Assembly: GCA_026707285.1 (NCBI GenBank)
Contig: JAPOXD010000011.1
Coordinates: 62,001-126,000, forward strand
Source of the DNA: Chloroflexota bacterium
GTDB lineage: Bacteria > Chloroflexota > UBA11872
DNA length: 64,000 bases
Direction of reading: 5' to 3'
In this document: one piece after another, positions 1 through 64,000 of the stretch
Position numbering within the stretch: position 1 is the first letter of the stretch
How the letters are laid out: each line of letters starts with the position of its first letter
Program-made: the position numbers and the translations under genes
The notes under the pieces: generated by a model
Seen by the model: the letters and a program-made list of their open reading frames with translations, nothing else
What the model was told of the DNA's origin: nothing
Databases searched by the model: none

Positions 1-416
1 TCCTCCTCGGTGCCGCCGTAGACGTAGTCGTCGTGTGAAGGGTCACGGCCGGCCTGTAGGTGCGCGTCGCGGCAGAAGCGCATCAGCGCCAGCGCCTTGC
101 CCGCCGGCGTTTTAGCCCCACGCGTTGCGCGGCGCACGACATCCTCCAGCTCGGGGCGCGATCCGGCGATGTAGGTCGTGCGTTCGGGCGAATATGAACG
201 ATAGAGGAAATCGGCGGTCTGCGGGCAGAGCAGCACGAGCTCGCGGCGCAGCTGGAAGTCGACGGTCCTGGAGTAGTTCACGTCGAGCTGGTTGTAGTTG
301 ACGATGTAGGCGGCGCGCCGCTGCTCGCCCACGATCCGCTCAACGGCCGCCAGCCCCGTGTATGCCCCCAGGTCCTCCCACGAGCCGGCGGTCGGACCCT
401 TGAACATCTCGCCCAT
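1..416 (-). CDS. Transglutaminase-like protein, N-terminal part, cut by the left edge
   Basis: From an ATG at 416 the minus strand stays open for 138 codons to the window edge. It begins MGEMFKGPTAGSWEDLG, continues through VDFQLRRELVLLCPQT and YSPERTTYIAG, and reaches YVYGGTEEE at the edge. This reads like the N-terminal half of bacterial transglutaminase-fold proteins, where a GGTEEE-like stretch precedes the catalytic Cys-His-Asp core. That core lies outside the window, so activity cannot be judged. The frame is also open upstream to an ATG at 512, but those residues are Arg/Gly-rich and look non-coding, so 416 was preferred. It is divergent from the ThDP enzyme gene that starts at 548. 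Coding character is fairly clear; the family call is from memory of related sequences. Confidence 0.5.
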   Translation of the reverse strand, partial: MGEMFKGPTAGSWEDLGAYTGLAAVERIVGEQRRAAYIVNYNQLDVNYSRTVDFQLRRELVLLCPQTADFLYRSYSPERTTYIAGSRPELEDVVRRATRGAKTPAGKALALMRFCRDAHLQAGRDPSHDDYVYGGTEE

Positions 417-547
417 CCGGGCGCTCCCCGCTGCGGCGGCGTCACCGATGCCGCAGGATAGACCGAAATGACCTTGGGGTCGGCGTCCACGGTGCGCGTC
501 CGCGGGTACCATCGCCAGCCCAACGCCTGATTCGGGAGGGTTGTTCG

Positions 548-2194
548 GTGTCCGGGCGCTCATCCAATACGGGCGCGTCTCACCTGGTGGCGGCGCTGAT
601 CGAAGCGGGAGTCGAGCGCCTGTTCTCGCTGTCCGGCAACCAGATTCTTTCGGTCTACGACGCGTGCCTCGATGCGGGGCTCGAGATCATTCACGTGCGT
701 CACGAGGCCGCGGCGGTGCACATGGCCGACGCCTGGGACCGGTTGACGGGCCGACCGGGCGTGGCGCTGCTCACCGCGGGTCCCGGTCACGCGAACGGGC
801 TGTCGGCGCTGTTCGTCGCGCGGCAGTCCGAGTCGCCGCTGGTGGTGCTCAGCGGCCAGAGCGCGCGCGCGGACGACGGCCGCGGCGCCTTTCAGGAGAT
901 GCCCCAGGCGGAGCTTGCACAACCGCTCGCCAAGGCCGCCTGGACGGCGGAAGACTCGGCATCGCTCGGCGGCGACGTGCGCCGCGCGCTGGACCTTGCC
1001 GTGCGAGGTCGACCCGGTCCGGTGGCGGTCAGCCTTCCCAGCGACGTGCTCGAAGCGCAGGCGCGGCGCAGGGACTCCGCCTTCGAAATCTCAGACGTGC
1101 CGACATTGACCGACGCCGATCGGCGTCGGCTCGGCGAGCTACTCGACACCGCCCAGCGCCCGATGATTCTGGCCGGTCCGGCCATGATGCGGTCGCCGGC
1201 GAGTGATGGCCTCGAGCAGCTCGAGGCGACGACGGGCGTCCCGGTCGTGGCGACCGAGAGTCCACGGGGGGTGAACGACCCGAGTCTCGGAGCGTTCGCC
1301 GAGGTGCTGGCGCAGGCCGACGTGGTGTTGCTGCTAGGCAAGCGCCTCGATCACTCGCTGCAGTTTGGCGCGCCGCCGTTCTTCGCCGCCGACGCCTGCT
1401 TCGCGCAGGTCGACGCCGACGTCGCCGAGCTCGACCGCACCCGGCGAAACGTACGGCCACCGCAGCGACTGGAAATTGCGGTTCAGGCGCATCCGCGGCA
1501 GGCGGCGCGCCAACTCGCGGCCGCCGCCGGAAGCGCCGGGCACCATGGCTGGTGCGACGCCGTGCGCGCCGCCGCGGCCTACCGCCCGGCGGCCTGGGAC
1601 GACTGGCACTCGCCGCCCGACGGCCCGCTACATCCGATCGAGGTTTGCCAATCGATCGGGCCGTGGGTGGATGACGGCATCGTCGTGATCGACGGCGGCG
1701 AGTTCGGGCAGTGGGCCCAGGCGCTGCTGAGCGGCCGGCGACGGGTCATCAACGGTCCAGCCGGATCCATTGGCACCTCGATCCCATTCGCGCTGACAGC
1801 CCGCCTCTTCGACCGAAGGGCGCCGGTCGTCGCGATCCAGGGCGACGGCACAATCGGATTCCACCTGCTCGAGTTCGACACCGCGGTGCGCCATGACCTG
1901 CCGTTCGTCGCCGTCGTCGGCAACGACGCCGGGTGGAACGCCGAGCGCCGCTTGCAGGCGCGAACGTATGGCGACGACCGAATCTTTGCCTGCGATCTGC
2001 TCCCGTCGCGTTACGACCTCGCGGTCGCGGCCCTCGGCGGTCACGGCGAGCACGTGACGAAACCGTCAGACCTGGATGCCGCGCTCCAGCGGGCCTTTGC
2101 TTCGGGGCTGCCGAGCCTGGTGAACGTGGCCATTGAGCCCGCGGAGGCGCCGATCGTGCGCCGCAATGGGGCTCCGGCGCCCACAGGGCACTAG
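548..2194 (+). CDS. Thiamine-diphosphate-dependent enzyme, acetolactate-synthase-like
   Basis: The 548-residue protein has the three-domain layout of the acetolactate synthase/benzoylformate decarboxylase/oxalyl-CoA decarboxylase superfamily. The N-terminal PYR domain has the cofactor-activating Glu in RHEAA (E53) and the TAGPGHAN turn near residue 76. A central domain follows, then a C-terminal PP domain with GDG at about 432 and GND about 28 residues later, the Mg-ThDP binding motif. The start is GTG at 548, preceded by GGGAGGG at 534-540 with 7-nt spacing. Length is normal for the family. No regulatory subunit gene is nearby, so biosynthetic acetolactate synthase is unlikely; a catabolic decarboxylase or carboligase is more probable, but the substrate cannot be read. 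It converges on and overlaps the next gene by 4 bp. Confidence 0.85.
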   Translation: MSGRSSNTGASHLVAALIEAGVERLFSLSGNQILSVYDACLDAGLEIIHVRHEAAAVHMADAWDRLTGRPGVALLTAGPGHANGLSALFVARQSESPLVVLSGQSARADDGRGAFQEMPQAELAQPLAKAAWTAEDSASLGGDVRRALDLAVRGRPGPVAVSLPSDVLEAQARRRDSAFEISDVPTLTDADRRRLGELLDTAQRPMILAGPAMMRSPASDGLEQLEATTGVPVVATESPRGVNDPSLGAFAEVLAQADVVLLLGKRLDHSLQFGAPPFFAADACFAQVDADVAELDRTRRNVRPPQRLEIAVQAHPRQAARQLAAAAGSAGHHGWCDAVRAAAAYRPAAWDDWHSPPDGPLHPIEVCQSIGPWVDDGIVVIDGGEFGQWAQALLSGRRRVINGPAGSIGTSIPFALTARLFDRRAPVVAIQGDGTIGFHLLEFDTAVRHDLPFVAVVGNDAGWNAERRLQARTYGDDRIFACDLLPSRYDLAVAALGGHGEHVTKPSDLDAALQRAFASGLPSLVNVAIEPAEAPIVRRNGAPAPTGH

Positions 2195-3243
2195 TCCGCC
2201 GTGGGCTTGGGCTTGGCTTGGACGTAGGTTCCCGGCCACGGCACGTCGACGCCGAGCTCCGCGGCGGCGTGGAGCGGCCAGTAGGGGTTGCGCAGCAGCT
2301 CGCGTCCGAGCGCGACCAGGTCCGCGCGACCGCCGCGCACGACCTCGTCGGCCATCCGAGCGTTCTCGATCAGTCCCACCGCGATGACCGGCCCGCCGGC
2401 CACGCGGCGGATGGTCTCGGCCGCCGGCAACAGGTAGCCGGGATAGACCCTGGGAACGCTGGGCGTGACGCCTCCGGCGCTGACGTGGATCAGGTCGGCC
2501 CCCGCCTCGCGCAGGCACCGCGCGCCAATGGCCATGTCGTCGGCGGTGTTGCCGCCGTCCACAAAATCGGTACCCGAGATTCGCACCGAGATCGGCATCC
2601 AGTCCGGGATCGTGGCTCGCACGGCGGCGACGACCTCGCACGGCATGCGGGCGCGATGCTCGATACCGCCGCCGTACTCGTCGTCGCGCAGGTTGGTCAG
2701 CGGCGAGAAGAACTCGCTGAGCAGATAGCCGTGCGCGGAGTGAATCTCGATGGCTTGGAAGCCGGCCACGACCGCGCGTCGCGCGGCGGTCGCAAAGGCG
2801 TCCACGATGCCCTGGATTTCGGCCACGCTGAGGCTCACCGGCACGCGCCAGCCGTCGTCGAAGCGCAACCGGCTGGGCGCCACGAGCCGGTGCCCGGAAT
2901 GGCCGCGCTCGTCGTAGTAGGCCTTGCGCCCGGCGTGTCCGAGCTGGATGCCGATCACCGCGCCCTGCGAGGCGCAAAAGGCCGCAATGCGACGCAGCGG
3001 CTCGATTTGCGCGTCGTCCCAGAGGCCCAGATTGACCGGATAGATCACGCCCTGGGGTTCGACCGCCGTCACTTCGGTGAAGATCAGCCCCACGCCGCCG
3101 ACCGCGCGCGAGCCGTAGTGCACCACGTGCCAGTCGCCGGCCGATCCGCCGTCCACGGCGGCCAGCTGGTCCATTGGAGCCATGACGACGCGGTTGCGCA
3201 GCGTCACGCCGCGCACCTGCAACGGATCGAATAGGCCCGGCAT
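2191..3243 (-). CDS. NADH:flavin oxidoreductase of the Old Yellow Enzyme family (YqjM-like)
   Basis: A complete 350-residue FMN-dependent TIM barrel of the YqjM class. Family motifs are IQLGHAGRKA (about residue 99), EIHSAHGYLLSEFFSPLTN with the His pair that binds the substrate carbonyl, and DEYGG. The C-terminal VALGRELLRNP segment contributes to FMN binding. In YqjM-type enzymes the N-terminal motif is MSPMCMYS, with a redox-tuning Cys and a Tyr. Here it reads MAPMDQLA, so both residues are replaced while the FMN and substrate His residues remain. The enzyme may reduce enones, dienoyl or related conjugated substrates, but altered redox tuning is expected. Its 3' end overlaps the convergent ThDP gene by 4 bp. 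Confidence 0.85.
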   Translation of the reverse strand: MPGLFDPLQVRGVTLRNRVVMAPMDQLAAVDGGSAGDWHVVHYGSRAVGGVGLIFTEVTAVEPQGVIYPVNLGLWDDAQIEPLRRIAAFCASQGAVIGIQLGHAGRKAYYDERGHSGHRLVAPSRLRFDDGWRVPVSLSVAEIQGIVDAFATAARRAVVAGFQAIEIHSAHGYLLSEFFSPLTNLRDDEYGGGIEHRARMPCEVVAAVRATIPDWMPISVRISGTDFVDGGNTADDMAIGARCLREAGADLIHVSAGGVTPSVPRVYPGYLLPAAETIRRVAGGPVIAVGLIENARMADEVVRGGRADLVALGRELLRNPYWPLHAAAELGVDVPWPGTYVQAKPKPTAD

Positions 3244-3403
3244 TGAATGCTCGCGAAGAGGCAGCGCCGGATTCTAGTGGGCGGATCGCTCGAAAGCGTC
3301 GCGATGCTCACCGGTCTCCGCCGCCGGGCGCCAACTAGGGGCGCCCCCACACGGAGGGGCTTCGCGACGCCCGCGGGCACGGGCCGGATACCATGGCGTC
3401 GCA

Positions 3404-4372
3404 TTGCGCAGCGAAGGAAGTGCCACGGACAACAGCCAGCCGGTCCTCGAGTGCCGAGACTTACGCAAGAGCTTTGGCGAACTCACCGCGGTCGACGGCG
3501 TGAGCTTTCACATTGCCGCCGGCGAGACCTACGGCCTGCTGGGCCCAAACGGCGCGGGCAAGACCACCAGCATTTCCATGGCGGTGGGCCTGATGCGGCG
3601 CGACGGCGGCCAGGTGCTGTTGGACGGCGAGCCCCTCGATCCCGGCACGACCAGCCTCAAGGCCAAGATTGGCTTGGTGCCGCAAGACCTGGCCATCTAC
3701 CCCGACCTGACGGCGCGGGAGAACCTGCGGTTCTTCGGCCGCCTCTACGACATGCCGCGCACCGAGCTGCGCAGCCGCGTGGACGAGGTGCTCGAGATCA
3801 TCGGGCTGAGCGACCGAGCCGACGACCGCGCCGACACCTTCTCCGGCGGGATGAAGCGCCGGCTCAACATCGGCATTGGGCTGTTGCACGCCCCGCGCCT
3901 CCTGGTGCTGGACGAGCCGACCGTCGGCGTGGATCCGCAGAGCCGCAACGCCATTCTGGAGAGTATTGAGCAGCTGGGCAGCGAGGGCCTGGCGGTGCTG
4001 TACACGACCCACTACATGGAAGAGGCCGAGCGGCTCTGCGACCGCATCGGCATCATCGATCGCGGGCAGCTCAAGGCCGAGGGCACGCGCCGCGAGCTGG
4101 CCCAAATCGTGCGCGAGCACGACCGCGTGCGCCTGAGCGCGTCCGGTTCGCTCCACACCGGCGCGGAGGCCATCGAGGGCATCGCCGGAGTGCAACAGGT
4201 CGACATCGTCGACGGCGGCATCGACGTGCTGGTCGAGCAAGCCGGCAACTCGCTGATGGCGATGCTGTCGGCGCTGGACGAGGCCGGCGTGTCGATCACC
4301 GGCGTCGAGATCGACGAGCCGAACCTCGAGGCGGTATTCCTGCATCTCACCGGGCGCTCGCTGCGCGACTGA
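3404..4372 (+). CDS. ABC-2 type exporter, ATP-binding protein
   Basis: The 322-residue nucleotide-binding subunit has Walker A GPNGAGKTT (residues 47-55), a Q-loop (VPQD), signature FSGGMKRR, Walker B LLVLDEPT and the H-loop TTHYMEEAE. The C-terminal extension of about 90 residues is typical of DrrA/NatA/CcmA-like exporters. The gene is followed 2 bp later by a permease gene and then a second permease, giving a three-gene operon for a heterodimeric ABC-2 exporter. The TTG start at 3404 is the least certain part; no in-frame ATG lies nearby. Substrate is unknown: drugs, lipids or sodium are exported by relatives, and nothing in the neighbourhood decides. Confidence 0.9.
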   Translation: MRSEGSATDNSQPVLECRDLRKSFGELTAVDGVSFHIAAGETYGLLGPNGAGKTTSISMAVGLMRRDGGQVLLDGEPLDPGTTSLKAKIGLVPQDLAIYPDLTARENLRFFGRLYDMPRTELRSRVDEVLEIIGLSDRADDRADTFSGGMKRRLNIGIGLLHAPRLLVLDEPTVGVDPQSRNAILESIEQLGSEGLAVLYTTHYMEEAERLCDRIGIIDRGQLKAEGTRRELAQIVREHDRVRLSASGSLHTGAEAIEGIAGVQQVDIVDGGIDVLVEQAGNSLMAMLSALDEAGVSITGVEIDEPNLEAVFLHLTGRSLRD

Positions 4373-4374
4373 GC

Positions 4375-5568
4375 ATGCGGTCCGCCCTGGTCATTGCCGG
4401 AAAGGACCTGCGGCAGCGCGCCCGCGACCGCTCGGTGTACGTGTTTGCCATCGTCGCTCCGCTTGGCCTGGCGGCCATTTTCGGCTTCGTGTTCAACCCC
4501 ATCAGCGATGCCGACTTCACGGCGACGTTCGCCGTGGCCAACGTCGACCAAGGGCCGCTTGCGTCCCCGCTGGTCGACGGCGTGCTCGGCGGTCTTGAGG
4601 AGGACGGCAACGTCAACCTGGTGCACGCGGCGAGCGCGGAGGAGGCCACGCGACTCGTGGAGGGCGACGGGGCACGAGCCGACGAGGACATCGACGCAGC
4701 CATCATCATTCCCGCCGGGTTTTCCGCCCGCGTGCAGACCGGTCGGCCGGCGGAGCTCCGGGTCGTCCAGAATGCGAACTCGTCTCTCGCGTCGACCCTC
4801 GCGCTGGCGATCGTCCAGGAATACGCCCGCCAGCTCGACTATGTGCAGGGCGCGCTGACAACCGTGGTTTCGTCGGATCCCGCGCGCCTGGTCGACGCGG
4901 CCGCCATCGCGGAGCGGGCTGGGGCCACTCCCGGCCCGGTCGCGGTGCGAGACGTATCCGCCTCCATCAAGCAACTGGACAGCACGACGTTCTACGCCGC
5001 CGGCCTGGCCACGTTCTTCCTGTTCTTCACGGTGCAATTCGGCGTCAATAGCCTGCTGGAGGAGCGCCACGCGGGCACGCTGAGCCGCTTGCTGGCAGCG
5101 CCCATGCCGAGGTCGTCGATCATCCTCGGCAAGGCAATCACGGCGTTCGGCCTGGGCGTAGTGAGCATGCTGATCATGATCGTGGCCACCAGTTTCATCT
5201 TGGGCGCCGATTGGGGGAATCCCATCGGTGTCGCGCTGCTGGTCGTCGCGGCCACGGCGTCCGCCATCGGCGTCATGGCCATGGTGAGCGCCCTGGCGCG
5301 AACCTCGGAGCAGGGCGCCGTGTTCTCGGCCATCGCCGCCGTCGTGCTGGGAATCCTCGGCGGGACGTTCTTCCCCATCAATCAGGCCGGCGGCGTGCTG
5401 GCGGGCCTGCGATTTGTCACGCCGCACGCCTGGTTCCTGCAAGGACTGGGCGACCTCGCCGGCGGCGCGCTGGGCGATATCGTGCCCGCGGTCACCGCGC
5501 TTCTCGTGTTTACCGCCTTGACGTCGGGCATCGCGCTCGTGCTATTGCGGCGGAGGCTCAACCCGTGA
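4375..5568 (+). CDS. ABC-2 type exporter, permease subunit 1
   Basis: The 397-residue membrane protein has the ABC-2 topology. One N-terminal transmembrane helix (about 20-40, YVFAIVAPLGLAAIFGFVF) is followed by a large extracytoplasmic domain (about 45-200). Five to six helices fill the C-terminal half, including the stretch LLEERHAGTLSRLLAAPM characteristic of the coupling region in ABC2_membrane_3 proteins. It sits 2 bp after the ATPase gene and its stop overlaps the GTG start of the second permease, so translational coupling is likely. It should pair with the next gene product to form the exporter channel. Confidence 0.85.
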   Translation: MRSALVIAGKDLRQRARDRSVYVFAIVAPLGLAAIFGFVFNPISDADFTATFAVANVDQGPLASPLVDGVLGGLEEDGNVNLVHAASAEEATRLVEGDGARADEDIDAAIIIPAGFSARVQTGRPAELRVVQNANSSLASTLALAIVQEYARQLDYVQGALTTVVSSDPARLVDAAAIAERAGATPGPVAVRDVSASIKQLDSTTFYAAGLATFFLFFTVQFGVNSLLEERHAGTLSRLLAAPMPRSSIILGKAITAFGLGVVSMLIMIVATSFILGADWGNPIGVALLVVAATASAIGVMAMVSALARTSEQGAVFSAIAAVVLGILGGTFFPINQAGGVLAGLRFVTPHAWFLQGLGDLAGGALGDIVPAVTALLVFTALTSGIALVLLRRRLNP

Positions 5569-6737
5569 AGGCGCTCGCCATCGCCGCCTCGAACCTGCAC
5601 CGCTTCGCGCGCGAGCGATCCAACGTATTCTTCGTCCTCATCCTGCCCATGCTGCTCATCCTGGTGCTGGGCTCGGTGTTTGGCCGCGGCTTCGAGCCGC
5701 GCGTGGGGCTGGTGGCTCCCGGGACCGGTGACTTGACGACTGCCCTGGTCGACGGGCTGGAGGCACATGAGGAGTTCGCGGTGCACCGGCACACCGACCG
5801 CGACACGGTGGTAGGCGCGGTGGAGCGCGGCGAGCTGGAGGCCGGATTGATCGTCCCGCCTGACTACGACGACGCGATTCGCGCCGGCGACACGGTGGAG
5901 ATCGACTTCATCGCCCGCGCGGGACAGGACTCGCTGAGCATCCGTCGCACCATCGACGCGCTGCTGGCGGAGCAGATGGCGCTGCCGCGCATTGCGGCGT
6001 TCGTTGCCCGGGAGGGCGAAATCCCCTACGACCAAGCTCTGGCCCAGGCGGCCGCGGTTGCCGGCGAAACCGCCGGAGTGCAAGTCGAGTCGACGGTTGC
6101 TGGAGAGTCGTTCATCGGCCGCCGCAGCTGGGGGCAATTCGATCTCGGGGCACAGCAGCAGCTGATGCTGTTCATGTTCCTCACTTCGCTCGCGGGTTCG
6201 GCCGCGCTGGTGCAGACGCGGCGGCTGGGCATCGCACGCCGCATGTTCGCCACGCCCACGACCGTGCGCACCATCCTGCTCGGCGAGGGCCTGGGGCGAT
6301 TCGGCGTCGCCCTGGTGCAGGGCGTCTACATCATGCTGGGCACCATGGTGATTTTCGGCGTTCGTTGGGGCGATTCGCTCAGCGCCCTGCTGATCGTGGC
6401 GGCCTTCGGCCTCGTAGGCAGCGGGGCCGCCATGCTCATGGGCGCGCTCTTCAGCAACGACCAGCAGGCGGCGCCGGTGGGGGTGTTCCTGGGTCTGGGT
6501 ACCGCGGCCCTCGGCGGCTGCATGCTGCCGCTCTATGTGATGGAGCTGTTCGCCCCCGCCGTATGGACCGCGGCGCACGTGATGCCGCATGCCTGGGCGC
6601 TGGACGCATTCGAGGTCCTGGCGCTCCGCGATGGCGGCGTGGGCGACGTGCTCCCGTTCCTCGGCATCCTGCTCGGGTACGCCGCGGGGTTCTATGTAGT
6701 GGCGATCTGGCGGCTGCGGTCGGTGCTTACGCGCTAG
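5565..6737 (+). CDS. ABC-2 type exporter, permease subunit 2
   Basis: GTG at 5565 overlaps the TGA of the previous permease gene (GTGA) and is preceded by GCGGAGGC. The resulting protein is 390 residues. Topology matches the first permease: N-terminal helix VFFVLILPMLLILVLGSVFG, an extracytoplasmic domain of about 170 residues, then a C-terminal helix bundle starting near LMLFMFLTSLAGSAALVQTRRLGIARRMFATP, which contains the coupling stretch. The longer upstream open frame in the same phase overlaps the previous gene and was rejected. With its neighbours it forms a complete ATPase plus two-permease exporter. Confidence 0.85.
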   Translation: MKALAIAASNLHRFARERSNVFFVLILPMLLILVLGSVFGRGFEPRVGLVAPGTGDLTTALVDGLEAHEEFAVHRHTDRDTVVGAVERGELEAGLIVPPDYDDAIRAGDTVEIDFIARAGQDSLSIRRTIDALLAEQMALPRIAAFVAREGEIPYDQALAQAAAVAGETAGVQVESTVAGESFIGRRSWGQFDLGAQQQLMLFMFLTSLAGSAALVQTRRLGIARRMFATPTTVRTILLGEGLGRFGVALVQGVYIMLGTMVIFGVRWGDSLSALLIVAAFGLVGSGAAMLMGALFSNDQQAAPVGVFLGLGTAALGGCMLPLYVMELFAPAVWTAAHVMPHAWALDAFEVLALRDGGVGDVLPFLGILLGYAAGFYVVAIWRLRSVLTR

Positions 6738-6755
6738 CCTCCAACTCCGCCGCGA

Positions 6756-7517
6756 CTACCTTCCGATGCTCCGCAGGTACTCGCGCGAGACGCGCGCCCG
6801 CTCGCGGGGCGGTTGATCGACGAGGCGCCCGCCGTGGCAGACGACCCAACCGTCGTACTCGATTTCGTCGAGGGTCTTGAAGATCGCGGGAATGCTGGGA
6901 AAGAGGTCCCCCGCCCCGACGTTGACGTAGCGCCACCCGCGGTAGTCCTGCAGGTGAACGTAGGCCAGCCGCCCGGCGAACTCGCGCAGGCACTCGCAGG
7001 CGTCCCAGCCAATGAGCTGCGCGTGAGATACGTCGATGCAGAGTTGGAGGTCCGGGGCCGCGTCCAGGACCCGACGAATCTCCTGCTCGGTCTGGACGAG
7101 CTGCCCGGTGTGGAAGTGGAAGACGACGGTCGTGCCCTGGTCGGCGCCGAGCTTCCGCAGCGCCTCGGCCGCCGCCGCGAAGCGGTTGATTTCGTCGGTC
7201 GAAGGCGGACGATTCTCGGGGCGTTCCGGCGCCATGATCACGAAGGCGTCCGCGCCGACGTCTGCCGCGAACTCGATACGCCGGCAGTTGATTTCAAAGA
7301 CCACGGGATCGTCGGCGAAGTTCCAGCCCTGGCCGCACACGCCCGCCACCGGCAGGCCGGCCTCCTTTGAGACTGCGGCCACGCGCTCGGCCGACCCGAG
7401 CCAGTCGAGCGACTGCCGCACTTCCCAGCCGTCCCAGCCGGTCCGCTTGATCTCGTCGAGCATGCGCGCGAGGTCCGGCGTCGGTCCCCACTCGAGCGTG
7501 TTGTAGGCGAGCTTCAC
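6756..7517 (-). CDS. Sugar phosphate isomerase/epimerase family TIM-barrel protein
   Basis: The 253-residue protein has the AP-endonuclease-2/xylose-isomerase-like barrel pattern. It opens MKLAYNTLEWG, has a metal-site region TVVFHFHTGQLVQTEQEI, then LCIDVSHAQLIGWD and AYVHLQDYRGW, whose Glu/His/Asp residues would bind a divalent metal in this family. Such proteins interconvert keto sugars, inosose/inositol intermediates or hydroxypyruvate; the substrate is not evident. It converges on the exporter operon and lies 23 bp downstream of the M20 peptidase gene on the same strand, so the two may be co-transcribed. Confidence 0.75.
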   Translation of the reverse strand: MKLAYNTLEWGPTPDLARMLDEIKRTGWDGWEVRQSLDWLGSAERVAAVSKEAGLPVAGVCGQGWNFADDPVVFEINCRRIEFAADVGADAFVIMAPERPENRPPSTDEINRFAAAAEALRKLGADQGTTVVFHFHTGQLVQTEQEIRRVLDAAPDLQLCIDVSHAQLIGWDACECLREFAGRLAYVHLQDYRGWRYVNVGAGDLFPSIPAIFKTLDEIEYDGWVVCHGGRLVDQPPRERARVSREYLRSIGR

Positions 7518-7540
7518 GGCAATGTCAGCTCTCCGATCTG

Positions 7541-8653
7541 CTACGCGTTCAGGATGAGCTGCACGGTCACGTCGGTGAGGCGTTGCAGCTCGTCGTGCGG
7601 CATCGACTCGGCCACGGAGTGCACGTCGAGATACCCGACCGACAGGATTGCCGTCGCAATGCCCTTTTCGTTGAAGTTCTGCGCGTCGCTGCCGCCGTAG
7701 GTCGAGATGTGGCGAGGCGTGAGGCCGGCGGCGGCAATGGCGGTGTCGGCCAGCTGAATGGCCGGGTGGTCGTCGGCGAAGCTGGTGGCCTTGAAGCGGC
7801 CCCGCTGGGTGTAGTCAACGCGACCGCCGAGGTCCGCCGCCGCATCCTCGCAGGCCTTGCGCATGGCCGCCATCTGCCGCTCCAATGCGTCCTGATCGAG
7901 GCTGCGCGCCTGGCCGACGAGCTTGCACTCCGGCGGCACGATGTTGGCCGCCTGGCCGCCCGACACGACGCCTACGTTGGCCACGGTCACGTCGTCGACC
8001 TGGCCCAGCGGCATGTTGTCGACCGCGCGCGCCTGCATCGCGATGGCGTTGATGCCGTCTCCGGCGGCGATGCCGGCGTGCGCGGCCCTGCCGTGAAAGA
8101 CTGCCTCGAAGCCGAACGATCCGGCCTGGTGGGTAACGAGATCGCCGACGGGACCGCCCGCATCGAGCACGAACGCCACGCGCGATTCGATGTCGTTCGG
8201 ATCAAAGGCATCCGCGCCGAATTGCCCCACGTCCTCGCCCACAGTGAAGACCAGCTCGATGGGTCCGTGATCCGCTCCCGCCTCATGGACGGCGAGCACC
8301 GCCTCGACAATGGCTGCCACGCCGGCCTTGTCGTCGGCTCCAAGCACGCTGGAGCCGTCGGAGTAGACGGCGTCGTCCTTGACGATCGGCACCATGCCGG
8401 GCGTGGGCTGCACGGTGTCCATGTGCGCATTGAGCATGATCGGGTGCGACTGCTTGCCCTTGGCCGGCCACTTGCCGATGAGATTGCCAATCTCGTCCCG
8501 CGAGCAGATCACCCCAACGTCCTCCAGCAGCGGCTGCAGGATCGCCACCACCCGGTCCTCGTTGCCCCAGTAGCTGTCAACGCTGAGGATGTCGACGAAG
8601 ATCTTGAGCAGACGGTCGTGGTCGATGGCGACCGGGCCGGGTGGCGTTGTCAT
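7541..8653 (-). CDS. M20 family metallopeptidase (tripeptidase/PepT-like)
   Basis: The 370-residue zinc peptidase starts MTTPPGPVAIDHDRLL. Visible metal and catalytic motifs are NAHMDTV (first metal His and Asp), LGADDKAGVAAI (bridging Asp), VFTVGEDVG (general-base Glu with the metal-binding acidic partner as Asp instead of Glu), and GGSDAQNFNEKGI near the C terminus. The AGSFGFEAVFHGRAAHAG region is the dimerisation lid. ATG at 8653 was chosen because the family alignment begins there; the frame is open further upstream to 8794 but that extension looks like leader sequence. It is cytoplasmic and probably cleaves short peptides. Confidence 0.85.
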   Translation of the reverse strand: MTTPPGPVAIDHDRLLKIFVDILSVDSYWGNEDRVVAILQPLLEDVGVICSRDEIGNLIGKWPAKGKQSHPIMLNAHMDTVQPTPGMVPIVKDDAVYSDGSSVLGADDKAGVAAIVEAVLAVHEAGADHGPIELVFTVGEDVGQFGADAFDPNDIESRVAFVLDAGGPVGDLVTHQAGSFGFEAVFHGRAAHAGIAAGDGINAIAMQARAVDNMPLGQVDDVTVANVGVVSGGQAANIVPPECKLVGQARSLDQDALERQMAAMRKACEDAAADLGGRVDYTQRGRFKATSFADDHPAIQLADTAIAAAGLTPRHISTYGGSDAQNFNEKGIATAILSVGYLDVHSVAESMPHDELQRLTDVTVQLILNA

Positions 8654-8886
8654 TGTGAGGGTCGTCTCCAGGTGTCGAGGCGTGACCGCATGCCGCGCAG
8701 TGTGGCATTCAACCTGCAATGGCGTCCGCATCGTACGGCCGTGAGTCGGGGGCGTCGCAAGGACGAGAAGTCCGGCGGATTGCCGAAGCTGCATGGTGTC
8801 TGGCTTTCACGGCCGACTCCGATGCCGAAGAGTCTCTCACGGAATCTGAAGACATCGTCAATGCGACGCTTGTGGTGAATGCAATG

Positions 8887-8903
8887 CAATCAATGTATGA
8901 TTG
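8887..8903 (+). promoter_or_regulatory. Palindrome and -10 element of the toxin-antitoxin promoter
   Basis: A perfect inverted repeat CAATCA-ATGTA-TGATTG lies 27 bp before the antitoxin start and overlaps a good -10 hexamer TATGAT (8896-8901). The left half-site with its preceding bases reads TGCAATCA, close to the TGCTATCA half-site recalled for Neisseria FitAB. An autorepressor site for the FitA-like protein is inferred. Confidence 0.5.
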
Positions 8904-8929
8904 GGTGACAATGCAGCGGAGGCTAACGA

Positions 8930-9175
8930 ATGGCCAGTATCACCGTGCGCAACCTCGACGACGGATTGAAGCGTCGTCTGCGAATCCGCGCCGCGGAGAA
9001 CGGACGGTCCATGGAGCAGGAGGCCAGGGACATTCTGCGGGCGGCTCTGGACGACGCCTCCGCAGCCAGCACCGATCTTGGCAGCGCCATTCGCGCCCGA
9101 TTCTCTCCGCTCGGCGGGGTCGAACTCGAATTGCCGCCCCGCGAGCCTATTCGCAACCCGCCGTCGCTGGACTGA
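8930..9175 (+). CDS. FitA-like ribbon-helix-helix antitoxin
   Basis: The 81-residue protein begins MASITVRNLDDGLKRRLRIRAAENGRSMEQEAR, the typical ribbon-helix-helix DNA-binding N terminus of FitA/VapB-type antitoxins. The C-terminal tail (SPLGGVELELPPREP) would wrap into the toxin active site. GGAGG at 8918-8922 gives 7-nt spacing to the ATG. The PIN toxin gene starts 10 bp after its stop, the standard antitoxin-first order. It neutralises the ribonuclease and should repress the shared promoter through the palindrome just upstream. Confidence 0.85.
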   Translation: MASITVRNLDDGLKRRLRIRAAENGRSMEQEARDILRAALDDASAASTDLGSAIRARFSPLGGVELELPPREPIRNPPSLD

Positions 9176-9185
9176 GACAGCAGTC

Positions 9186-9611
9186 GTGATCGTCCTCGAC
9201 ACCAACGTCGTTTCCGAGTTCATGCGCCCGAATCCTGCCGATCGCGTTGTCGCCTGGATGGCACGGCAGTTCGCCCCGCTCCTATATCTCTCGACCATCA
9301 GCGAAGCGGAATTGCGCTTTGGCATTGAGATTCTTTCGCCCGGTAGACGCCGCGAACGTCTGCGCTCAGAAGTCGAGGAAATGCTGCGTGAGGACTTCGC
9401 GGGACGCATCCTGCCGTTTGATCGGTCTGCCGCGCAGGCGTACGCCACTATCGCCGCAACGCGTAGGGCTGCGGGACTGTCAATCGACTACGCCGACTGC
9501 CAAATCGCTGCCATCGCCCGCGTCGCTGGGGCGGCCGTTGCCACGCGAGACTTTAGCGCCTTCCAAGACTGCGGCGTCGATGTGATCGACCCCTGGGCCA
9601 CCGAAGGCTGA
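9186..9611 (+). CDS. FitB/VapC-type PIN-domain ribonuclease toxin
   Basis: GTG at 9186 gives a 141-residue PIN-domain protein. The conserved acidic metal ligands are visible: D5 in VLDTNVVSE, E42 in ISEAEL, D104 in SIDYADCQIAA, and the C-terminal VATRDFSAF, where many homologues have Asn or Asp. Chain length and the closing VIDPW motif match FitB. These toxins cleave RNA with Mg ions when the labile antitoxin is lost. It forms an operon with the antitoxin 10 bp upstream and is followed 12 bp later by the flavoenzyme gene, which may be read through from the same promoter. Confidence 0.88.
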   Translation: MIVLDTNVVSEFMRPNPADRVVAWMARQFAPLLYLSTISEAELRFGIEILSPGRRRERLRSEVEEMLREDFAGRILPFDRSAAQAYATIAATRRAAGLSIDYADCQIAAIARVAGAAVATRDFSAFQDCGVDVIDPWATEG

Positions 9612-9623
9612 CCGGCGCCAACC

Positions 9624-10766
9624 GTGTTTGACGTCGTGGTCGTGGGCGCGGGCGTGATGGGCGGCGCGACGGCCTATTGGCTCAGCCGGGCGGGCAAGCG
9701 CGTGGCGCTGCTGGACAAGTACAGCCCCGGCCACGTGCGGGCGTCGTCCGCCGACGAGTCCCGCATGGTGCGCTATCAGTACCGCGGGCAGACGCTCTAT
9801 ACGGAGATGGTTGCCGCGGCGGTCGAGCTGTGGAAGGACTTCGACCGCCGGATGGGAACCAGCTTCTATCGCGAGCAGGGCGCCCTTGCCTTGCAGGCCA
9901 AGCCCGACAATGCGCCGTTCATGGAGGGCTACGAGGGGCTGCTCGATCTCGGCTACCAGCCGCGGTGGCTGGACGCGGGCGAGGTGCGGCGCCGGTATCC
10001 CCAATTCACGAATGTCGACTCCGGCTACCTACTCGAGGACCTGGGCGGCTATGTGGCCGCACGGCCCGCGACCCAGGCGCTGGCCCAAGCGGCCGCGGAG
10101 CTTGGCGCCGACGTGCTGACCGGCGCCGAGGTGACCGAGCTGGGGGAGTCCGGCGGGCGTGTCACGCGTGCGATCACGCGCGACGGACGCGCCTTCGAGG
10201 CCGAAGTCTTCGTGATCGCCGCCGGACCGTGGACCCCGATGCTACTGCCCGAACTCTCAATTCCCATACGGTCCACCGCCGAGCGGCTCCACTACCTCAC
10301 GCCCCCGGATCCCGACGCCTATTCGTATCCACGGCTGCCGCCGTTCTTCGTGATGGACACGAACTTCTACGGCTTTCCGGTGCACTGGCGCGGCTGCGTG
10401 AAGGTGGCGGAAGACACCATTGGCGCGACGTTCGATCCCGACCGCGAGCGTGAGCACGAGGACCCCGAAGCGCTGACGAAGCTGCGGGACTTTCTGCGCC
10501 GCCACATGCCCGACCTCAGCAAGGCGGAGGTGGTCTACAGCAAGACCTGTACCTATTCGATGACGCCCGATACCGACTTTGTGATCGACCATTTGCCGGA
10601 TATGGAAAACGCCATCGTGGCGGCGGGATTCTCAGGTCACGGGTTCAAGTTCGGGATTTTGATCGGCCAAATCCTGGCGGACCTGGCCGTGCACGGCCGA
10701 ACCCGCTGGGACCTGACGCGCTTTCGCCTAGACCGCGAGCCGGTGTCGATGGACGGGCACTGGTAA
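9624..10766 (+). CDS. Monomeric sarcosine oxidase / N-methyl amino acid oxidase-like flavoprotein
   Basis: The 380-residue DAO-fold protein has an N-terminal FAD dinucleotide motif VVVGAGVMGGATAYWLSRAG. The motif KTCTYSMTPD contains C309 at the position where monomeric sarcosine oxidase and N-methyltryptophan oxidase attach FAD covalently. FSGHGFKFG near the C terminus is also family-typical. It should oxidise a secondary or tertiary N-methyl amine to formaldehyde, amine and peroxide. The start is GTG at 9624. The C terminus REPVSMDGHW is duplicated in degraded form near 13.52 kb, beside the dipeptidase-like gene, showing these two genes were once convergent neighbours and supporting a shared betaine or methylated-amine role. 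Confidence 0.85.
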   Translation: MFDVVVVGAGVMGGATAYWLSRAGKRVALLDKYSPGHVRASSADESRMVRYQYRGQTLYTEMVAAAVELWKDFDRRMGTSFYREQGALALQAKPDNAPFMEGYEGLLDLGYQPRWLDAGEVRRRYPQFTNVDSGYLLEDLGGYVAARPATQALAQAAAELGADVLTGAEVTELGESGGRVTRAITRDGRAFEAEVFVIAAGPWTPMLLPELSIPIRSTAERLHYLTPPDPDAYSYPRLPPFFVMDTNFYGFPVHWRGCVKVAEDTIGATFDPDREREHEDPEALTKLRDFLRRHMPDLSKAEVVYSKTCTYSMTPDTDFVIDHLPDMENAIVAAGFSGHGFKFGILIGQILADLAVHGRTRWDLTRFRLDREPVSMDGHW

Positions 10767-10883
10767 CGCCGAGACGTCTCGCGGGCGATCGGTCGTCGGG
10801 CCAGACCCCGCCAAGCAGCCGCAGCCGTTTGCCGCCCCGGATATTGCGCACCGCGTCTTCGCCGTAGCCGCGCCGCCGCAGGA
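10731..10883. repeat. Direct repeat copy A (oxidase/dipeptidase junction)
   Basis: This 153-bp segment holds the last codons of the oxidase and, on the minus strand, a decayed copy of the dipeptidase C terminus (RRGYGEDAVRNIRGG, then LRLLGGVWPDD). The dipeptidase stop codon is lost here, TGA having become CGA. It matches 13521-13673 in the same orientation at roughly four of five positions by eye. Here the oxidase half is intact and the dipeptidase half is a remnant. Confidence 0.85.
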
Positions 10884-10957
10884 CATCGTTGCCCGCTGAA
10901 GCGGCGTCCTGTGGTTGGCGTCCACGGGGCGCCGGCCGGGTCGGCGCGGGCCACTGG

Positions 10958-13267
10958 CTAGGGTTTTCGATCTCCGAAAGTTGGGGCAATTCCGGTATCG
11001 AGCGGCGGGCCAAATGTCGTGACGCGTACTCTGTGAATCACGGACGGCGCGTAACCCACCTGGGTTTTCACCAGGCGTACGAGAGGATTGCCAAACGTGA
11101 GCATGAACACTTCACCGTCGGCGTCGATGCCGAAGGAACTGAGCGGTCGGTTCAGATCCGCAACCTCGAAGAGGCGCCAGCCGACGTCCGCATCGCCGTC
11201 GAGCGCAAACACTCGCCCTCGACAATAGTCGCCGAACAGATACGCCCCCTTGAGCGATTGGATTGAGCTTCCTCGATAGACAATACCTCCGACGATCGCA
11301 CAGCCATCAAGGTGGGTGTAAGAAACAATTGGAAGTTCAAAACCTGAATACTCCGGATGATCTTGGCACAAGCGCGCCGATACGATCTTGGGATCAATAT
11401 CGGTGCTATTAACGTAAATGTCTGGGCCAATGCAACGATATCCTTCGAAATACGGCCAGCCGAGATTTGCTCCCGCGGTGACTATTGACACTTCTTCTTC
11501 GCCATGGTGTCCCACGTCGCCGACCCATAGCCTGCCATCCTGCGGATCGAATGCCATGCGCCAGGGATTCCGCAACCCATAGGCCCAGACCTCCGGTAGC
11601 GCATTCGGTGCGTTCCATTGCGGGTTGTCGTTGGGAATCCGATAAGGTTCATCGGCCGATGCTTCGCGCACGTCGATGCGGATGATTTTTCCGTGGAGCG
11701 AATTGAGGTTCTGCGGGCACTCAGCACATTGACTGTCACCAATCCCCAAATACAACATGCCGTCGGGTCCGAACCTGATGGCGCCGCCCCAATGAAGTTC
11801 CGACTGCGTTGTTCTCGGAATCTCGAGGATGACCATTTCCTGCTGGCGCGCGACGATGCCATCCGCGACTGGAAAGCGTGAGAGTCGGGCGAATAGTCGG
11901 TCGTCGTCATTCTTGTCCTGGGTGGAGTAGTACACGTAGAGGAAGGGCGAGCTGTCGAAATCCGGGGCGATCGCCATGCTGAGCATTCCAGCCTCGGTCG
12001 TGTCGGAGAAGACAACGTCGGTCAGATCCAGCACCGGCTCCGATCCGAACTCGGACGACAAAACGGCGATTGAGCCCGTTTTGTCGGCCACAGCCAGACC
12101 GCCATACGGCCAGGAGATCAATTCGACGGGCTGGGAAAGCTCGATCTCAGGAATCGCGTTGGCCACCAGCAGGCGGTCAAAAGGCTCGGGCAGCGGATCT
12201 GGACCGGACGACCAGCACCCGATTTGGCCGACCTCATTGACGGCACAGGCGTTGTACCAGCCGACGCTGACTGACGTGTAGGCGCCAGGTGGACCGAACG
12301 TTTGAATTGGCGTGCCGGTTGGCCGAGCGTCCCAGCACTCCACTTGGCCGGTCGCCAAGGTGCCGCACGTGCGGTGATCACCAGCGCTGATGTGGTCGTA
12401 CGCCGTCGCCGGCGGTTCGGACCGCCCGTGGGTGCTCTGGCCCTGGCAGAGCGCTGTGCCGTCGAGACGCAGGACGCACGTATGGGCGATTCCCACGGCC
12501 AGGGCCCGGAACGGTCCCGGGCGCGAATCGGCGCGTCCATTGTCGTTTTTTCCCCAGCAGGTTAAGTCCGCCTCGGCAGTCAGGCCGCAGCTGTGTTCGG
12601 CACCGGCGCCGATGGCGGTCAGGGCCACCTCGGACGGGACGGCCGCGCGGTCGTCTGCCTGCCGTCCCCAGCAAGCGGCGCCGTCCGGGCCGATGGCGCA
12701 CGCATGGTCCCAGCCGGCCGCCACCTGGGTGAACTGGCCGTCGGGGGGATTGGCCTGCTGATGATCGTTCCGGCCCCAGCACGCCAGCGTTCCGACGGTT
12801 GTGACACCGCAGGAGTAGCGCCAGCCAGACGCAATCTGCCGAAACCTGACTTCACTCGGGACGTCCAACTGTCTGTCGTCATTGCCGCCCCAGCACTTCG
12901 CACTTCCATCGCTGCGCACGGCGCAGACGTGGTCCCGGCCGGTTCCCACCTGCACAAACGCGGACCGATTTGGCCCGGTGTCATCACGTGCGACGGTGGC
13001 GGACGGCGTGACCTGTGGCGATGGCGTAGCGGTCGTGGCCGTGGCCGGTGTCGGGCTCGGCGAGGCTAGGGTCGGCGCTCTTCGGGGCACGAACGCCGGT
13101 TGCTGCACCGCGGAATCCTCAGGCGGCAGCGACCTGGGGCTTGGCGGATCACCACAGCCGACAACCAGCAGCAGGCCCGTGGCGACAACGGCCCACAAGG
13201 TCGAGAGACCGCCGGACCAACTCCGCGCAGGAGCGCCAATGGTGACCAGGAGCGAACGGATGTTCAT
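10958..13267 (-). CDS. Lipoprotein: seven RCC1-like repeats fused to a glucose/sorbosone dehydrogenase-like propeller
   Basis: The 769-residue secreted lipoprotein has an N-terminal hydrophobic signal ending in the lipobox VVGC (C38) and a Thr/Pro/Ser-rich linker. Seven RCC1/BLIP-II-type repeats (about residues 95-390) follow, each with a paired-Cys pattern such as HVCAV...AKCWG. The C-terminal domain (about 395-740) has PQQ-dependent sugar dehydrogenase hallmarks: HWGGAIRFGPDGMLYLGIGD, YGLRNPWRMAFDP and VGDVGHHGEEEV. The protein likely faces outward, tethered to the membrane. PQQ binding and catalysis are not shown; many relatives are annotated only by fold. ATG at 13267 was chosen because the signal follows directly. 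The gene sits between two 153-bp direct repeats and so interrupts an older oxidase-dipeptidase pair. Confidence 0.85.
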   Translation of the reverse strand: MNIRSLLVTIGAPARSWSGGLSTLWAVVATGLLLVVGCGDPPSPRSLPPEDSAVQQPAFVPRRAPTLASPSPTPATATTATPSPQVTPSATVARDDTGPNRSAFVQVGTGRDHVCAVRSDGSAKCWGGNDDRQLDVPSEVRFRQIASGWRYSCGVTTVGTLACWGRNDHQQANPPDGQFTQVAAGWDHACAIGPDGAACWGRQADDRAAVPSEVALTAIGAGAEHSCGLTAEADLTCWGKNDNGRADSRPGPFRALAVGIAHTCVLRLDGTALCQGQSTHGRSEPPATAYDHISAGDHRTCGTLATGQVECWDARPTGTPIQTFGPPGAYTSVSVGWYNACAVNEVGQIGCWSSGPDPLPEPFDRLLVANAIPEIELSQPVELISWPYGGLAVADKTGSIAVLSSEFGSEPVLDLTDVVFSDTTEAGMLSMAIAPDFDSSPFLYVYYSTQDKNDDDRLFARLSRFPVADGIVARQQEMVILEIPRTTQSELHWGGAIRFGPDGMLYLGIGDSQCAECPQNLNSLHGKIIRIDVREASADEPYRIPNDNPQWNAPNALPEVWAYGLRNPWRMAFDPQDGRLWVGDVGHHGEEEVSIVTAGANLGWPYFEGYRCIGPDIYVNSTDIDPKIVSARLCQDHPEYSGFELPIVSYTHLDGCAIVGGIVYRGSSIQSLKGAYLFGDYCRGRVFALDGDADVGWRLFEVADLNRPLSSFGIDADGEVFMLTFGNPLVRLVKTQVGYAPSVIHRVRVTTFGPPLDTGIAPTFGDRKP

Positions 13268-13579
13268 TTCGATTGCCGGCGATTGGCTCCCAGGCTCACG
13301 GGCGCCGCCGTCGGCCAGCTCATTGGTCGCCACACGACTCCCGCCACTCGCCCGACGCGTGCGGGCCTCCCATAGCATAGCCATCATCAAGGGTGGCTTC
13401 GATGTGCAGATCACTCTTGGGTCAGGCGCCTGCGGTGTCGCCTCGCGAACGCCGCCCGATTCTTGCCTGGCCCAGGTCGGCCGCGGAATCCCGGGTCCCC
13501 ACGACGCCGAGCGACCGCCCGAGCCGCGAACCGGTGTCCATGGAGGGGCGCTGGTAACGCCACGTCATCTCGCGGGCGA
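13268..13579. other. Non-coding stretch upstream of the RCC1 lipoprotein gene
   Basis: About 310 bp with no supported gene. Its right end (from 13521) is the start of direct repeat copy B, including a relic of the oxidase C terminus reading REPVSMEGRW followed by TAA at 13530-13557. The promoter of the minus-strand lipoprotein gene must lie in the left part; no clear -35/-10 pair was identified. Confidence 0.6.
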
Positions 13580-13673
13580 TCAGTCGTCGTGCCAAACCTT
13601 GCCGAACAGCCGCAGCCAATTGCCGCCCAGGATCTTGCGCGCCGCGTCTTCGCTGTAGCCGCGCCGCAGCAGG
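13521..13673. repeat. Direct repeat copy B (oxidase/dipeptidase junction)
   Basis: The counterpart of 10731-10883. Here the plus-strand oxidase tail is a relic cut off from any oxidase gene, while the minus-strand dipeptidase C terminus (RRGYSEDAARKILGG, LRLFGKVWHDD) is intact. Together the two copies bracket the RCC1/sorbosone-dehydrogenase lipoprotein gene. Confidence 0.85.
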
Positions 13674-14602
13674 CCCTCGGCGACGTTGACGAACTCCAGC
13701 GGGCTGGCGAATCCATTTAAGAGGCGGAAGGGCTGGGGCACGTCGCCTGAATCGAGATAAGGCTCGCGGCCATGCGACGCCCCGATCCAGTCGAACCACT
13801 CGAGCGACCGGCCCATGCAGAAGTCGGTGCCAATGGCCACCTGGTCGTCGCCGACCATGTCCACCAGGTAGTCGATGGCGTCCAGGTAGTCGTCCAGCGT
13901 CGAGTCGTAGCCGTAGCGGTGGTGAGCGGGAAACGCATTGGCGCCGACGACGCCGCCGCGGCTGGTGAGGGCGCGAATCGCCTCGTCGGTCTTGTTGCGC
14001 GGATAGTCGGTCTGGGACCGCGCATTGGCGTGGGTGAAGGCCACCGGCTGCTCGGAGTGCTCGATGGTCTCCAGCACCGTGCGATCGCCCACGTGCGAGA
14101 GGTCGATCAGGATGCCGAGCCGGTTCATCTCACGAATCGCCGCCAGGCCGATGACGCTCAGGCCGTCGTCGTGTCGCTCCCAGCAGCCGTTGCCGAAGAG
14201 GTTGCGTTCGTTGTAGGTGAGCTGGACGATGCGCACCCCCAGCGCGTGGAAGAGCCGGAAGCGCCGCACGTCGTTGCCCACCGGCGCGGCGTTCTGCCAG
14301 CCGAGGATGATGCCGGCGCGTCCCTCGGCCTTGGCGGCGTGAATGTCGGCCACCCGCCGCACCGGTCGGATGCAGTCGGCGTAGTCCTCGAACCAGCGCA
14401 GCCAGGCGGTGATGTTGGCGAGGGCTTCCTCGAACCCCTCCCAGATGGCACAGGTCGCGTTGACGGCCGTGACCCCGCCGTCGCGCAAGTCGCGGAAGAC
14501 TTGCTCGTCGTCCCAGTTGCTGGTGTCGAGACCGTCGATCACCACGGCGTCGTCGAAGAGGCACCGGGCCGCAGCGCTGGCGACCCATGGTTCGGTTGTC
14601 AT
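13580..14602 (-). CDS. M19 membrane-dipeptidase-like protein with altered metal ligands
   Basis: The 340-residue amidohydrolase-fold protein is related to renal dipeptidase. LIDLSHVGDRT and AFTHANARS carry the two zinc His residues of the second site, and VAIGTDF the conserved Asp. The N-terminal His-x-Asp of the family (normally DGHND) reads DGLDTSN, and the bridging Glu position reads GWQN, so part of the binuclear site is substituted. The opening IDGLDTSNW, VNATCAIWEGF and LGWQNAAP resembles dipeptidase-like proteins recalled from glycine-betaine catabolic clusters of proteobacteria. Its ancestral convergent partner was the sarcosine-oxidase-like gene. ATG at 14602 (MTTEPW) was chosen over an upstream ATG at 14629. 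Confidence 0.8.
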   Translation of the reverse strand: MTTEPWVASAAARCLFDDAVVIDGLDTSNWDDEQVFRDLRDGGVTAVNATCAIWEGFEEALANITAWLRWFEDYADCIRPVRRVADIHAAKAEGRAGIILGWQNAAPVGNDVRRFRLFHALGVRIVQLTYNERNLFGNGCWERHDDGLSVIGLAAIREMNRLGILIDLSHVGDRTVLETIEHSEQPVAFTHANARSQTDYPRNKTDEAIRALTSRGGVVGANAFPAHHRYGYDSTLDDYLDAIDYLVDMVGDDQVAIGTDFCMGRSLEWFDWIGASHGREPYLDSGDVPQPFRLLNGFASPLEFVNVAEGLLRRGYSEDAARKILGGNWLRLFGKVWHDD

Positions 14603-14790
14603 GGCGTGCTCTTTCCCGGTCGGCCGCATCGCTTGAGTGGCCGTGGGCGAGGATAGCGGGCTCCCGGCGGAACGCGAGCCTCAGGTTCAAGCCGACGCAC
14701 TGATTCAATGGGCATCGATCGCTCGCCGGAATCGCCATATCGACACCTCGTATCTGTTGTACTCTGGCGCCCGCATCCGCCGTGGGCGAG

Positions 14791-14811
14791 AGCAGCCTTA
14801 CGAGGGCTGCT
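14791..14811 (+). promoter_or_regulatory. Hairpin directly before the ribosome binding site
   Basis: AGCAGCC (14791-14797) pairs with GGCTGCT (14805-14811) across a 7-nt loop. The stem ends right at the Shine-Dalgarno-like GAGAGGGG (14812-14819) of the Cache-repeat protein, so it could influence translation or mRNA stability. Function is inferred only. Confidence 0.35.
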
Positions 14812-14827
14812 GAGAGGGGATTCGAGC

Positions 14828-16777
14828 ATGGTGCCGACAAAGGGGTCAGTCGCCGCAATTTCCACACCAGCAAGCGCCCGGGCGGCGTTTCGCTTGGTTG
14901 CCATGGCGGCCGTCGCGGCGTTGCTCGCTATGGCGTTCACGGCGTTCGGCGCCGGGCGGGCCTCGGCGGACCACCCGGACTGCCAGTTCGTTCTCGGATT
15001 CGAGGCGGTTCAGGCCGCGATTCCGGACGCCGTTGGCGACTGCCTGGAAAACGAGAATCACGATCCCCGCGATCAAATCACGCGCCAGCAAACCACGGGC
15101 GGGACGCTCGTCTGGCATAAGGCCACCAACTGGACCGGCTTCACCGACGGTTACCGCACGTGGGCAATCGGCCCACGGGGTCTGCAGCAGCGGCTGAGCA
15201 TCGAACGGTTTGCCTGGGAGCCGGCATCGATGGCCGTTGGCGCCGACACTGAGGCAGACGCCGAGACGCTTGCGTATGTGTCCGCGGCCATCGCCACGTA
15301 CGGCGAGGACGGCCTGGAGGCCACCGTCGAGTTCTACAACAGCGAGGCGAGCATCGAGGGCGACCGCTCGCTGCTCATGGTCGACCGGTCGACCTTCCGG
15401 GTCTTGGCCGCGCCAATATTCGGCAACCTGGTCGGGGCGACACTGCCGCCCGCTCACTCACTGACACGGCTCGTCCGCGCCACGCCCGAGAGCGGCGTCT
15501 GGATCAACCACCTCCAGACGAATCCCCTGACCGGCCAGCGCGAGCCCAAGCGAAGCTACTTCGTGCTCCACGAGGGCATCGTCTTTAGTTCGGGTCACTT
15601 CTCGGTCCGCGCGGACCTCGCAGGAGTGATCCGGGAGTACGTGAGCAACGCGATTGGGCGCTACCGGACGGCGGGCCTCGACGCGACCATCGACCACTAC
15701 AACAGCCGTGCAAGCGTTGACGGCGAGCTGTACCTGTTCCTGATGGACGCCGACGACATCTATCTCGCCCACCCGATCTTCCCCCATCTGATCGGCACGG
15801 ACGTGAAGGACGTCGTGGGGTCCAACGGCTACGAGCTCGGGATCGAGATCGCCAAGGCCACCGCCGAGGGGCACTGGGTCGAGTACTTGTGGCCCAACCC
15901 GGTGACGGGTCGGGAAGAGCCCAAGACCACCTGGGTGGTGCGGCACGAGGGCCTGATCTTCGCCTCCGGCTACTACACGCCCGACCCCACCGCCGAGCCG
16001 CCGGCCTGGCTCGACGCCGACCCACGTGAGTACACCGTGGACTACGTGCAGCGGGCCATCGAGCGCTACGAGCGCGACGGCCTGGAGTCCATGACGAACT
16101 ACTACAACAGCACGGCGGCATTCGAAGGGCAGTTCTATCTGTTCGCGATGGATGCGAACGACATCTACTTCGTCCATCCGCTCTTCCCGCGGCTGATCGG
16201 CACCGATATCAAGGACGTGGTTGGGTCCGACGGCTTCGAGCTGGGCAAGGCGATCGCGCAGGCGACGGAGGAGGGCATCTGGGTCGAGTACCTCTGGCCG
16301 CACCCGGTGACGCTGCAAGAAGCCCCCAAGGTCACCTTTGCCATCCGCCACGACGGACGGATCTTCGCCTCGGGCTACTACCCCGTGGCCGACGATCCGG
16401 AGGCGCACACGATGGCCTACGTGCAGGCGGCGATCGATCGCTACGAGGCCGACGGCCTGGAGGCGACGGTTGCCCACTACAGCAGCCCAGCGAGTTTTGA
16501 CGGTGCGTCGTTCCTGTTCCTCGTCGACGCGAACGACCTCTACCTGGTGCACCCGTTGCTGCCGCAGCGGATCGGCACGGACGTGAAACTGCTGCGGGCG
16601 CGTGGGCTCGACGGCATGGTCTTCAACTACGGCGAACAGATCGCCGGCGTGACCGAGGAGGGACGCTGGTTCCACATCTTGCGTCCGTCGGCGCAGGGCA
16701 CGGGCAGCGCGGCGCACGCGTGGGTGATTCGCCACGATGGGCTGATCTTCGGGTCGGCGTACTTCGACGATGAATAG
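14828..16777 (+). CDS. Secreted protein with tandem Cache-like repeats
   Basis: ATG at 14828, with AGAGGGG 8-9 nt upstream, gives 649 residues. A long Ala-rich signal peptide ends ASA at about residue 47. The N-terminal module (48-140; CQFVLGF, GDCLENENHDP, TDGYRTW, LQQRLSIERFAWE) is a small domain common in secreted Chloroflexota proteins. Four repeats of about 120 residues follow, the last three most alike. Each has YVQxAIxRYExDGLExT, then YLFLxDANDxYLxHP, IGTDVKDVVG, WVEYLWPxPVT and RHDGLIFASGYY, the pattern of an extracellular Cache ligand-binding domain. No transmembrane anchor after the signal and no kinase, GGDEF or methyl-accepting output domain follows. The role is unknown; ligand scavenging or presentation to a sensor is conceivable. 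Confidence 0.8.
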   Translation: MVPTKGSVAAISTPASARAAFRLVAMAAVAALLAMAFTAFGAGRASADHPDCQFVLGFEAVQAAIPDAVGDCLENENHDPRDQITRQQTTGGTLVWHKATNWTGFTDGYRTWAIGPRGLQQRLSIERFAWEPASMAVGADTEADAETLAYVSAAIATYGEDGLEATVEFYNSEASIEGDRSLLMVDRSTFRVLAAPIFGNLVGATLPPAHSLTRLVRATPESGVWINHLQTNPLTGQREPKRSYFVLHEGIVFSSGHFSVRADLAGVIREYVSNAIGRYRTAGLDATIDHYNSRASVDGELYLFLMDADDIYLAHPIFPHLIGTDVKDVVGSNGYELGIEIAKATAEGHWVEYLWPNPVTGREEPKTTWVVRHEGLIFASGYYTPDPTAEPPAWLDADPREYTVDYVQRAIERYERDGLESMTNYYNSTAAFEGQFYLFAMDANDIYFVHPLFPRLIGTDIKDVVGSDGFELGKAIAQATEEGIWVEYLWPHPVTLQEAPKVTFAIRHDGRIFASGYYPVADDPEAHTMAYVQAAIDRYEADGLEATVAHYSSPASFDGASFLFLVDANDLYLVHPLLPQRIGTDVKLLRARGLDGMVFNYGEQIAGVTEEGRWFHILRPSAQGTGSAAHAWVIRHDGLIFGSAYFDDE

Positions 16778-16815
16778 CGCCTAAGCGGACGCTCGGCGCC
16801 GTCGAGTGTCCAGTT

Positions 16816-16855
16816 GAGCGCCGGGCCGGCGGCCGATACCGGCGGCCCGGCGCTC
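16816..16855. terminator. Strong hairpin between convergent genes
   Basis: GAGCGCCGGGCCG (16816-16828) and CGGCCCGGCGCTC (16843-16855) form a perfect 13-bp stem with a 14-nt loop. It lies between the convergent Cache-repeat and permease genes and could end transcripts from both sides. No clear T-tract follows on the plus strand. Confidence 0.55.
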
Positions 16856-16965
16856 ATAAGCGTTGCTGGAAGATCTCACGCATCGGGCGGCACGTGCGGA
16901 GTGCACGACAACCCGACCACGCCGGGCGCTACATCAAACGACTGCCGCGGGCGTGCGGGCGGCGC

Positions 16966-18678
16966 CTATTGCTCAACGCGGCAGGTGATCACGTCGACGC
17001 CATGGTATTTGCGATGGTGGACCGAGGACGCGAAGTGCCGCAGGAGCCGTGTCGACAGTTGCTGCGCGTCGTCAAATCCCGCGTGGTCGCTGACCAGAGC
17101 CAGTTGATCTTCGATATTGCCGTCGCTGTCTTCCCGCGAATAGACCACAAGCTCCACTTCGGCGGCGTCGCCGTCAGCGTGCACCGAGGCCACCAGCCGG
17201 CGCCCGTGGTCGGACGCACTGTCGTCGCCTTGATCCAGTAGAGTGAGCACCGCCTCCTCAACTGCCAGGTTGAGACGCGTCGTTGCCGAATCGCTCCATT
17301 TGTTTTGCGACGCAAAGCGATTCAAAAACGCACCGATGTCCGCCAAGGCCGCATGTGACAAGTCGGCGTGCAGCTTGCGTGGCCAGAGCCCGCGAAACTC
17401 CGTGACCGCGGTCATGACGATCGCGGTCACCGCGCCCAGGATCACCGTGTTCCCGACCAGCTCACTCCAAATGCCATCGCTGAGCTGGCCGATGCTGCCC
17501 GCCGAGAGGCCGAGCACCAGCGATACGCCCGTGATCACGGACTTCCTATTGTTCAAGGGACCAGAAAACACCCACTTCGCGCCCTCGATAAAAAGCAGCC
17601 CGAACACCATGATGTAGACGGCGCTTACGACCGAGTTCGGCGTTGCGGCAAGAGCGGCAATCACCTTCCCAAACGGTGCGATCAGGAGCGTGAGCACGCC
17701 GAGGTAGATTCCGACGGTCCTGGCGGCAATGCCGGTGAATCCGATGTACACGGCGGTGGACGACCAGGGTGCGGATACGGGTAGCGTGGCTAGGAGTCCG
17801 GTAAGCAGCGTCGTGCCCCCATAGACGTTCAGGCCGCTTTGGATCGTCCTGAAGTCCAGCGCACGCGGCTCACGAAATGAAGCCCGCTTGATGACCGAGA
17901 GATCACCGACGACCTTGAGGAACGCCGTGAGCTTTACGATCAAGAACGCCGGCAACATTGACCAGAACCTTACTCCGAAGTCGAACTCCCACTGTGGCCA
18001 CTCGAGATCGCCAAAGCTCAACCAGGAAGCCTCCTCCACCGGCCCGCCGTCATACAGTCCCATGGGGATGGCCACGGCCAACCCCGCAGCGACAGCGATT
18101 GGCAGCGTCCACACACGGCGCGCGGCCGAGACCTGCACGGCGCCCCACAGGCCGGCGCCTAGCGCGACGATTCCCGGAATGACGACGATCGCCGACTGAT
18201 CTTCAGATTGAGCGATCGTCCGATCCACAATGAATGGAACAGCGGAAACTGCCACGAGCATGATGATGATTCCACTGACCGTGGGCGTGAATATTCGCCG
18301 CAGCGACGAGAGGCGCGAAACAAGGACGAACTGCAGGAGCGTCGACGCGATGACCAGGGTTGCCAGCAGGCCCGGACCGCCTTCGGCGAGCGCCAATACC
18401 GACATCGCCAGCAGCGGGACGTTCAAGTTCGTGACAACCAGCCCCCCCGAGCCCATATAGCGAAACGGGAAGGCGTGCAGAATCATGCTCAAGCCGGAGA
18501 TTGCCAGCCCGGTAAACGTGACCCAGGCGAGGTAGCTATCCGATTCGCCGGACGCTCGGACGACGAACGTGGTGAGCAGAATGATGCTGATCGTATTCGG
18601 AATGAAGATAAGAAGAGCCGCGCCAATCGCCTGCCGCAGGGGGGGCTTTTCCGCCGGCTCGTAACGCATATTGTTCAC
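16966..18678 (-). CDS. NCS2-type nucleobase permease with C-terminal HATPase-like domain
   Basis: A 570-residue fusion. Residues about 15-430 form a multi-helix transporter reading like the xanthine/uracil (NCS2, SLC23) family: FIPNTISIILLTTFVV, MGSGGLVVTNLNVPLLAMS, GLNVYGGTTLLTGLLATLPVSAP, and VVSAVYIMVFGLLFIEGAKWVF. The cytoplasmic tail (about 440-570) reads LHADLSHAALADIGAFLNRF, RLNLAVEEAVLTLLDQG and HFASSVHHRKYHGVDVITCRV, resembling the RsbW-type HATPase_c_2 fold of anti-sigma kinases. The N-box Asn and the glycine-rich lid are not conserved, so ATP binding is doubtful. It may be a transporter with a regulatory tail, or a transceptor. It stands alone with convergent and divergent neighbours. 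Confidence 0.75.
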   Translation of the reverse strand: MNNMRYEPAEKPPLRQAIGAALLIFIPNTISIILLTTFVVRASGESDSYLAWVTFTGLAISGLSMILHAFPFRYMGSGGLVVTNLNVPLLAMSVLALAEGGPGLLATLVIASTLLQFVLVSRLSSLRRIFTPTVSGIIIMLVAVSAVPFIVDRTIAQSEDQSAIVVIPGIVALGAGLWGAVQVSAARRVWTLPIAVAAGLAVAIPMGLYDGGPVEEASWLSFGDLEWPQWEFDFGVRFWSMLPAFLIVKLTAFLKVVGDLSVIKRASFREPRALDFRTIQSGLNVYGGTTLLTGLLATLPVSAPWSSTAVYIGFTGIAARTVGIYLGVLTLLIAPFGKVIAALAATPNSVVSAVYIMVFGLLFIEGAKWVFSGPLNNRKSVITGVSLVLGLSAGSIGQLSDGIWSELVGNTVILGAVTAIVMTAVTEFRGLWPRKLHADLSHAALADIGAFLNRFASQNKWSDSATTRLNLAVEEAVLTLLDQGDDSASDHGRRLVASVHADGDAAEVELVVYSREDSDGNIEDQLALVSDHAGFDDAQQLSTRLLRHFASSVHHRKYHGVDVITCRVEQ

Positions 18679-18881
18679 CCGGTTCGATGCGTCAACGGTG
18701 ACGCAGCGGCCACAAAGCTATACGGTGCTTCCTGAACTCGGGCGAATCGTATCAGCAGCATTTGGACCTGCGCGCCGCACGGGTTGGATTCGCCACATCC
18801 ACACCACGGGCCGGACCGGTAGCTCGGGAGCGCCGCTCCTCGCAACCGCGGTCGACCCCCGCTAGCGGCGCGATCTGCGTT

Positions 18882-20060
18882 TCACCCGGTCGAGCCGGCA
18901 AAGTCCTCCAGGGCGTTCGCAGCGGCCTCGATGTCCGAGGCGTCGTTGAAGGCGTGGAAGGAAAAGCGGACGGCCGTATAGCCGTAGGCGGCCCGGCACA
19001 GGATGCGGTGGGTCTTGAGGCAGTGCTCGGCCAGCGGCATTCCGGCCACGCCCTCGAGGCCGACGGTGAAGATCCCCGAACGCGCGGCGCCCTGGTCGGG
19101 AGACTTGATGCGGGCGCCCGGCACGTCGCTGAATACCTGCCGGGCCTCGGCGGCGAGCGCCGCGCTGCGCTGCTGAATGGCTTCCAGCCCCAGGTCGCTC
19201 ACCAGCTGAATCGAGGAGCGCCACGCGGCGTAGAGCGCATAGGGCCGCGCTCCAAACTCGTACCGCTCGGCCGTGGGATGAAAACCAAAGCTGCCCGGAG
19301 GGAATTCGGCCTCGGTCACCGCCCCGCCGCCGCTGCCCGATGGGTGCAGGCGTTCCTGAACATCGCGCCGCACGTACATGGCGCCGATGCCATATGGACC
19401 CATGCTCCACTTGAAGGCCGGGAAGGCCATGACGTCGCAATCAAGCTGACGCACCTCGGTGGGACGGGCGCCGAAAGACTGCGCGGCATCCACCACGGTC
19501 ACGATTCCACGTTCCCGGGCCAGGGCGGACACGGCGTCAACCGGCAGCACAACGCCGCGCTCGGTGGTGACGTGGCTCAGGCAGATCGCGCGCGTGTTGG
19601 CCGTCAGCGCCGCCTCCAGGTCTCGCAGGAACGCGTCGTCGTCGCCGTCAACTTCGATTGCGACCAGCTCCAGACCGAGGCGATCCCGCAGCGTGAGCCA
19701 AGGCAGATAGCCGCTGGGGTGTTCCTCGGCGGTGAGAATCACTCGGTCGCCGCGCCGCAGCTCGAGCGCGGCGGCCACCCATGAAATCGACTCGGAGATG
19801 GCGCGGATCAGCGCAATCTCGTCCGATTCCGCGCCAATCAGCGCGGCAATCTCGCCGCGCAGTGCGGCGAGCTCCGCCGTGTAGACCTGGTACAGCTCGG
19901 GATTCGTCGTCGTCATGACCGCTTCGCGGTTGTAGAAGGCCTGCTGCGCGTCGAGCGTGGCTTGGGGCGTGGGCGCCACGCCGCCGGAGTTCAGGCAGCG
20001 GTAATGGCGCACGGCCGGGAGTGACTCGCGCAGCTCGATGAAGGCGTTGATGTCAGTCAT
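18882..20060 (-). CDS. Class V aminotransferase (cysteine desulfurase/isopenicillin N epimerase-like)
   Basis: The 392-residue PLP enzyme has fold type I motifs: SISWVAAALELRRGDRVILTAEEHPSG with the cofactor-stacking His, SHVTTERGVVLPVD, VVDAAQSFG (cofactor Asp191 and Gln194), and AFPAFKWSMGPYGIG with the Schiff-base Lys217. No N-terminal targeting signal. SufS-type desulfurases carry a catalytic Cys in a C-terminal RxGxHC loop; that loop is not evident, which favours an epimerase, lyase or transaminase over an iron-sulfur role. No suf genes are adjacent. Confidence 0.82.
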   Translation of the reverse strand: MTDINAFIELRESLPAVRHYRCLNSGGVAPTPQATLDAQQAFYNREAVMTTTNPELYQVYTAELAALRGEIAALIGAESDEIALIRAISESISWVAAALELRRGDRVILTAEEHPSGYLPWLTLRDRLGLELVAIEVDGDDDAFLRDLEAALTANTRAICLSHVTTERGVVLPVDAVSALARERGIVTVVDAAQSFGARPTEVRQLDCDVMAFPAFKWSMGPYGIGAMYVRRDVQERLHPSGSGGGAVTEAEFPPGSFGFHPTAERYEFGARPYALYAAWRSSIQLVSDLGLEAIQQRSAALAAEARQVFSDVPGARIKSPDQGAARSGIFTVGLEGVAGMPLAEHCLKTHRILCRAAYGYTAVRFSFHAFNDASDIEAAANALEDFAGSTG

Positions 20061-20406
20061 CGGTTCCCATTATGTCAACCCATTGGGCCGCGCCCAGCGT
20101 CGCACGAGGTCGACCACCGCGCGGAACCTCCGGCGAAATCCCCACCGCAGAGTAGGCGGCGCTTCCACGATTCCCCAAATCGAGACTCTTCGACGCCGTC
20201 CGAGGGCGTGAAGACTTGGAAGCGCTGGTTGAATTCTCGTCGCAGCCGGCGCCAGGGATCGCGGCTGCCCGCCTCCGCCGGATTCCTCCGGTCTGGCCCG
20301 GTCGATTCTCCGCAACGGCCATTTCGGTCGATCGGTGACATATTCGTGAGACATTTCGCCCCTACCGTCATCAGCGTGAAGGACGTTTCACGAAGGGAGC
20401 GATGAG
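20061..20406. other. Intergenic region upstream of the FxLYD lipoprotein gene
   Basis: About 350 bp separating divergent genes, with no supported ORF. Near its right end are a pair of similar 11-12-bp segments, TGACATATTCG (20336-20346) and TGAGACATTTCG (20347-20358). An inverted repeat CGTGAA-GGACGT-TTCACG (20375-20392) follows just before the AAGGGAG ribosome binding site. These are candidate regulator or RNA elements only. Confidence 0.4.
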
Positions 20407-21924
20407 ATGCGCTTCAAAGAGTTGATGACGAAGATCTTCCCCGCCGGGGCGATCTTGGGCGCCCTGGTCGGCGCGGGGGTCCTGATCGGCTGTGGTGACG
20501 CCGGCGCCGGAAGCGGCCCGGCGACCGGCAGCGCAGCCGCAGGTCAAGTCGCCGGGCCGTCAGGCGGCGAAGCCGCCGGCGAACATGGCGCCGGTGGCGA
20601 ACGAGGCGGCGGCGGTGAGGGCGGTGCAGCCGGCGCTGAGGAAGGCAGCGGCGCGAATACGCTTGCGCCGAACGAGACCTTCGACGCCATCCGCGGCGGG
20701 GCTCGCCTGATCCTGAACTACGACGCTGCCAGCAACGCCTTCACCGGCACGGTCGAGAACACGACCGGCAATGCCTTGAGCCAGGTGAGGATCGAGGTGC
20801 ACCTGTCCACCGGAACCGAGCTGGGTCCGACGACTCCGATCGACCTGGCGCCGGGCGAGGTGGCGACGGTCAATCTGCCGTCGACGCCGGAATCGTTCAC
20901 CGGCTGGGTGGCGCACGCCGAGGTCGGCAGCGGAGCCGAGGGCGGCCCGTCAGGCGGTGAAGGAGCCGGCGAAGGCGGAGCGGAAGGCGCCGGCGGCGAG
21001 GGACACGGTCCCGGCGGCGATGGTGGCGGCGCCGGCAATGAAGCGGCCATGGAAGCCGCGATGTCGAGCCCGATCACCCCGCTCGATCAGCCGTGGACCG
21101 GTGTTCTCGGCGGGCTGGCGGTTTCCGCCCGCTACGACGCGGCGACCCGGTCGGTCCAGTACACGGTGCAGAACACGCTCTCGCAGGTGCAGTGCTACGT
21201 GCAGGCGGAACCGCACCTGAAGCAGGGGACGACGACCGTTGGCGAGCTTGGTCCCGACGTGCTCGGGCACCTGAGCCCCGGCCGGCAGGCAACGTCCAGC
21301 GTGTCGGTGGCCAGTGAACCGAGCCTGGCGGGAGTCGCATTCGACGGCTACGTGGTTCACCTCGAAGTGTTCGACTGCGGCGGCACGGGCCCTGTGCCAC
21401 ACACCGGCGCCGAGGGCAGCGGTGGCGAAGGCGCCGGCGGCGAGGGACACGGTCCCGGCGGCGAAGGCCGTGGCGAAGGCGCCGGCGGTGAGGGCGGTGG
21501 CGAAGAAGGCAGCGGGGCCAATACCCTGGCGCCGAACGAGACCTTCGACCAGGTTCGCGGCGGCGCCCAGCTGATCTTGAGCTACGACGCCGCCAGCAAT
21601 ACCTTCAAGGGCACGGTCGAGAACACGACCGCTAGCGTCTTGACCCGGGTGAGGATCGAAGTGCACCTGTCCAACGGCACGGAGCTGGGTCCGACGACCC
21701 CGATCGACCTGGCGCCCGGCCAGGTGGCAACGGTCAACCTGCCGTCGACGCCACAATCGTTCACCGGATGGATCGCACACGCCGAGGTTGGCAGCGGAAG
21801 CGAGGGCGGCCAATCGGGCGGCGGCGAGCACGGCGGCGGAGGAGAGTCCGGCGGCGAGCACGGTGGCCGCGGTGAATCCGGCGGCGAGCATGGCTCGGGC
21901 GGCGAACGGAGCAGAGGCGGCTAG
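20407..21924 (+). CDS. Glycine-rich lipoprotein with FxLYD-like domains
   Basis: The 505-residue lipoprotein has signal LGALVGAGVLIGC with lipidated C29. Three beta-rich domains follow, joined by Gly/Glu/His-rich linkers built from GGEGAGGEGHGPGG-like units. Domains 1 and 3 are nearly the same (LILNYDAASNAFTGTVENTT..., TELGPTTPIDLAPG, VATVNLPSTP) and resemble FxLYD/DUF3426-type folds; domain 2 (LAVSARYDAATRSVQYTVQNT) is a divergent relative with two extra Cys residues. The 3' end is a low-complexity tail. The DNA of domains 1 and 3 (20641-20950 and 21505-21812) is clearly duplicated. A two-component pair starts 140 bp downstream in the same direction, so the protein may be its output or be co-regulated with it. 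Confidence 0.75.
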   Translation: MRFKELMTKIFPAGAILGALVGAGVLIGCGDAGAGSGPATGSAAAGQVAGPSGGEAAGEHGAGGERGGGGEGGAAGAEEGSGANTLAPNETFDAIRGGARLILNYDAASNAFTGTVENTTGNALSQVRIEVHLSTGTELGPTTPIDLAPGEVATVNLPSTPESFTGWVAHAEVGSGAEGGPSGGEGAGEGGAEGAGGEGHGPGGDGGGAGNEAAMEAAMSSPITPLDQPWTGVLGGLAVSARYDAATRSVQYTVQNTLSQVQCYVQAEPHLKQGTTTVGELGPDVLGHLSPGRQATSSVSVASEPSLAGVAFDGYVVHLEVFDCGGTGPVPHTGAEGSGGEGAGGEGHGPGGEGRGEGAGGEGGGEEGSGANTLAPNETFDQVRGGAQLILSYDAASNTFKGTVENTTASVLTRVRIEVHLSNGTELGPTTPIDLAPGQVATVNLPSTPQSFTGWIAHAEVGSGSEGGQSGGGEHGGGGESGGEHGGRGESGGEHGSGGERSRGG

Positions 21925-21991
21925 AGTCCATCGGATCCGGCCCACGGAAGATGCTCAACTCTCGCGGGATCCAGGGGCTCTTCCCGAAGAC

Positions 21992-22022
21992 GGAGGCGGC
22001 GCCTCGCGGAGGCGCCGCCTCC
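21992..22022 (+). terminator. Perfect 12-bp hairpin between the lipoprotein and response regulator genes
   Basis: GGAGGCGGCGCC (21992-22003) pairs perfectly with GGCGCCGCCTCC (22011-22022) around the loop TCGCGGA. No T-tract follows. It could be a factor-assisted terminator or an mRNA-stabilising element that separates expression of the lipoprotein from the two-component genes. Confidence 0.55.
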
Positions 22023-22064
22023 ATCCGGGCCTCGATTCCAGGAAGACTCCGTGGAGAATTGGCA

Positions 22065-22742
22065 ATGAACAGCACGGTCTTGATCATCGAAGACGACGCG
22101 AGGATCGCGCGCTGGGTCAAGGTGTACTTCGAGCGCGCCGGATACGTCGCCGAGGTTGCTCATGATGGCCGGGCCGGTCTGGATCTGGCCCGCGATCTGG
22201 CTCCGGACCTGATCATTCTCGATCTGATGCTGCCGCGCCTCGATGGCGTGGAGCTGTGCCAAACCCTGCGCCGGGAGTCTGACGTTCCGATCATCATGCT
22301 GACGGCCCGAGAAGCCCCTGCCGAGCGAATCGCCGGGCTGGAGACCGGAGCCGACGACTACATTGTCAAGCCTTTCGATCCCGAGGAGGTCATCGCGCGC
22401 GCCGAGGCCGTGCTGCGTCGCGTCAAGGGCAGGGTGCAGCGGGTCTTGACATGCGGGCGCATCACCCTCAATGAGTCCACTCGCAGCGTGACAATCAATG
22501 AAGAGCCCATCACCCTCAGTCAAGCGCAGTTTGCGCTGCTCGCAGCCTTCATGCGTCACCCCAACCAGGTGCTCACACGCGACCAGCTGATCGCCATGGC
22601 ATTCGACGACGGATTCCAGGGGTTCGACCGGGCCATCGACAGCCAGATCTCGCGCCTGCGGAAGCGCATCAGCCGAGACGGCGCCCAGCCTATTCAGACT
22701 GTCTACGGCGCCGGCTACCGGTTCGTGGTGGAGGACGACTAG
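22065..22742 (+). CDS. OmpR-family response regulator
   Basis: The 225-residue protein has a receiver domain with acidic pocket EDD (residues 9-11), phospho-acceptor D53 in LIILDLMLPRLDG, Thr in IIMLTA and Lys in DDYIVKPFD. The C-terminal winged helix ends in VYGAGYRF. ATG at 22065 was chosen because GGAGAA sits 7 nt upstream; the frame is open further upstream through the hairpin. The kinase gene starts on the last base of its stop codon, so the pair is translationally coupled. Confidence 0.92.
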   Translation: MNSTVLIIEDDARIARWVKVYFERAGYVAEVAHDGRAGLDLARDLAPDLIILDLMLPRLDGVELCQTLRRESDVPIIMLTAREAPAERIAGLETGADDYIVKPFDPEEVIARAEAVLRRVKGRVQRVLTCGRITLNESTRSVTINEEPITLSQAQFALLAAFMRHPNQVLTRDQLIAMAFDDGFQGFDRAIDSQISRLRKRISRDGAQPIQTVYGAGYRFVVEDD

Positions 22743-24148
22743 TGTCGCTGCGTTGGCGAATCATGGGGGCCATGGTCGCCGTGATCATCCTTGCCATCCT
22801 CGTCAACATTGGCGTGGCGTATTTCGCGACACAGGCCCGGCTCGGAGCGTTTGTCGACGAGATTGGCGATGATGAGGCGCGGCAACTGGCCCAGAATCTG
22901 AGCCGGGAATACACCGCCAGCGGAGGCTGGGAAACGGTGGACCGGCCGCTCACCGAGGCCGGGATCTCCTACCAGGGCGTCCAGCAACAGGAGCGATCGC
23001 AAGAACGCGGCGGGGAGCACCTCGAGTCCTCCGGTCACGACCAGATTCGAATCGTCGTCGCTGACGTCGATGGCCGGGTAGTGAAGGACACCTCGTCCGA
23101 ATTGTCACCAGGCACTCTCGCACCCAATCTGGACGGGCGTCGTGAAGCGGTGCTCGACCTGGCGACAGACGAGATCGTCGGCTACGTCAACGTGGATGTC
23201 GATCGCGAGTTCCTATCGACCGAGTCGCATGGCTTTCTCACGACGCTCCTCGCCATCACCCTCGTCGGAGGCACGCTAACGGCCGGCGCTGCCATCCTGC
23301 TGGCCGCCTGGTGGTCCAAGCGAATCACGGCGCCGGTGAGGGCTTTGACCGAGGCCACGCAGGGAATTGCCCATGGGGAGGCAGCGCAGCTGCCGGTCAC
23401 CTCCTCGGACGAGTTGGGCCGGATGAGCGCGGCATTCAATCGGATGGCCACCGCCTTGGAATCGCAGCGCGAGCTCCGCCGGCGACTGATCAACGACGTC
23501 TCCCATGAGCTGAACACGCCGCTGAGCGTCATTCAGCTGGAGGCGAAGGGGCTCCGCGACGGACTGCAGTCGCCCCGGCGCGCGTCCGACCACATCACCC
23601 AGGAAGTCGAGCGGCTGCGCGGACTTGCCACCGACCTGAGCTGGCTGGCCGAGACCGATTACGGCGAGTTGAGGCTTGCGCTCGAGGAGTGTTCGATTCA
23701 CGCGCTGCTCGCCGCGGAGGTGGAGCGCTGGCAGCCGCAATCGCAGGCTCGGCAGGTAGAGCTGTCGCTGCACCTGACCGGCGGCCTCCCGGACCTGAAC
23801 CTGGATCACATGCGCATGAGCCAGGCACTGGGAAACGTGCTGAACAATGCGCTCCAGGCCACCGACGCCGGCGGAAGCATCGTGGTCGGAGCGGCCCTCG
23901 ATGGCGGCGAGTCGCTGGTGGTCTCGATCACCGACGACGGAATCGGCATCGACGCGGCGGACCTGCCCCATGTCTTCGACCGCTTCTACCGCACCGATCA
24001 GGCTCGAAGTCGTGGAGCCGGTGGCACGGGTTTGGGATTGGCCATCGCCCGAGCCATCGTCGAAGCTCATGGGGGCGAAATCGCCCTGGCAAGCGAGGGG
24101 CCCGGACACGGTGTCACCGCGACGATTCGCCTTCCCCTGAACACGTAA
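22742..24148 (+). CDS. Sensor histidine kinase (BaeS-like)
   Basis: The 468-residue membrane kinase has an N-terminal helix (about 7-30), an extracytoplasmic sensor of about 130 residues rich in Gln/Glu, a second helix (about 165-190), a HAMP segment (SKRITAPVRALTEATQGIAHGE), HisKA with H255 in NDVSHELNTPLS, and HATPase with N-box NVLNNALQA, G1 DDGIGI and G2 GTGLGLAIA. The GTG start at 22742 overlaps the regulator stop by one base. It should phosphorylate the OmpR-type regulator; the signal is unknown, possibly envelope stress as for BaeS or CpxA relatives. Confidence 0.92.
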   Translation: MSLRWRIMGAMVAVIILAILVNIGVAYFATQARLGAFVDEIGDDEARQLAQNLSREYTASGGWETVDRPLTEAGISYQGVQQQERSQERGGEHLESSGHDQIRIVVADVDGRVVKDTSSELSPGTLAPNLDGRREAVLDLATDEIVGYVNVDVDREFLSTESHGFLTTLLAITLVGGTLTAGAAILLAAWWSKRITAPVRALTEATQGIAHGEAAQLPVTSSDELGRMSAAFNRMATALESQRELRRRLINDVSHELNTPLSVIQLEAKGLRDGLQSPRRASDHITQEVERLRGLATDLSWLAETDYGELRLALEECSIHALLAAEVERWQPQSQARQVELSLHLTGGLPDLNLDHMRMSQALGNVLNNALQATDAGGSIVVGAALDGGESLVVSITDDGIGIDAADLPHVFDRFYRTDQARSRGAGGTGLGLAIARAIVEAHGGEIALASEGPGHGVTATIRLPLNT

Positions 24149-24149
24149 A

Positions 24150-24174
24150 CCACGGCCTCGATCACTGGTCGTGG
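24150..24174 (+). terminator. Hairpin immediately after the kinase gene
   Basis: CCACGGCC (24150-24157) pairs with GGTCGTGG (24167-24174), including one G-T pair, across a 9-nt loop starting one base after the kinase stop codon. No T-tract follows. A terminator or transcript-end element is inferred. Confidence 0.4.
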
Positions 24175-24344
24175 ATTGATGGCCCGCGCCGCGACATCAC
24201 TTGGGCGACGGTCCGTGACGAAGCCCGTGGACTCAATCTCACCGCACCAACGGCGGATTGCACCGGTACACTCGGACCTATTCGCGCGGCTTGCGGCGAC
24301 GGCGAAACCCTGGGCGGGCCGTTACGCCGTGAGAGCCATATGGC

Positions 24345-26765
24345 GTGTTCACCCACAGGCGACATGGCAGACTGTCGCTGGCGAGGTGGCAAGCGTCCCG
24401 AGGTGCAGCCTTGCAGGATGGCGAAGACCTACGGTCGGAAAACGAGCGCTTACGATCTCGGATTTCGCGGCTCACGGAGGCAATCCTCCGAATCAGCCAG
24501 CACCTGGAGCTCGAGACGGTGCTGCAGGACGTCGCCGATAGCGCGCGATCGCTCACGGAGGCGCGCTACGCCGCGATCACCACCATCAACGACTCCGGCG
24601 ACCTCCAGGACCTGGTCTTCTCAGGTCTGACGTCCGAGGGAATCGAGCAGACGCTGGCGTTCTCGGATGGCCCGGCCCTCTTGCAATACCTCAGCGGACT
24701 GCAGAAGCCCCTGCGCACCCGGGATTTCGTGGCCCACATCAAGCTGGCCGGATTTCCCGATTTCACCCCGAACATTGGCACGTTCTTGAGCGCTCAGATT
24801 GGTGAGGGGGGCAATAGGGTCGGCACCATATTCATCGGCGAGAAGAAGCACGGCCTGGACTTCACCCTCGAGGACGAAGAGACCCTCGAGATGTTCGCCG
24901 CCCAGGCGGCAACGGCCATCACCAACGCCCGGCGCTACGGCGACGAGCAGCGGGCCAAGGCCGACCAGGCAGCCCTGGTCGAAACCTCGCCCGTCGGGGT
25001 GATGGTCCTCGATGCGAAAACGCGGGAATTGGTGCAGTTCAATGAAGAAGCGCGCCGTATCGGCGGTGGCGTGCGCGGGCAGGGCCGAGACTATGACCAC
25101 GGGCTTTCGCTTTTCGCCTTTCGACGCATGGATGGGCGAGAGATTCCCCGCGCTGAAATGCCCGTGGAGCGAGCGCTCAGCGGCGAGACCGTGCGCGCCG
25201 AAGAGATGGTCATCCACCGCCCGGATGGTGAGACGGTGACGGCGCTGGTGAACGCGACGCCAATCCGTTCGGAGGACGGAGAGATTGTGTCGGTCGTGTC
25301 CACGGTCCAGGACATCACGCCGCTGGAAGAGTTGGAACGACTGCGCGCCGAGTTTCTCGGGATGGTGAGCCACGAGCTGCGCACGCCCCTAACGTCGATC
25401 AAGGGTTCCGCCGCAACCGCGCGGAGCGCCTCGGTCCCGCTCGATCCCGCGGAGACGCGGCAGTTTTTCCGCATCATCGAGGAACAAGCCGACCACATGC
25501 GGGACCTCATCAACAATCTCCTCGACCTGGCCCGGATCGAGGCGGGCACCCTTTCAGTCGCTCCTGAACTTACGGACATCGGCGACGTCATTCACGGCGC
25601 GCGCGACGCCTTCCTGGGCAGCGGCTATCGCAACAGCGTTGCAGTGTCGGTCGCGCCGGACCTTCGCCGGATTCCGCTGGATCGACAGCGTGTGAGCCAA
25701 GTCCTTTACAACCTCTTCACCAATGCATCCAAATACTCGCGCGAGTGGTCCGCGATACGCGTCACCGCCTCGCTTCAGGACCTGTACGTGGCCGTGAGCG
25801 TCACGGACGAGGGACGGGGAATCTCGGCCGAGCAGCTACCCCGCCTGTTCAGCAAGTTCTCGCGGATCGACTTCGAGCATGGCCCGGAAATCGAGGGGGC
25901 CGGCCTCGGCCTGGCGATCTGCCGCGGCATCGTGGAAGCGCACGGCGGCCGCATCTGGGCCGAGAGCGATGGCGAGGGCAAGGGCACCCGCTTCACGTTT
26001 ACGCTGCCTGCGGTCGACACGATGGCGGAACCGTCCGCGAGCCCCGAGGCGGCGAGCACGCCCGGAGCGTCCGCCGGCTGGGAACGCGTACTCGCCGTGG
26101 ACGACGATCCACAGGTATTGCGCTACGTGCGGAATGTTCTCTCGGAAGCCGGCTACTCGGTCACCGTCACCAGCGAACCGGCCGAATTCGACCACCTCAT
26201 TCAGGCTGAGCAGCCGCATTTGGTTCTGTTGAACCTGATGCTGCCCGGGACCAGTGGGTTCGAGCTGATCACGCGCATTCCCAATGTCTTCGAAGTTCCG
26301 GTCATCTTCCTTTCCGGTCGCGGCAGGGCGCAGGACTTTGCCCAAGCCTTCGAAATGGGCGCGGCCGACTATCTGGTGAAACCGTTTGCGCCGACCGAGC
26401 TCGTGGCACGAATCCGGGCGGCGCTGCACAAGCGGTCCGTCTACCGACAGGCCCAGGCGGTCGAGCCCTTCCGCATCGGAAACCTCACGATCAACTACCT
26501 GGAACGCACCGTCACCGTGGCGGGCCGTCCCATCACGCTCACGCCGACCCAATTCAAACTGCTGGCGGAGCTTTCCAACAATGCCGGACGGGTCCTCACG
26601 CACGACGAGTTGCTGCGAAGCGTCTGGGGGCCGGGCCACACAGCCGATCAGCCGCTCCTGCGGTCGTTCGTCAAGGGCCTGCGCAGCAAGCTCGGGGACA
26701 ACGCGCGAGACCCCGTCTATATCTTCACCGAGTCGGGAGTCGGCTACCGCCTGGCGAAGCCCTAG
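24345..26765 (+). CDS. GAF-PAS-histidine kinase-pseudoreceiver-winged helix fusion protein
   Basis: The 806-residue single chain carries, in order: a short coiled start, a GAF domain (about 45-200), a PAS domain (about 205-325), HisKA with H343 in MVSHELRTPLTS, and HATPase with N-box NLFTNASKY, G1 DEGRGI and G2 GAGLGLAICRG. After an Ala/Ser/Pro linker come a receiver-like domain (about 580-700) and an OmpR-type winged helix (about 710-806, ending ESGVGYRLAKP). There are no transmembrane segments. In the receiver, AVDDD and DYLVKPF are kept, but the phospho-acceptor position reads LLNLMLPG, so N630 replaces Asp (codon AAC). A sensor with its own DNA-binding output is implied, but normal aspartyl phosphorylation is not possible. 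The start is uncertain: TTG at 24411, preceded by GAGGTG, is an alternative. Confidence 0.88.
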   Translation: MFTHRRHGRLSLARWQASRGAALQDGEDLRSENERLRSRISRLTEAILRISQHLELETVLQDVADSARSLTEARYAAITTINDSGDLQDLVFSGLTSEGIEQTLAFSDGPALLQYLSGLQKPLRTRDFVAHIKLAGFPDFTPNIGTFLSAQIGEGGNRVGTIFIGEKKHGLDFTLEDEETLEMFAAQAATAITNARRYGDEQRAKADQAALVETSPVGVMVLDAKTRELVQFNEEARRIGGGVRGQGRDYDHGLSLFAFRRMDGREIPRAEMPVERALSGETVRAEEMVIHRPDGETVTALVNATPIRSEDGEIVSVVSTVQDITPLEELERLRAEFLGMVSHELRTPLTSIKGSAATARSASVPLDPAETRQFFRIIEEQADHMRDLINNLLDLARIEAGTLSVAPELTDIGDVIHGARDAFLGSGYRNSVAVSVAPDLRRIPLDRQRVSQVLYNLFTNASKYSREWSAIRVTASLQDLYVAVSVTDEGRGISAEQLPRLFSKFSRIDFEHGPEIEGAGLGLAICRGIVEAHGGRIWAESDGEGKGTRFTFTLPAVDTMAEPSASPEAASTPGASAGWERVLAVDDDPQVLRYVRNVLSEAGYSVTVTSEPAEFDHLIQAEQPHLVLLNLMLPGTSGFELITRIPNVFEVPVIFLSGRGRAQDFAQAFEMGAADYLVKPFAPTELVARIRAALHKRSVYRQAQAVEPFRIGNLTINYLERTVTVAGRPITLTPTQFKLLAELSNNAGRVLTHDELLRSVWGPGHTADQPLLRSFVKGLRSKLGDNARDPVYIFTESGVGYRLAKP

Positions 26766-26813
26766 CGACGCTCGGCGCACGGCCAGCTAACCTGTCCTCC
26801 GCCCGAGATGTAG

Positions 26814-27446
26814 CGGCGCCTGATCGATCAGGGCCACGACATCGTCTCAGTTCATGTCAGCGCAAATTTGATCGGAACAGTGAACTCCGCGGCACAGGCC
26901 AAGGCCGGAATCGGAGAGCCGCATCGCATCGAGATTGACGACTCTCGGCTCGCCGGCGGTTCACTTGGGCTTTTGGCGCTCAGCGCGTCTCGGTGGGCGA
27001 AGGAATCAAGCTCACACATTGACGTGGCACAGCGCGTCCGTGAATCTGCGCCTGCATATTCAGGATATGTGATGGTCGACACGCTGAAATACCTTGAAAT
27101 GGGCGGCCGCATTGGCCAGGCGCAAGCATTCCTCGGCAGCCTGCTGAACTTCAAACCCATCGTGTGCATTCGGGACGGCGAGGTTCAGCCCGTCGAGCGT
27201 CGCCGTGCGCGACGGCGCGCAATCTCACGGCTCACGGCAACCGTTCGTGAATTGGCCGCAATTCGAATGCTCCACCTCAGCCATACAACGGGTCGTGCGG
27301 GAACCATGGCCATCCGCGACGAATTGAGCAGCCTCGCGCCTCCCGACCAGATCTTTGAATCCCGCTTGGGCCCAGTGCTGGGCGCCCATCTGGGACCAAA
27401 CGCCCTCTCGGTCGGGCTTTCTCGAAGCCGTCCCACCCCCACCTAG
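26814..27446 (+). pseudogene. degV: DegV family protein, 5'-truncated remnant
   Basis: An open frame of 210 codons follows an in-frame TAG at 26811 and has no plausible start. It encodes the C-terminal three quarters of a DegV fatty-acid-binding protein: LIDQGHDIVSVHVSANLIGT, IEIDDSRLAGGSLGLLAL, YVMVDTLKYLEMGGRIGQA, LLNFKPIVCIRDGEVQPVER and the closing RLGPVLGAHLGPNALSVGL. About 80 N-terminal residues of the usual 280, including the first lipid-binding lobe, are missing. The preceding 45 bp do not encode them. A TTG at 26868 could start a 192-residue product, but that would be even shorter. Deletion, perhaps when the upstream kinase gene arrived, is the likely cause. Confidence 0.75.
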
Positions 27447-27501
27447 CCAGCGGCCGACTCAGAGGTCACGACGCGCGCTTCGAACTGCCGGAAACTCCTC
27501 G

Positions 27502-28194
27502 TCAACTCTTTTGGGGCGCGTCCACACGACTGGTATCCGGATCATCGAGCAATCCGTTCCGCACGGCCCAGACGACGATCTCCTGTTTCGAACTGTAGCC
27601 CAGCTTTTCCTGTATTCGGTACATGGCGTTCCTAATGGTCAGGGGACTATTGCCTCGAGCTTTGGCAATCTCAGCATATGCCTTGCCGTGCGCAAACATG
27701 GTGAGTATTTCACGCTCTCGCGCCGTGAGCTCCTGGGACTGCACCGGGCTCACGGGTGGCGACGGACTACGCAGATCGGCAAATACCCGGCGAACGATTT
27801 CGATCGGTAGCCGCGAGCCGCCTTCGGCTACCTCGCGAACCGCCGCAAGAAAGTCCTCCTTGCCCGTGAATTTCTGCAGGTATCCGGTTGCGCCGGCGGC
27901 AACTGCGTTGATGACCGCCTCCTCCTCCGTCGAAGCCGTCAGGATCAGTACCCGAGTCTCCGGCAATGCGCTCATGATTTCACGACACGCTTCAGCGCCA
28001 TCCATGTTCGGCATGAGCACGTCCATGATCACGACATCCGGGACCAGCCGCACCGCCGCCTTCACGGACTCTGCTCCATCGCCGACTTCTCCCACCACTC
28101 TGAAGCCGGTTGAATGTTCCAGGATCTCACGCAGCCCCTGTCGGACGATCGGATGATCGTCGACAAGAAGCACCTTGATCTCTTTCGATTGCAA
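27502..28194 (-). CDS. NarL/FixJ-family response regulator
   Basis: The 230-residue protein has a receiver with DDH (residues 12-14), phospho-acceptor D58 in VVIMDVLMPNMDG, Thr in LILTAS and Lys in GYLQKF. The LuxR-type helix-turn-helix spans about 155-215 (LTAREREILTMFAHGKAYAEIAKARGNS). Its recognition helix region reads SPLTIRNAMYRIQEKLG. It lies 4 bp downstream of its kinase gene in the same transcript. It controls unknown targets. Confidence 0.92.
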   Translation of the reverse strand: MQSKEIKVLLVDDHPIVRQGLREILEHSTGFRVVGEVGDGAESVKAAVRLVPDVVIMDVLMPNMDGAEACREIMSALPETRVLILTASTEEEAVINAVAAGATGYLQKFTGKEDFLAAVREVAEGGSRLPIEIVRRVFADLRSPSPPVSPVQSQELTAREREILTMFAHGKAYAEIAKARGNSPLTIRNAMYRIQEKLGYSSKQEIVVWAVRNGLLDDPDTSRVDAPQKS

Positions 28195-28198
28195 CTTG

Positions 28199-29425
28199 TC
28201 AATCCCCCTTTATGGCACGCTGTCTCGGAACGTGACAGATCACCGAGGTACCGCCACCAGCTTCACCAGATTCCACGGAAAGACTCCCTCCAATGCGTTC
28301 AGCGTCCAGGCGCATATTCGAGATTCCATGCCCACCTTCTTCGAAGTCTTCTGGAAGCCCTTTGCCATCATCGGCCACCGACAGCTGAATACGCCCACGC
28401 GAGAACTCCAGCCCGACCGTCACATTCGACGCTTCGGCATGACGAAAGGCATTGGTCAACGCATTGTGAGCGATCAGAAATAGAACCGAACGAGTCTCGA
28501 CATCCAACGGCGGCTCTTCGCCTGACTGCTGCAGCTTCGCAGGTACCGATGTGATGGCCGTGAATGTACGAATATGCGTACCCAACACGTCACTGATCAT
28601 CTTGCCCTCGAAGATTCCACCCATGTTGAGCGGCCGACGCAATTCCCACATCGCAGATTTTGCGAGCGCCAAGGTCGCCCCGAGTGTCGACATCAATCTC
28701 TCGTTCGATTTGTCAGCGAGGTCAAGCGCCGTCTCGATTCCAAGACTCACCATATAAGCCGACTGCGCCGTCGTATCGTGAATGGTTCGCGAGACGTCCA
28801 TACGCTCTTCAAAGAGGATTCGTTCGCTTCGCACCGCCGCCCGCCTCCGCATCCTTTCGATCCGGCTTATCAGATTCACTGTAATCACTACAATATACAT
28901 TGCTAATATTCTAGCGAATAGTGTCTTCTCATCCCGCATGCTCAAATCGAGACCTTCGCCGGCGTAAACACTAATCAGTGCATATAGTATCGCCACTAGC
29001 GTCGTCCAGATTACCCAGACCGCGATCGACGTCGACGCGACTGCGATGAGCGCTAGCGCCGGATAGTAGGCGACAAAGAAGAAGTGCTGAAATCCGCCTC
29101 CCACGACAATTACACTTGAGATCAACAACGCGTCAATCGCGCTTGCCGCAAACATCCAGCGCCATGTGATTGTCTTTCGCAGGAGTATCGCGCCGTGCAA
29201 CCCAGCGTTGAACCCCACAAACACGATTAGAAGACCCGCAAGCAGCGCGTATGGATAAGTCTCGTTATCAGGCCGATATACAAGGAGCACAATGCAACCA
29301 AGAGCGAATGTCCATCTCGCCCAGACAGCTATTGTCGCAGCGTGCCTAATCTCATCTGGATGCGTTCGGGCATTGCTTTCAAGCCACGATCGAATGTAGA
29401 GAGGATATTCCTTCAGCCTAACCAA
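28199..29425 (-). CDS. NarX/DesK-type sensor histidine kinase
   Basis: The 408-residue protein has five or six transmembrane helices in residues 35-190. The HisKA_3 dimerisation domain carries H216 in DVSRTIHDTTAQSAYMVSLG. The HATPase domain has N-box FLIAHNALTNAFRHA, G1 ADDGKGL and G2 GGHGISNMR. It is first in a two-gene operon with the NarL-type regulator. The membrane-embedded input domain with almost no extracytoplasmic loop resembles DesK-like sensors of membrane state. GC content and codon use are lower than in neighbouring operons, hinting at a different history. Confidence 0.9.
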   Translation of the reverse strand: MVRLKEYPLYIRSWLESNARTHPDEIRHAATIAVWARWTFALGCIVLLVYRPDNETYPYALLAGLLIVFVGFNAGLHGAILLRKTITWRWMFAASAIDALLISSVIVVGGGFQHFFFVAYYPALALIAVASTSIAVWVIWTTLVAILYALISVYAGEGLDLSMRDEKTLFARILAMYIVVITVNLISRIERMRRRAAVRSERILFEERMDVSRTIHDTTAQSAYMVSLGIETALDLADKSNERLMSTLGATLALAKSAMWELRRPLNMGGIFEGKMISDVLGTHIRTFTAITSVPAKLQQSGEEPPLDVETRSVLFLIAHNALTNAFRHAEASNVTVGLEFSRGRIQLSVADDGKGLPEDFEEGGHGISNMRLDAERIGGSLSVESGEAGGGTSVICHVPRQRAIKGD

Positions 29426-30367
29426 CGCTATGCCCGCTTATTCTCGCGGTTCTACCACGCAACTCGGGAATCATCGATACAATCGACCTTCGACTCACAC
29501 CACAGATCCAACTTGCGGGCAAGGCAATGCGTTCAGATCTAACTTGTGGCGTGGTACGATTCCTCCAGCCAAACTAGACAGTCCCATTCTACTGCGCACA
29601 ACAAAATGTGAAAAGGTCTGAAGATACCTATCGAGAAAGGTATCCAAAGACCCCATAGCTAAGGCGGAAAGCCACAACCGGCGGTCGAGCGCGATGCACG
29701 CTGCATTGACTTGTACGGCCACGGCAATGAGTGGATGAGAATCGCGACGCATCGATTGGCCAGTACCAGATTCGTACTCCAAATTGCAGCTATCTTCCCC
29801 ATCTGAGATTGAGTCGCCGTGGACAATTCTTCAGTAGTGAACTCAACGGTCTCGATAGCTACCCAAAGCGTCTCGGTAGCAATCGATACGAAGTCGGGGC
29901 GGCCGGGACCAGGCGGTTTCCGCAAGCGATCCCGTACAGCATGCGCCGTCCGGCGTGCAATGGCGCCAGCGCTGGCCCTGACTGCGGCCCGGTGCGCGAC
30001 GCCTGACACCGCGACCGCAGCGCAGCCGCGTGCGCTCCGCGCTGGGCGGCAGGCGCGTGACGCTCCGCTTGCGATTTGGGGGCGGTGAGGGTCGGCTAGA
30101 CCTCTGCCCAGCAGTTGCGGGTGGACGTGGGATATCGAAGCGAGGAGTGGATCCGCCAGTGGTCAATACGCCTCACGCCGCCCCCCTCGCGTCGGCGTGC
30201 TCCACCAGCCCGCCCTCCGTTGACGACCCAGAACGTTTGGCCTGATACTTATTCGGCCCAAAGCAAATCGTCGTCGAATTATTCATCTTGCGGCGAAGTG
30301 CTGCGTATCGTGGGCGTCTGCCGACGTACGGGCCCGATCCGCGTATCGGTGTATGGGGAGGATTCGA
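29426..30367. other. Long gene-poor region
   Basis: About 940 bp between divergent units in which no gene could be supported. The left 400 bp are markedly AT-richer than the surroundings; the right part returns to high GC. Short open frames on both strands have no recognisable motifs. The only clear structure is the hairpin at 29615-29652. The promoters for the minus-strand kinase operon and the plus-strand transporter operon must lie here. Confidence 0.5.
29615..29652. ncRNA. Long imperfect hairpin, candidate structured RNA or terminator
   Basis: GGTCT-gaa-GATACCT (29615-29629) pairs with AGGTATC-caa-AGACC (29638-29652) around the 8-nt loop ATCGAGAA. This gives a 7-bp and a 5-bp stem separated by a symmetric 3x3 internal loop. 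It sits alone in the gene-poor region. A small RNA end or regulatory element is a guess; no promoter was assigned. Confidence 0.35.
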
Positions 30368-32293
30368 ATGGGACGAGCAATCGGACCTGGGATGACGCGT
30401 CGGCAGTTACTGCGCGCAGCCATGCTGGGCGGCGGATCCGCCACGTTGGCCGCCATTCTGGCGGCGTGCGGCGAGGCCGAGGTCGTTGAGAAGACGGTGA
30501 CGGTGACGGTCACCGAAGTCAAAGAGGTGGTGAAGGAAGTCCCGGTCGAGACGGTCGTCACCAAAGAGGTGATCAAGGAGGTTCCGGTCGAGACGGTCGT
30601 CACCAAGGAAGTCATCAAGGAAGTTCCGGTCGTCGAGGTCAAAGAGGTCGAGGTCGAGAAGGTCGTTGAGAAGGAAGTCATCCGCGAGGTCGAAGTCCAA
30701 AAGGTCGTCACTCGCGAGGTCGAGCGGCCCGTTGACGTTCGTCGCGGCGGCACCCTGATCCTGCGCCACACACGGGACCCACAGGTTGGTGGGATCGAGG
30801 GGCCGCAGGCGCTTGCCGAAGTGGACAAGAGCATCGCCTTCATGATTTCGGAGACGATGCTCAAGTTCGACTTCGAGAAGGTCGAGCCGGTCCCGTGGCT
30901 GGCCGAGGCCTTCGAGATCTCGCCCGACGGCACGTTCATCGACTTGACGATCCGCGGCGGCATCAAGTTCCAGGACGGCACCGACTTCGACGCGGATGCC
31001 GCGGTCTTCAACTTGAACCGCGTCTTCGACGCCGACCACCCATTTCACGCGACCGGCGTGTATCCCTACACGAACTGGGCCTTGCTCAGCCACGCCGAGA
31101 AGGTGAGCAGCGATGTCGTGCGGGTGTTCTCGGGACTCGACGCCGACCCGATTCTCCACTGGCGGCTGACGACCGAGGCCACCTATATGACGAGCCCGGC
31201 CGCCATCGAGCAGTTTGGGGAAGACATTGATCTCAACCCCGTGGGAACCGGGCCGTTCAAGTTCGACGCCTTCGAGCCGGGCGTTCAGCTGAGCCTGGTC
31301 CGCAACGAGGACTACTGGAACCCTGACAACGCCCCGTTTCTCGACAAGGTCATCTACCGCATCATTCCCGACGCCCAGGCGGCAGCCGCCGAGTTTCGGG
31401 CGGGGAACCTCGATGTGTTCCCGTTTGCGCTGACGCCGGACATCCTTGAGCTCAGGGACGACGCCAAGTTCCGGCTGCAACTGTTCGCCACAAACACCTA
31501 CTTCTACCTGTCGGCCAACAACGCCATCGATCCGTTCGACAACCCCGAGTTCCGAAAGGCGCTGGCCCATGCCTACGACTGGAAGACTCGGATCAAGGAG
31601 CTGGAACCGTTCAACGACTACCTGCCCACGCCGTGGTACCCGCACGGGTTTGCCTATAACGGGGACGTGCCGACCTACGAGTACGACCCGGAGAAATCCA
31701 GGCAGATCCTGGAGGACCTCGGCTGGAAGCTGGGCGACGATGGCATACGCGTGCGAGAGAGCGACGGCAAGCGCGCCAGCTTCACCATTGCCGCCTGGCT
31801 GGCGGCGGGCACGCCGGTGGACGACAACCGGCTCTTCATGCAACAGAACCTGAAGGACATCGGGATCGAGACGGAGTTCTGGATCATGGACCCGTCGGTG
31901 GTGTTCGACGACGTGGAAGGCATCCGGAACCCCGACAAGCTGGAGCTCTATCCGCTGGGCTGGAACACGGCGCTGCCGGACCCGAGCTTCCTGCTGGACC
32001 CGACCTACCTGTGCGAGGAACGTCCGCCGGCCGAGAAGGCGGGCGCCGGCTGGAACTTCGCGCAGTTCTGCGACGCGCGGGTGGACGAGCTCTTGACGCA
32101 AGCTCGCAAGGACATGAATCCGGAGACCCGCGCCGCCGCCTACCGGGAGGTTCAGCAGATCATTGCCGAGGGCGCGATCATGCAATGGGGCGTGCTCAGC
32201 CGATTCCCGGTGCTGATCAAGTCCGATGTCCACGGTCTCTTCTACCGACCCTATCGGGTCAACGAGCTCGAGCGCGTCTGGCTCGATCGGTAA
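30368..32293 (+). CDS. Peptide/nickel-type ABC transporter substrate-binding lipoprotein (family 5)
   Basis: The 641-residue protein has a Tat-type signal (TRRQLLRAAMLGGGSATLAA) and lipobox LAAC (C34). An 85-residue Val/Glu/Lys linker made of repeating KEVPVETVVTKEVI-like units follows. The SBP_bac_5 domain then runs to the C terminus: WLAEAFEISPDGTFIDLTIRGGIKFQDG, NPVGTGPFKFDAF, YWNPDNAPFLDKVIYRII and the FRKALAHAYDW helix. ATG at 30368 is chosen because GGGGAGGA ends 5 nt before it; an in-frame ATG at 30353 overlaps that site. It delivers ligand to the permeases encoded next. Ligand is unknown; the downstream deacylase and amidohydrolase suggest an N-acylated or peptide-like compound. Confidence 0.92.
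   Translation: MGRAIGPGMTRRQLLRAAMLGGGSATLAAILAACGEAEVVEKTVTVTVTEVKEVVKEVPVETVVTKEVIKEVPVETVVTKEVIKEVPVVEVKEVEVEKVVEKEVIREVEVQKVVTREVERPVDVRRGGTLILRHTRDPQVGGIEGPQALAEVDKSIAFMISETMLKFDFEKVEPVPWLAEAFEISPDGTFIDLTIRGGIKFQDGTDFDADAAVFNLNRVFDADHPFHATGVYPYTNWALLSHAEKVSSDVVRVFSGLDADPILHWRLTTEATYMTSPAAIEQFGEDIDLNPVGTGPFKFDAFEPGVQLSLVRNEDYWNPDNAPFLDKVIYRIIPDAQAAAAEFRAGNLDVFPFALTPDILELRDDAKFRLQLFATNTYFYLSANNAIDPFDNPEFRKALAHAYDWKTRIKELEPFNDYLPTPWYPHGFAYNGDVPTYEYDPEKSRQILEDLGWKLGDDGIRVRESDGKRASFTIAAWLAAGTPVDDNRLFMQQNLKDIGIETEFWIMDPSVVFDDVEGIRNPDKLELYPLGWNTALPDPSFLLDPTYLCEERPPAEKAGAGWNFAQFCDARVDELLTQARKDMNPETRAAAYREVQQIIAEGAIMQWGVLSRFPVLIKSDVHGLFYRPYRVNELERVWLDR
30533..30616 (+). repeat. 42-bp tandem repeat encoding the lipoprotein linker
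   Basis: Two consecutive 42-bp units (30533-30574, 30575-30616) both encode KEVPVETVVTKEVI and differ only at silent third positions. A partial third unit follows. The pattern suggests slippage-driven growth of the spacer between membrane anchor and binding domain. Confidence 0.85.
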
Positions 32294-32337
32294 CCCGTCC
32301 CCGTCTTCGCCAAGGAGGCCAACCCGCCGTTGTGACT

Positions 32338-32367
32338 CTCCCGGGACCCCTGGGGGGTCCCCGGGAG
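32338..32367 (+). terminator. Hairpin between binding protein and first permease gene
   Basis: CTCCCGGGACCCC (32338-32350) pairs with GGGGTCCCCGGGAG (32354-32367) with one bulged base and a very short loop. No T-tract follows. Placed right after the binding-protein gene, it likely limits read-through or protects the upstream mRNA, giving excess binding protein over permease. Confidence 0.6.
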
Positions 32368-32475
32368 GGCGCGGGGACGAATGGTTGGGATTTGTCTAGG
32401 GTGGGATATGGATCGGTCGGGACGCCCGGGATGCACGCGCCAGTCGCGGTGCGGCCGGCGGGACGCTGACGGTCG

Positions 32476-33444
32476 ATGACCGGTTTTCTGCTGCGGCGCC
32501 TCGGAGCCTCGCTCCTGGTGATTGTCGGCGGAAGCATCCTCGTCTTCGGCGCCTTGCGAGCGATTCCCGGCGATCCCATCCAGTTGATGCTGGGGACCCA
32601 TGGCGTGACCAATCCCGAGTTGGTCGCCAGGTACACCGAGCGCTTTGGACTCGATCTACCGGCGCCCGTCCAGTATCTGTACTGGGTCGGGCAGCTGGTC
32701 CGCGGCGACCTTGGGGACTCGATCGTCCAACCGCAATCCGTCGGGGACTTCATGCGGATGCGCGCAATCAATACGGCGGTCCTGGGCGCAACGGCCTGGG
32801 TCATCGCCGTCCTGGGCGGAACCGGAATCGGCATCGTCGCCGCCCTGCTCGTGCATCGCCGCATGTGGGTGGCGGACTATGCGCTGTCCGGCTTCTCGGT
32901 GGTCATGATCAGCATTCCCTCGTTTTCGCTCGCGCTGATCTTGATGATCATCTTCGGGGTCAATCTCGGGTGGCTGCCCGTGCTGGGCATGCAATCGGTC
33001 GAGGATTCCGGCCTTCTCGACCGGCTGCGGCACCTGGTGCTGCCGGCCGTCACGCTGGCCACAGTGCCCGGCTTTGTGCTCGGGCGCATTGTCAAGGCCG
33101 CGATCACCGACGCCCTGCTCGGCGACTATGCGCGCACCGCCTATGCCAAGGGCCTGTCCGAGCGGCGGGTGTTCCTGGTCCACGTGCTGCGCAACGCGAT
33201 GGTCCCAATCGTCACCAACACCGGGCTGATGTTTGGCGGTTTCCTCTCCGGTTCGGTGCTGGTGGAGTTCATGTTTGCCTGGCCGGGTCTTGGGCGGGGG
33301 CTGGTGAACGCCATCCTCGCCAGGGACTTCCCGATCGTGCAGGGCATCACGCTGCTCATCCTCGTGATCTTCACCGTCGTCAATCTCCTCGTCGACCTTT
33401 CCTACGGCCTCATCGATCCCAGGATTCGCTATGCGCGGGACTGA
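32476..33444 (+). CDS. Peptide-type ABC transporter permease (DppB-like)
   Basis: The 322-residue integral membrane protein begins MTGFLLRRLGASLLVIVGGS, the usual first helix of DppB/GsiC permeases. It continues with PGDP near residue 34, a long first loop (LVARYTERFGLDLPAPVQYLYW), and the coupling segment DYARTAYAKGLSERRVFLVHVLRNAMVPIV. It ends DPRIRYARD, as is standard. About six helices. Its 3' end overlaps the next permease by 14 bp. Confidence 0.92.
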   Translation: MTGFLLRRLGASLLVIVGGSILVFGALRAIPGDPIQLMLGTHGVTNPELVARYTERFGLDLPAPVQYLYWVGQLVRGDLGDSIVQPQSVGDFMRMRAINTAVLGATAWVIAVLGGTGIGIVAALLVHRRMWVADYALSGFSVVMISIPSFSLALILMIIFGVNLGWLPVLGMQSVEDSGLLDRLRHLVLPAVTLATVPGFVLGRIVKAAITDALLGDYARTAYAKGLSERRVFLVHVLRNAMVPIVTNTGLMFGGFLSGSVLVEFMFAWPGLGRGLVNAILARDFPIVQGITLLILVIFTVVNLLVDLSYGLIDPRIRYARD

Positions 33445-34336
33445 TTCGGTGGACGCGGCGCTGCGCGGCGGCAACCGCGTCAGGGTGCCTGGGACCGGTC
33501 GAACCGCCGCCCTTGCCGCGTGGGTCGGCGCAAATCGATGGATATCGGTCCTGCTGGTCATTGCCGTGGCGATGATGGTGTTCGCAATCGTCGCCCCCTG
33601 GATTGCGCCCGGCGATCCAACGGAGGTCGTGCTGTCGCAGCGATACCTGCCGTTGTGGTCGGAAGGGCACGCGATGGGAACCGACCACCTTGGCCGCGAC
33701 TACCTCAGCCGGCTGATCGTCGGCGGGCGGCTTTCGATCATGGCCGGGCTCATCCCGGCGTTCGGAGCGATGGTCGCTGGCCTTGTCATTGGCATGACGA
33801 GCGGATACTTCGGGGGTTGGGTGGATTCGGTGCTCATGCGGATCATCGACGTGCTGCTGGCCTTTCCGTTCCTCTTGCTGGTGATCCTCATGGTCGCGGT
33901 GCTGGGCACGGATATTCGAAACGCCATGATCGCCCTGATGATCGGCGGCACTCCGGGAACGGCCCGGACCCTGCGCAGCCTGGTGCTTTCGATCAAGCAG
34001 CGCCCGTTTGTCGAGGCGGCGGAGGTTTCGGGGCTCGGCGGCTGGCGGATCATCCGGTACGAGATCTTTCCGAACGTGCTGCCGCTGGCGGTGGCGCTTA
34101 TGACGATCCAGATGAGCTGGATGATCGTGGCGATCGCCGGGCTCAGTTTCCTCGGCCTGGGTGTCCGGCCGCCGGACGCGGACTGGGGCACGCTTATCGC
34201 CGAAGCGCGCGGCCACATTTTTCGGGCCCCGTATCTGGCACTGATTCCGAGCGTGCTGGTGGCGTTGGTTTCGTTTGTGTTCTTCGTGCTGGGGGACGCC
34301 CTGCAACGGACGCTGGGTGAGGAACGAGTTCGATAG
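33431..34336 (+). CDS. Peptide-type ABC transporter permease (DppC-like)
   Basis: The 301-residue protein has DppC/OppC features: first helix LLVIAVAMMVFAIVAPWIAP, the GTDHLGRDYLSRLIVGGR motif, and the coupling helix region RPFVEAAEVSGLGGWRIIRYEIFPNVLP. The C terminus reads FFVLGDALQRTL. It pairs with the DppB-like protein. The ATG at 33431 lies inside the end of the preceding gene, consistent with coupled translation. Confidence 0.92.
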   Translation: MRGTDSVDAALRGGNRVRVPGTGRTAALAAWVGANRWISVLLVIAVAMMVFAIVAPWIAPGDPTEVVLSQRYLPLWSEGHAMGTDHLGRDYLSRLIVGGRLSIMAGLIPAFGAMVAGLVIGMTSGYFGGWVDSVLMRIIDVLLAFPFLLLVILMVAVLGTDIRNAMIALMIGGTPGTARTLRSLVLSIKQRPFVEAAEVSGLGGWRIIRYEIFPNVLPLAVALMTIQMSWMIVAIAGLSFLGLGVRPPDADWGTLIAEARGHIFRAPYLALIPSVLVALVSFVFFVLGDALQRTLGEERVR

Positions 34337-34376
34337 GCCTCGAATCCGCACGCGAGGCCGTACGAGGAGGTTGGTA

Positions 34377-34418
34377 GTGAAGGTGAATCCGCCGGCGGGA
34401 GAAGGCGTCGGGAAATGA
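34377..34418 (+). CDS. Candidate 13-residue leader peptide
   Basis: GTG at 34377 follows a strong Shine-Dalgarno sequence GAGGAGG (34364-34370) at 6-nt spacing and encodes MKVNPPAGEGVGK. Its stop overlaps the ATG of the M20 gene (AATGA). This arrangement would feed ribosomes into the deacylase gene by coupling. It may be a relic of an older start rather than a real peptide. Confidence 0.3.
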   Translation: MKVNPPAGEGVGK

Positions 34419-35710
34419 GCGACCGATCGCGTGCGTCGGTACGTCAGGCGGCGCTCGATCGCGTCGAGGCCATGCACGCCGAGACCATCGGGCTGCTGGG
34501 CGAATTGCTTTCCATCCCAAGCCCGACGGGCTCGGAGGCCGCCGCCCAGGCCTGGGTGGCCGAGCAATTCTCGGCACTCGGCCTTGAGGTCGACGTGTTC
34601 GACTGCGACCCGGAGGCAATGGCAACGCTGCCCGGCTGGACGCCGTCCAAGTGGTCCTACGAGAACCGTCCAAACGTCGTGGGCGTGTGGAAAGGTACCG
34701 GCGGCGGCCGCTCGCTGATCCTCAACGCGCACATCGACACCGTCCCGGTTGAACCCGTCGAGCTTTGGTCCCACGATCCCTGGGGGGCGACGATCGTGGG
34801 CGACCGCATGTATGCGCGCGGCGCCGTCGACGACAAGGGCGGAATCGTTGACATCCTGGCCGCCGTGCGTGCGCTGCAGGAGGCGGGATTCGAGCCCGCG
34901 GGCGACATCATTCTGCAAAGCGCCATCGACGAAGAGGCCGCCGCGAATGGAACGCTGGCTTGCATGGCGCGCGGATACACGGCGGATGCGGCCTGGATGG
35001 TCGATGGTTCGCCGCTGGGTCGCGCCTACACCAACCATTCAGGGCAAGTGCAGTTTGTTATTCGCGTCTACGGCAGCGGCGGGTCACCGGTGCGGTGGGA
35101 TCGCGAGACCGACGCCATTCACCTGGCCATGCAGGTGGCCGAGGCGCTTCGCGGACTGCGAGACCGGAAACGCGCCGCGCCGCTTCCCGGCGGCTGGAAC
35201 GCGATCGAGAACGAGCTTCACTTCTCCGTCGGTCGGATCCGCGGCGGGGAGTGGTACTCCAACATCCCGGCGAAGTGCGAGATCGAGTGCTGCATGGCCT
35301 TCAACCCCCCGGACTCGCTGGAGTCGATTCGGCAGGAGATCCGGGAGACGGTCGACGCGTTCGCGCGGCAAGACCCGTGGCTGCGCGGCCATCCGCCCGA
35401 GATCGAGTTCGAGGGGCTGGCGACCGAACCGGTCTGGCTGCTGCGCGAGGACGACCCCTTCTATCGGACCTTTGCCCGCGTGCACGAGGAGATTGCCGGC
35501 ATCCCCGTGCGCTGGATCACCGTCAACGCCTGGTGCGACATCCGGCATTTCAGCTTCCACCAGTACACGCCGGCGCTGATTCTCGGCCCAGGCAGCGGCG
35601 GCGGGGCTCACGCTCCGGACGAATACATCGAGCTGCCGAGCATGGTGCCCGTGATCCAGTTCGTGGCAGCCATGGCCATGGAATGGTGCGGAAGCGAGGT
35701 GCAGGCATGA
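34415..35710 (+). CDS. M20 family deacylase (ArgE/DapE-like)
   Basis: The 431-residue zinc hydrolase shows NAHIDTVPVEP (first metal ligands), YARGAVDDKGGIVDIL (bridging Asp), SAIDEEAAANG (catalytic Glu pair) and a C-terminal GGGAHAPDEYIEL with the last metal His. The lid domain spans about 200-315. It is cytoplasmic and probably removes an acyl group from an N-acyl amino acid or similar compound taken up by the adjacent transporter. It lies inside the transporter operon, followed by a 4-bp ATGA overlap with the amidohydrolase gene. Confidence 0.88.
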   Translation: MSDRSRASVRQAALDRVEAMHAETIGLLGELLSIPSPTGSEAAAQAWVAEQFSALGLEVDVFDCDPEAMATLPGWTPSKWSYENRPNVVGVWKGTGGGRSLILNAHIDTVPVEPVELWSHDPWGATIVGDRMYARGAVDDKGGIVDILAAVRALQEAGFEPAGDIILQSAIDEEAAANGTLACMARGYTADAAWMVDGSPLGRAYTNHSGQVQFVIRVYGSGGSPVRWDRETDAIHLAMQVAEALRGLRDRKRAAPLPGGWNAIENELHFSVGRIRGGEWYSNIPAKCEIECCMAFNPPDSLESIRQEIRETVDAFARQDPWLRGHPPEIEFEGLATEPVWLLREDDPFYRTFARVHEEIAGIPVRWITVNAWCDIRHFSFHQYTPALILGPGSGGGAHAPDEYIELPSMVPVIQFVAAMAMEWCGSEVQA

Positions 35711-36741
35711 CTCCGGTCATCGACACACACGCCCATCTCATCGACCGGCAGGAGCCCGGCTATGAAGGGGTGGCGCACAAATGGGGCGGCGCGCGTTGGG
35801 GCGGGGGCGTTGACGACCTGCTCGAGCAGATGGACCAGGCCGGCATCGACTACGCCTGCCTGCTCACGTCCACGATCATCGACGTGATGGAGCACTTTCA
35901 CCCCGACGTCCGCGACGACATCCTGGTCAGCTTCGATCCATTCATCAACAAGGCCTGCTACTGGCGCGACTGGGCGGCGCACAGAGATCGCTTCTTCCTG
36001 TTCGCGGACTCCATCGATCCACGGGTATCGGGCTACGTGGAACGAGCGGCGCGCGACCTCGACAACGGCGCGACCGGTCTCAAGATCCTGCCCGCCTTCA
36101 CGAACTCGACCATCGACGAGCCGGGGTGGCGTCCCATCTTCGAACTGATGTCCGACCGGCAAGTGCCGTGCATCATCGATCTCTCGTATTGGTATCTGCA
36201 CTTCCCCTGGTTTGCACCGCGGCTCGTCGGGAAATACCGATCATTCGGGGAATTCGCCGAGACCGTCCACACGGTGGCCGACGCGTATCCCGACGTGCGG
36301 ATGGAGATCACGCACTACGGGACGCCAATCCTCAGGCGAAACGAGCTCAAGAGCATTCAATACGGCGAGGCCGAGCCCAAGGCACTCGCCGGCGGAGAGA
36401 TTGACTACGAGCTGTTGCAGGGGCCAATCGACATGATCGCGCCGCACCCGAACCTGTTCTGCGGACTGTCGGCCTATCAACACGTCATCCCGGCAAGCGA
36501 GGCGTATCCCTATCGCAGCGCGCTGCGGATCGTTGAAGTGCTGACGCAAGGACTCGGCGCGGACCGGATCATTTTTGGCACCGATTGGCCGTATTTGGGA
36601 CACGTGGGATATCCAGAGCTCATAAGGTCCATTCGCGAGGCGCCGTTCCTCAGCCCCGAGGAGTCGGCCATGATCCTGGGTGGGACCGCGTGCCGGTTCC
36701 TGTGGGGAGATGATGCCGATGCGTACCCGGCGGGACGCTGA
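35707..36741 (+). CDS. Amidohydrolase family 2 (TIM-barrel metal hydrolase)
   Basis: ATG at 35707 overlaps the previous stop and encodes 344 residues. Features are IDTHAHLID at the N terminus (HxH metal motif), FDPFIN, a central GATGLKILPAF strand, MEITHYG with a metal-ligand His, and IIFGTDWPYLG with the C-terminal Asp. This is the pattern of the aminocarboxymuconate-semialdehyde decarboxylase/2-pyrone-dicarboxylate hydrolase branch, which performs hydrolysis or decarboxylation. A homologous protein is encoded at 54793, also within a transporter operon. The longer upstream frame overlapping the M20 gene is not coding. Confidence 0.85.
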   Translation: MTPVIDTHAHLIDRQEPGYEGVAHKWGGARWGGGVDDLLEQMDQAGIDYACLLTSTIIDVMEHFHPDVRDDILVSFDPFINKACYWRDWAAHRDRFFLFADSIDPRVSGYVERAARDLDNGATGLKILPAFTNSTIDEPGWRPIFELMSDRQVPCIIDLSYWYLHFPWFAPRLVGKYRSFGEFAETVHTVADAYPDVRMEITHYGTPILRRNELKSIQYGEAEPKALAGGEIDYELLQGPIDMIAPHPNLFCGLSAYQHVIPASEAYPYRSALRIVEVLTQGLGADRIIFGTDWPYLGHVGYPELIRSIREAPFLSPEESAMILGGTACRFLWGDDADAYPAGR

Positions 36742-36767
36742 GGCCATTGGCGCAGCGAGCTAGCGTG

Positions 36768-37808
36768 ATGCCAGTGGTTGGAACCGTGGCCGGGCCAGAC
36801 TCAACATCGGGTCCTGCGGCGGCCCGTTCCGCCGAGCATGCCGGGAGCGCCTCCGTGCTGCTGAGCGTCGAGAACCTGCGCACGCAATTCCATACCAAGA
36901 ATGGACTGGTGCGAGCGGTCAACGGCGTATCGCTCGCCATCCGTCGGGGCGAAGTGGTGGGCATTGTCGGCGAGTCGGGCTGCGGCAAGAGCGTCACCGC
37001 GCTTTCGATCCTCGGTCTGATCCGGCCGCCGGGCGAAATCGTGTCCGGACGCGTGCTGTTCGAGGGGCAGGACCTGGTCGGCGCGTCCAGCGGGACGTTG
37101 CGCCAGATTCGGGGCAAGGAGATCGCCATGATCTTCCAGAACCCGCTGAGCTCGCTCAATCCCGTGCTCACCATCGGTTTCCAGATCCAGGAAGCGATCC
37201 TCGAACACGATCGCGTCGGTCGCCGCGCGGCCCGGGAGCGCGCCCTGGATTTGCTGCAGCGCGTCGGGATTCCCGAGGCCGAACGCCGCCTGCACCAGTA
37301 TCCCCATCAATTCAGCGGCGGGATGGCTCAGCGCGCCATGATCGCCATGGCGCTGGCCAATCGACCCAAGCTCCTCATCGCCGACGAACCGACAACCGCG
37401 CTGGATGTCACGATCCAGGCCCAGATCATCCGGCTCCTCCATCGACTGAGCGGCGAGCTTGGGATGGCGGTCTTGTTCATCACCCACAACATGGGACTCG
37501 TGGCGGAGAACTGCCACCAAACGCTGGTGATGTACGCGGGCAAGATCGCCGAGTCTGGCGCTACGGGCGATCTGTTCGCAAGGCCGCTTCACCCGTATAC
37601 GCAGGCGCTCCTGGCTTGTGTGCCCGAGGTCAAGGGCGGGCGCCACGATCTCATTCCGCTCGAAGGGTTCCCGCCCGACCTGACCGTCGAAAGCCGCGGC
37701 TGCGCGTTCGAGCCCCGCTGCGCCGAGCGCTTCGACCGATGCCCGATCGAGGATCCTGAGCCCCGTGACGTGGAGACCGGGCACGCCGTTCGCTGCCACC
37801 TGTACTGA
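36768..37808 (+). CDS. Peptide-type ABC transporter ATP-binding protein (DppD-like)
   Basis: The 346-residue ATPase has Walker [10 protein letters not shown]-loop IFQNP, signature FSGGMAQR, Walker B LLIADEPTTALD and the C-terminal oligopeptide-transporter extension with a four-Cys pattern (RGCAFEPRCAERFDRCP plus RCHLY). The start is ambiguous: TTG at 36747, ATG at 36768 or GTG at 36856; conserved sequence begins at VLLSVENL. The last base of its stop is the first base of the next gene. Confidence 0.9.
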   Translation: MPVVGTVAGPDSTSGPAAARSAEHAGSASVLLSVENLRTQFHTKNGLVRAVNGVSLAIRRGEVVGIVGESGCGKSVTALSILGLIRPPGEIVSGRVLFEGQDLVGASSGTLRQIRGKEIAMIFQNPLSSLNPVLTIGFQIQEAILEHDRVGRRAARERALDLLQRVGIPEAERRLHQYPHQFSGGMAQRAMIAMALANRPKLLIADEPTTALDVTIQAQIIRLLHRLSGELGMAVLFITHNMGLVAENCHQTLVMYAGKIAESGATGDLFARPLHPYTQALLACVPEVKGGRHDLIPLEGFPPDLTVESRGCAFEPRCAERFDRCPIEDPEPRDVETGHAVRCHLY

Positions 37809-38779
37809 TGGCCGTGAGTCCCGAGCCCTTGCTCCAGGTTCAAGATGTGGTCAAGGTCTTCGACCTGCCGCATCGGGGCTTTTTCGGGGCGGCGCGCCGA
37901 CTGCGCGCCCTGGCCGGGGTAAGCCTCGACATCTTTGCCGAAGAGACCCTGGGCCTCGTCGGCGAAAGCGGCTGCGGCAAGACCACGCTGGGTCGCATCA
38001 TCGTTCGACTCGAGACGGCCACCGCGGGCCGCGTGCTGTTTCGCGGTCGCGACGTGCGCGCTCGCGCCGAATCCACCCAATCGGCGGATCGGCGGTCGAT
38101 CCAGATGGTGTTCCAGGACGCCACCGGATCGCTCAATCCGCGGCGCCGCGTGCGTGACATCGTGAGTCTGCCCGTCAAGGCCGGCGGCGTGGTGGCTCCG
38201 GGCCTGGTCGATGACCACGTGAGCCAGGTGCTCGAGGAGGTCGGGCTGCCCAGCGAACTCGGCGGCCGCTACCCCGGACAGCTCAGCGGCGGTCAGCAGC
38301 AGCGGGTGGCGCTGGCGCGCGCCATTGCCCTGGAGCCCGCCGTGCTCGTCGCCGACGAGCCGCTCTCCGCGCTCGACGTCTCGGTGCAGGCGCAGATTCT
38401 GCGACTGCTGGAGCGCATTCGCGAGCGCCGGCATCTCGCCATGCTCTTTGTCTCTCACGACTTGGCGGTCGTGCGGTACTTGTGCGATCGCGTCGCCGTC
38501 ATGTACCTGGGCCGAATCGTCGAATCGGGCCCGGTCGACGAGGTGTTCGAGCATCCGCGTCACCCGTACACGGTCGCGCTGCTCTCGGCGGTTCCCAGCA
38601 CCCGCCAGCGGACCGACGTCCCGATAGAGTTGGCGGGCGAGGTGCCAAGCGCGGCGGACATCCCGCCCGGCTGCCCCTTCCATCCACGGTGCTGGAAGGC
38701 GCAGGACAAATGCCGCACCGTGCTCCCTCGGCTCGATCCACTCGATGGTGCGCGCGTCGCCTGCCACTTCCCGGAGTAG
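37808..38779 (+). CDS. Peptide-type ABC transporter ATP-binding protein (DppF-like)
   Basis: The 323-residue partner ATPase has Walker A GESGCGKTT, signature LSGGQQQR, Walker B VLVADEPLSALD, H-loop VSHDLAVVR and the C-terminal GCPFHPRCW Cys motif. It overlaps the DppD-like gene by one base (TGATG). It ends the first transporter operon, which contains every component for ATP-driven uptake plus two hydrolases. Confidence 0.92.
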   Translation: MAVSPEPLLQVQDVVKVFDLPHRGFFGAARRLRALAGVSLDIFAEETLGLVGESGCGKTTLGRIIVRLETATAGRVLFRGRDVRARAESTQSADRRSIQMVFQDATGSLNPRRRVRDIVSLPVKAGGVVAPGLVDDHVSQVLEEVGLPSELGGRYPGQLSGGQQQRVALARAIALEPAVLVADEPLSALDVSVQAQILRLLERIRERRHLAMLFVSHDLAVVRYLCDRVAVMYLGRIVESGPVDEVFEHPRHPYTVALLSAVPSTRQRTDVPIELAGEVPSAADIPPGCPFHPRCWKAQDKCRTVLPRLDPLDGARVACHFPE

Positions 38780-39257
38780 GCCGGTAGGGGCCTCGAAGTC
38801 AGAGTCCCGCACGTCACCGACCCCGAGCCGCATGATCGCGACCGCCTACGCCCGAAATTGAACCGGGGACTTCGTAGTTGCCGAGGACTTCGCTCCCAAC
38901 GCTGTGGCGCCCACCTGTAGACCCCGAGCGAATCGCGCCAAATCATGGTGTGGTGGGCTTCCCTGGCCTCGACCTCCAGTGTCAATCGTGATCCTCGACG
39001 CGACTGCGCCATGAACAGTGACGTGCGACTAATTCCGATTCCCGCGGAGTACATTGAGATCGCCTCCGAAGTGCGAATCTCAGACGCCGCTCCCATGACT
39101 CTCACCGAAGCGCATTCGCCGGCTTGCCTGAGGAACTACCGTGTTCGCTCACCCGGCGGGGCGTGGTCAGATCCGGGAACAGCCAACGTTCCCTCAATCC
39201 AGGCATGTCCAGATTGATTCACGAGACGGCGCCACTTCCGCAGTGGTTTCTGAACCG
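38780..39257. other. Gene-free region with tRNA-like repeat
   Basis: About 480 bp with no supported gene. The left part contains repeat element copy 1 (38844-38957). The remainder carries only short unremarkable frames. Confidence 0.5.
38844..38957 (-). repeat. tRNA-derived repeat element, copy 1
   Basis: Read on the minus strand, this shares an aligned pattern of about 115 nt with 43737-43851: CACACCAT, CTCGGGGTC, CAGGTGGGxGCCAC, then CCCCGGTTCAATT followed by CGGG. The last part is a tRNA T-arm with degraded acceptor and anticodon arms, more decayed than copy 2 and lacking the encoded CCA context. Not a functional tRNA. Confidence 0.65.
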
Positions 39258-40019
39258 CTAGCAACCGAGGCCGAGGGTGAAGATGCAGATCATGCCCCCG
39301 ATGATCTCGTCGAGGCTGCCCAGGGCGTTGAGGCCAAGTTCGGCCAACGCCATCAGCGCTTCCCCGGTGACGAATCCGGCCTCGAGCATCCGGAGAATGT
39401 CTGCGTTGCCGGACCGCCTGGCAAGCTCTGCGATCCCGGGGCCGTTGGGGTCGGCGCCGGCGTCCAGAAGCAGTTGGGCGACCGCGACGTCGCCCCGATC
39501 GACCGCCAGGGCCAGGACCGAAAAGCCTTCCTCGGCCAGGACGTTGGGGTCGGCGCCAGACTCGAGGAGCATGCGCACGATCTCGGCATCGCCGCTGAGC
39601 ACGGCCGCCACCAGGACTGCGATGCCGGTTTCACCCCTCGCGTTCGGGTCGGCACCGGCGTCCAGCAGCAGCGCCAGAATCCCGGATTCGCCACTCCCGG
39701 CAGCCACGACCGCGACAGGCTCGCCATACGACGTGAGCGCGTTGGGATCGGCGCCCGCCGCGAGCAGCATTCGCACCAGCTCCGAGTCGCCGAGCTCGAC
39801 AGCGACCGGAAGGGCCGAACGGCCGTCGTCGTCCCGGAAATTGGGGTCGGCGCCAGCCCAGAGCGCGATCTCGGTCAGCTCCGTCCGGCGTTCGGCAACG
39901 TGGTCCAGCAGTAGCGCATCGTTGCTGAGGATCAATCTCAACACGTAGACGAGCGCCACGAGCGCGACGACCGCGAGCGTGATCACGGCAAACCGGAGGC
40001 GAGCTGTCACGGACGCCAT
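39258..40019 (-). CDS. Membrane-anchored ankyrin-repeat protein
   Basis: The 253-residue protein has a single N-terminal transmembrane helix (about 10-32, FAVITLAVVALVALVYVLRLI) and no lipobox, so the repeat domain should face outward. About five ankyrin repeats follow, recognisable by repeated GADPN turns (AGADPNFRD, AGADPNALT, AGADPNARG, SGADPNVLA, AGADPNGPG). A hydrophobic C-terminal tail ends LGLGC. ATG at 40019 was chosen over TTG at 40052. It probably mediates protein contacts; partner unknown. It lies in the segment bracketed by the two tRNA-derived repeats. Confidence 0.8.
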   Translation of the reverse strand: MASVTARLRFAVITLAVVALVALVYVLRLILSNDALLLDHVAERRTELTEIALWAGADPNFRDDDGRSALPVAVELGDSELVRMLLAAGADPNALTSYGEPVAVVAAGSGESGILALLLDAGADPNARGETGIAVLVAAVLSGDAEIVRMLLESGADPNVLAEEGFSVLALAVDRGDVAVAQLLLDAGADPNGPGIAELARRSGNADILRMLEAGFVTGEALMALAELGLNALGSLDEIIGGMICIFTLGLGC

Positions 40020-40491
40020 CCGCCCACGCGACACGCGCCAAACTTCCCGCAACTCGCCAGTCGCCTTAGTGCTGGGCGCAGCAATTTTCGATCCCGACGC
40101 GCCGAATTCATGCGGCTGCCCGCTGTGCGCAACCAGTCATGTCCACTTCTCGGGCCTTGAGCGAAGCGAGAGGAAGGCCAGGCTACCCGCGACAAACCCT
40201 CCAATGGCAGCGAGGGCAGGGACGATGACAGTGAACGCGTATCCAAACAACGACACCAACATCGTCATCATGGCTGCCCCGAAAGGCAAGCCTGCTGAGC
40301 CGTCTCCAACGGTCAAGCTCTAGGACGAGAATCTCGACTGTCGTTCACAGGATTTAAGGTCGCCGGCTTTGCCGGAGATCGGCTTGACCTCAGATCCATC
40401 AAGGGCCTGGGACCAGGCGACGCGGTCGGTGAGTTGACTCAGTCGAGCAGATCGTCCACCGGATGCCGCCGCGCGTTGCCTGGCTCCGTGC
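40020..40491. other. Intergenic region between ankyrin and sulfatase-like genes
   Basis: About 470 bp. Apart from the small membrane ORF at 40137-40271 nothing is recognised. The stretch 40320-40490 downstream of the sulfatase-like gene has no motif or clear terminator. Confidence 0.4.
40137..40271 (-). CDS. Possible small membrane protein (44 residues)
   Basis: ATG at 40271 opens a frame encoding MMTMLVSLFGYAFTVIVPA, continuing with a second hydrophobic run LAAIGGFVAGSLAFLSL and ending in a charged tail RSRPEKWT. The composition fits one long or two short transmembrane helices with a positive-inside tail. The ribosome binding site is weak (GGGGCAG). It is upstream of and collinear with the ankyrin gene. 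No family recognised. Confidence 0.35.
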   Translation of the reverse strand: MMTMLVSLFGYAFTVIVPALAAIGGFVAGSLAFLSLRSRPEKWT

Positions 40492-41895
40492 TTACAGCCG
40501 AAGTTCCAACCGTGGCCGAAGCAGACGTTCGGGAACCTCGTTCTCGCGCATGAACTCCACCAGCATCCGATGCATCTCTCGTGCCTTGTCCCAGTGTCGC
40601 TCAATCACATTGTCGAGTTGTTGCGGATCGGATGCGAGATTGTAGAGCTGCGATACCCCTGGGTCAGGGCTGTAAAGCAGGCTCCAATGTCCCGCGGTGA
40701 CGGTTGTGACCGGAGGATCTTTGAGATCACGAAGGAAGTTGTCGACTGATTGGACCGCGTCGCCTGGATTGGCGAAAGGGATGCTGCTGACCACGTAGTC
40801 GCGCCCCGATCGTGAGGCGTCGCTCAGAGCAGGCGCCAGTGACCGGCCTTGAACGAAGTCCGGAATGGCCACGCCCAACAGGTCAAGCACCGTAGGCATC
40901 ATGTCGACTGCCGAACTCAAGCCGTTGCGCACCCCGGGAGACACGCCAGGGGCCCGGATCAAAAGCGGCAAATGCACCAATTCCTCGAAGAGCGGAGAGT
41001 AGCTCCACTGCGAACCCGGTTCGTCATATGGCCGAAGCGTTCCGTCTGGGTACTTGTCTGAGCTCATCTTGCCGAAGAGGCCCCCATGCTCCCCGAAGTA
41101 AAAGCCGTGGTCTGAGGTAAAAATGACAGCGGTCTTGTCCGCAATCCCCATATTCTCTACAGACCGGAGAATGTGGCCCACCCACGTGTCCACCATAGTG
41201 ATCTCACCGCAGTATGTGGCGTGCCCCTTACGCATCTCCGCCTCTGTGTAGCCTGGCATATCATGCCAGTTGCCGTAGAGCGGGAGCACGATCTCACCAT
41301 CGTACTCGGGCATATATATCTCTGTGTAATATGATGGGGCGTCCCAGGGCTCGTGGGGATCCCATGTGTCCAGGTAAAGAAAGAAGTCCTCTTTGTAGTG
41401 GCGCTCCAGCCACTGTATGGCAGTCATGAATGTCTTCGGCGCGTTCCTGTCCGATTCGTAGTGCCACGAATCCCTGATATCCAATGACTCATTGTGATAG
41501 CCGGGCTCGGGGATCAACGACCATAGGGTGTCCTGACCCGTGTTCATGAAGAATGTCTGGAAGCCTCGGTCGTAGTTCATTCCATCCCTGAGATAGTATG
41601 GAGTGTCCACTGAAGCTGCCGTGTGAAAGCCATGTTTGGTTAGTATCTCCGCCAGAGTGGTCACACCGGCGGGAAGTGGCTCCCAACCCATGAAGGACAT
41701 CGTCCATCGCCCGGTATGGTGGTCGGCCCGTGAGGGCAAGGTCGGGAATCCAGCGGAATAGTGAGCGTCGAACCTGACCGAGGCCGCCGCCAACGCGTCA
41801 AGAGAGGGTGTTCGTATGTAGGGATTTCCATATGCGCCAATATGATCCTTGCGAAAACTATCGGATACTATCCAAATGACATTCATACCAGTCAC
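40492..41895 (-). CDS. Sulfatase/alkaline phosphatase superfamily hydrolase with Thr at the nucleophile position
   Basis: The 467-residue cytoplasmic protein (no signal peptide) starts MTGMNVIWIVSDSFRKDHIGAYG, where VSDSFRKD supplies metal ligands. FPTLPSRADHHTGRW aligns with the sulfatase CxPSRxxxxTGR signature, and AVIFTSDHGFYFGEHGG carries the distal metal Asp-His. The formylglycine Cys/Ser position is Thr (codon ACC). In this superfamily Thr is the nucleophile of nucleotide pyrophosphatases/phosphodiesterases, so a phosphodiesterase or phosphonate-ester activity is as likely as sulfate ester hydrolysis. It stands alone on the minus strand in the repeat-bracketed segment. Confidence 0.85.
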   Translation of the reverse strand: MTGMNVIWIVSDSFRKDHIGAYGNPYIRTPSLDALAAASVRFDAHYSAGFPTLPSRADHHTGRWTMSFMGWEPLPAGVTTLAEILTKHGFHTAASVDTPYYLRDGMNYDRGFQTFFMNTGQDTLWSLIPEPGYHNESLDIRDSWHYESDRNAPKTFMTAIQWLERHYKEDFFLYLDTWDPHEPWDAPSYYTEIYMPEYDGEIVLPLYGNWHDMPGYTEAEMRKGHATYCGEITMVDTWVGHILRSVENMGIADKTAVIFTSDHGFYFGEHGGLFGKMSSDKYPDGTLRPYDEPGSQWSYSPLFEELVHLPLLIRAPGVSPGVRNGLSSAVDMMPTVLDLLGVAIPDFVQGRSLAPALSDASRSGRDYVVSSIPFANPGDAVQSVDNFLRDLKDPPVTTVTAGHWSLLYSPDPGVSQLYNLASDPQQLDNVIERHWDKAREMHRMLVEFMRENEVPERLLRPRLELRL

Positions 41896-42130
41896 CTTCG
41901 CACTTAGTTTGCTCCGGCGAGTGTACCACCGAGTATGCTACGGATTGATTCCCCCCAGGCCAAGGCCGTCATTTGGGGAGGTCGGACCGTCCACGACTTT
42001 GTCCGGCACCTTCCCCACGGTGACTGCTTGGTGCGTCCGATTGTCGACCCGTCCGCGGAGCGCTCTCGGACAGAGGCGTTAAGTCGCTCGACCTCTAGAC
42101 GTCAACCACCTCGAGCGCCCCTGCGCCAAG

Positions 42131-43681
42131 CTAGTTGCCTCTGATGAAATCGGCTGCGCGTTCCGCCATCGCAATGACAGTTAGGTTGAGATTAGCCCGG
42201 ACCGTGTCGGGCATGATCGAGGCATCGACGACGCGCAATCCATCGATACCGTAGACCCTCCCGTACTGGTCCACAACGGCCAGCGGATCATCTGCAGGAC
42301 CCATTTTGCAGGTGCTTGATACGTGGTGCGCGGTGATCACATTCCGCCTCATCCAAGTATCCAGGGCATCATCGTCGGACAGCACGTCGTCCGATGGTGC
42401 GAGCCGCTCCTCGACGATCTGATCGAAGGCCTCATGCCTGAAGAGGCCGGCACACAGCCTGACACTTTCACGGAGCCGCGATCGATCGAAGGGATCGTCC
42501 AGCAGGTTGAAGTCGAGATAGGGCGGTTGCCTGGGGTCGCTGGATTGGAGGCGCAGCTCGCCCTGGCTGAACGCCAGGTACAGGCACAAGCTTACGCCTA
42601 CGCCTATCGGGTTCCTATGATCCAATCCCCGCATGGGGCTCGCCGCCGAATAGTTGCCCATGTAGATAACCAAATCGTTCTTGAAGGACGAGCCCGAGGC
42701 CGTAAACCGCAGGGTGACGGTGCCGGTCGAAACCTGGTCGGTGTCTAGTGGGAACCCCTCACGCGTCCGCCAGGCCATCGGCACATCCGGGTGATCGCGA
42801 AGATTCCGCCCGACTCCGGGAAGATCCTGTACTACGGGGATGTCCAACTGCCGCAATTGATCCGCGGGCCCAATGCCCGACAGAGCCAGGATATGCGGCG
42901 ACCCTATGGCGCCGGCACAGAGGATGATCTCATCGCCAAAGACTGAAAACTCCTCTTGGCCGCTGCTGACTCGCAGTCCAATCGCCCGCCGGCCTTCGAC
43001 GATGATCCCGACGACCAGGCAGTGGGGTCTGATGGTCAAGCCCTTTCGATGGCGCGCCGGGCCGAGGTAGCCCATGGCCGCACTCACGCGCACGCGACCC
43101 GAGACGTTGAAGGCAAGGGGCCCGACGCCCGTGGAGTCAGGCTGATTGTGGTCCGGGCAATCGGGGAATCCGGCGTCTCGACATGCCCGGTAAAAGGCGT
43201 GTTGTTGGGGGCCCCACTCGTCGGGCTGATACCTGCGGCAGCTTATGGGCCCATCCGAACCGTGGCTCTCATCGGCGAAATCCTGGTCCGCTTCCAACTT
43301 ACGCAGGTAGGGGAGAAGCTTCTCGTACCGCCATGCGGAGTTCCCCCATTCCGCCCATCGGTCGAAGTCCTCCGGCATTCCACGAAGAAACTGCGCGTCG
43401 TTGACAGCGCTGGAGCCGCCCGTGACCTTTCCACGCGGAACATCTATCCAGGCCTCGTCCGTGGCCCTGGCGCGAAAATTCCAGATGTGTCCGCTATCCC
43501 AAATTGCTTCCCCGGTCCCGAAGGCGTACTTCACCGAATCGGGCATCTGCTCCAACGCGGGATAGTCCCTTCCGGCCTCGAGAAGCAAGACCGACCGGTG
43601 GCGGCCTTCCGACAGTCGGGCCGCCAAGACCGAACCTGCCGATCCTGCGCCGACGACGATGTGGTCGTATTGCCTATCCAT
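42131..43681 (-). CDS. GMC family oxidoreductase (choline/alcohol dehydrogenase-like)
   Basis: The 516-residue flavoprotein has FAD motif DHIVVGAGSAGSVLAARLSE, GGSSAVNDAQFLRG (GMC signature 1 region), GAIGSPHILALSGIGPA (signature 2), and a C-terminal AHHVSSTCKMGP with the catalytic His, followed by GLRVVDASIMPDTVRANLNLTVIAMAERAADFI. It likely oxidises a primary alcohol such as choline, a polyol or a polyethylene glycol; the electron acceptor is unknown. A cytoplasmic location is expected. It lies between the sulfatase-like gene and tRNA-like copy 2. Confidence 0.9.
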   Translation of the reverse strand: MDRQYDHIVVGAGSAGSVLAARLSEGRHRSVLLLEAGRDYPALEQMPDSVKYAFGTGEAIWDSGHIWNFRARATDEAWIDVPRGKVTGGSSAVNDAQFLRGMPEDFDRWAEWGNSAWRYEKLLPYLRKLEADQDFADESHGSDGPISCRRYQPDEWGPQQHAFYRACRDAGFPDCPDHNQPDSTGVGPLAFNVSGRVRVSAAMGYLGPARHRKGLTIRPHCLVVGIIVEGRRAIGLRVSSGQEEFSVFGDEIILCAGAIGSPHILALSGIGPADQLRQLDIPVVQDLPGVGRNLRDHPDVPMAWRTREGFPLDTDQVSTGTVTLRFTASGSSFKNDLVIYMGNYSAASPMRGLDHRNPIGVGVSLCLYLAFSQGELRLQSSDPRQPPYLDFNLLDDPFDRSRLRESVRLCAGLFRHEAFDQIVEERLAPSDDVLSDDDALDTWMRRNVITAHHVSSTCKMGPADDPLAVVDQYGRVYGIDGLRVVDASIMPDTVRANLNLTVIAMAERAADFIRGN

Positions 43682-43733
43682 GCTGCTTCGCCTCAGACAC
43701 CGAGCGAGGCTTCCCGGCCCTTGAAATGGTATC

Positions 43734-43802
43734 TGGAGCCCACACCCGGAATTGAACCGGGGGCCTCGTCACTACCAAGGATTTTGCTCCAAGCGCCGTG
43801 GC
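43734..43802 (-). pseudogene. Degenerate tRNA-Thr-like sequence
   Basis: The minus strand reads a 69-nt tRNA-like sequence ending in an intact T-arm (CCCGG-TTCAATT-CCGGG), acceptor strand TGTGGGC, discriminator T and encoded CCA. The anticodon loop region TTGGTAG would give GGU (Thr). The 5' acceptor strand, D-arm and anticodon stem do not pair and about 7 nt are missing, so it is not a working tRNA. Confidence 0.55.
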
Positions 43803-43851
43803 ACCCACCTGGGGACCCCGAGTGAAACGCGTCACACCATGGTGTGGCGGG
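43737..43851 (-). repeat. tRNA-derived repeat element, copy 2
   Basis: The counterpart of 38844-38957 in the same orientation. Similarity covers the tRNA-like part and about 50 bp on its 5' side, including CACACCATGG, CTCGGGGTC and CAGGTGGG. The two copies bracket 4.8 kb with four genes. Confidence 0.65.
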
Positions 43852-44020
43852 TTTTTGGCAGTCTCCGGTTGCCCCGCTCTAGCGACGTGCAAGGGCGTTT
43901 GGGCGACCCGGATTGACTGGAATCGCTCTCAGCGACCGTGGACACAACCTGTTAGTCGCCGCGAACGGAAGACCCACCCGGCCCCGGTACGCGTGAGCCG
44001 ATATATCGCCCTCAAAATGA

Positions 44021-44050
44021 TTGACCGACGAATAGTTCTAAGGCTATATT
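44021..44050 (+). promoter_or_regulatory. Promoter of the GntR-family regulator gene
   Basis: TTGACC (44021-44026) and TATATT (44045-44050) are separated by 18 bp, a near-consensus housekeeping promoter with an unusually AT-rich surround. The start codon is 33 bp beyond the -10. Confidence 0.6.
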
Positions 44051-44056
44051 CCGCAT

Positions 44057-44069
44057 GTCATCTGATGAC
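44057..44069 (+). promoter_or_regulatory. Palindromic operator candidate
   Basis: GTCATC-T-GATGAC is a perfect 6-1-6 inverted repeat located 7 bp after the -10 hexamer, at the expected transcription start. That position and size fit an autorepressor site for the FCD-type GntR protein encoded directly downstream. Confidence 0.5.
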
Positions 44070-44083
44070 CTAATGACCTCACG

Positions 44084-44908
44084 ATGGCGCGGCCGATTCG
44101 ATCCCGTCTGCATGACGAAGTCGTGGTGGCGTATACCGGCCGCATCGTGCGCGAAGAGCTGGCTCCCGGCGATTTCCTGCCCCCGGAACCCATCATGGGA
44201 GACGAGTTCGGGATCAGCCGCGCGGTCGTCCGAGAGGCCCTTCGAGTCCTGGCCGCGCGCGGCCTGGTGGGCGTTCACCACGGCATAGGCACGATCGTGC
44301 GCGAGGCGCGCGACTGGAACGTTCTCGATCCTGGGGTCACCGGGGCGTTTCACGAGAGCCCGCAGTTTCCCGCGCTGGTTGACGAGATGCTCGAAGCGCG
44401 ACGCGCGGTTGAAGTCCAAGCGGCGGCGCTCGCGGCGCGGCACGCGGTGCCGGAGCACAAACGCAGGATCGACGAAGCGCTGGCGGCAATCCCCACCACG
44501 ATCGGCGACGATCCGACGCTCTTCAACCAGCGAGACATCGAGCTCCACGCGGCAATCCTCGAGGCCACGGAGAACCGCTTCCTCCATCGCGCGCTCTCGC
44601 CGCTATTTCCACTGGTACGGACCGTCATCCGGCTATCGACCCTTGGCAGCGAGTCGGACCCGGTGTCCTACGCCGCCCGGTCTCACGCTGAGATCGTCGC
44701 CGCCATCATTCGCGGGGACGCCGACGCGGCCGCCGATGCGATGTCGCGGCACCTTTCGCGGACCGAATCCGACATTCGCCGCGCGATGGGTCAGCTCCGT
44801 GACGAGTCAAATACGGGAGAGCCGGAGCGCGCGGGCCGGCTGATTGAATCGATCAATTCACCGGAGGAGTCGCTGCTGCTGAAGGGAGGCGCCCATCGCG
44901 AAGCCTGA
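44084..44908 (+). CDS. GntR family transcriptional regulator, FadR/FCD subfamily
   Basis: The 274-residue regulator has an N-terminal winged helix (about 8-75: VVAYTGRIVREELAPGDFLPPEPIMGDEFGISRAVVREALRVLAARGLV). The all-helical FCD ligand-binding domain (about 90-230) carries RDIELHAAILEATEN and RSHAEIVAAIIRGDADAA, whose Asp/His residues bind a metal in this subfamily. No strong ribosome binding site precedes the ATG. It precedes a transporter-hydrolase operon in the same orientation and probably represses it until the imported acid or amide binds. Confidence 0.9.
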   Translation: MARPIRSRLHDEVVVAYTGRIVREELAPGDFLPPEPIMGDEFGISRAVVREALRVLAARGLVGVHHGIGTIVREARDWNVLDPGVTGAFHESPQFPALVDEMLEARRAVEVQAAALAARHAVPEHKRRIDEALAAIPTTIGDDPTLFNQRDIELHAAILEATENRFLHRALSPLFPLVRTVIRLSTLGSESDPVSYAARSHAEIVAAIIRGDADAAADAMSRHLSRTESDIRRAMGQLRDESNTGEPERAGRLIESINSPEESLLLKGGAHREA

Positions 44909-44935
44909 GAGGTAAACGGCCGATGTTCGGGATTG

Positions 44936-44946
44936 TGTCGACGACA
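44936..44946 (+). promoter_or_regulatory. Second palindrome upstream of the binding-protein gene
   Basis: TGTCG-A-CGACA is a perfect 5-1-5 inverted repeat 28 bp after the regulator gene and about 190 bp before the binding-protein start. It shares a TC/GA-flanked odd-centre design with the palindrome at 44057 but not its sequence, so the link to the GntR protein is weak. Confidence 0.3.
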
Positions 44947-45134
44947 TAGGTGCAGGAGTCAATGGCTCTCGGCCAGATCGAGAAACGGTGGCGGGAACTC
45001 GGGCGCTCTGCCAGCCGCCCACCGGCGGGAAGAATCAGCATTTCTGGGACCCGCGACGATTCGTGGCGCAGCGAGAGACTCCCACCCCTGATGTGGGTCG
45101 GACACACCCGACGGTGTTGATTGGGAGGTTGGAG

Positions 45135-46892
45135 ATGCACGCGAAATTGATGTCACGACGACAGGCCCTTCGAACCGCGATTCTCGGAACGGCCGGAATG
45201 GGAGCGGCCGCCGTTTTGGCTGCCTGTGGCGAAGAAAAAGTCGTCGAGAAGGTCGTGACGCAGGAAGTGATCAAGGAAGTCGAGGTCATCAAGGAAGTTC
45301 CGGTTGAAGTCATGGTTCCCGGAGGCGCCGAGGAGCAGGTGCTGCGATTCGGCACTTCGGCCGAGATGGGATCCCTCGACAACCAGGCCGACCCGAACTC
45401 CGAGCCCAGCCGGGCGGTGATCGCCAACATCCTCGAGAACCTGACGCGCTACGGCTACAAGGCCACCAGCAAGGGGACCCGTACCAAGGACCACAACTCG
45501 GTGGTGCCGTGGCTGGCCGAGGGCTACGAGATTGCGGACGACGCCAAGTCCGTCACCTATCGCCTACGCCAGGGAATCACCTTCGGTGACGGCACGCCGC
45601 TGACGGCCCAGGACGTCGCCTACAGCATGGAGCGATCGCTCACGATTCCCGGAATCCCAGCCTTCATTCTGGGCGTGATCGGCAACTTCACGGCGGAGAC
45701 CAAGCCCGAAGTCATTGACGAAATGACCGTGAAGATGCACCTCACCCCAGGGGCAAATTCGTTCACGATTCTGTCCGCCACCGAGATGGGCCCCTATGCG
45801 CCGATCATGAACAGCAAGGCGCTGCAGGCCCACGCGACCAGCAACGATCCCTGGGCGCAGGAGTGGGCGGCGACTGTGGAGGGCGCCGCGTCGATTGGCA
45901 CCGGCCCCTGGATTGTCGAAGAGTTCGAGTCGACGCGCTTCCTCTTGCGCGGCCGGCAGGACTACTGGGGCGGCTCCGACTACTCGGCCCGGCCGGCTGT
46001 CGGCGCGATCGAAGGCACCGTCATCACCGATGCCACCCAGCGGGCGCTGCTGCTCCGCGAGGGCGCCATCGACATGACGGAACAGCTCCTGCTAAAGGAT
46101 TTGAAGGAGTTTGACGACGATCCGGCCTTCACGGTCCATCACGCTCCGGGCAGCGAGCATCACTACCTGGCACTGAACATGAGCGAGCCGCCGTTCGACG
46201 ACGTGCGCGTGCGGCAGGCGCTCAACCATGCGCTGCCTCGTCAGCAGCTCGTCGACCAGCTGACGTTCGGGTTCGCCCGCGCCGCCGAGGGTCCGGTGCC
46301 ATCCATCTGCTTTGGCTACCAGCCGTACTACCAGCAGTACGAATACAACCTGGACAAGGCCAGACAGCTGATCCAGGACGCCGGCCACTCGGATGGCTTC
46401 AGCTTCACCGTGAGCCAGGACGAGAGCTCGGCCATTCAAGGGCAGGCGCTGCAAGTGCTGGCGGGCGAGCTGAGCAAGATCAACGTCAACATGGAGATCC
46501 AGCGGCTCTCGTCGGCGGCGGTGTTGGAGGGCTGCGACCTGCGCGAGGATGGGACGCAACAGGCCCAGTGCGTGGCGGCGACCATGAACTGGCCGCCGCT
46601 GATCTTCGACGCGGCCTACTTCATGATCTTCGGCTACAAGTCCGACTCGCGATCCAACTGGAGCCGGTGGGGCACGTCCGAGACCGACGACCTGATTACG
46701 GCTGCCGTGGCGGAGCTGGACGCATCGAGCAAGTTCGAGAAGGTCGCTGAGATCCAGCAGCGCATCGCCGACCAATCGCCGCGCGTGCCGTTCCTGGACG
46801 TCGATTCACACGTGGTCAGCACGAACCGCGTGGAGGACGTCCGCATCATGGATGTCTGGCCGCGGTTCGAGGACATCCGCGTGACGAGCTGA
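45135..46892 (+). CDS. Peptide/nickel-type ABC transporter substrate-binding lipoprotein (family 5)
   Basis: ATG at 45135 follows GGAGGTTGGAG and gives 585 residues. A Tat-type signal (SRRQALRTAILGTAGMGAAAVLAAC) has lipidated C31. A shorter Val/Glu/Lys linker than in the first operon follows (KVVEKVVTQEVIKEVEV). SBP_bac_5 motifs include WLAEGYEIADDAKSVTYRLRQGITFGDGTPLTAQDV, GTGPWIVEEF and VRQALNHALPRQQL. The open frame further upstream to 44988 is not part of the protein. It feeds the permeases encoded next; the associated Hyu enzymes suggest a cyclic amide, hydantoin or oxoproline-like ligand. Confidence 0.92.
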   Translation: MHAKLMSRRQALRTAILGTAGMGAAAVLAACGEEKVVEKVVTQEVIKEVEVIKEVPVEVMVPGGAEEQVLRFGTSAEMGSLDNQADPNSEPSRAVIANILENLTRYGYKATSKGTRTKDHNSVVPWLAEGYEIADDAKSVTYRLRQGITFGDGTPLTAQDVAYSMERSLTIPGIPAFILGVIGNFTAETKPEVIDEMTVKMHLTPGANSFTILSATEMGPYAPIMNSKALQAHATSNDPWAQEWAATVEGAASIGTGPWIVEEFESTRFLLRGRQDYWGGSDYSARPAVGAIEGTVITDATQRALLLREGAIDMTEQLLLKDLKEFDDDPAFTVHHAPGSEHHYLALNMSEPPFDDVRVRQALNHALPRQQLVDQLTFGFARAAEGPVPSICFGYQPYYQQYEYNLDKARQLIQDAGHSDGFSFTVSQDESSAIQGQALQVLAGELSKINVNMEIQRLSSAAVLEGCDLREDGTQQAQCVAATMNWPPLIFDAAYFMIFGYKSDSRSNWSRWGTSETDDLITAAVAELDASSKFEKVAEIQQRIADQSPRVPFLDVDSHVVSTNRVEDVRIMDVWPRFEDIRVTS

Positions 46893-46917
46893 CGCCCGAT
46901 TCGGGGAATTCGGCTGG

Positions 46918-46955
46918 GCGAGGGTCCTGCCGATCCGGGCGGGGCGGGCCCTCGC
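46918..46955 (+). terminator. Hairpin between binding protein and first permease gene
   Basis: GCGAGGGTCC (46918-46927) pairs with GGGCCCTCGC (46946-46955), including one G-T pair, across an 18-nt loop, 26 bp after the binding-protein stop. No T-tract. It occupies the same operon position as the hairpin at 32338-32367. Confidence 0.55.
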
Positions 46956-47055
46956 TCATCCCGGGCGCCGTCCGCCGCGCCGTGTCGCTGCACGGATTGG
47001 ATCGATCGGTTAACGGCGGTGGTAGCCGGGTGCGGGATCAGGAGATGAACGCACG

Positions 47056-48072
47056 ATGACGCGACGACGATATCTGGGGCGCCGGCTGGCGCTGCTGGTG
47101 CTCGTCGTCTTCGGCATCTCGATCGTCGCCTTCCTCCTGGTGCACGTGCTCCCCGGCGATCCGGCCCGTTCGCGGCTCGGAGTCTTCGCCACCGAGGAGC
47201 TCGTGCAGCTCAAACGAGCCGAGATGGGTCTCGACAAATCGCTGCCGGAGCAATACGTCACCTACATGGGCAACGTGTTTCGGGGGGATCTCGGAGACTC
47301 GTGGCGCACCCACAATCCGGTGGCCGAGGACTTCGTCGAGCGGTTCCCGGCCACCATCGAGCTGGCCCTCGCCGCGTTGCTCCTTGCGGTAGTGCTCGGC
47401 GTTTCCCTCGGGGTCGCGGCCGCATTGCGGCGCAACGGCCCGTTCGATCACCTGGCCACGTTGCTCGGAATCCTGGGAATCTCCGCGCCGGTGTTCTGGA
47501 TCGGCCTGCTCCTGATCATCGCGTTCGTGACCCAACTGCATGTCCTGCCGGCGCCCCTGGGCCGGCTGGCGTCGGACGTGGAGGCCCCAACGCAGATCAC
47601 GGGTCTCTACGTGGTCGACAGTCTGCTGACCGCCAACTGGGAGGCCCTGCGTTCGAGCCTGCTCTATCTGGTGCTGCCGGCCGTCACGTTGGGAATCCTG
47701 CCGCTGGCGCCCATCACGCGCATGACGCGCGCCGCGATGATCGAGGCTCTGGATTCGGACTTCGTGCGCGCGGCGCGGGCGTTGGGTCTCTCGCGCACGC
47801 AAGTCGTGGTCAAGATCGCCTTGCGCAACGCCCTGATCCCGGTGGTGTCCATGGTGGGCCTGCAGCTGGGATACCTGGTTGGGGGCGCGGTGCTGGTTGA
47901 GATCGTTTTCACCTGGAGCGGTATTGGGCTCTATCTCTACCGCAGCGTGATCGGGCTCGACTTTGCACCCATCCAGAGCCTGGTCCTCATCGTCGGGGTG
48001 TTGTTCGCACTGATCAACCTCGCCGTCGACATGCTCTACTTCGCCATCGACCCGCGGATTCGGGTGCGCTGA
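47056..48072 (+). CDS. Peptide-type ABC transporter permease (DppB-like)
   Basis: The 338-residue permease begins MTRRRYLGRRLALLVLVVFGISIVAFLLVHVLPGDPA, followed by QYVTYMGNVFRGDLGDSWRT. The coupling segment reads DSDFVRAARALGLSRTQVVVKIALRNALIPVV, and the end is DPRIRVR. About six transmembrane helices. The next permease starts one base after its stop. Confidence 0.93.
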   Translation: MTRRRYLGRRLALLVLVVFGISIVAFLLVHVLPGDPARSRLGVFATEELVQLKRAEMGLDKSLPEQYVTYMGNVFRGDLGDSWRTHNPVAEDFVERFPATIELALAALLLAVVLGVSLGVAAALRRNGPFDHLATLLGILGISAPVFWIGLLLIIAFVTQLHVLPAPLGRLASDVEAPTQITGLYVVDSLLTANWEALRSSLLYLVLPAVTLGILPLAPITRMTRAAMIEALDSDFVRAARALGLSRTQVVVKIALRNALIPVVSMVGLQLGYLVGGAVLVEIVFTWSGIGLYLYRSVIGLDFAPIQSLVLIVGVLFALINLAVDMLYFAIDPRIRVR

Positions 48073-48073
48073 C

Positions 48074-48976
48074 GTGGCCACTGCCGAACTCTCCCCGAGC
48101 CGACTCCGCGGTGCTCTCGATGTGTCGGGCCGGCGCGTGGCCACCGTGTGGTACCAGGTGAGCCAAAACACCCTCACCGTCGTCGGCCTGCTTCTGATCA
48201 CGATCGTGGTGGTGTTTGCCATCTTTGCGCCCTGGATCGCGCCCGCGAACCCGGTGAGCGGCGACCTGCTCAACACCACGCAGCCGCCGTCCTCGCAGCA
48301 TCTCATGGGCACGGATCAGTTCGGCCGTGACATCTTTTCGCGGGTGGTGCACGGGGCGCGGGTCGACCTGGCGGTGGCAGGCATCGTGGTGTCCGTCGCC
48401 TTCGTGATGAGCGTGGCGCTGGGCGCCCTGGCCGGGTTCGCCGGTCGAGTGGCGGACGAACTGGTCATGCGATCCATGGATGTCGTGTTTTCGTTTCCGC
48501 CGTTGATTCTGGCCATCGGCATCGCGGTGACGATCCAGCAAGGCGGCATGCTCAGCCTGGTGGTGGCGCTGACGGTGATCGCCATCCCGCCGATGGTGCG
48601 GATCACGCGGGCCGAGATTCTCCACCGCAAAGAGAGTCTCTATGTGGAAGCTGCCCGCGCCATCGGCAGCTCACCGTTGCGCGTCCTGGCGGTTCACCTG
48701 GTGCCCAACTCGCTGCCGCCGCTGGTGGTGCAGGCCACGTTGACGTTTGGCTACGTGATCCTGGAAACGGCCGGGCTGAGCTTCATCGGCGTCGGCGTCA
48801 AACCGCCGGCGCCCGAGTGGGGAATCATGGTGAGTGAGGGTTCGCCCTACGTCCGCACGGGCGAGTGGTGGATCTCCCTGTTTCCCGGGCTGATGATCTT
48901 CGTCACCGTGCTCGGGTTCAACCTGGTCGGCAACGGCTTGCTGGACGTGCTCAACCCCCGGCGGCGCCGACAATGA
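48074..48976 (+). CDS. Peptide-type ABC transporter permease (DppC-like)
   Basis: The GTG start at 48074 gives 300 residues: first helix LTVVGLLLITIVVVFAIFAPWIAP, MGTDQFGRDIFSRVVHGARVD, coupling region ESLYVEAARAIGSSPLRVLAVHLVPNSLPP, and the C-terminal LNPRRRRQ. Its stop overlaps the next ATG (ATGA). It forms a heterodimer with the DppB-like subunit. Confidence 0.92.
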   Translation: MATAELSPSRLRGALDVSGRRVATVWYQVSQNTLTVVGLLLITIVVVFAIFAPWIAPANPVSGDLLNTTQPPSSQHLMGTDQFGRDIFSRVVHGARVDLAVAGIVVSVAFVMSVALGALAGFAGRVADELVMRSMDVVFSFPPLILAIGIAVTIQQGGMLSLVVALTVIAIPPMVRITRAEILHRKESLYVEAARAIGSSPLRVLAVHLVPNSLPPLVVQATLTFGYVILETAGLSFIGVGVKPPAPEWGIMVSEGSPYVRTGEWWISLFPGLMIFVTVLGFNLVGNGLLDVLNPRRRRQ

Positions 48977-49971
48977 GCGCCAACGGCCCCCTGCTCCAGG
49001 TTTCCGACCTGCAGGTCCACTTCCGCACCCGCGACGGCTCCCTCGAGGCCGTGGACCGCATCAACTTTGAGATCGGGTCCAACGAGGTCTTTGGTCTCGT
49101 CGGCGAGAGCGGTTCCGGCAAGTCGGTCACCGCGCTCTCGATCCTAGGGCTGGTGCCATCCCCCGGGCGCATCGTCGGCGGCGACATCGTGTTTGGCGAT
49201 CGCAACCTGCGCGAGCTCCCGGAGCGCGTGGTTCGCACCATCCGCGGACGCGAGATCGGGATGATCTTCCAGAATCCCCGGGCCTCCCTGGATCCGGTGC
49301 GCACCGTGGCGGTGCAGCTGTCCCGCGCGCTGCGCGCCCATCACGATCTTGGCCGCGGCGAAGTCCGTCGCCGGTCGGTTCGGATGTTGCGCGACCTCGG
49401 AATGCCCGACCCCGAGGCCGCGCTGACGAAATATCCGCATCAACTCTCGGGGGGCATGTGCCAGCGGGTGATGGTCGCGATGATGCTGTCGTCGCGTCCG
49501 CGGCTGTTGATCGCCGATGAGCCGACCACGGCGCTGGACGAAACCGTGGGCGCGCAGCTGCTGGAGCACCTCCGGCGATTCAAGGAAGAGCACGCCGCCT
49601 CCATCCTGTTGATCACCCACGATATGGGCGTGATTGCCGAGATGTGCGATCGCGTGGGCGTCATGCACGCCGGACACGTCGTGGAGGTGGGGCCGGTCGG
49701 CGCCGTCTTTCGCGATCCCCGCCACCCGTACACACGGGCGCTCTTGGATTCGACCTTGCGTATCGACCGCGACAGCCCGCTGTCGGACATCGAACGCATT
49801 CCCGGCACCGTGCCCAACCTGTTGCATCCGCCGCCGGGTTGCCGTTTCGCCGACCGCTGCGCATACGTGCTGCCGGCCTGCCGGCCGGCGAAACCCCCGA
49901 GGCTTGAAGTGGCGCCTGGGCACCACGTCCTCTGCCAGGAGACGGTTATCCGTGAATTCGCCGCTCCTTAG
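48973..49971 (+). CDS. Peptide-type ABC transporter ATP-binding protein (DppD-like)
   Basis: ATG at 48973 overlaps the permease stop. The 332-residue ATPase has Walker A GESGSGKS, Q-loop IFQNP, signature LSGGMCQR, Walker B LLIADEPTTALDE, H-loop THDMGV and the C-terminal Cys cluster (GCRFADRCAYVLPACRP). A longer upstream frame overlapping the permease was rejected. Confidence 0.92.
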   Translation: MSANGPLLQVSDLQVHFRTRDGSLEAVDRINFEIGSNEVFGLVGESGSGKSVTALSILGLVPSPGRIVGGDIVFGDRNLRELPERVVRTIRGREIGMIFQNPRASLDPVRTVAVQLSRALRAHHDLGRGEVRRRSVRMLRDLGMPDPEAALTKYPHQLSGGMCQRVMVAMMLSSRPRLLIADEPTTALDETVGAQLLEHLRRFKEEHAASILLITHDMGVIAEMCDRVGVMHAGHVVEVGPVGAVFRDPRHPYTRALLDSTLRIDRDSPLSDIERIPGTVPNLLHPPPGCRFADRCAYVLPACRPAKPPRLEVAPGHHVLCQETVIREFAAP

Positions 49972-50968
49972 CGTCACCAAGCTGTTCAAGTACTTCTCGT
50001 CGCGCGGTCAGCGCGAGCTCCGGGGGACGCCCGAGCAGCTGCGACAGGACGGGCCAGTGCGCGCGGTGGACGGGGTGACGTTTGAGGTGCACTCGCACGA
50101 GACCTTTGGGTTGGTGGGGGAAAGCGGGTGCGGAAAGTCCACCCTGGGGAGATGCATCCTGCGGCTGCTCGAGCCCACCGCCGGGTCTGTGGCGTTTGGC
50201 GATGAGGACGTGACGCGGGCCGCCGGCCAACGGCTGCGCGAGCTGCGTCGTCGGATGCAGATCGTCTTCCAGGACGCGGGCCAATCGCTGAGCCCGATGC
50301 GCACCGTGCGAGCCACCCTGGCCGAGCCCCTGCGCATCCACGGCCTGGCCCGCGGCGAGGCCACGGAGACGCGCGTACTCCAGCTCCTGGACCAAGTCGG
50401 GCTCGAACCGATGCACCGCAACCGCTATCCCCATCAACTGAGCGGGGGGCAGCAGCAGCGGGTGGCCATTGCGCGAGCCCTGGCGACCGAGCCCGACTTC
50501 ATCGTCTTGGATGAACCGACCTCAGCGCTGGACTCATCCTTGAAGCTCACCGTGGTCGATCTGCTCCAGCACGTGCAGGATTCGACCGGGGTTTCCTACC
50601 TGCTGATCTCGCACGACCTCACCATCGTGCGGCACACCTGCGACCGCGTGGCGGTGATGTATCTCGGGGCAATCGTGGAAATCGCCGCCACCGCGCATGT
50701 CTTCGACGACGCCTTGCACCCGTATACACAGGCGCTGATCGCGTCGATTCCGGTCCCGGACCCGTTCACTAAGCGCGAGCGCATTCTGCTGCCGGGCGAA
50801 CCGCCCAGCCCCGCCAACATTCCCAGCGGATGCCGATTTCAGACGCGATGCTCCTTCGTGATGGACCGTTGCCGGCACGAGGAACCGTCGCTGCTGGAAG
50901 CCAAGCCGGGCCACCGAGTCGCCTGCTTCCTCTACGCCGAGGCCGAGCGCGAGGCGGCGCCGACATGA
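49952..50968 (+). CDS. Peptide-type ABC transporter ATP-binding protein (DppF-like)
   Basis: GTG at 49952, inside the last 20 bp of the DppD-like gene, gives 338 residues beginning [15 protein letters not shown]. Motifs are Walker [10 protein letters not shown], signature LSGGQQQR, Walker [15 protein letters not shown] and H-loop SHDLTIVR. The C-terminal [15 protein letters not shown] is typical of oligopeptide ATPases. An insertion ([15 protein letters not shown]) precedes the Walker A strand as in many DppF proteins. The HyuA gene starts on its stop codon. Confidence 0.9.
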
Positions 50969-53004
50969 GCCGGAGCCTGGCCGTCGACATCGGAGGCACC
51001 TTCACCGACCTGGTGCTGTTCGACCACGAGACGCGGGAGCTGCGGGTCGCCAAGTCGTCCTCGAGCCCCGACGCGCTGGCGGAAGGCGTGCTGGCGTGCC
51101 TGGCGAGCGCCGGCGTGGAGCTTGCCGGGGTCGAGTTCTTCGTCCACGGCACCACGGTCGGTCTCAATGCCATTCTCGAAGGCAAGGGCGTCCCGACCGG
51201 GCTGGTGACCACCCGGGGCTTTCGCGACGTCTACGCGATCGGGCGCATGGACAAGCCCGATATGTACAGCTACATCTACGAGAAGCCCCGACCGCTGGCG
51301 CCGCGGGACCTGGTGTTCGAGGTGGACGAGCGGATGGACGCGTTCGGCCAGGTGCTCGCTCCGCTGGACGCCGCCGAGGTGGAGGCAATCGCGGCGGCAC
51401 TGAAGGAGCGCGGGGTGCGCTCGGTGGCGGTGTGCACCCTGCACGCCTACGCCAATCCGGCGCACGAGCTGGAGATCAAGCGAATACTCGAACGGCTCCT
51501 GGACGGGGTGAGCGTCTCGCTCTCGCATGAAGTGAGCGGGGAGTGGCGCGAGTACGAGCGCACCAGCACGGTGGTGATGAATGCCTACTTGCAGCCGTTG
51601 ATCACGGCGTACCTGGAGGATCTGGAGCGACAGCTGGCCGGGCGCGGATATCACCGGTCGCTGTATGTGATGCAGTGCAACGGCGGCATTATGGATGCGG
51701 CGCTCGCCAAGTCCCGGTCGATCCAGACGCTGCTGTCCGGCCCGGCGGGTGGCGCGATCGGCGCCTCGCAGGTGGCGCGCCGGCTCGGCGACGCCAACAT
51801 GATCAGCCTGGACATGGGCGGCACGAGCTGCGACGTGAGCCTGGCGATCGACGGCGAGGTGGGCCTGACCACCGATTCCGAGATCAACCGGCTGCCCGTG
51901 CTGGTGCCGATGCTGCAAGTGAACGCCATCGGCGCGGGCGGAGGCTCATTGGCGCGGGTGGAGATCGACGGCTCCCTGCGGGTCGGTCCGCAGAGCGCCG
52001 GCGCGCGGCCGGGTCCGGCGTGCTATGGGCGCGGCGGACGCGAGCCGACCGTCACCGATGCCAACCTCGTGTTGGGGCGCATCGGCGCGGATACGTTTGC
52101 CCCGTTGGGTCTCGAAGTCCAGCCCGAACTGGCCGCGGACGCGGTGACTCGCGGGGTGGCTTGTCCCCTCGGCATGAACGTCGAGCAAGCGGCCGAAGGG
52201 ATCGTGCGGCTCGTGACGAACCACATGGCCAACGCCGTGCGCGAAATCACCATAGGCCGCGGGCTGTCGCCAAAGGACTTCAGCCTGCTCGCCTTCGGCG
52301 GCGCGGGACCCATGCACGCGGTCGGCATCGCGCGGGAAATCGGCGTCTCGAGAGTGGTTGTCCAGCCGGCTCCGGGAACGTTCTCCGCGTGGGGCATGTT
52401 GTTCGCCGACTTCCGGCAGGATTTGGTTCGCACCGTGGTGCTCGCCGTCGAGCCGGGCTCGCTGGGCGAGATCGAGTCGCTATTCGCCGAGTTGGAGGCC
52501 GGCGGCCGCACCCTGCTCATGCGGCAAGACGTGCTCGAGGACTCGCACGAGTTCGTGCGTCAGCTTGACCTGCGCTACCGGGGACAGGAGCACACGCTGA
52601 CGCTGCCGGCGCCGCCGGAGCTTGGCCCGAGCGCAGTCAAGGAATCGTTCGATGAGGCGCATCGCCGCGTCTACGGCTACGACCTGGCTGAGCCGATTGA
52701 GATCGTCAATCTGCGCCTGGCCGCGCGCGGCGCCACTGACCGGCCGGAGCTGAAGCCGATCGACGCCGTCGAGCCCGGTTCGCAACCCGTGCCGTACCGA
52801 CGAACTCCCGTCTACTTTGACGGTGCCTTTTGCGACACGCCGCATTTCGATCGTGCCGATCTGCGCGCCGGTCACGCGCTTGACGGTCCGGCAATCGTCA
52901 CCGAGGCCAGCAGCACGACCGTAATACCGCCGCGCGCACGGCTGACGGTCGACGCCTTCGGATTCTTGATCGTCGACACGGATGGGGGCGGGCATGCCGG
53001 CTGA
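50965..53004 (+). CDS. hyuA: Hydantoinase/oxoprolinase subunit A
   Basis: The 679-residue protein belongs to the HyuA/acetone carboxylase beta family. It has an N-terminal actin-like nucleotide fold AVDIGGTFTDLVLFD, HGTTVGLNAILEGKG, YERTSTVVMNAYLQP, the phosphate loop LSGPAGGAIGAS, MGGTSCDVSLAIDGE and FGGAGPMHAVGIAREI. With HyuB it should use ATP to open a cyclic amide (N-methylhydantoin, 5-oxoproline) or a related substrate. ATG at 50965 overlaps the preceding stop; HyuB overlaps its 3' end. Its placement inside a peptide-type importer operon suggests the substrate is imported rather than made internally. Confidence 0.92.
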   Translation: MSRSLAVDIGGTFTDLVLFDHETRELRVAKSSSSPDALAEGVLACLASAGVELAGVEFFVHGTTVGLNAILEGKGVPTGLVTTRGFRDVYAIGRMDKPDMYSYIYEKPRPLAPRDLVFEVDERMDAFGQVLAPLDAAEVEAIAAALKERGVRSVAVCTLHAYANPAHELEIKRILERLLDGVSVSLSHEVSGEWREYERTSTVVMNAYLQPLITAYLEDLERQLAGRGYHRSLYVMQCNGGIMDAALAKSRSIQTLLSGPAGGAIGASQVARRLGDANMISLDMGGTSCDVSLAIDGEVGLTTDSEINRLPVLVPMLQVNAIGAGGGSLARVEIDGSLRVGPQSAGARPGPACYGRGGREPTVTDANLVLGRIGADTFAPLGLEVQPELAADAVTRGVACPLGMNVEQAAEGIVRLVTNHMANAVREITIGRGLSPKDFSLLAFGGAGPMHAVGIAREIGVSRVVVQPAPGTFSAWGMLFADFRQDLVRTVVLAVEPGSLGEIESLFAELEAGGRTLLMRQDVLEDSHEFVRQLDLRYRGQEHTLTLPAPPELGPSAVKESFDEAHRRVYGYDLAEPIEIVNLRLAARGATDRPELKPIDAVEPGSQPVPYRRTPVYFDGAFCDTPHFDRADLRAGHALDGPAIVTEASSTTVIPPRARLTVDAFGFLIVDTDGGGHAG

Positions 53005-54796
53005 CGCAGTGACGATCGAGCTGATTCGCAACGCGCTGATATCGGTGACGGGCGAGATGCGGACCAAGATCATGCGATCGGCGTTTAGCCCGATCATCTA
53101 CGAGTCGCTGGACTTCTCCGTCGCGTTCTTCAACGAGCGCGTGGAGACGCTGGCCCAGGCCGACGGGCTGCCGTACTTCCTGTGCGACCTGCCCAACGCG
53201 GTGCGGGCGGTGATCGAGGACGTGGGCGGGGTCGAGCACATGCGCGCCGGTGACGTCTTTCTGGTCAACGATCCCTATCGCTGCTCGCAGCACCCGCAAG
53301 ACGTCAGCATCGTCAAGCCCGCCTACTACCGGGGCGAGCTCTTCGGCTTCACCGCGGTGCGCGTGCATCTGATCGATCTGGGCGGCAAGGCCGGATTCGC
53401 GAGCACCGACGCCACCGAGATCTTTCAAGAGGGCCTGGTGATTCCGACGGTTCACCTGCATAGCGAAGGCCGGCTCAACGAGGAGATCGTGCGGCTGATG
53501 GCGGCCAACAGCCGCATGTCGCGGTCCACCATGCTCGGCGACCTGCAGGCGCAGGTGGGCGCCTGCATCGTGGGCGAAGAGCGTCTCGTCGAGGTGATCG
53601 ACCGCTACGGCTACGAGCTCTACCGCGAGTGCTGCGACGCGCTGCTGGTGCAGGGCGAGGCCTATGCCCGCGCCAAAGTCCGTGAGATCCCCGACGGCCG
53701 CTACCTGGCGGAGCTGTTCCTGGATGACGACGGGGTCAACCGGGACGAGCCAGTCCGGATCAAAGTGAGCCTGGTGGTCGACGATTCCGACATGGTGGTG
53801 GACCTGACCGGTTCGAGCGGCCCGTGCGCGGGGCCCTACAACATGAACCCGAACTACACCAATGCCATCTGTCGGATTGCGTTCAAGAGCCTGACGAGCC
53901 CGCATGAGCCGTCGAACGAAGGGCACTTCCGGCCCGTTCGAGCGCACGTGCCTGACGAATCGGTCTTCAACGCGCTGCGGCCGTCGCCCGTGTTCTGGGG
54001 CTTCAAGACGGCGGGCACCTTGGTCGATTGCATTCGCCGCGCCGCGACGCAGGCGGTGGTTGGGCAGCCGGTGGCCGGCAACTACGGCTGGAGCTGCGGC
54101 GCCCACGTGTTCGGTGAACATCCGGCCGACGGCAGCTTCTTCGCCATGGTGGACGAAGCCGGCGGCGGCTGGGGCGCGCGGCCGGGCGCCGACGGCGAGG
54201 ACGCCATGGTGATGGGGGGCATTCGCAACAACCCGGTTGAGGTCTCAGAGCGAAAGTTCCCGGTGAGGGTGGAGGCCTACGAGCTCCGGGCAGGGTCGGG
54301 CGGGGCCGGAGCGTTTCGCGGCGGCCTTGGCGTGCGGCGAGCGACCCGCCTCCTGGCCGACGTGCGCCTGGTAGCGAACTTCGAGCGCTCGCAGTGTCTG
54401 CCCTGGGGGTTGCACGGCGGACAGCCGGGACAGGGCAGCTTCATCGACATTCACCACCCGGACAACCGCGGGGAGCGCGTGCAGAAGTGCACCAACCACG
54501 CGCTGCCAGCCGGGTCGCGCGTGGTCTATTTCACTGGTGGGGGCGGCGGCTACGGCGACCCACGCGAGCGTGCGATCGAGCGGGTGATGGACGACCTGCG
54601 TCGCGGCCACATCACGCCGGCCGAGGCGGAGTCCGACTACGCGGTGTGCGTCGACCAGGACACCGGGCAGGTCGATGTGCCGAAGACGCGCTCGCTGAGA
54701 GCCGGTCAGGGACGATCTGACGATTCAGGGGAGACAGCCGCGGATGGCGCCATCGAGACGCGCCAGCCGCATAGCCGAGAGAAGAGGGAAGGATGA
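52994..54796 (+). CDS. hyuB: Hydantoinase/oxoprolinase subunit B
   Basis: The 600-residue HyuB-family protein opens TIELIRNALISVTGEMRTKIMRSAFSPIIYESLDFS. It carries GDVFLVNDPYRCSQHPQDVSIVKP, HLIDLGGKAGF, the central MGDLQAQ-like stretch (LGDLQAQVGAC), GPYNMNPNYTNA and the C-terminal GLGVRRATRLLADVRLVANFERSQ and YFTGGGGGYGDP. ATG at 52994 preceded by GGGGGCGGG was preferred to ATG at 52982. A 4-bp overlap links it to the amidohydrolase gene. It forms the catalytic complex with HyuA. Confidence 0.92.
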   Translation: MPADAVTIELIRNALISVTGEMRTKIMRSAFSPIIYESLDFSVAFFNERVETLAQADGLPYFLCDLPNAVRAVIEDVGGVEHMRAGDVFLVNDPYRCSQHPQDVSIVKPAYYRGELFGFTAVRVHLIDLGGKAGFASTDATEIFQEGLVIPTVHLHSEGRLNEEIVRLMAANSRMSRSTMLGDLQAQVGACIVGEERLVEVIDRYGYELYRECCDALLVQGEAYARAKVREIPDGRYLAELFLDDDGVNRDEPVRIKVSLVVDDSDMVVDLTGSSGPCAGPYNMNPNYTNAICRIAFKSLTSPHEPSNEGHFRPVRAHVPDESVFNALRPSPVFWGFKTAGTLVDCIRRAATQAVVGQPVAGNYGWSCGAHVFGEHPADGSFFAMVDEAGGGWGARPGADGEDAMVMGGIRNNPVEVSERKFPVRVEAYELRAGSGGAGAFRGGLGVRRATRLLADVRLVANFERSQCLPWGLHGGQPGQGSFIDIHHPDNRGERVQKCTNHALPAGSRVVYFTGGGGGYGDPRERAIERVMDDLRRGHITPAEAESDYAVCVDQDTGQVDVPKTRSLRAGQGRSDDSGETAADGAIETRQPHSREKREG

Positions 54797-55767
54797 TCAT
54801 CGACACCCAAGTCCACATCTTGGAGAAGGCCCACGCCAACGATCGCGGCGTGCGGATGCACTACACCTGGCACCCCATGTCGGCCGAGCTGCTGCTCGAC
54901 GAGATGGACTACGCCGGCGTGGACAAGTGTTTCTTCATCAGCTACACGGCGGAGGACATCTGGCCGGACCTGGGCGACGCCTGGAACGATCCGGCCGCGA
55001 ATCGCATCACCAAGGAGTATTTCCTCGACGCCCTGCCCGGAAACACCGATCGGCTGATCTGGTTCACCGACCACATCAACCCCGACCGGCCGGGATTTCT
55101 CGATCGGATCCGGGAGGACCTCGACGCGGGGGCCGTCGGACTCAAGCTCTTTCCGGCCTATCGGGGACACCTGCCGTCCGATCCCGGGCTGCGCAAGGTC
55201 TACGAGCTGTGCGCCGAGCGCGACGTGCCGATCATCATGGCCTGGGAGCGCTGGAACGATCCGAGGCTGCGCGCTTGCGTCTCGGACTACGAGGAGTTCC
55301 TCGGCCTCTTCGAGCCGGTCGCGCGCGACTTCCCGACGGTCAAATTCCTGCTGACCCACTGGGGCTGCTTCACCTGGGGCGACCTGTGGTTGCAGAACTG
55401 CCGCCCGCCGTTTCCCCTGCTTGACCCCTTCGTGGCGCTGTTGAACCGGCACGAGCACCTCTACACCGACATCGCCGCCATCACCATCTTCTTCGGCGAT
55501 GAGATGGCGTGGACGAACGGCCGGATGGAGGGCGCGGAGTGGGAGTACCCCTATGCCAATGGGCTCGCCCTACTGGAGGGGCTGGTCAAGGGCGCCGGCG
55601 CGGAGCGCGTGATGTGGGGTACGGACTGGCCGTGGACCGACGGGCGCTGCACCTACAAGCAGAACCTCACCATGGTCACCACGCACGCGGACTTCCTGTC
55701 GGACGAAGACAAGCGGCTCGTCCTCGGCGTCAACGCGGCAAAGTTCGCCGGGCTGTCGATTGACTGA
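54793..55767 (+). CDS. Amidohydrolase family 2 protein
   Basis: The 324-residue TIM barrel begins MIIDTQVHILEKAH (metal motif as QVH where the first operon homologue has HAH). It continues with DLDAGAVGLKLFPAYRGH, KFLLTHWGCFTWGDLW, and MWGTDWPWTDGR with the C-terminal metal Asp. Homologous in length and motif order to the protein at 35707. It is the last gene of the second transporter operon and likely acts on the product of HyuAB or a related intermediate. Replacement of the first metal His by Gln could alter metal content. Confidence 0.82.
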   Translation: MIIDTQVHILEKAHANDRGVRMHYTWHPMSAELLLDEMDYAGVDKCFFISYTAEDIWPDLGDAWNDPAANRITKEYFLDALPGNTDRLIWFTDHINPDRPGFLDRIREDLDAGAVGLKLFPAYRGHLPSDPGLRKVYELCAERDVPIIMAWERWNDPRLRACVSDYEEFLGLFEPVARDFPTVKFLLTHWGCFTWGDLWLQNCRPPFPLLDPFVALLNRHEHLYTDIAAITIFFGDEMAWTNGRMEGAEWEYPYANGLALLEGLVKGAGAERVMWGTDWPWTDGRCTYKQNLTMVTTHADFLSDEDKRLVLGVNAAKFAGLSID

Positions 55768-55903
55768 GGGCTAATCGCGGCCACGAGCCGCCCAATCTGC
55801 GGCCACGGTCACGGCGCTAACGCAATGCGTTGCTGTCCACGGACGATGGACGCCGACGTCGACGCGACGGACCGCTGGTGCTCGGAGGAGGGAAACGCGA
55901 GGT

Positions 55904-58744
55904 CTACTCGTCCCCAAACTTGATGGCGGCATGCGTGCGGATGCCCCACAGTCTCCGCATGGTCACGGCCAGCACCAACGCGAGCGCGATGCCGAGCACC
56001 GCGAATAGCTTGCCCAGGTCATCCCAGGCCGTCACGGCCACGAACGGCGGTGCCCTGTCCAGTCGCTCTCCCTGGAGCTGCATAAATGGCGTGAACAGTG
56101 CGCCGGTGACGATCCCAAGCGCGGTGCCGGCCGCCGTTCCCAGCACGACCAGGAAGCCGTGCTCGAAAACGATGAGCGCCACCATCTGGCGCCGCGCAGT
56201 CCCCATGGCCCGCAGAATTCCGAATTCGGGGAGTTGACGCCGAAACGAAATGAGGGCGTAGGCCGCGAGGCTGGCCACCGTCAGCAGCACGGAAACCACA
56301 AACCCTGCCGTGAGAATCCCGAACGTTCCGATCCGCATGGCGTCGTTGCGGGCGCTCGCGAGCAGCTCCCGCGCATCGAACGCCTTTATCACGCGGAAGC
56401 CCAGCTCTCGCAGGCCGCCGACGAGCTCTTCGGCTCCCACGTCAGGACGCAGTCGCGCCAGCACGTTCCACGGAGACTCCCCCAAGGACCGTTCGAGACG
56501 CCCGAGGTCCGCCACCACGAAAAAGCCGTCGTTAGAGAAATGGGTGGGGAAGGTGTCGATGACACCCGCCACAAAGAACCCCAACGCATCCTCGCCGATG
56601 TCGACGTTGACGGGGTCGCCCACTTGCAGATCGGGGAGCTCTGCCAGGAGAAGGCGATCGACCAGCAAGGCCCGATCGTCGGTGATCATCGCATTCATCA
56701 GCGCCTCGAGTGACGCCGGCGCGAAATCGCGGCGCCACGCCACGGTTTGGGCGAACGGACCCGGGTCCACGCCGTAGAGCGTCACCGGGCGGGAGTAGGC
56801 CAGCGGTCCACCCGACAGTCTGACCACGGCGTCATCACTCCAGAGGCGAGCCGCCCGGTCCACCGCGGCAGCGCCGCCGTGCGACGCGTCCAGATGCCCC
56901 TCGATCGGGGGCATGTGCCAGATCCCCTGGCTGTCGTCGAACTCGCCGTACTCCTCGAAGAGGGCATCCGCGCCGATCTGGTAGTACGCGCTGTCTTCCA
57001 GGTTCCGGTTGATGGTGGCCGCCATCGACGCGCCGAACGTGCCGGTGGCGAAGGTCAGCATGAGCAGGATCATCAGTCCCGTGAATGGACCCGTGCGCCG
57101 TCCCATCTGCCGCAAGCCCAGAAACAACACGACGCCACCCATGCGCGATGCCGCCCACGTCAGGCAACGGACGATCCACGGGATCAGCCGCAGGAAGACC
57201 AAGGCGCTCGCCAGGATGAAGACGATGGGGATGAGCACAAGCAGGGTTCGCGAGAAGGGTTCGGCCTCGGGACCCAAGTCCGGCAGGGCATCCCAGCTCC
57301 GCAACGTCGCGTAGCCATAGAGAGCCAGCCCCAGCAGCCCGAGGTCAAGAAAGAATCGCTGATAGAACGGCCCGCGCCGGGCCCGCGCGACCTGCTGCCG
57401 ATGGGTCACGATCGATCGACGCGCGGCGCCGACTACCGGCGCCAGGATGGCGAGAATCCCCAGCGACGCGGTGGCCATGGCCAGCCCATAGTGGCCTGCC
57501 GTCAGCTCCAGTCGCAGGTCGGCCCGATTCGTAAACTCGAGGAAGCCGAGCGTCTTTCCCATCGCCTGAGCAATTCCCATGCCCAGGAACGGCCCCACGG
57601 CGATCGCCAGCCCGGCCAGCGGCAGAGTCTCAAGGAGATAGACGGCAACGACTTGCCGCGTGCTGGCGCCGCGGCTCTTGAGCACGGCGATCTCGGCACG
57701 TTGCCCGTCCACGACCATCCCGGTCGAGAGCGCCATGAAGTAGAGGACGAGTCCCACGACGGGAGCGCTGAGGACAAATAACGTGAGCTCGACCGTCGCT
57801 CGCTGCTGGTCCGCGGCGACCAGAATGCGGTCGAGACGCGTTTCCACCCTTGCGTTGGGTGCAACGGTCCCCGCCAGCGGGTCGAGTTGGCGCAACCCGC
57901 CGATGATGCGCTGGTAGTTGGCGGCGCGAATGGCGTCCGGGTCGAAGTTCGAGTACCACGCCGCCTCGCCGTAGAGGCTGGGTCGAAGGACGAGGAGACC
58001 GCTCACGAAGGCGTCGCGGTCGACGATCACCGCGCCTTGGTCGAAGTCGCCGGGCTCCTTGAACCAGTAGATTGAGTCGGGGTCCGTGGGAACGAAGCGC
58101 CCCACGATCTCGACGCGGACGACAAGCGAGCCCGTCGCGCGGGCGTCGCTGTGGGTCAGCTCGATGTGGTCGCCAAGCAGCAGACCGTGGTCGTCCATGG
58201 CGCGCGACGACATCATCCCTTCGAGCAGCGCGAACCGCGCGCCGGATGCGCCCTGGGCCGTCCTGACCGGATCTGCCGGAAGCCGCCCTTCCAGCAGCTC
58301 GACGTTGTCGGCCATCCCCGTCATGGTGGCGAGGTATCCGAAAATGAATGAGGACGGCCGCAGCGGCTCACCGGTAGACGCAAACGCTTCGACGGGCATC
58401 CGGTCCGACTCGAGATAGCTCACCTGTTGGCGCTCAGGCAGTCCGACGCGGTCGGCGAGCTGCGTACCGAAGACCGCGGAGGCGCGCTGATACCCCTCTC
58501 GCCCCATCGCCGGCTGGCGGGTCCGGCCTTCGGTGTGGCGCACGATGACGCTCGACGCCAGCGGGAGGCGGGCGTGCTCGATCTCGCGTCTGAGCAAGGC
58601 ATCGCTGAAGCCCGCGGCGAAGAGCGGCACCGCGGTCACCAGGGCCACGCTGACCCACATGCCCACGGCCACGATCAGCATTGCCGGCCCACTGCTCCGC
58701 AGGCGCCGGAGAACAAGTCCCGCGAGCGCCCGCATGAATGTCAC
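55904..58744 (-). CDS. FtsX/MacB-type ABC transporter permease
   Basis: The 946-residue membrane protein is a double FtsX-type permease. N-terminal helix (about 18-42), large extracytoplasmic domain (about 45-320), three helices around 330-470, further helices at about 490-580, a second extracytoplasmic domain (about 590-790) and C-terminal helices. The last region carries the signature LAAYALISFRRQLPEFGILRAMGTARRQM. Such permeases use ATP hydrolysis by a separate subunit to move lipoproteins, lipids or peptides out of the membrane. It starts 2 bp after the adaptor gene, forming a two-gene operon; no ATPase gene is adjacent. Confidence 0.85.
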   Translation of the reverse strand: MTFMRALAGLVLRRLRSSGPAMLIVAVGMWVSVALVTAVPLFAAGFSDALLRREIEHARLPLASSVIVRHTEGRTRQPAMGREGYQRASAVFGTQLADRVGLPERQQVSYLESDRMPVEAFASTGEPLRPSSFIFGYLATMTGMADNVELLEGRLPADPVRTAQGASGARFALLEGMMSSRAMDDHGLLLGDHIELTHSDARATGSLVVRVEIVGRFVPTDPDSIYWFKEPGDFDQGAVIVDRDAFVSGLLVLRPSLYGEAAWYSNFDPDAIRAANYQRIIGGLRQLDPLAGTVAPNARVETRLDRILVAADQQRATVELTLFVLSAPVVGLVLYFMALSTGMVVDGQRAEIAVLKSRGASTRQVVAVYLLETLPLAGLAIAVGPFLGMGIAQAMGKTLGFLEFTNRADLRLELTAGHYGLAMATASLGILAILAPVVGAARRSIVTHRQQVARARRGPFYQRFFLDLGLLGLALYGYATLRSWDALPDLGPEAEPFSRTLLVLIPIVFILASALVFLRLIPWIVRCLTWAASRMGGVVLFLGLRQMGRRTGPFTGLMILLMLTFATGTFGASMAATINRNLEDSAYYQIGADALFEEYGEFDDSQGIWHMPPIEGHLDASHGGAAAVDRAARLWSDDAVVRLSGGPLAYSRPVTLYGVDPGPFAQTVAWRRDFAPASLEALMNAMITDDRALLVDRLLLAELPDLQVGDPVNVDIGEDALGFFVAGVIDTFPTHFSNDGFFVVADLGRLERSLGESPWNVLARLRPDVGAEELVGGLRELGFRVIKAFDARELLASARNDAMRIGTFGILTAGFVVSVLLTVASLAAYALISFRRQLPEFGILRAMGTARRQMVALIVFEHGFLVVLGTAAGTALGIVTGALFTPFMQLQGERLDRAPPFVAVTAWDDLGKLFAVLGIALALVLAVTMRRLWGIRTHAAIKFGDE

Positions 58745-58746
58745 GG

Positions 58747-60360
58747 TCAGTAGGACTCGAAGATGACGGCGCCTTCCTCGACGCCGTCGATGATTTCGAT
58801 CTCGGAGTCACTGCGAATGCCGGTGCGCACCGGCAAGCTGCGGCGCCGCCCATCGATGAGCGCCTCGACGAACTGGCGCAAGTTCACGGTACGGACGGCC
58901 GTGATGGGGACCTTCAGGACGTGATCCTTGACCTGGAGGGTGATCGTCATGACCGCGCGCATTCCGATCTCGACATCCGCGTCGGCCCAATCCGCGGTGA
59001 TCTTCGCTTCGTCGATGCGCACCGTGCCGCCGCCCGGCGTCCCGACCTCGTGCGGCAACACGGCAACCCGTCCCTGGAAGACCATCCCCTCCAGTCCACC
59101 CACGACCACGTCCACCGCCTGGCCCACTGCAAGCTGGGGCTGATGTCCGCGAGGCACGCTGGCGCGCACCACCAGCGTGCTTGCATCGGCCATCTCAACG
59201 ATCGCCTCACCCGATTGCACTTGGGTGCCGGGCACGCGAGGCACATACGTCACCACGCCGTCGAACGGAGCCGTGAGTCGATGGTCGTCCGTGGGCGCGG
59301 TCAGCTCCGCCAGCCTCGAACGGGCAGCCGCCGCCGCTTCGCGTAGCGTCGCGACCTCGTGAGCCGCTCCGAGCTCGCCGTTCTCGACAGCCTCCAGGGA
59401 CCGCTGGGCGGCATCGCGCCTGAGAACAGCGGCCCGCCGGACGGTCCGGGCGTGTTCGATCGTGGCCTCATCCGCTCCGGTCCGGAGAGCTTCCAACTCG
59501 GCTTCGGCACGGGCAAGCGACGCCGCAGCGCCCGCCGTGGAAGCGCGCGCAACCTGCAGCGTGGGCGGGCCCTCGGGACGCTCGAGCAGGGAGAGCTCGT
59601 AGCGCGCACCGGCCAAGGCGAGCGTGACGTCGGCCAAAGCCTGCTCGGCCGCTGCCAACGCTTCGGCGGAAGCCGGCGGGCGCTGCCCTTCCAGGCGCCG
59701 CAGCTCCTCCTGGGCGCTCATCAGCCGCAGCTCATGGAATTCGACATCGGCACTGGCGGCGTCGATAGCCGCCGGCAGCGTCTCTTCGATGCGGCGCACC
59801 TCCGCCCGGCGACCGGCAACCGCGGCCTCCGCCGTGGCAACTGCCGCCTGCGCGGAGGCCAGGCTTGCCGGCGAGGGTCCAGCCAACAACGCCTCGAGCG
59901 CTTGCTGCCGGACGAAGACTTGGCTCTGGGCCAGCAGCAAGGCCTCTTCGGCCGCCGCTTGTTGCTCAATGAGCTCGGTTTCGGCGGTGGTGAGCCGCTG
60001 CTCAACGCCTTCGAGCTCCCCCTGCGCCGCCGCGATCTCTTCCGCCCTCGCGCCCGTGTCCAGCTCCGCCACCACCTCGCCGGCCCGCACCTCGTCGCCG
60101 CGCCGCACGTGGACCACCTTGAGCAGTCCCGGCACGTCGAAGGCGAGGGCCGTCTCCAGCTCGGCCGCGACTCGGCCTTCCAGGCGGATGTCTTGCTGGA
60201 TGCGGCCTCGCTGGACCTCGACCGTGGGACGGTCGAGGTAGCTCGGGGGCGCCGTGATCAGCGCCGGGGCGCTTGACTCGCTCTCGGTAAAGAAGTCGCA
60301 GCCGGTCACGGCGAGACCCACCAGGGCCAAAGCCCCGAGGGCGCGGATGCCATTCCTCAC
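58747..60360 (-). CDS. HlyD/MacA-type membrane fusion (adaptor) lipoprotein
   Basis: GTG at 60360 gives about 537 residues with a short signal and lipobox VTGC (C21). A biotinyl-lipoyl-like half (DVPGLLKVVHVRRGDEVRAGEVVAELDTG) is followed by a very long Ala/Glu/Arg coiled coil (about 85-310). The returning half-lipoyl segment reads LTAPFDGVVTYVPRVPGTQVQSGEAIVEM. A beta-barrel domain and a C-terminal membrane-proximal domain follow. The start is uncertain: the frame is open to 60678 and another GTG lies at 60369. It should link the inner-membrane FtsX-type permease to the cell envelope. Confidence 0.85.
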   Translation of the reverse strand: MRNGIRALGALALVGLAVTGCDFFTESESSAPALITAPPSYLDRPTVEVQRGRIQQDIRLEGRVAAELETALAFDVPGLLKVVHVRRGDEVRAGEVVAELDTGARAEEIAAAQGELEGVEQRLTTAETELIEQQAAAEEALLLAQSQVFVRQQALEALLAGPSPASLASAQAAVATAEAAVAGRRAEVRRIEETLPAAIDAASADVEFHELRLMSAQEELRRLEGQRPPASAEALAAAEQALADVTLALAGARYELSLLERPEGPPTLQVARASTAGAAASLARAEAELEALRTGADEATIEHARTVRRAAVLRRDAAQRSLEAVENGELGAAHEVATLREAAAAARSRLAELTAPTDDHRLTAPFDGVVTYVPRVPGTQVQSGEAIVEMADASTLVVRASVPRGHQPQLAVGQAVDVVVGGLEGMVFQGRVAVLPHEVGTPGGGTVRIDEAKITADWADADVEIGMRAVMTITLQVKDHVLKVPITAVRTVNLRQFVEALIDGRRRSLPVRTGIRSDSEIEIIDGVEEGAVIFESY

Positions 60361-60608
60361 GTCGGCCACCCGAGTCACGGACCGCCCGGCAACGCTGCAC
60401 TTGCCGGTGAAGTCGATTCTACCGGGAGGCCGGGCGCCGATGGCTCGCGGCAAAGTCCGTGGCGACAGGGGCCGAGACCGCCGCCCACAGGATGCCCGTG
60501 GCGTGTGCGAACGGTCATCCCGGCGCTTGGCGGCCCTCCAGCAAGTACCCTCGTCGTGCGGATCCCGCACGATAGTCAACGACAGTGCGGCCGGGTCTGG
60601 AGTCGCTG

Positions 60609-62558
60609 ATGAGGCACCCTGAATCGCCGCCGGCTTGGACGCCGCTGACGACGGGCGAGGGCGGCACGGTGACGGCACTGGCAGCTGGCCCGCCCGGTGC
60701 AGACCGCCAGGTCGTGGTTGCCGGAACCCTGAGCGGGCTGTTCGTGGGTCGCGAGTACGGGCAAGCGTGGGAAAAGCTGAGCGCGCTGGGCAACCGCTAT
60801 GTGCAGGCGGCTGCCATCTCTCCCGCGTTCGAGAGCGATGCCACGCTTATCGTCGGCACCGCAGGCTCCGGCGCATTCCTCTCGGTGGACGGCGGAGCCT
60901 CCTGGCGTGAACAGGAGTTTTGGGGTCGGAGGCCGGACGTCACGGCCCTCGTGTTCTCACCGACGTTCGCCAATGACGGAATGATCCTGGCCGGGACGAG
61001 CCAAGACGGCGTGTACGTCACGACCAATCGTGGCCGCACCTGGAATGCCGCCAACCTTGGTCTCGCCGATCTATCCGTCAATGCGCTGGCCGCTCACCTC
61101 GGGCCTGCGGGGAACGGATTGCTGTTCGCGGGAACGTCGACCGGCCTGTATCAATGGGCAGCCGAGGCACGGCAATGGTTCGCCGTCGCCGGCTATCCGG
61201 CCGGCAATCCGGTCCAGGCAATCGTCGTCGCACCGACGCCAGGTGATAGTGCGTTGTTCGTGGGAACCGAGGGTGCGGGGCTTTGGCGCTCCATCGACGG
61301 CGACGCGTTGCATCGGCTGGAGACCATAGACGCCGATTCCAGCGTCAATGCCATTGCCGTGTCGGCGGACTTCAGCGCCGACGCGACGTTGATGATTGCC
61401 ACAACCCAGCGTGGCCTCATGCGGTCGCACGATCGAGGCGACTCGTGGCAGCCGCTGGCGGGCGCCGCCGATGCAAATTCGGTCCTGGCCCTCACGAGCT
61501 GTGCCAGCCCGGACGGCCAGGTGTGGCTGGCCGGTCTGCACGAGCGCGGCGTCCTGCGTTCGGCAAACGGCGGCGGGTCCTGGGAGCCTTCCAACGTCGG
61601 GCTGTCGAGCCGCCCGGTCTTGGCCCTAGCGTTGTCCCCCCGATTCGCGTCCGACGGCACGCTCCTTGTCGGCACGGCGGCCGAAGGCGTGCTGCGATCC
61701 ACCGACGGCGGCGCGACTTGGTCCCGCGCCAGCGACGGGTTGGAGGCACCGAGCGTCACGTCGCTGACCTTCTCCCGGACGTTTCCGGCTGATCGCCGGG
61801 TATGGGCGATTGCCGGGGCGAGCCTCGTGGAAAGCCTCGACGGCGGGCAGACGTGGGCGCCGGTGGCCGGTCTGCCGGGGGATGTCGTGCCGCTGAGCCT
61901 TGCCAGCGCCTGCGATGCACAGGCCGGCCACGCCGTCGCGGTTGGGGGCGCGGCGGGGGCGTTGGCGCTATCGCGAGACGGCGGCGAGTCCTGGACGCGG
62001 TCGGCCGAGCACTTCGGGGGCGCGAACGTCGTGACGGTGGCATTTTCGCCGAACTACGCCCTGGACGCCACGCTCCTTGCGGCCACCACGGGTGATGGAA
62101 TGATCGCGGTGTATCGCTCGACGGATCGCGGCAGTGCCTGGAGCCAAATCCTCGAACACGCCGGCGACGGCTGGGCCTCGCTGGCAATTCCACCGACCTA
62201 CGGCCCCGGGGACGACTTCATAGCCGTCGCCACCGGTCGTGAGGTGATCACGCCGGCTGGACGCCGGGTGCCGTCGTGGCGCGCGACGCGACCGACCGAG
62301 GCGCGTCTGTCGGTCCTCGCCGTCGTCGCTTCGGCGCACTTCGCCACGAACAACACCCTATATGCAGCCACGAGCCGCGGCGTGTTCCGATCGTCGGACC
62401 GCGGCCGCATCTGGCGTCGGCTGTCGGCCGGCATGGGAGCGCCGCCAGTGACCGCTCTGACCCTCGCAAGTGACGAAGCGGCCAAGGACGTGCTGGTCGC
62501 CGGGACGCTCGACGGCACCGTGTGGCGCCTGCGGGATGCCGCTGCGGCGCAGGACTAG
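60609..62558 (+). CDS. BNR/Asp-box repeat beta-propeller protein
   Basis: The 649-residue protein contains about ten Asp-box motifs of the SxDxGxTW type (SVDGGASW, TTNRGRTW, SHDRGDSW, SANGGGSW, STDGGATW, SLDGGQTW, SRDGGESW, STDRGSAW, SSDRGRIW), spaced as in sortilin/Ycf48/exo-sialidase-like propellers. Repeated FSPxFAxDxTLLVGT strands form the blades. ATG at 60609 has GGAG 6-8 nt upstream; an in-frame GTG lies at 60585. No signal peptide is visible, which is unusual for the class. It is divergent from the adaptor/permease operon and overlaps the next minus-strand gene by 4 bp. Function is unknown. Confidence 0.8.
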   Translation: MRHPESPPAWTPLTTGEGGTVTALAAGPPGADRQVVVAGTLSGLFVGREYGQAWEKLSALGNRYVQAAAISPAFESDATLIVGTAGSGAFLSVDGGASWREQEFWGRRPDVTALVFSPTFANDGMILAGTSQDGVYVTTNRGRTWNAANLGLADLSVNALAAHLGPAGNGLLFAGTSTGLYQWAAEARQWFAVAGYPAGNPVQAIVVAPTPGDSALFVGTEGAGLWRSIDGDALHRLETIDADSSVNAIAVSADFSADATLMIATTQRGLMRSHDRGDSWQPLAGAADANSVLALTSCASPDGQVWLAGLHERGVLRSANGGGSWEPSNVGLSSRPVLALALSPRFASDGTLLVGTAAEGVLRSTDGGATWSRASDGLEAPSVTSLTFSRTFPADRRVWAIAGASLVESLDGGQTWAPVAGLPGDVVPLSLASACDAQAGHAVAVGGAAGALALSRDGGESWTRSAEHFGGANVVTVAFSPNYALDATLLAATTGDGMIAVYRSTDRGSAWSQILEHAGDGWASLAIPPTYGPGDDFIAVATGREVITPAGRRVPSWRATRPTEARLSVLAVVASAHFATNNTLYAATSRGVFRSSDRGRIWRRLSAGMGAPPVTALTLASDEAAKDVLVAGTLDGTVWRLRDAAAAQD

Positions 62559-63694
62559 GTGTATGGATCGGCGGCGTCGCGCAAACCGTCACCCATGAAG
62601 TTGAACAGCAACACCACGACGATCACAAACAGGCCAGGAATGAGCATCCAGGGATAGAGGGCGATGCTGCGCACGTTCTGGGCATCTTGCATCAGGCTTC
62701 CCCAGCTCACCGAGGGCTCACGAATCCCCAGCCCCAAGAAGCTCAGCGAAGTCTCGGCGAGAATCATGTTCGGCACCGTCAACGTCAGGCTGACGATCAA
62801 ATAGCTCATGAACCCAGGAATCATGTGGTCGAAGATGAGCCGCATGTGCCCGGCGCCGGCAACCTTGGCCGCCATCACGTAGTCGTGTTCGCGCAACTCG
62901 AGGATCTTGCCCCGCACCACCCGAGCCAGGCCGGCCCAGCCGATGACCGACAGCACCACCGTGATGGCGAAGTAACGCTGGATGGGCGTCCAGAACGGCG
63001 GGATTGCGGCACCGATTGCCATCCACAGCGGGATCGATGGAATCGAGATCACGACCTCGATAAACCGTTGAATGAGGATGTCGCTCGTACCCCCGATATA
63101 GCCGGACACCGAGCCGATGACCACCCCGAGCACGAAGCTCAGCAAGACCCCGATGAGACCAATGGAGAGGCTGATCCGGGCACCCGCCAGGACGCGAGAG
63201 AACATATCGCGTCCCAGCCTGTCCGTCCCAAAGAGGAAAACCTTGCCATCCTCGACGCCAAAGAAGTGGAGATCCATCTCCCAAAGACCCCAAAATTTGT
63301 ACGGCTCACCGCGTTGAAAGAAGACGATTTTATTTATCGTGGAAAGATCATCTTCGTAGACTCGCTTGAACTCCACCGGATCCAGCTCTGACTTGATCCC
63401 ATAGACGAACGGACCCTGAAAGTTGCCTTCGCTATCCCAAAAGTGGATGCGGGAAGGCGGTGAGTTCAGAAAGCCGTGGTCTGACGTCTCCTTATACGGG
63501 ATCCAAAAGTCATAGGTCAGTGCAAAGAAATAGGCGATCCCCAATAGACACAGGCTAAACATGCCCAGCCTATGTCGCCGCATTTTGCGCCACATGAGCG
63601 TCCATTGCCCGGCCGTGAAGTGGCGTTCCTCGTCGGTGAATTCACGAATGTTCACTTGCTCGCCGGCAACCTCGGTGTCCGCCGAAACTCCCAT
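62555..63694 (-). CDS. Peptide-type ABC transporter permease (DppC/OppC-like) with large periplasmic insert
   Basis: ATG at 63694, one base after the upstream gene's stop (TGAGATG), gives 379 residues; an in-frame ATG at 63733 is an alternative. After the first helix (LGMFSLCLLGIAYFFALTYDFW) there is an extracytoplasmic insert of about 110 residues (FVYGIKSELDPVEFKRVYEDD and more). The GTDRLGRDMFSRVLAGARISLSIG core, coupling region EHDYVMAAKVAGAGHMRLIFDHMIPG and C-terminal LRDAADPYT follow. The insert is characteristic of an OppC subgroup. DNA within the insert (about 63290-63370) is AT-richer than the rest. It pairs with the DppB-like protein encoded upstream. Confidence 0.88.
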   Translation of the reverse strand: MGVSADTEVAGEQVNIREFTDEERHFTAGQWTLMWRKMRRHRLGMFSLCLLGIAYFFALTYDFWIPYKETSDHGFLNSPPSRIHFWDSEGNFQGPFVYGIKSELDPVEFKRVYEDDLSTINKIVFFQRGEPYKFWGLWEMDLHFFGVEDGKVFLFGTDRLGRDMFSRVLAGARISLSIGLIGVLLSFVLGVVIGSVSGYIGGTSDILIQRFIEVVISIPSIPLWMAIGAAIPPFWTPIQRYFAITVVLSVIGWAGLARVVRGKILELREHDYVMAAKVAGAGHMRLIFDHMIPGFMSYLIVSLTLTVPNMILAETSLSFLGLGIREPSVSWGSLMQDAQNVRSIALYPWMLIPGLFVIVVVLLFNFMGDGLRDAADPYT

Positions 63695-63695
63695 C

Positions 63696-64000
63696 TCAGA
63701 CGGCCGTTCGTTCCTGGCGGATACGAGGGTCAACGACTACCAGCAGCACGTCCGACAGGAGGGTGCCAAAAATCGTGAGTGCGGCCTCGACCATAAGGAT
63801 GCTGCCCGCCAGGTGCATATCCTGAACACGCAATGCCACCAGCAGAACCGCTCCGGTCATCGGAATGTTGAGCACGATGGCGGTGATGGCGCTGCCTGAG
63901 ACGATTGCCGGCAACGTCCATCCCACCGTGCTGATGATGGGATTCAATGCCATGCGAACCGGGTACTTGAACAGCAATTTGCGCTCAGGTACGCCCTTGG
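63696..64000 (-). CDS. Peptide-type ABC transporter permease (DppB-like), C-terminal part, cut by the right edge
   Basis: The minus-strand frame is open from the window edge and ends at 63696. It encodes the last 100 residues of a DppB-type permease: LLFKYPVRMALNPIISTVGWTLPAIVSGSAITAIVLNIP, then LVALRVQDMHLAGSILMVEAALTIFGTLLSDVLLVVVDPRIRQE. The closing DPRIRQE is the family C terminus. Immediate proximity to the OppC-like gene shows they form one transporter. Confidence 0.85.
   Translation of the reverse strand, partial: KGVPERKLLFKYPVRMALNPIISTVGWTLPAIVSGSAITAIVLNIPMTGAVLLVALRVQDMHLAGSILMVEAALTIFGTLLSDVLLVVVDPRIRQERTAV

Follow-up and report, generated by a model that had tools for sequence, protein, structure and literature searches.

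An NCS2-fold permease family with a C-terminal domain descended from RsbW-type anti-sigma kinases

Introduction

Why would a permease of the NCS2 type continue, within a single gene, into a domain resembling an anti-sigma kinase? The question is raised by a gene on the reverse strand of a 64,000-nucleotide stretch of Chloroflexota DNA (hereafter the window), for which the original prediction described a degenerate RsbW/HATPase_c_2-like tail, which could act as a partner-switch module or a nucleotide sensor, on a possible transceptor for purines or pyrimidines. Here we describe the gene, its homologues and their surroundings, and weigh the roles that its tail could play.

Results and Discussion

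Gene integrity and the permease core

The gene is one intact open frame of 570 aa without internal stops (Table 1). Translation more likely begins at the ATG at 18667-18669, three codons in, because homologues open with the family start MRYEPxE. All 204 ORFs matching the family profile read through into the tail (the loci were picked with the same profile, so this figure carries a mild bias), tails lie nearly always within frames of more than 560 aa, several of the short exceptions touching contig ends, and the tail fold was recovered structurally (see below). A chance or frameshift join of two genes is therefore excluded. Separately, the G001 ortholog (L009 1501-3249; 95% identical) has an in-frame TAG in the core that divides it into parts of 374 and 195 residues, a candidate for either a real truncation or an assembly error.

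Table 1. Features discussed in the text, with positions counted within the window.
Feature	Position	Strand	Evidence
NCS2-fold permease bearing an RsbW-derived pseudo-GHKL domain at its C terminus, 570 aa	16966..18678	-	ORF, Pfam, fold comparison
Permease core, residues 1-430, 7+7 TM NCS2/UraA fold	17389..18678	-	Pfam, UapA profile match, Foldseek
K255, aligned with UapA E356 (TM8 substrate Glu)	17914..17916	-	Profile alignment
C-terminal tail (residues 431-570), a GHKL fold of RsbW/SpoIIAB type lacking the ATP-site boxes	16969..17388	-	Tail model, structure comparison
E474-E475, N-box position	17254..17259	-	Glu at both in 169/169; E475 aligns with N-box Glu
E509, strand before lost G1 box	17152..17154	-	167/169
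N521-x-E-D524, lid region	17107..17118	-	N 167/169, D 164/169
H555, tail strand 4	17014..17016	-	169/169, divergent bridge members included
D562, tail strand 5	16993..16995	-	165/169
Secreted protein, tandem sCache_2 domains	14708..16777	+	Pfam sCache_2, E 7e-21

The 570-aa protein matches Xan_ur_permease (Pfam PF00860) at 75.5 bits (E 4.5e-21; cut-off 27), and the family profile matches UapA at E 2e-29. Foldseek comparison of the AlphaFold model retrieved UapA (5i6c; E 4e-13, TM 0.62-0.74), with UapA, UraA and SVCT1 nearest to the core. Scores against the NCBIfam nucleobase symporters TIGR00801 and TIGR03173 (87.9 and 99.4 bits) fall far below the respective cut-offs (291.8 and 414.15).

The substrate site departs from that of the characterised members. 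The TM8 substrate Glu (UapA E356, UraA E241) is absent from the window copy, which has Lys in its place, and among 169 homologues this position is occupied by E (83), K (58), Q (20), D (4) or R (4). The NAT motif of TM10, (Q/E/P)NxGx4T(R/K/G), is absent from the window copy as well, which reads VSAPWSSTAVYIGFTG; across the 169 sequences, the position of UapA Q408 (the motif Gln/Glu) holds Ser/Thr in most members, and TM10 varies by paralogue group (NTTYSSS, SAPWSS, IIHPG and others). Since the TM8 and TM10 residues vary between groups, the paralogues probably differ in substrate. With Lys for the TM8 Glu and the NAT motif missing, nucleobase binding in the standard mode appears unlikely for the window copy, and the purine or pyrimidine specificity first proposed for it is doubtful.

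Fold and descent of the tail

A basic linker, with the family consensus RRRRL, precedes the tail, whose AlphaFold model (pLDDT 79) runs from a strand through two helices and two strands to the lid, followed by a helix and two further strands. Foldseek comparison of this model returned the anti-sigma kinases UsfX, RsbW and SpoIIAB, plus SiaB, as the 21 best PDB chains. A second structural aligner placed it on RsbW (6m37_C) with a Z of 15.9 and an rmsd of 2.1 over 112 aligned residues, compared with a Z of only ∼8 for histidine kinases. A STAS tail was rejected on the GHKL topology, the best match being RsbW, and Pfam gave no STAS match.

The HATPase_c_2 search (PF13581) that had been suggested alongside structure prediction placed the window tail at 18.9 bits (E 0.0016) in one run and 19.4 bits in another, below the cut-off of 27.4, and 13 of 70 tails gave any match at all, whereas the bridge homologue L214, which has the same architecture in another Chloroflexota family, scored above it (41 bits, E 2.3e-10). 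Profile comparison of the tail family with three canonical RsbW domains gave a probability of 96 (E 1.5e-9), while comparison of the single tail sequence with the RsbW of its own genome gave a weak match, and a PDB sequence search with the tail profile found spurious ankyrin-type matches only. The tail descends from an RsbW-type anti-sigma kinase, and the reading of this locus as one gene for an NCS2-type transporter continuing in frame into an RsbW/HATPase_c_2-derived domain has been upheld by the Pfam core, the tail fold and the intact frame.

Loss of the ATP site and new invariant residues

Alignment with the canonical RsbW of the same genome (L223 6138-6551; motifs EELGMNIMNHGYD, IDDGRPFDP and GGLGIYF) revealed that the N-box Asn, the G1 Asp box and the G2 Gly box are missing from the window tail. 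At the N-box Asn position (479, four past E475) the window protein has Thr, and Asn is found in 2 of the 169 homologues, which extend down to ∼30% identity. The original prediction was correct that this Asn and the lid glycines are absent. The loss is graded: L214 still has an Asp in G1 together with LGL in G2, and the G2 Gly persists in L210 and L211. The suggested role in nucleotide sensing is not supported in the manner usual for GHKL domains, since the Asn that binds Mg, the Asp of G1 and the Gly of G2 are lost.

A set of acidic, Asn and His residues is (nearly) invariant in the same 169 homologues (Table 1); N521 and D524 lie in a loop, residues 517-541, for which pLDDT is <50 in the full-protein model. 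In the window subgroup, pairwise dN/dS was 0.065-0.136 in the tail, compared with 0.037-0.064 in the core. On the strength of these residues and of a tail dN/dS of ∼0.07-0.14, we conclude that the tail is under purifying selection and not decaying. The term "degenerate" is apt for the loss of ATP-site residues but too weak otherwise, because new invariant residues have replaced the old ones.

Distribution, copy number and habitat

How often NCS2 permeases carry this tail, a question posed with the original prediction, was addressed by a scan of 84,980 species, in which at least 566 loci with the fusion were confirmed. The records behind the best 80 of these loci bear the labels Chloroflexota, Acidobacteria, Latescibacterota, Gemmatimonadota, Nitrospirota, Binatota, Aminicenantes, Alpha- and Gammaproteobacteria, and Acidimicrobiia, and copies per genome range from 1 to 8 among 32 named carriers. 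Carriers amounted to 2/398 genomes in the phylum of the Gammaproteobacteria record L117, 15/247 in that of the Vicinamibacteraceae record L105, 1/246 in that of the Acidimicrobiaceae record L135, 24/64 in that of the SB0661_bin_36 record L111 and 5/178 in that of the Nitrospirales record L107, each tally taking in at least one genome chosen for having the gene. The fusion family is old, spans about ten phyla and is patchy within them.

Among 400 Chloroflexota genomes, full-length tailed matches occurred only in families f1, f2, f4, f5 and f72, and the next-best NCS2 matches consisted of the core only, stopping shortly past TM14. The family is present in 29 of 61 relatives, usually in 4-6 copies. 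The window genome itself has four long copies, the window copy included, plus two fragments that lie at contig ends; as copies are broken at its contig ends C32, C29 and C33 (L004, L005 and L006 of G000), it may hold five copies instead of four. No viral copy was confirmed, and plasmid matches were to the NCS2 core only, none spanning 80% of the query.

The names of the records give some indication of habitat. Two of the best 80 loci are, by name, probably Porites lutea coral bins, and the prefixes SB06xx, jk18x, p16x and OX/OY are presumably mostly sponge data. The isolate prefixes RHO, COS, IRC, APA and CAR, found on 31 of the best 80 of the at least 566 loci, appear to fit the five sponges of a published MAG set, namely Rhopaloeides, Coscinoderma, Ircinia, Aplysina aerophoba and Carteriospongia (PMC8163846). 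We infer that the carriers, many of them uncultured, are at least in part sponge symbionts, the named sample being largely sponge with some coral metagenomes. Marine Gemmatimonadetes have been reported to carry more "xanP" (PMC11596202), an excess that may reflect this family. A search of the open-access literature, with subscription papers outside its scope, found no report of an NCS2-HATPase fusion, and the family has apparently not been described before.

Gene neighbourhood

Over the whole family no neighbour recurs: of the 81 near neighbours on the same strand, no Pfam family is represented more than three times. Local associations exist nonetheless. In the window subgroup, a tandem-Cache gene adjoins the transporter in 11/11 loci (the window, L051 and L096-L104), mostly in convergent orientation, though it lies upstream in L102 and L103, in the same or the opposite orientation; its product in the window (14708-16777) contains roughly four Cache modules in tandem and lacks an output domain. 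In 8 Latescibacterota/Gemmatimonadota loci (L108-L113, L123 and L151), an exported protein of ∼270-280 aa is encoded ∼110 bp upstream of the transporter. A Tsx-like identity, assigned to this protein by eye, was dropped, no match being found, Pfam included.

Several further arrangements were observed. A MurJ flippase gene in L128 (7971-13250) and an SLC13-type symporter gene in L156 (590-6127) each lie between two copies of the family. Elsewhere in the window are an exported protein in which repeated Gly/Glu-rich spacers separate domains of two kinds (20407-21924) and a large exported protein in which, judged by eye, RCC1-type repeats precede a PQQ sugar dehydrogenase-like domain (10958-13414).

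Possible roles of the tail

The fusion, the fold of each part, the tail's homology to RsbW, the lost Mg/ATP boxes, the purifying selection and the new invariant residues are best explained, with a probability of roughly 0.6, by an NCS2-fold secondary transporter that carries a fixed, kinase-dead, RsbW-derived regulatory domain in cis. The tail would no longer phosphorylate anything and would act as a pseudokinase that lies packed beneath the transporter, where it would serve regulation and dimer contact; the NCS2 termini and the basic linker suggest that the tail is cytosolic. From there it could gate or couple transport, possibly binding a cytosolic ligand or ion via its acidic/His/Asn constellation. 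The main argument for a common control module, one that would serve several substrates, is that the paralogues vary the TM substrate site yet keep the same tail. In the window subgroup, the neighbouring tandem-Cache protein probably binds extracellular solutes of the same class.

That constancy of the polar constellation beside a variable transport site also counts in favour of a ligand sensor, or transceptor, whose tail binds a cytosolic metabolite (a nucleotide or other) via the acidic, Asn and His residues, so that the protein signals as well as transports. The Cache sensor gene next to the window subgroup also speaks for such a role. However, the protein has neither an output domain nor a conserved adjacent regulator, and the pocket geometry of the tail is modelled at low confidence, and we consider this role unlikely.

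A purely structural tail, contributing stability or dimerisation with no signalling and with salt bridges filling the ATP site, would likewise account for lost catalysis combined with strong purifying selection, and both RsbW and NCS2 proteins are dimers. We nevertheless hold it to be doubtful, as the invariant charged residues seem more numerous than folding alone usually requires.

A partner switch, in which the tail binds a STAS anti-anti-sigma factor or frees a sigma factor and transport reports to the general stress response, is less probable still. The tail's descent from RsbW favours it, and the genome's STAS together with its canonical operon could supply a partner in trans. Against this, the kinase boxes are gone in essentially all of the 169 members, and at least four copies per genome face one standalone STAS. 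The survey of anti-sigma antagonists suggested with this proposal gave it no support: no recurrent STAS, PP2C/SpoIIE or sigma gene was found among the 81 same-strand neighbours (25 commonest families, distant phyla included), and the genome's only adjacent STAS-RsbU-RsbW set (an operon of STAS, REC-SpoIIE and RsbW) is on contig C41, away from the window. Lastly, an artefact, be it two genes fused by an assembly or frameshift error or a STAS or unrelated tail, has a negligible probability, the same unbroken frame being shared by >160 homologues that span about ten phyla and the tail fold being that of RsbW, not STAS.

Returning to the transporter with a kinase-dead regulatory domain, a broader picture can be drawn tentatively: a tail-gated family in which a dead anti-sigma control module is common to paralogues that differ in specificity. 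Such a family would have spread from phylum to phylum among bacteria that live with animals, and one of its subgroups would combine transport with sensing through a secreted Cache solute sensor. If the main reading is correct, these proteins would be a clear example of a pseudokinase that controls a transporter, and they could help to reveal what sponge symbionts of several phyla take up.

Comparison with known systems

With RsbW, SpoIIAB and UsfX (HATPase_c_2), the tail has in common its fold, topology, N-box Glu and detectable sequence homology; it differs in lacking the Mg-binding Asn, G1 Asp and G2 Gly box, in being fused to a transporter and in having no STAS partner gene. Fold and profile are common to the window protein and to UapA, UraA and XanQ (SLC23; NCS2/NAT) over residues 11-429, but the window protein lacks the NAT signature, has Lys for the TM8 Glu and possesses a folded cytosolic domain past the last helix, for which, to our knowledge, there is no precedent in any characterised NCS2/NAT member. 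The nearest tail-less NCS2 permeases found in Chloroflexota (L206, L207, L208 and L209; E ∼1e-36 to 1e-47) stop shortly past TM14 and, unlike the window protein, retain the TM8 Glu.

A parallel in architecture is provided by SLC26/SulP transporters with a C-terminal STAS domain, which have a related 7+7 TM fold and bear, at the same end as the window protein, a cytosolic domain from the partner-switch toolbox. Such domains are known for STAS, the component that serves as substrate in the switch, whereas the window tail represents the (dead) kinase side and has an unrelated fold. If our reading is correct, the kinase side, disarmed and joined to the related NCS2 fold, would have its counterpart to SLC26/SulP in a family of hundreds of loci.
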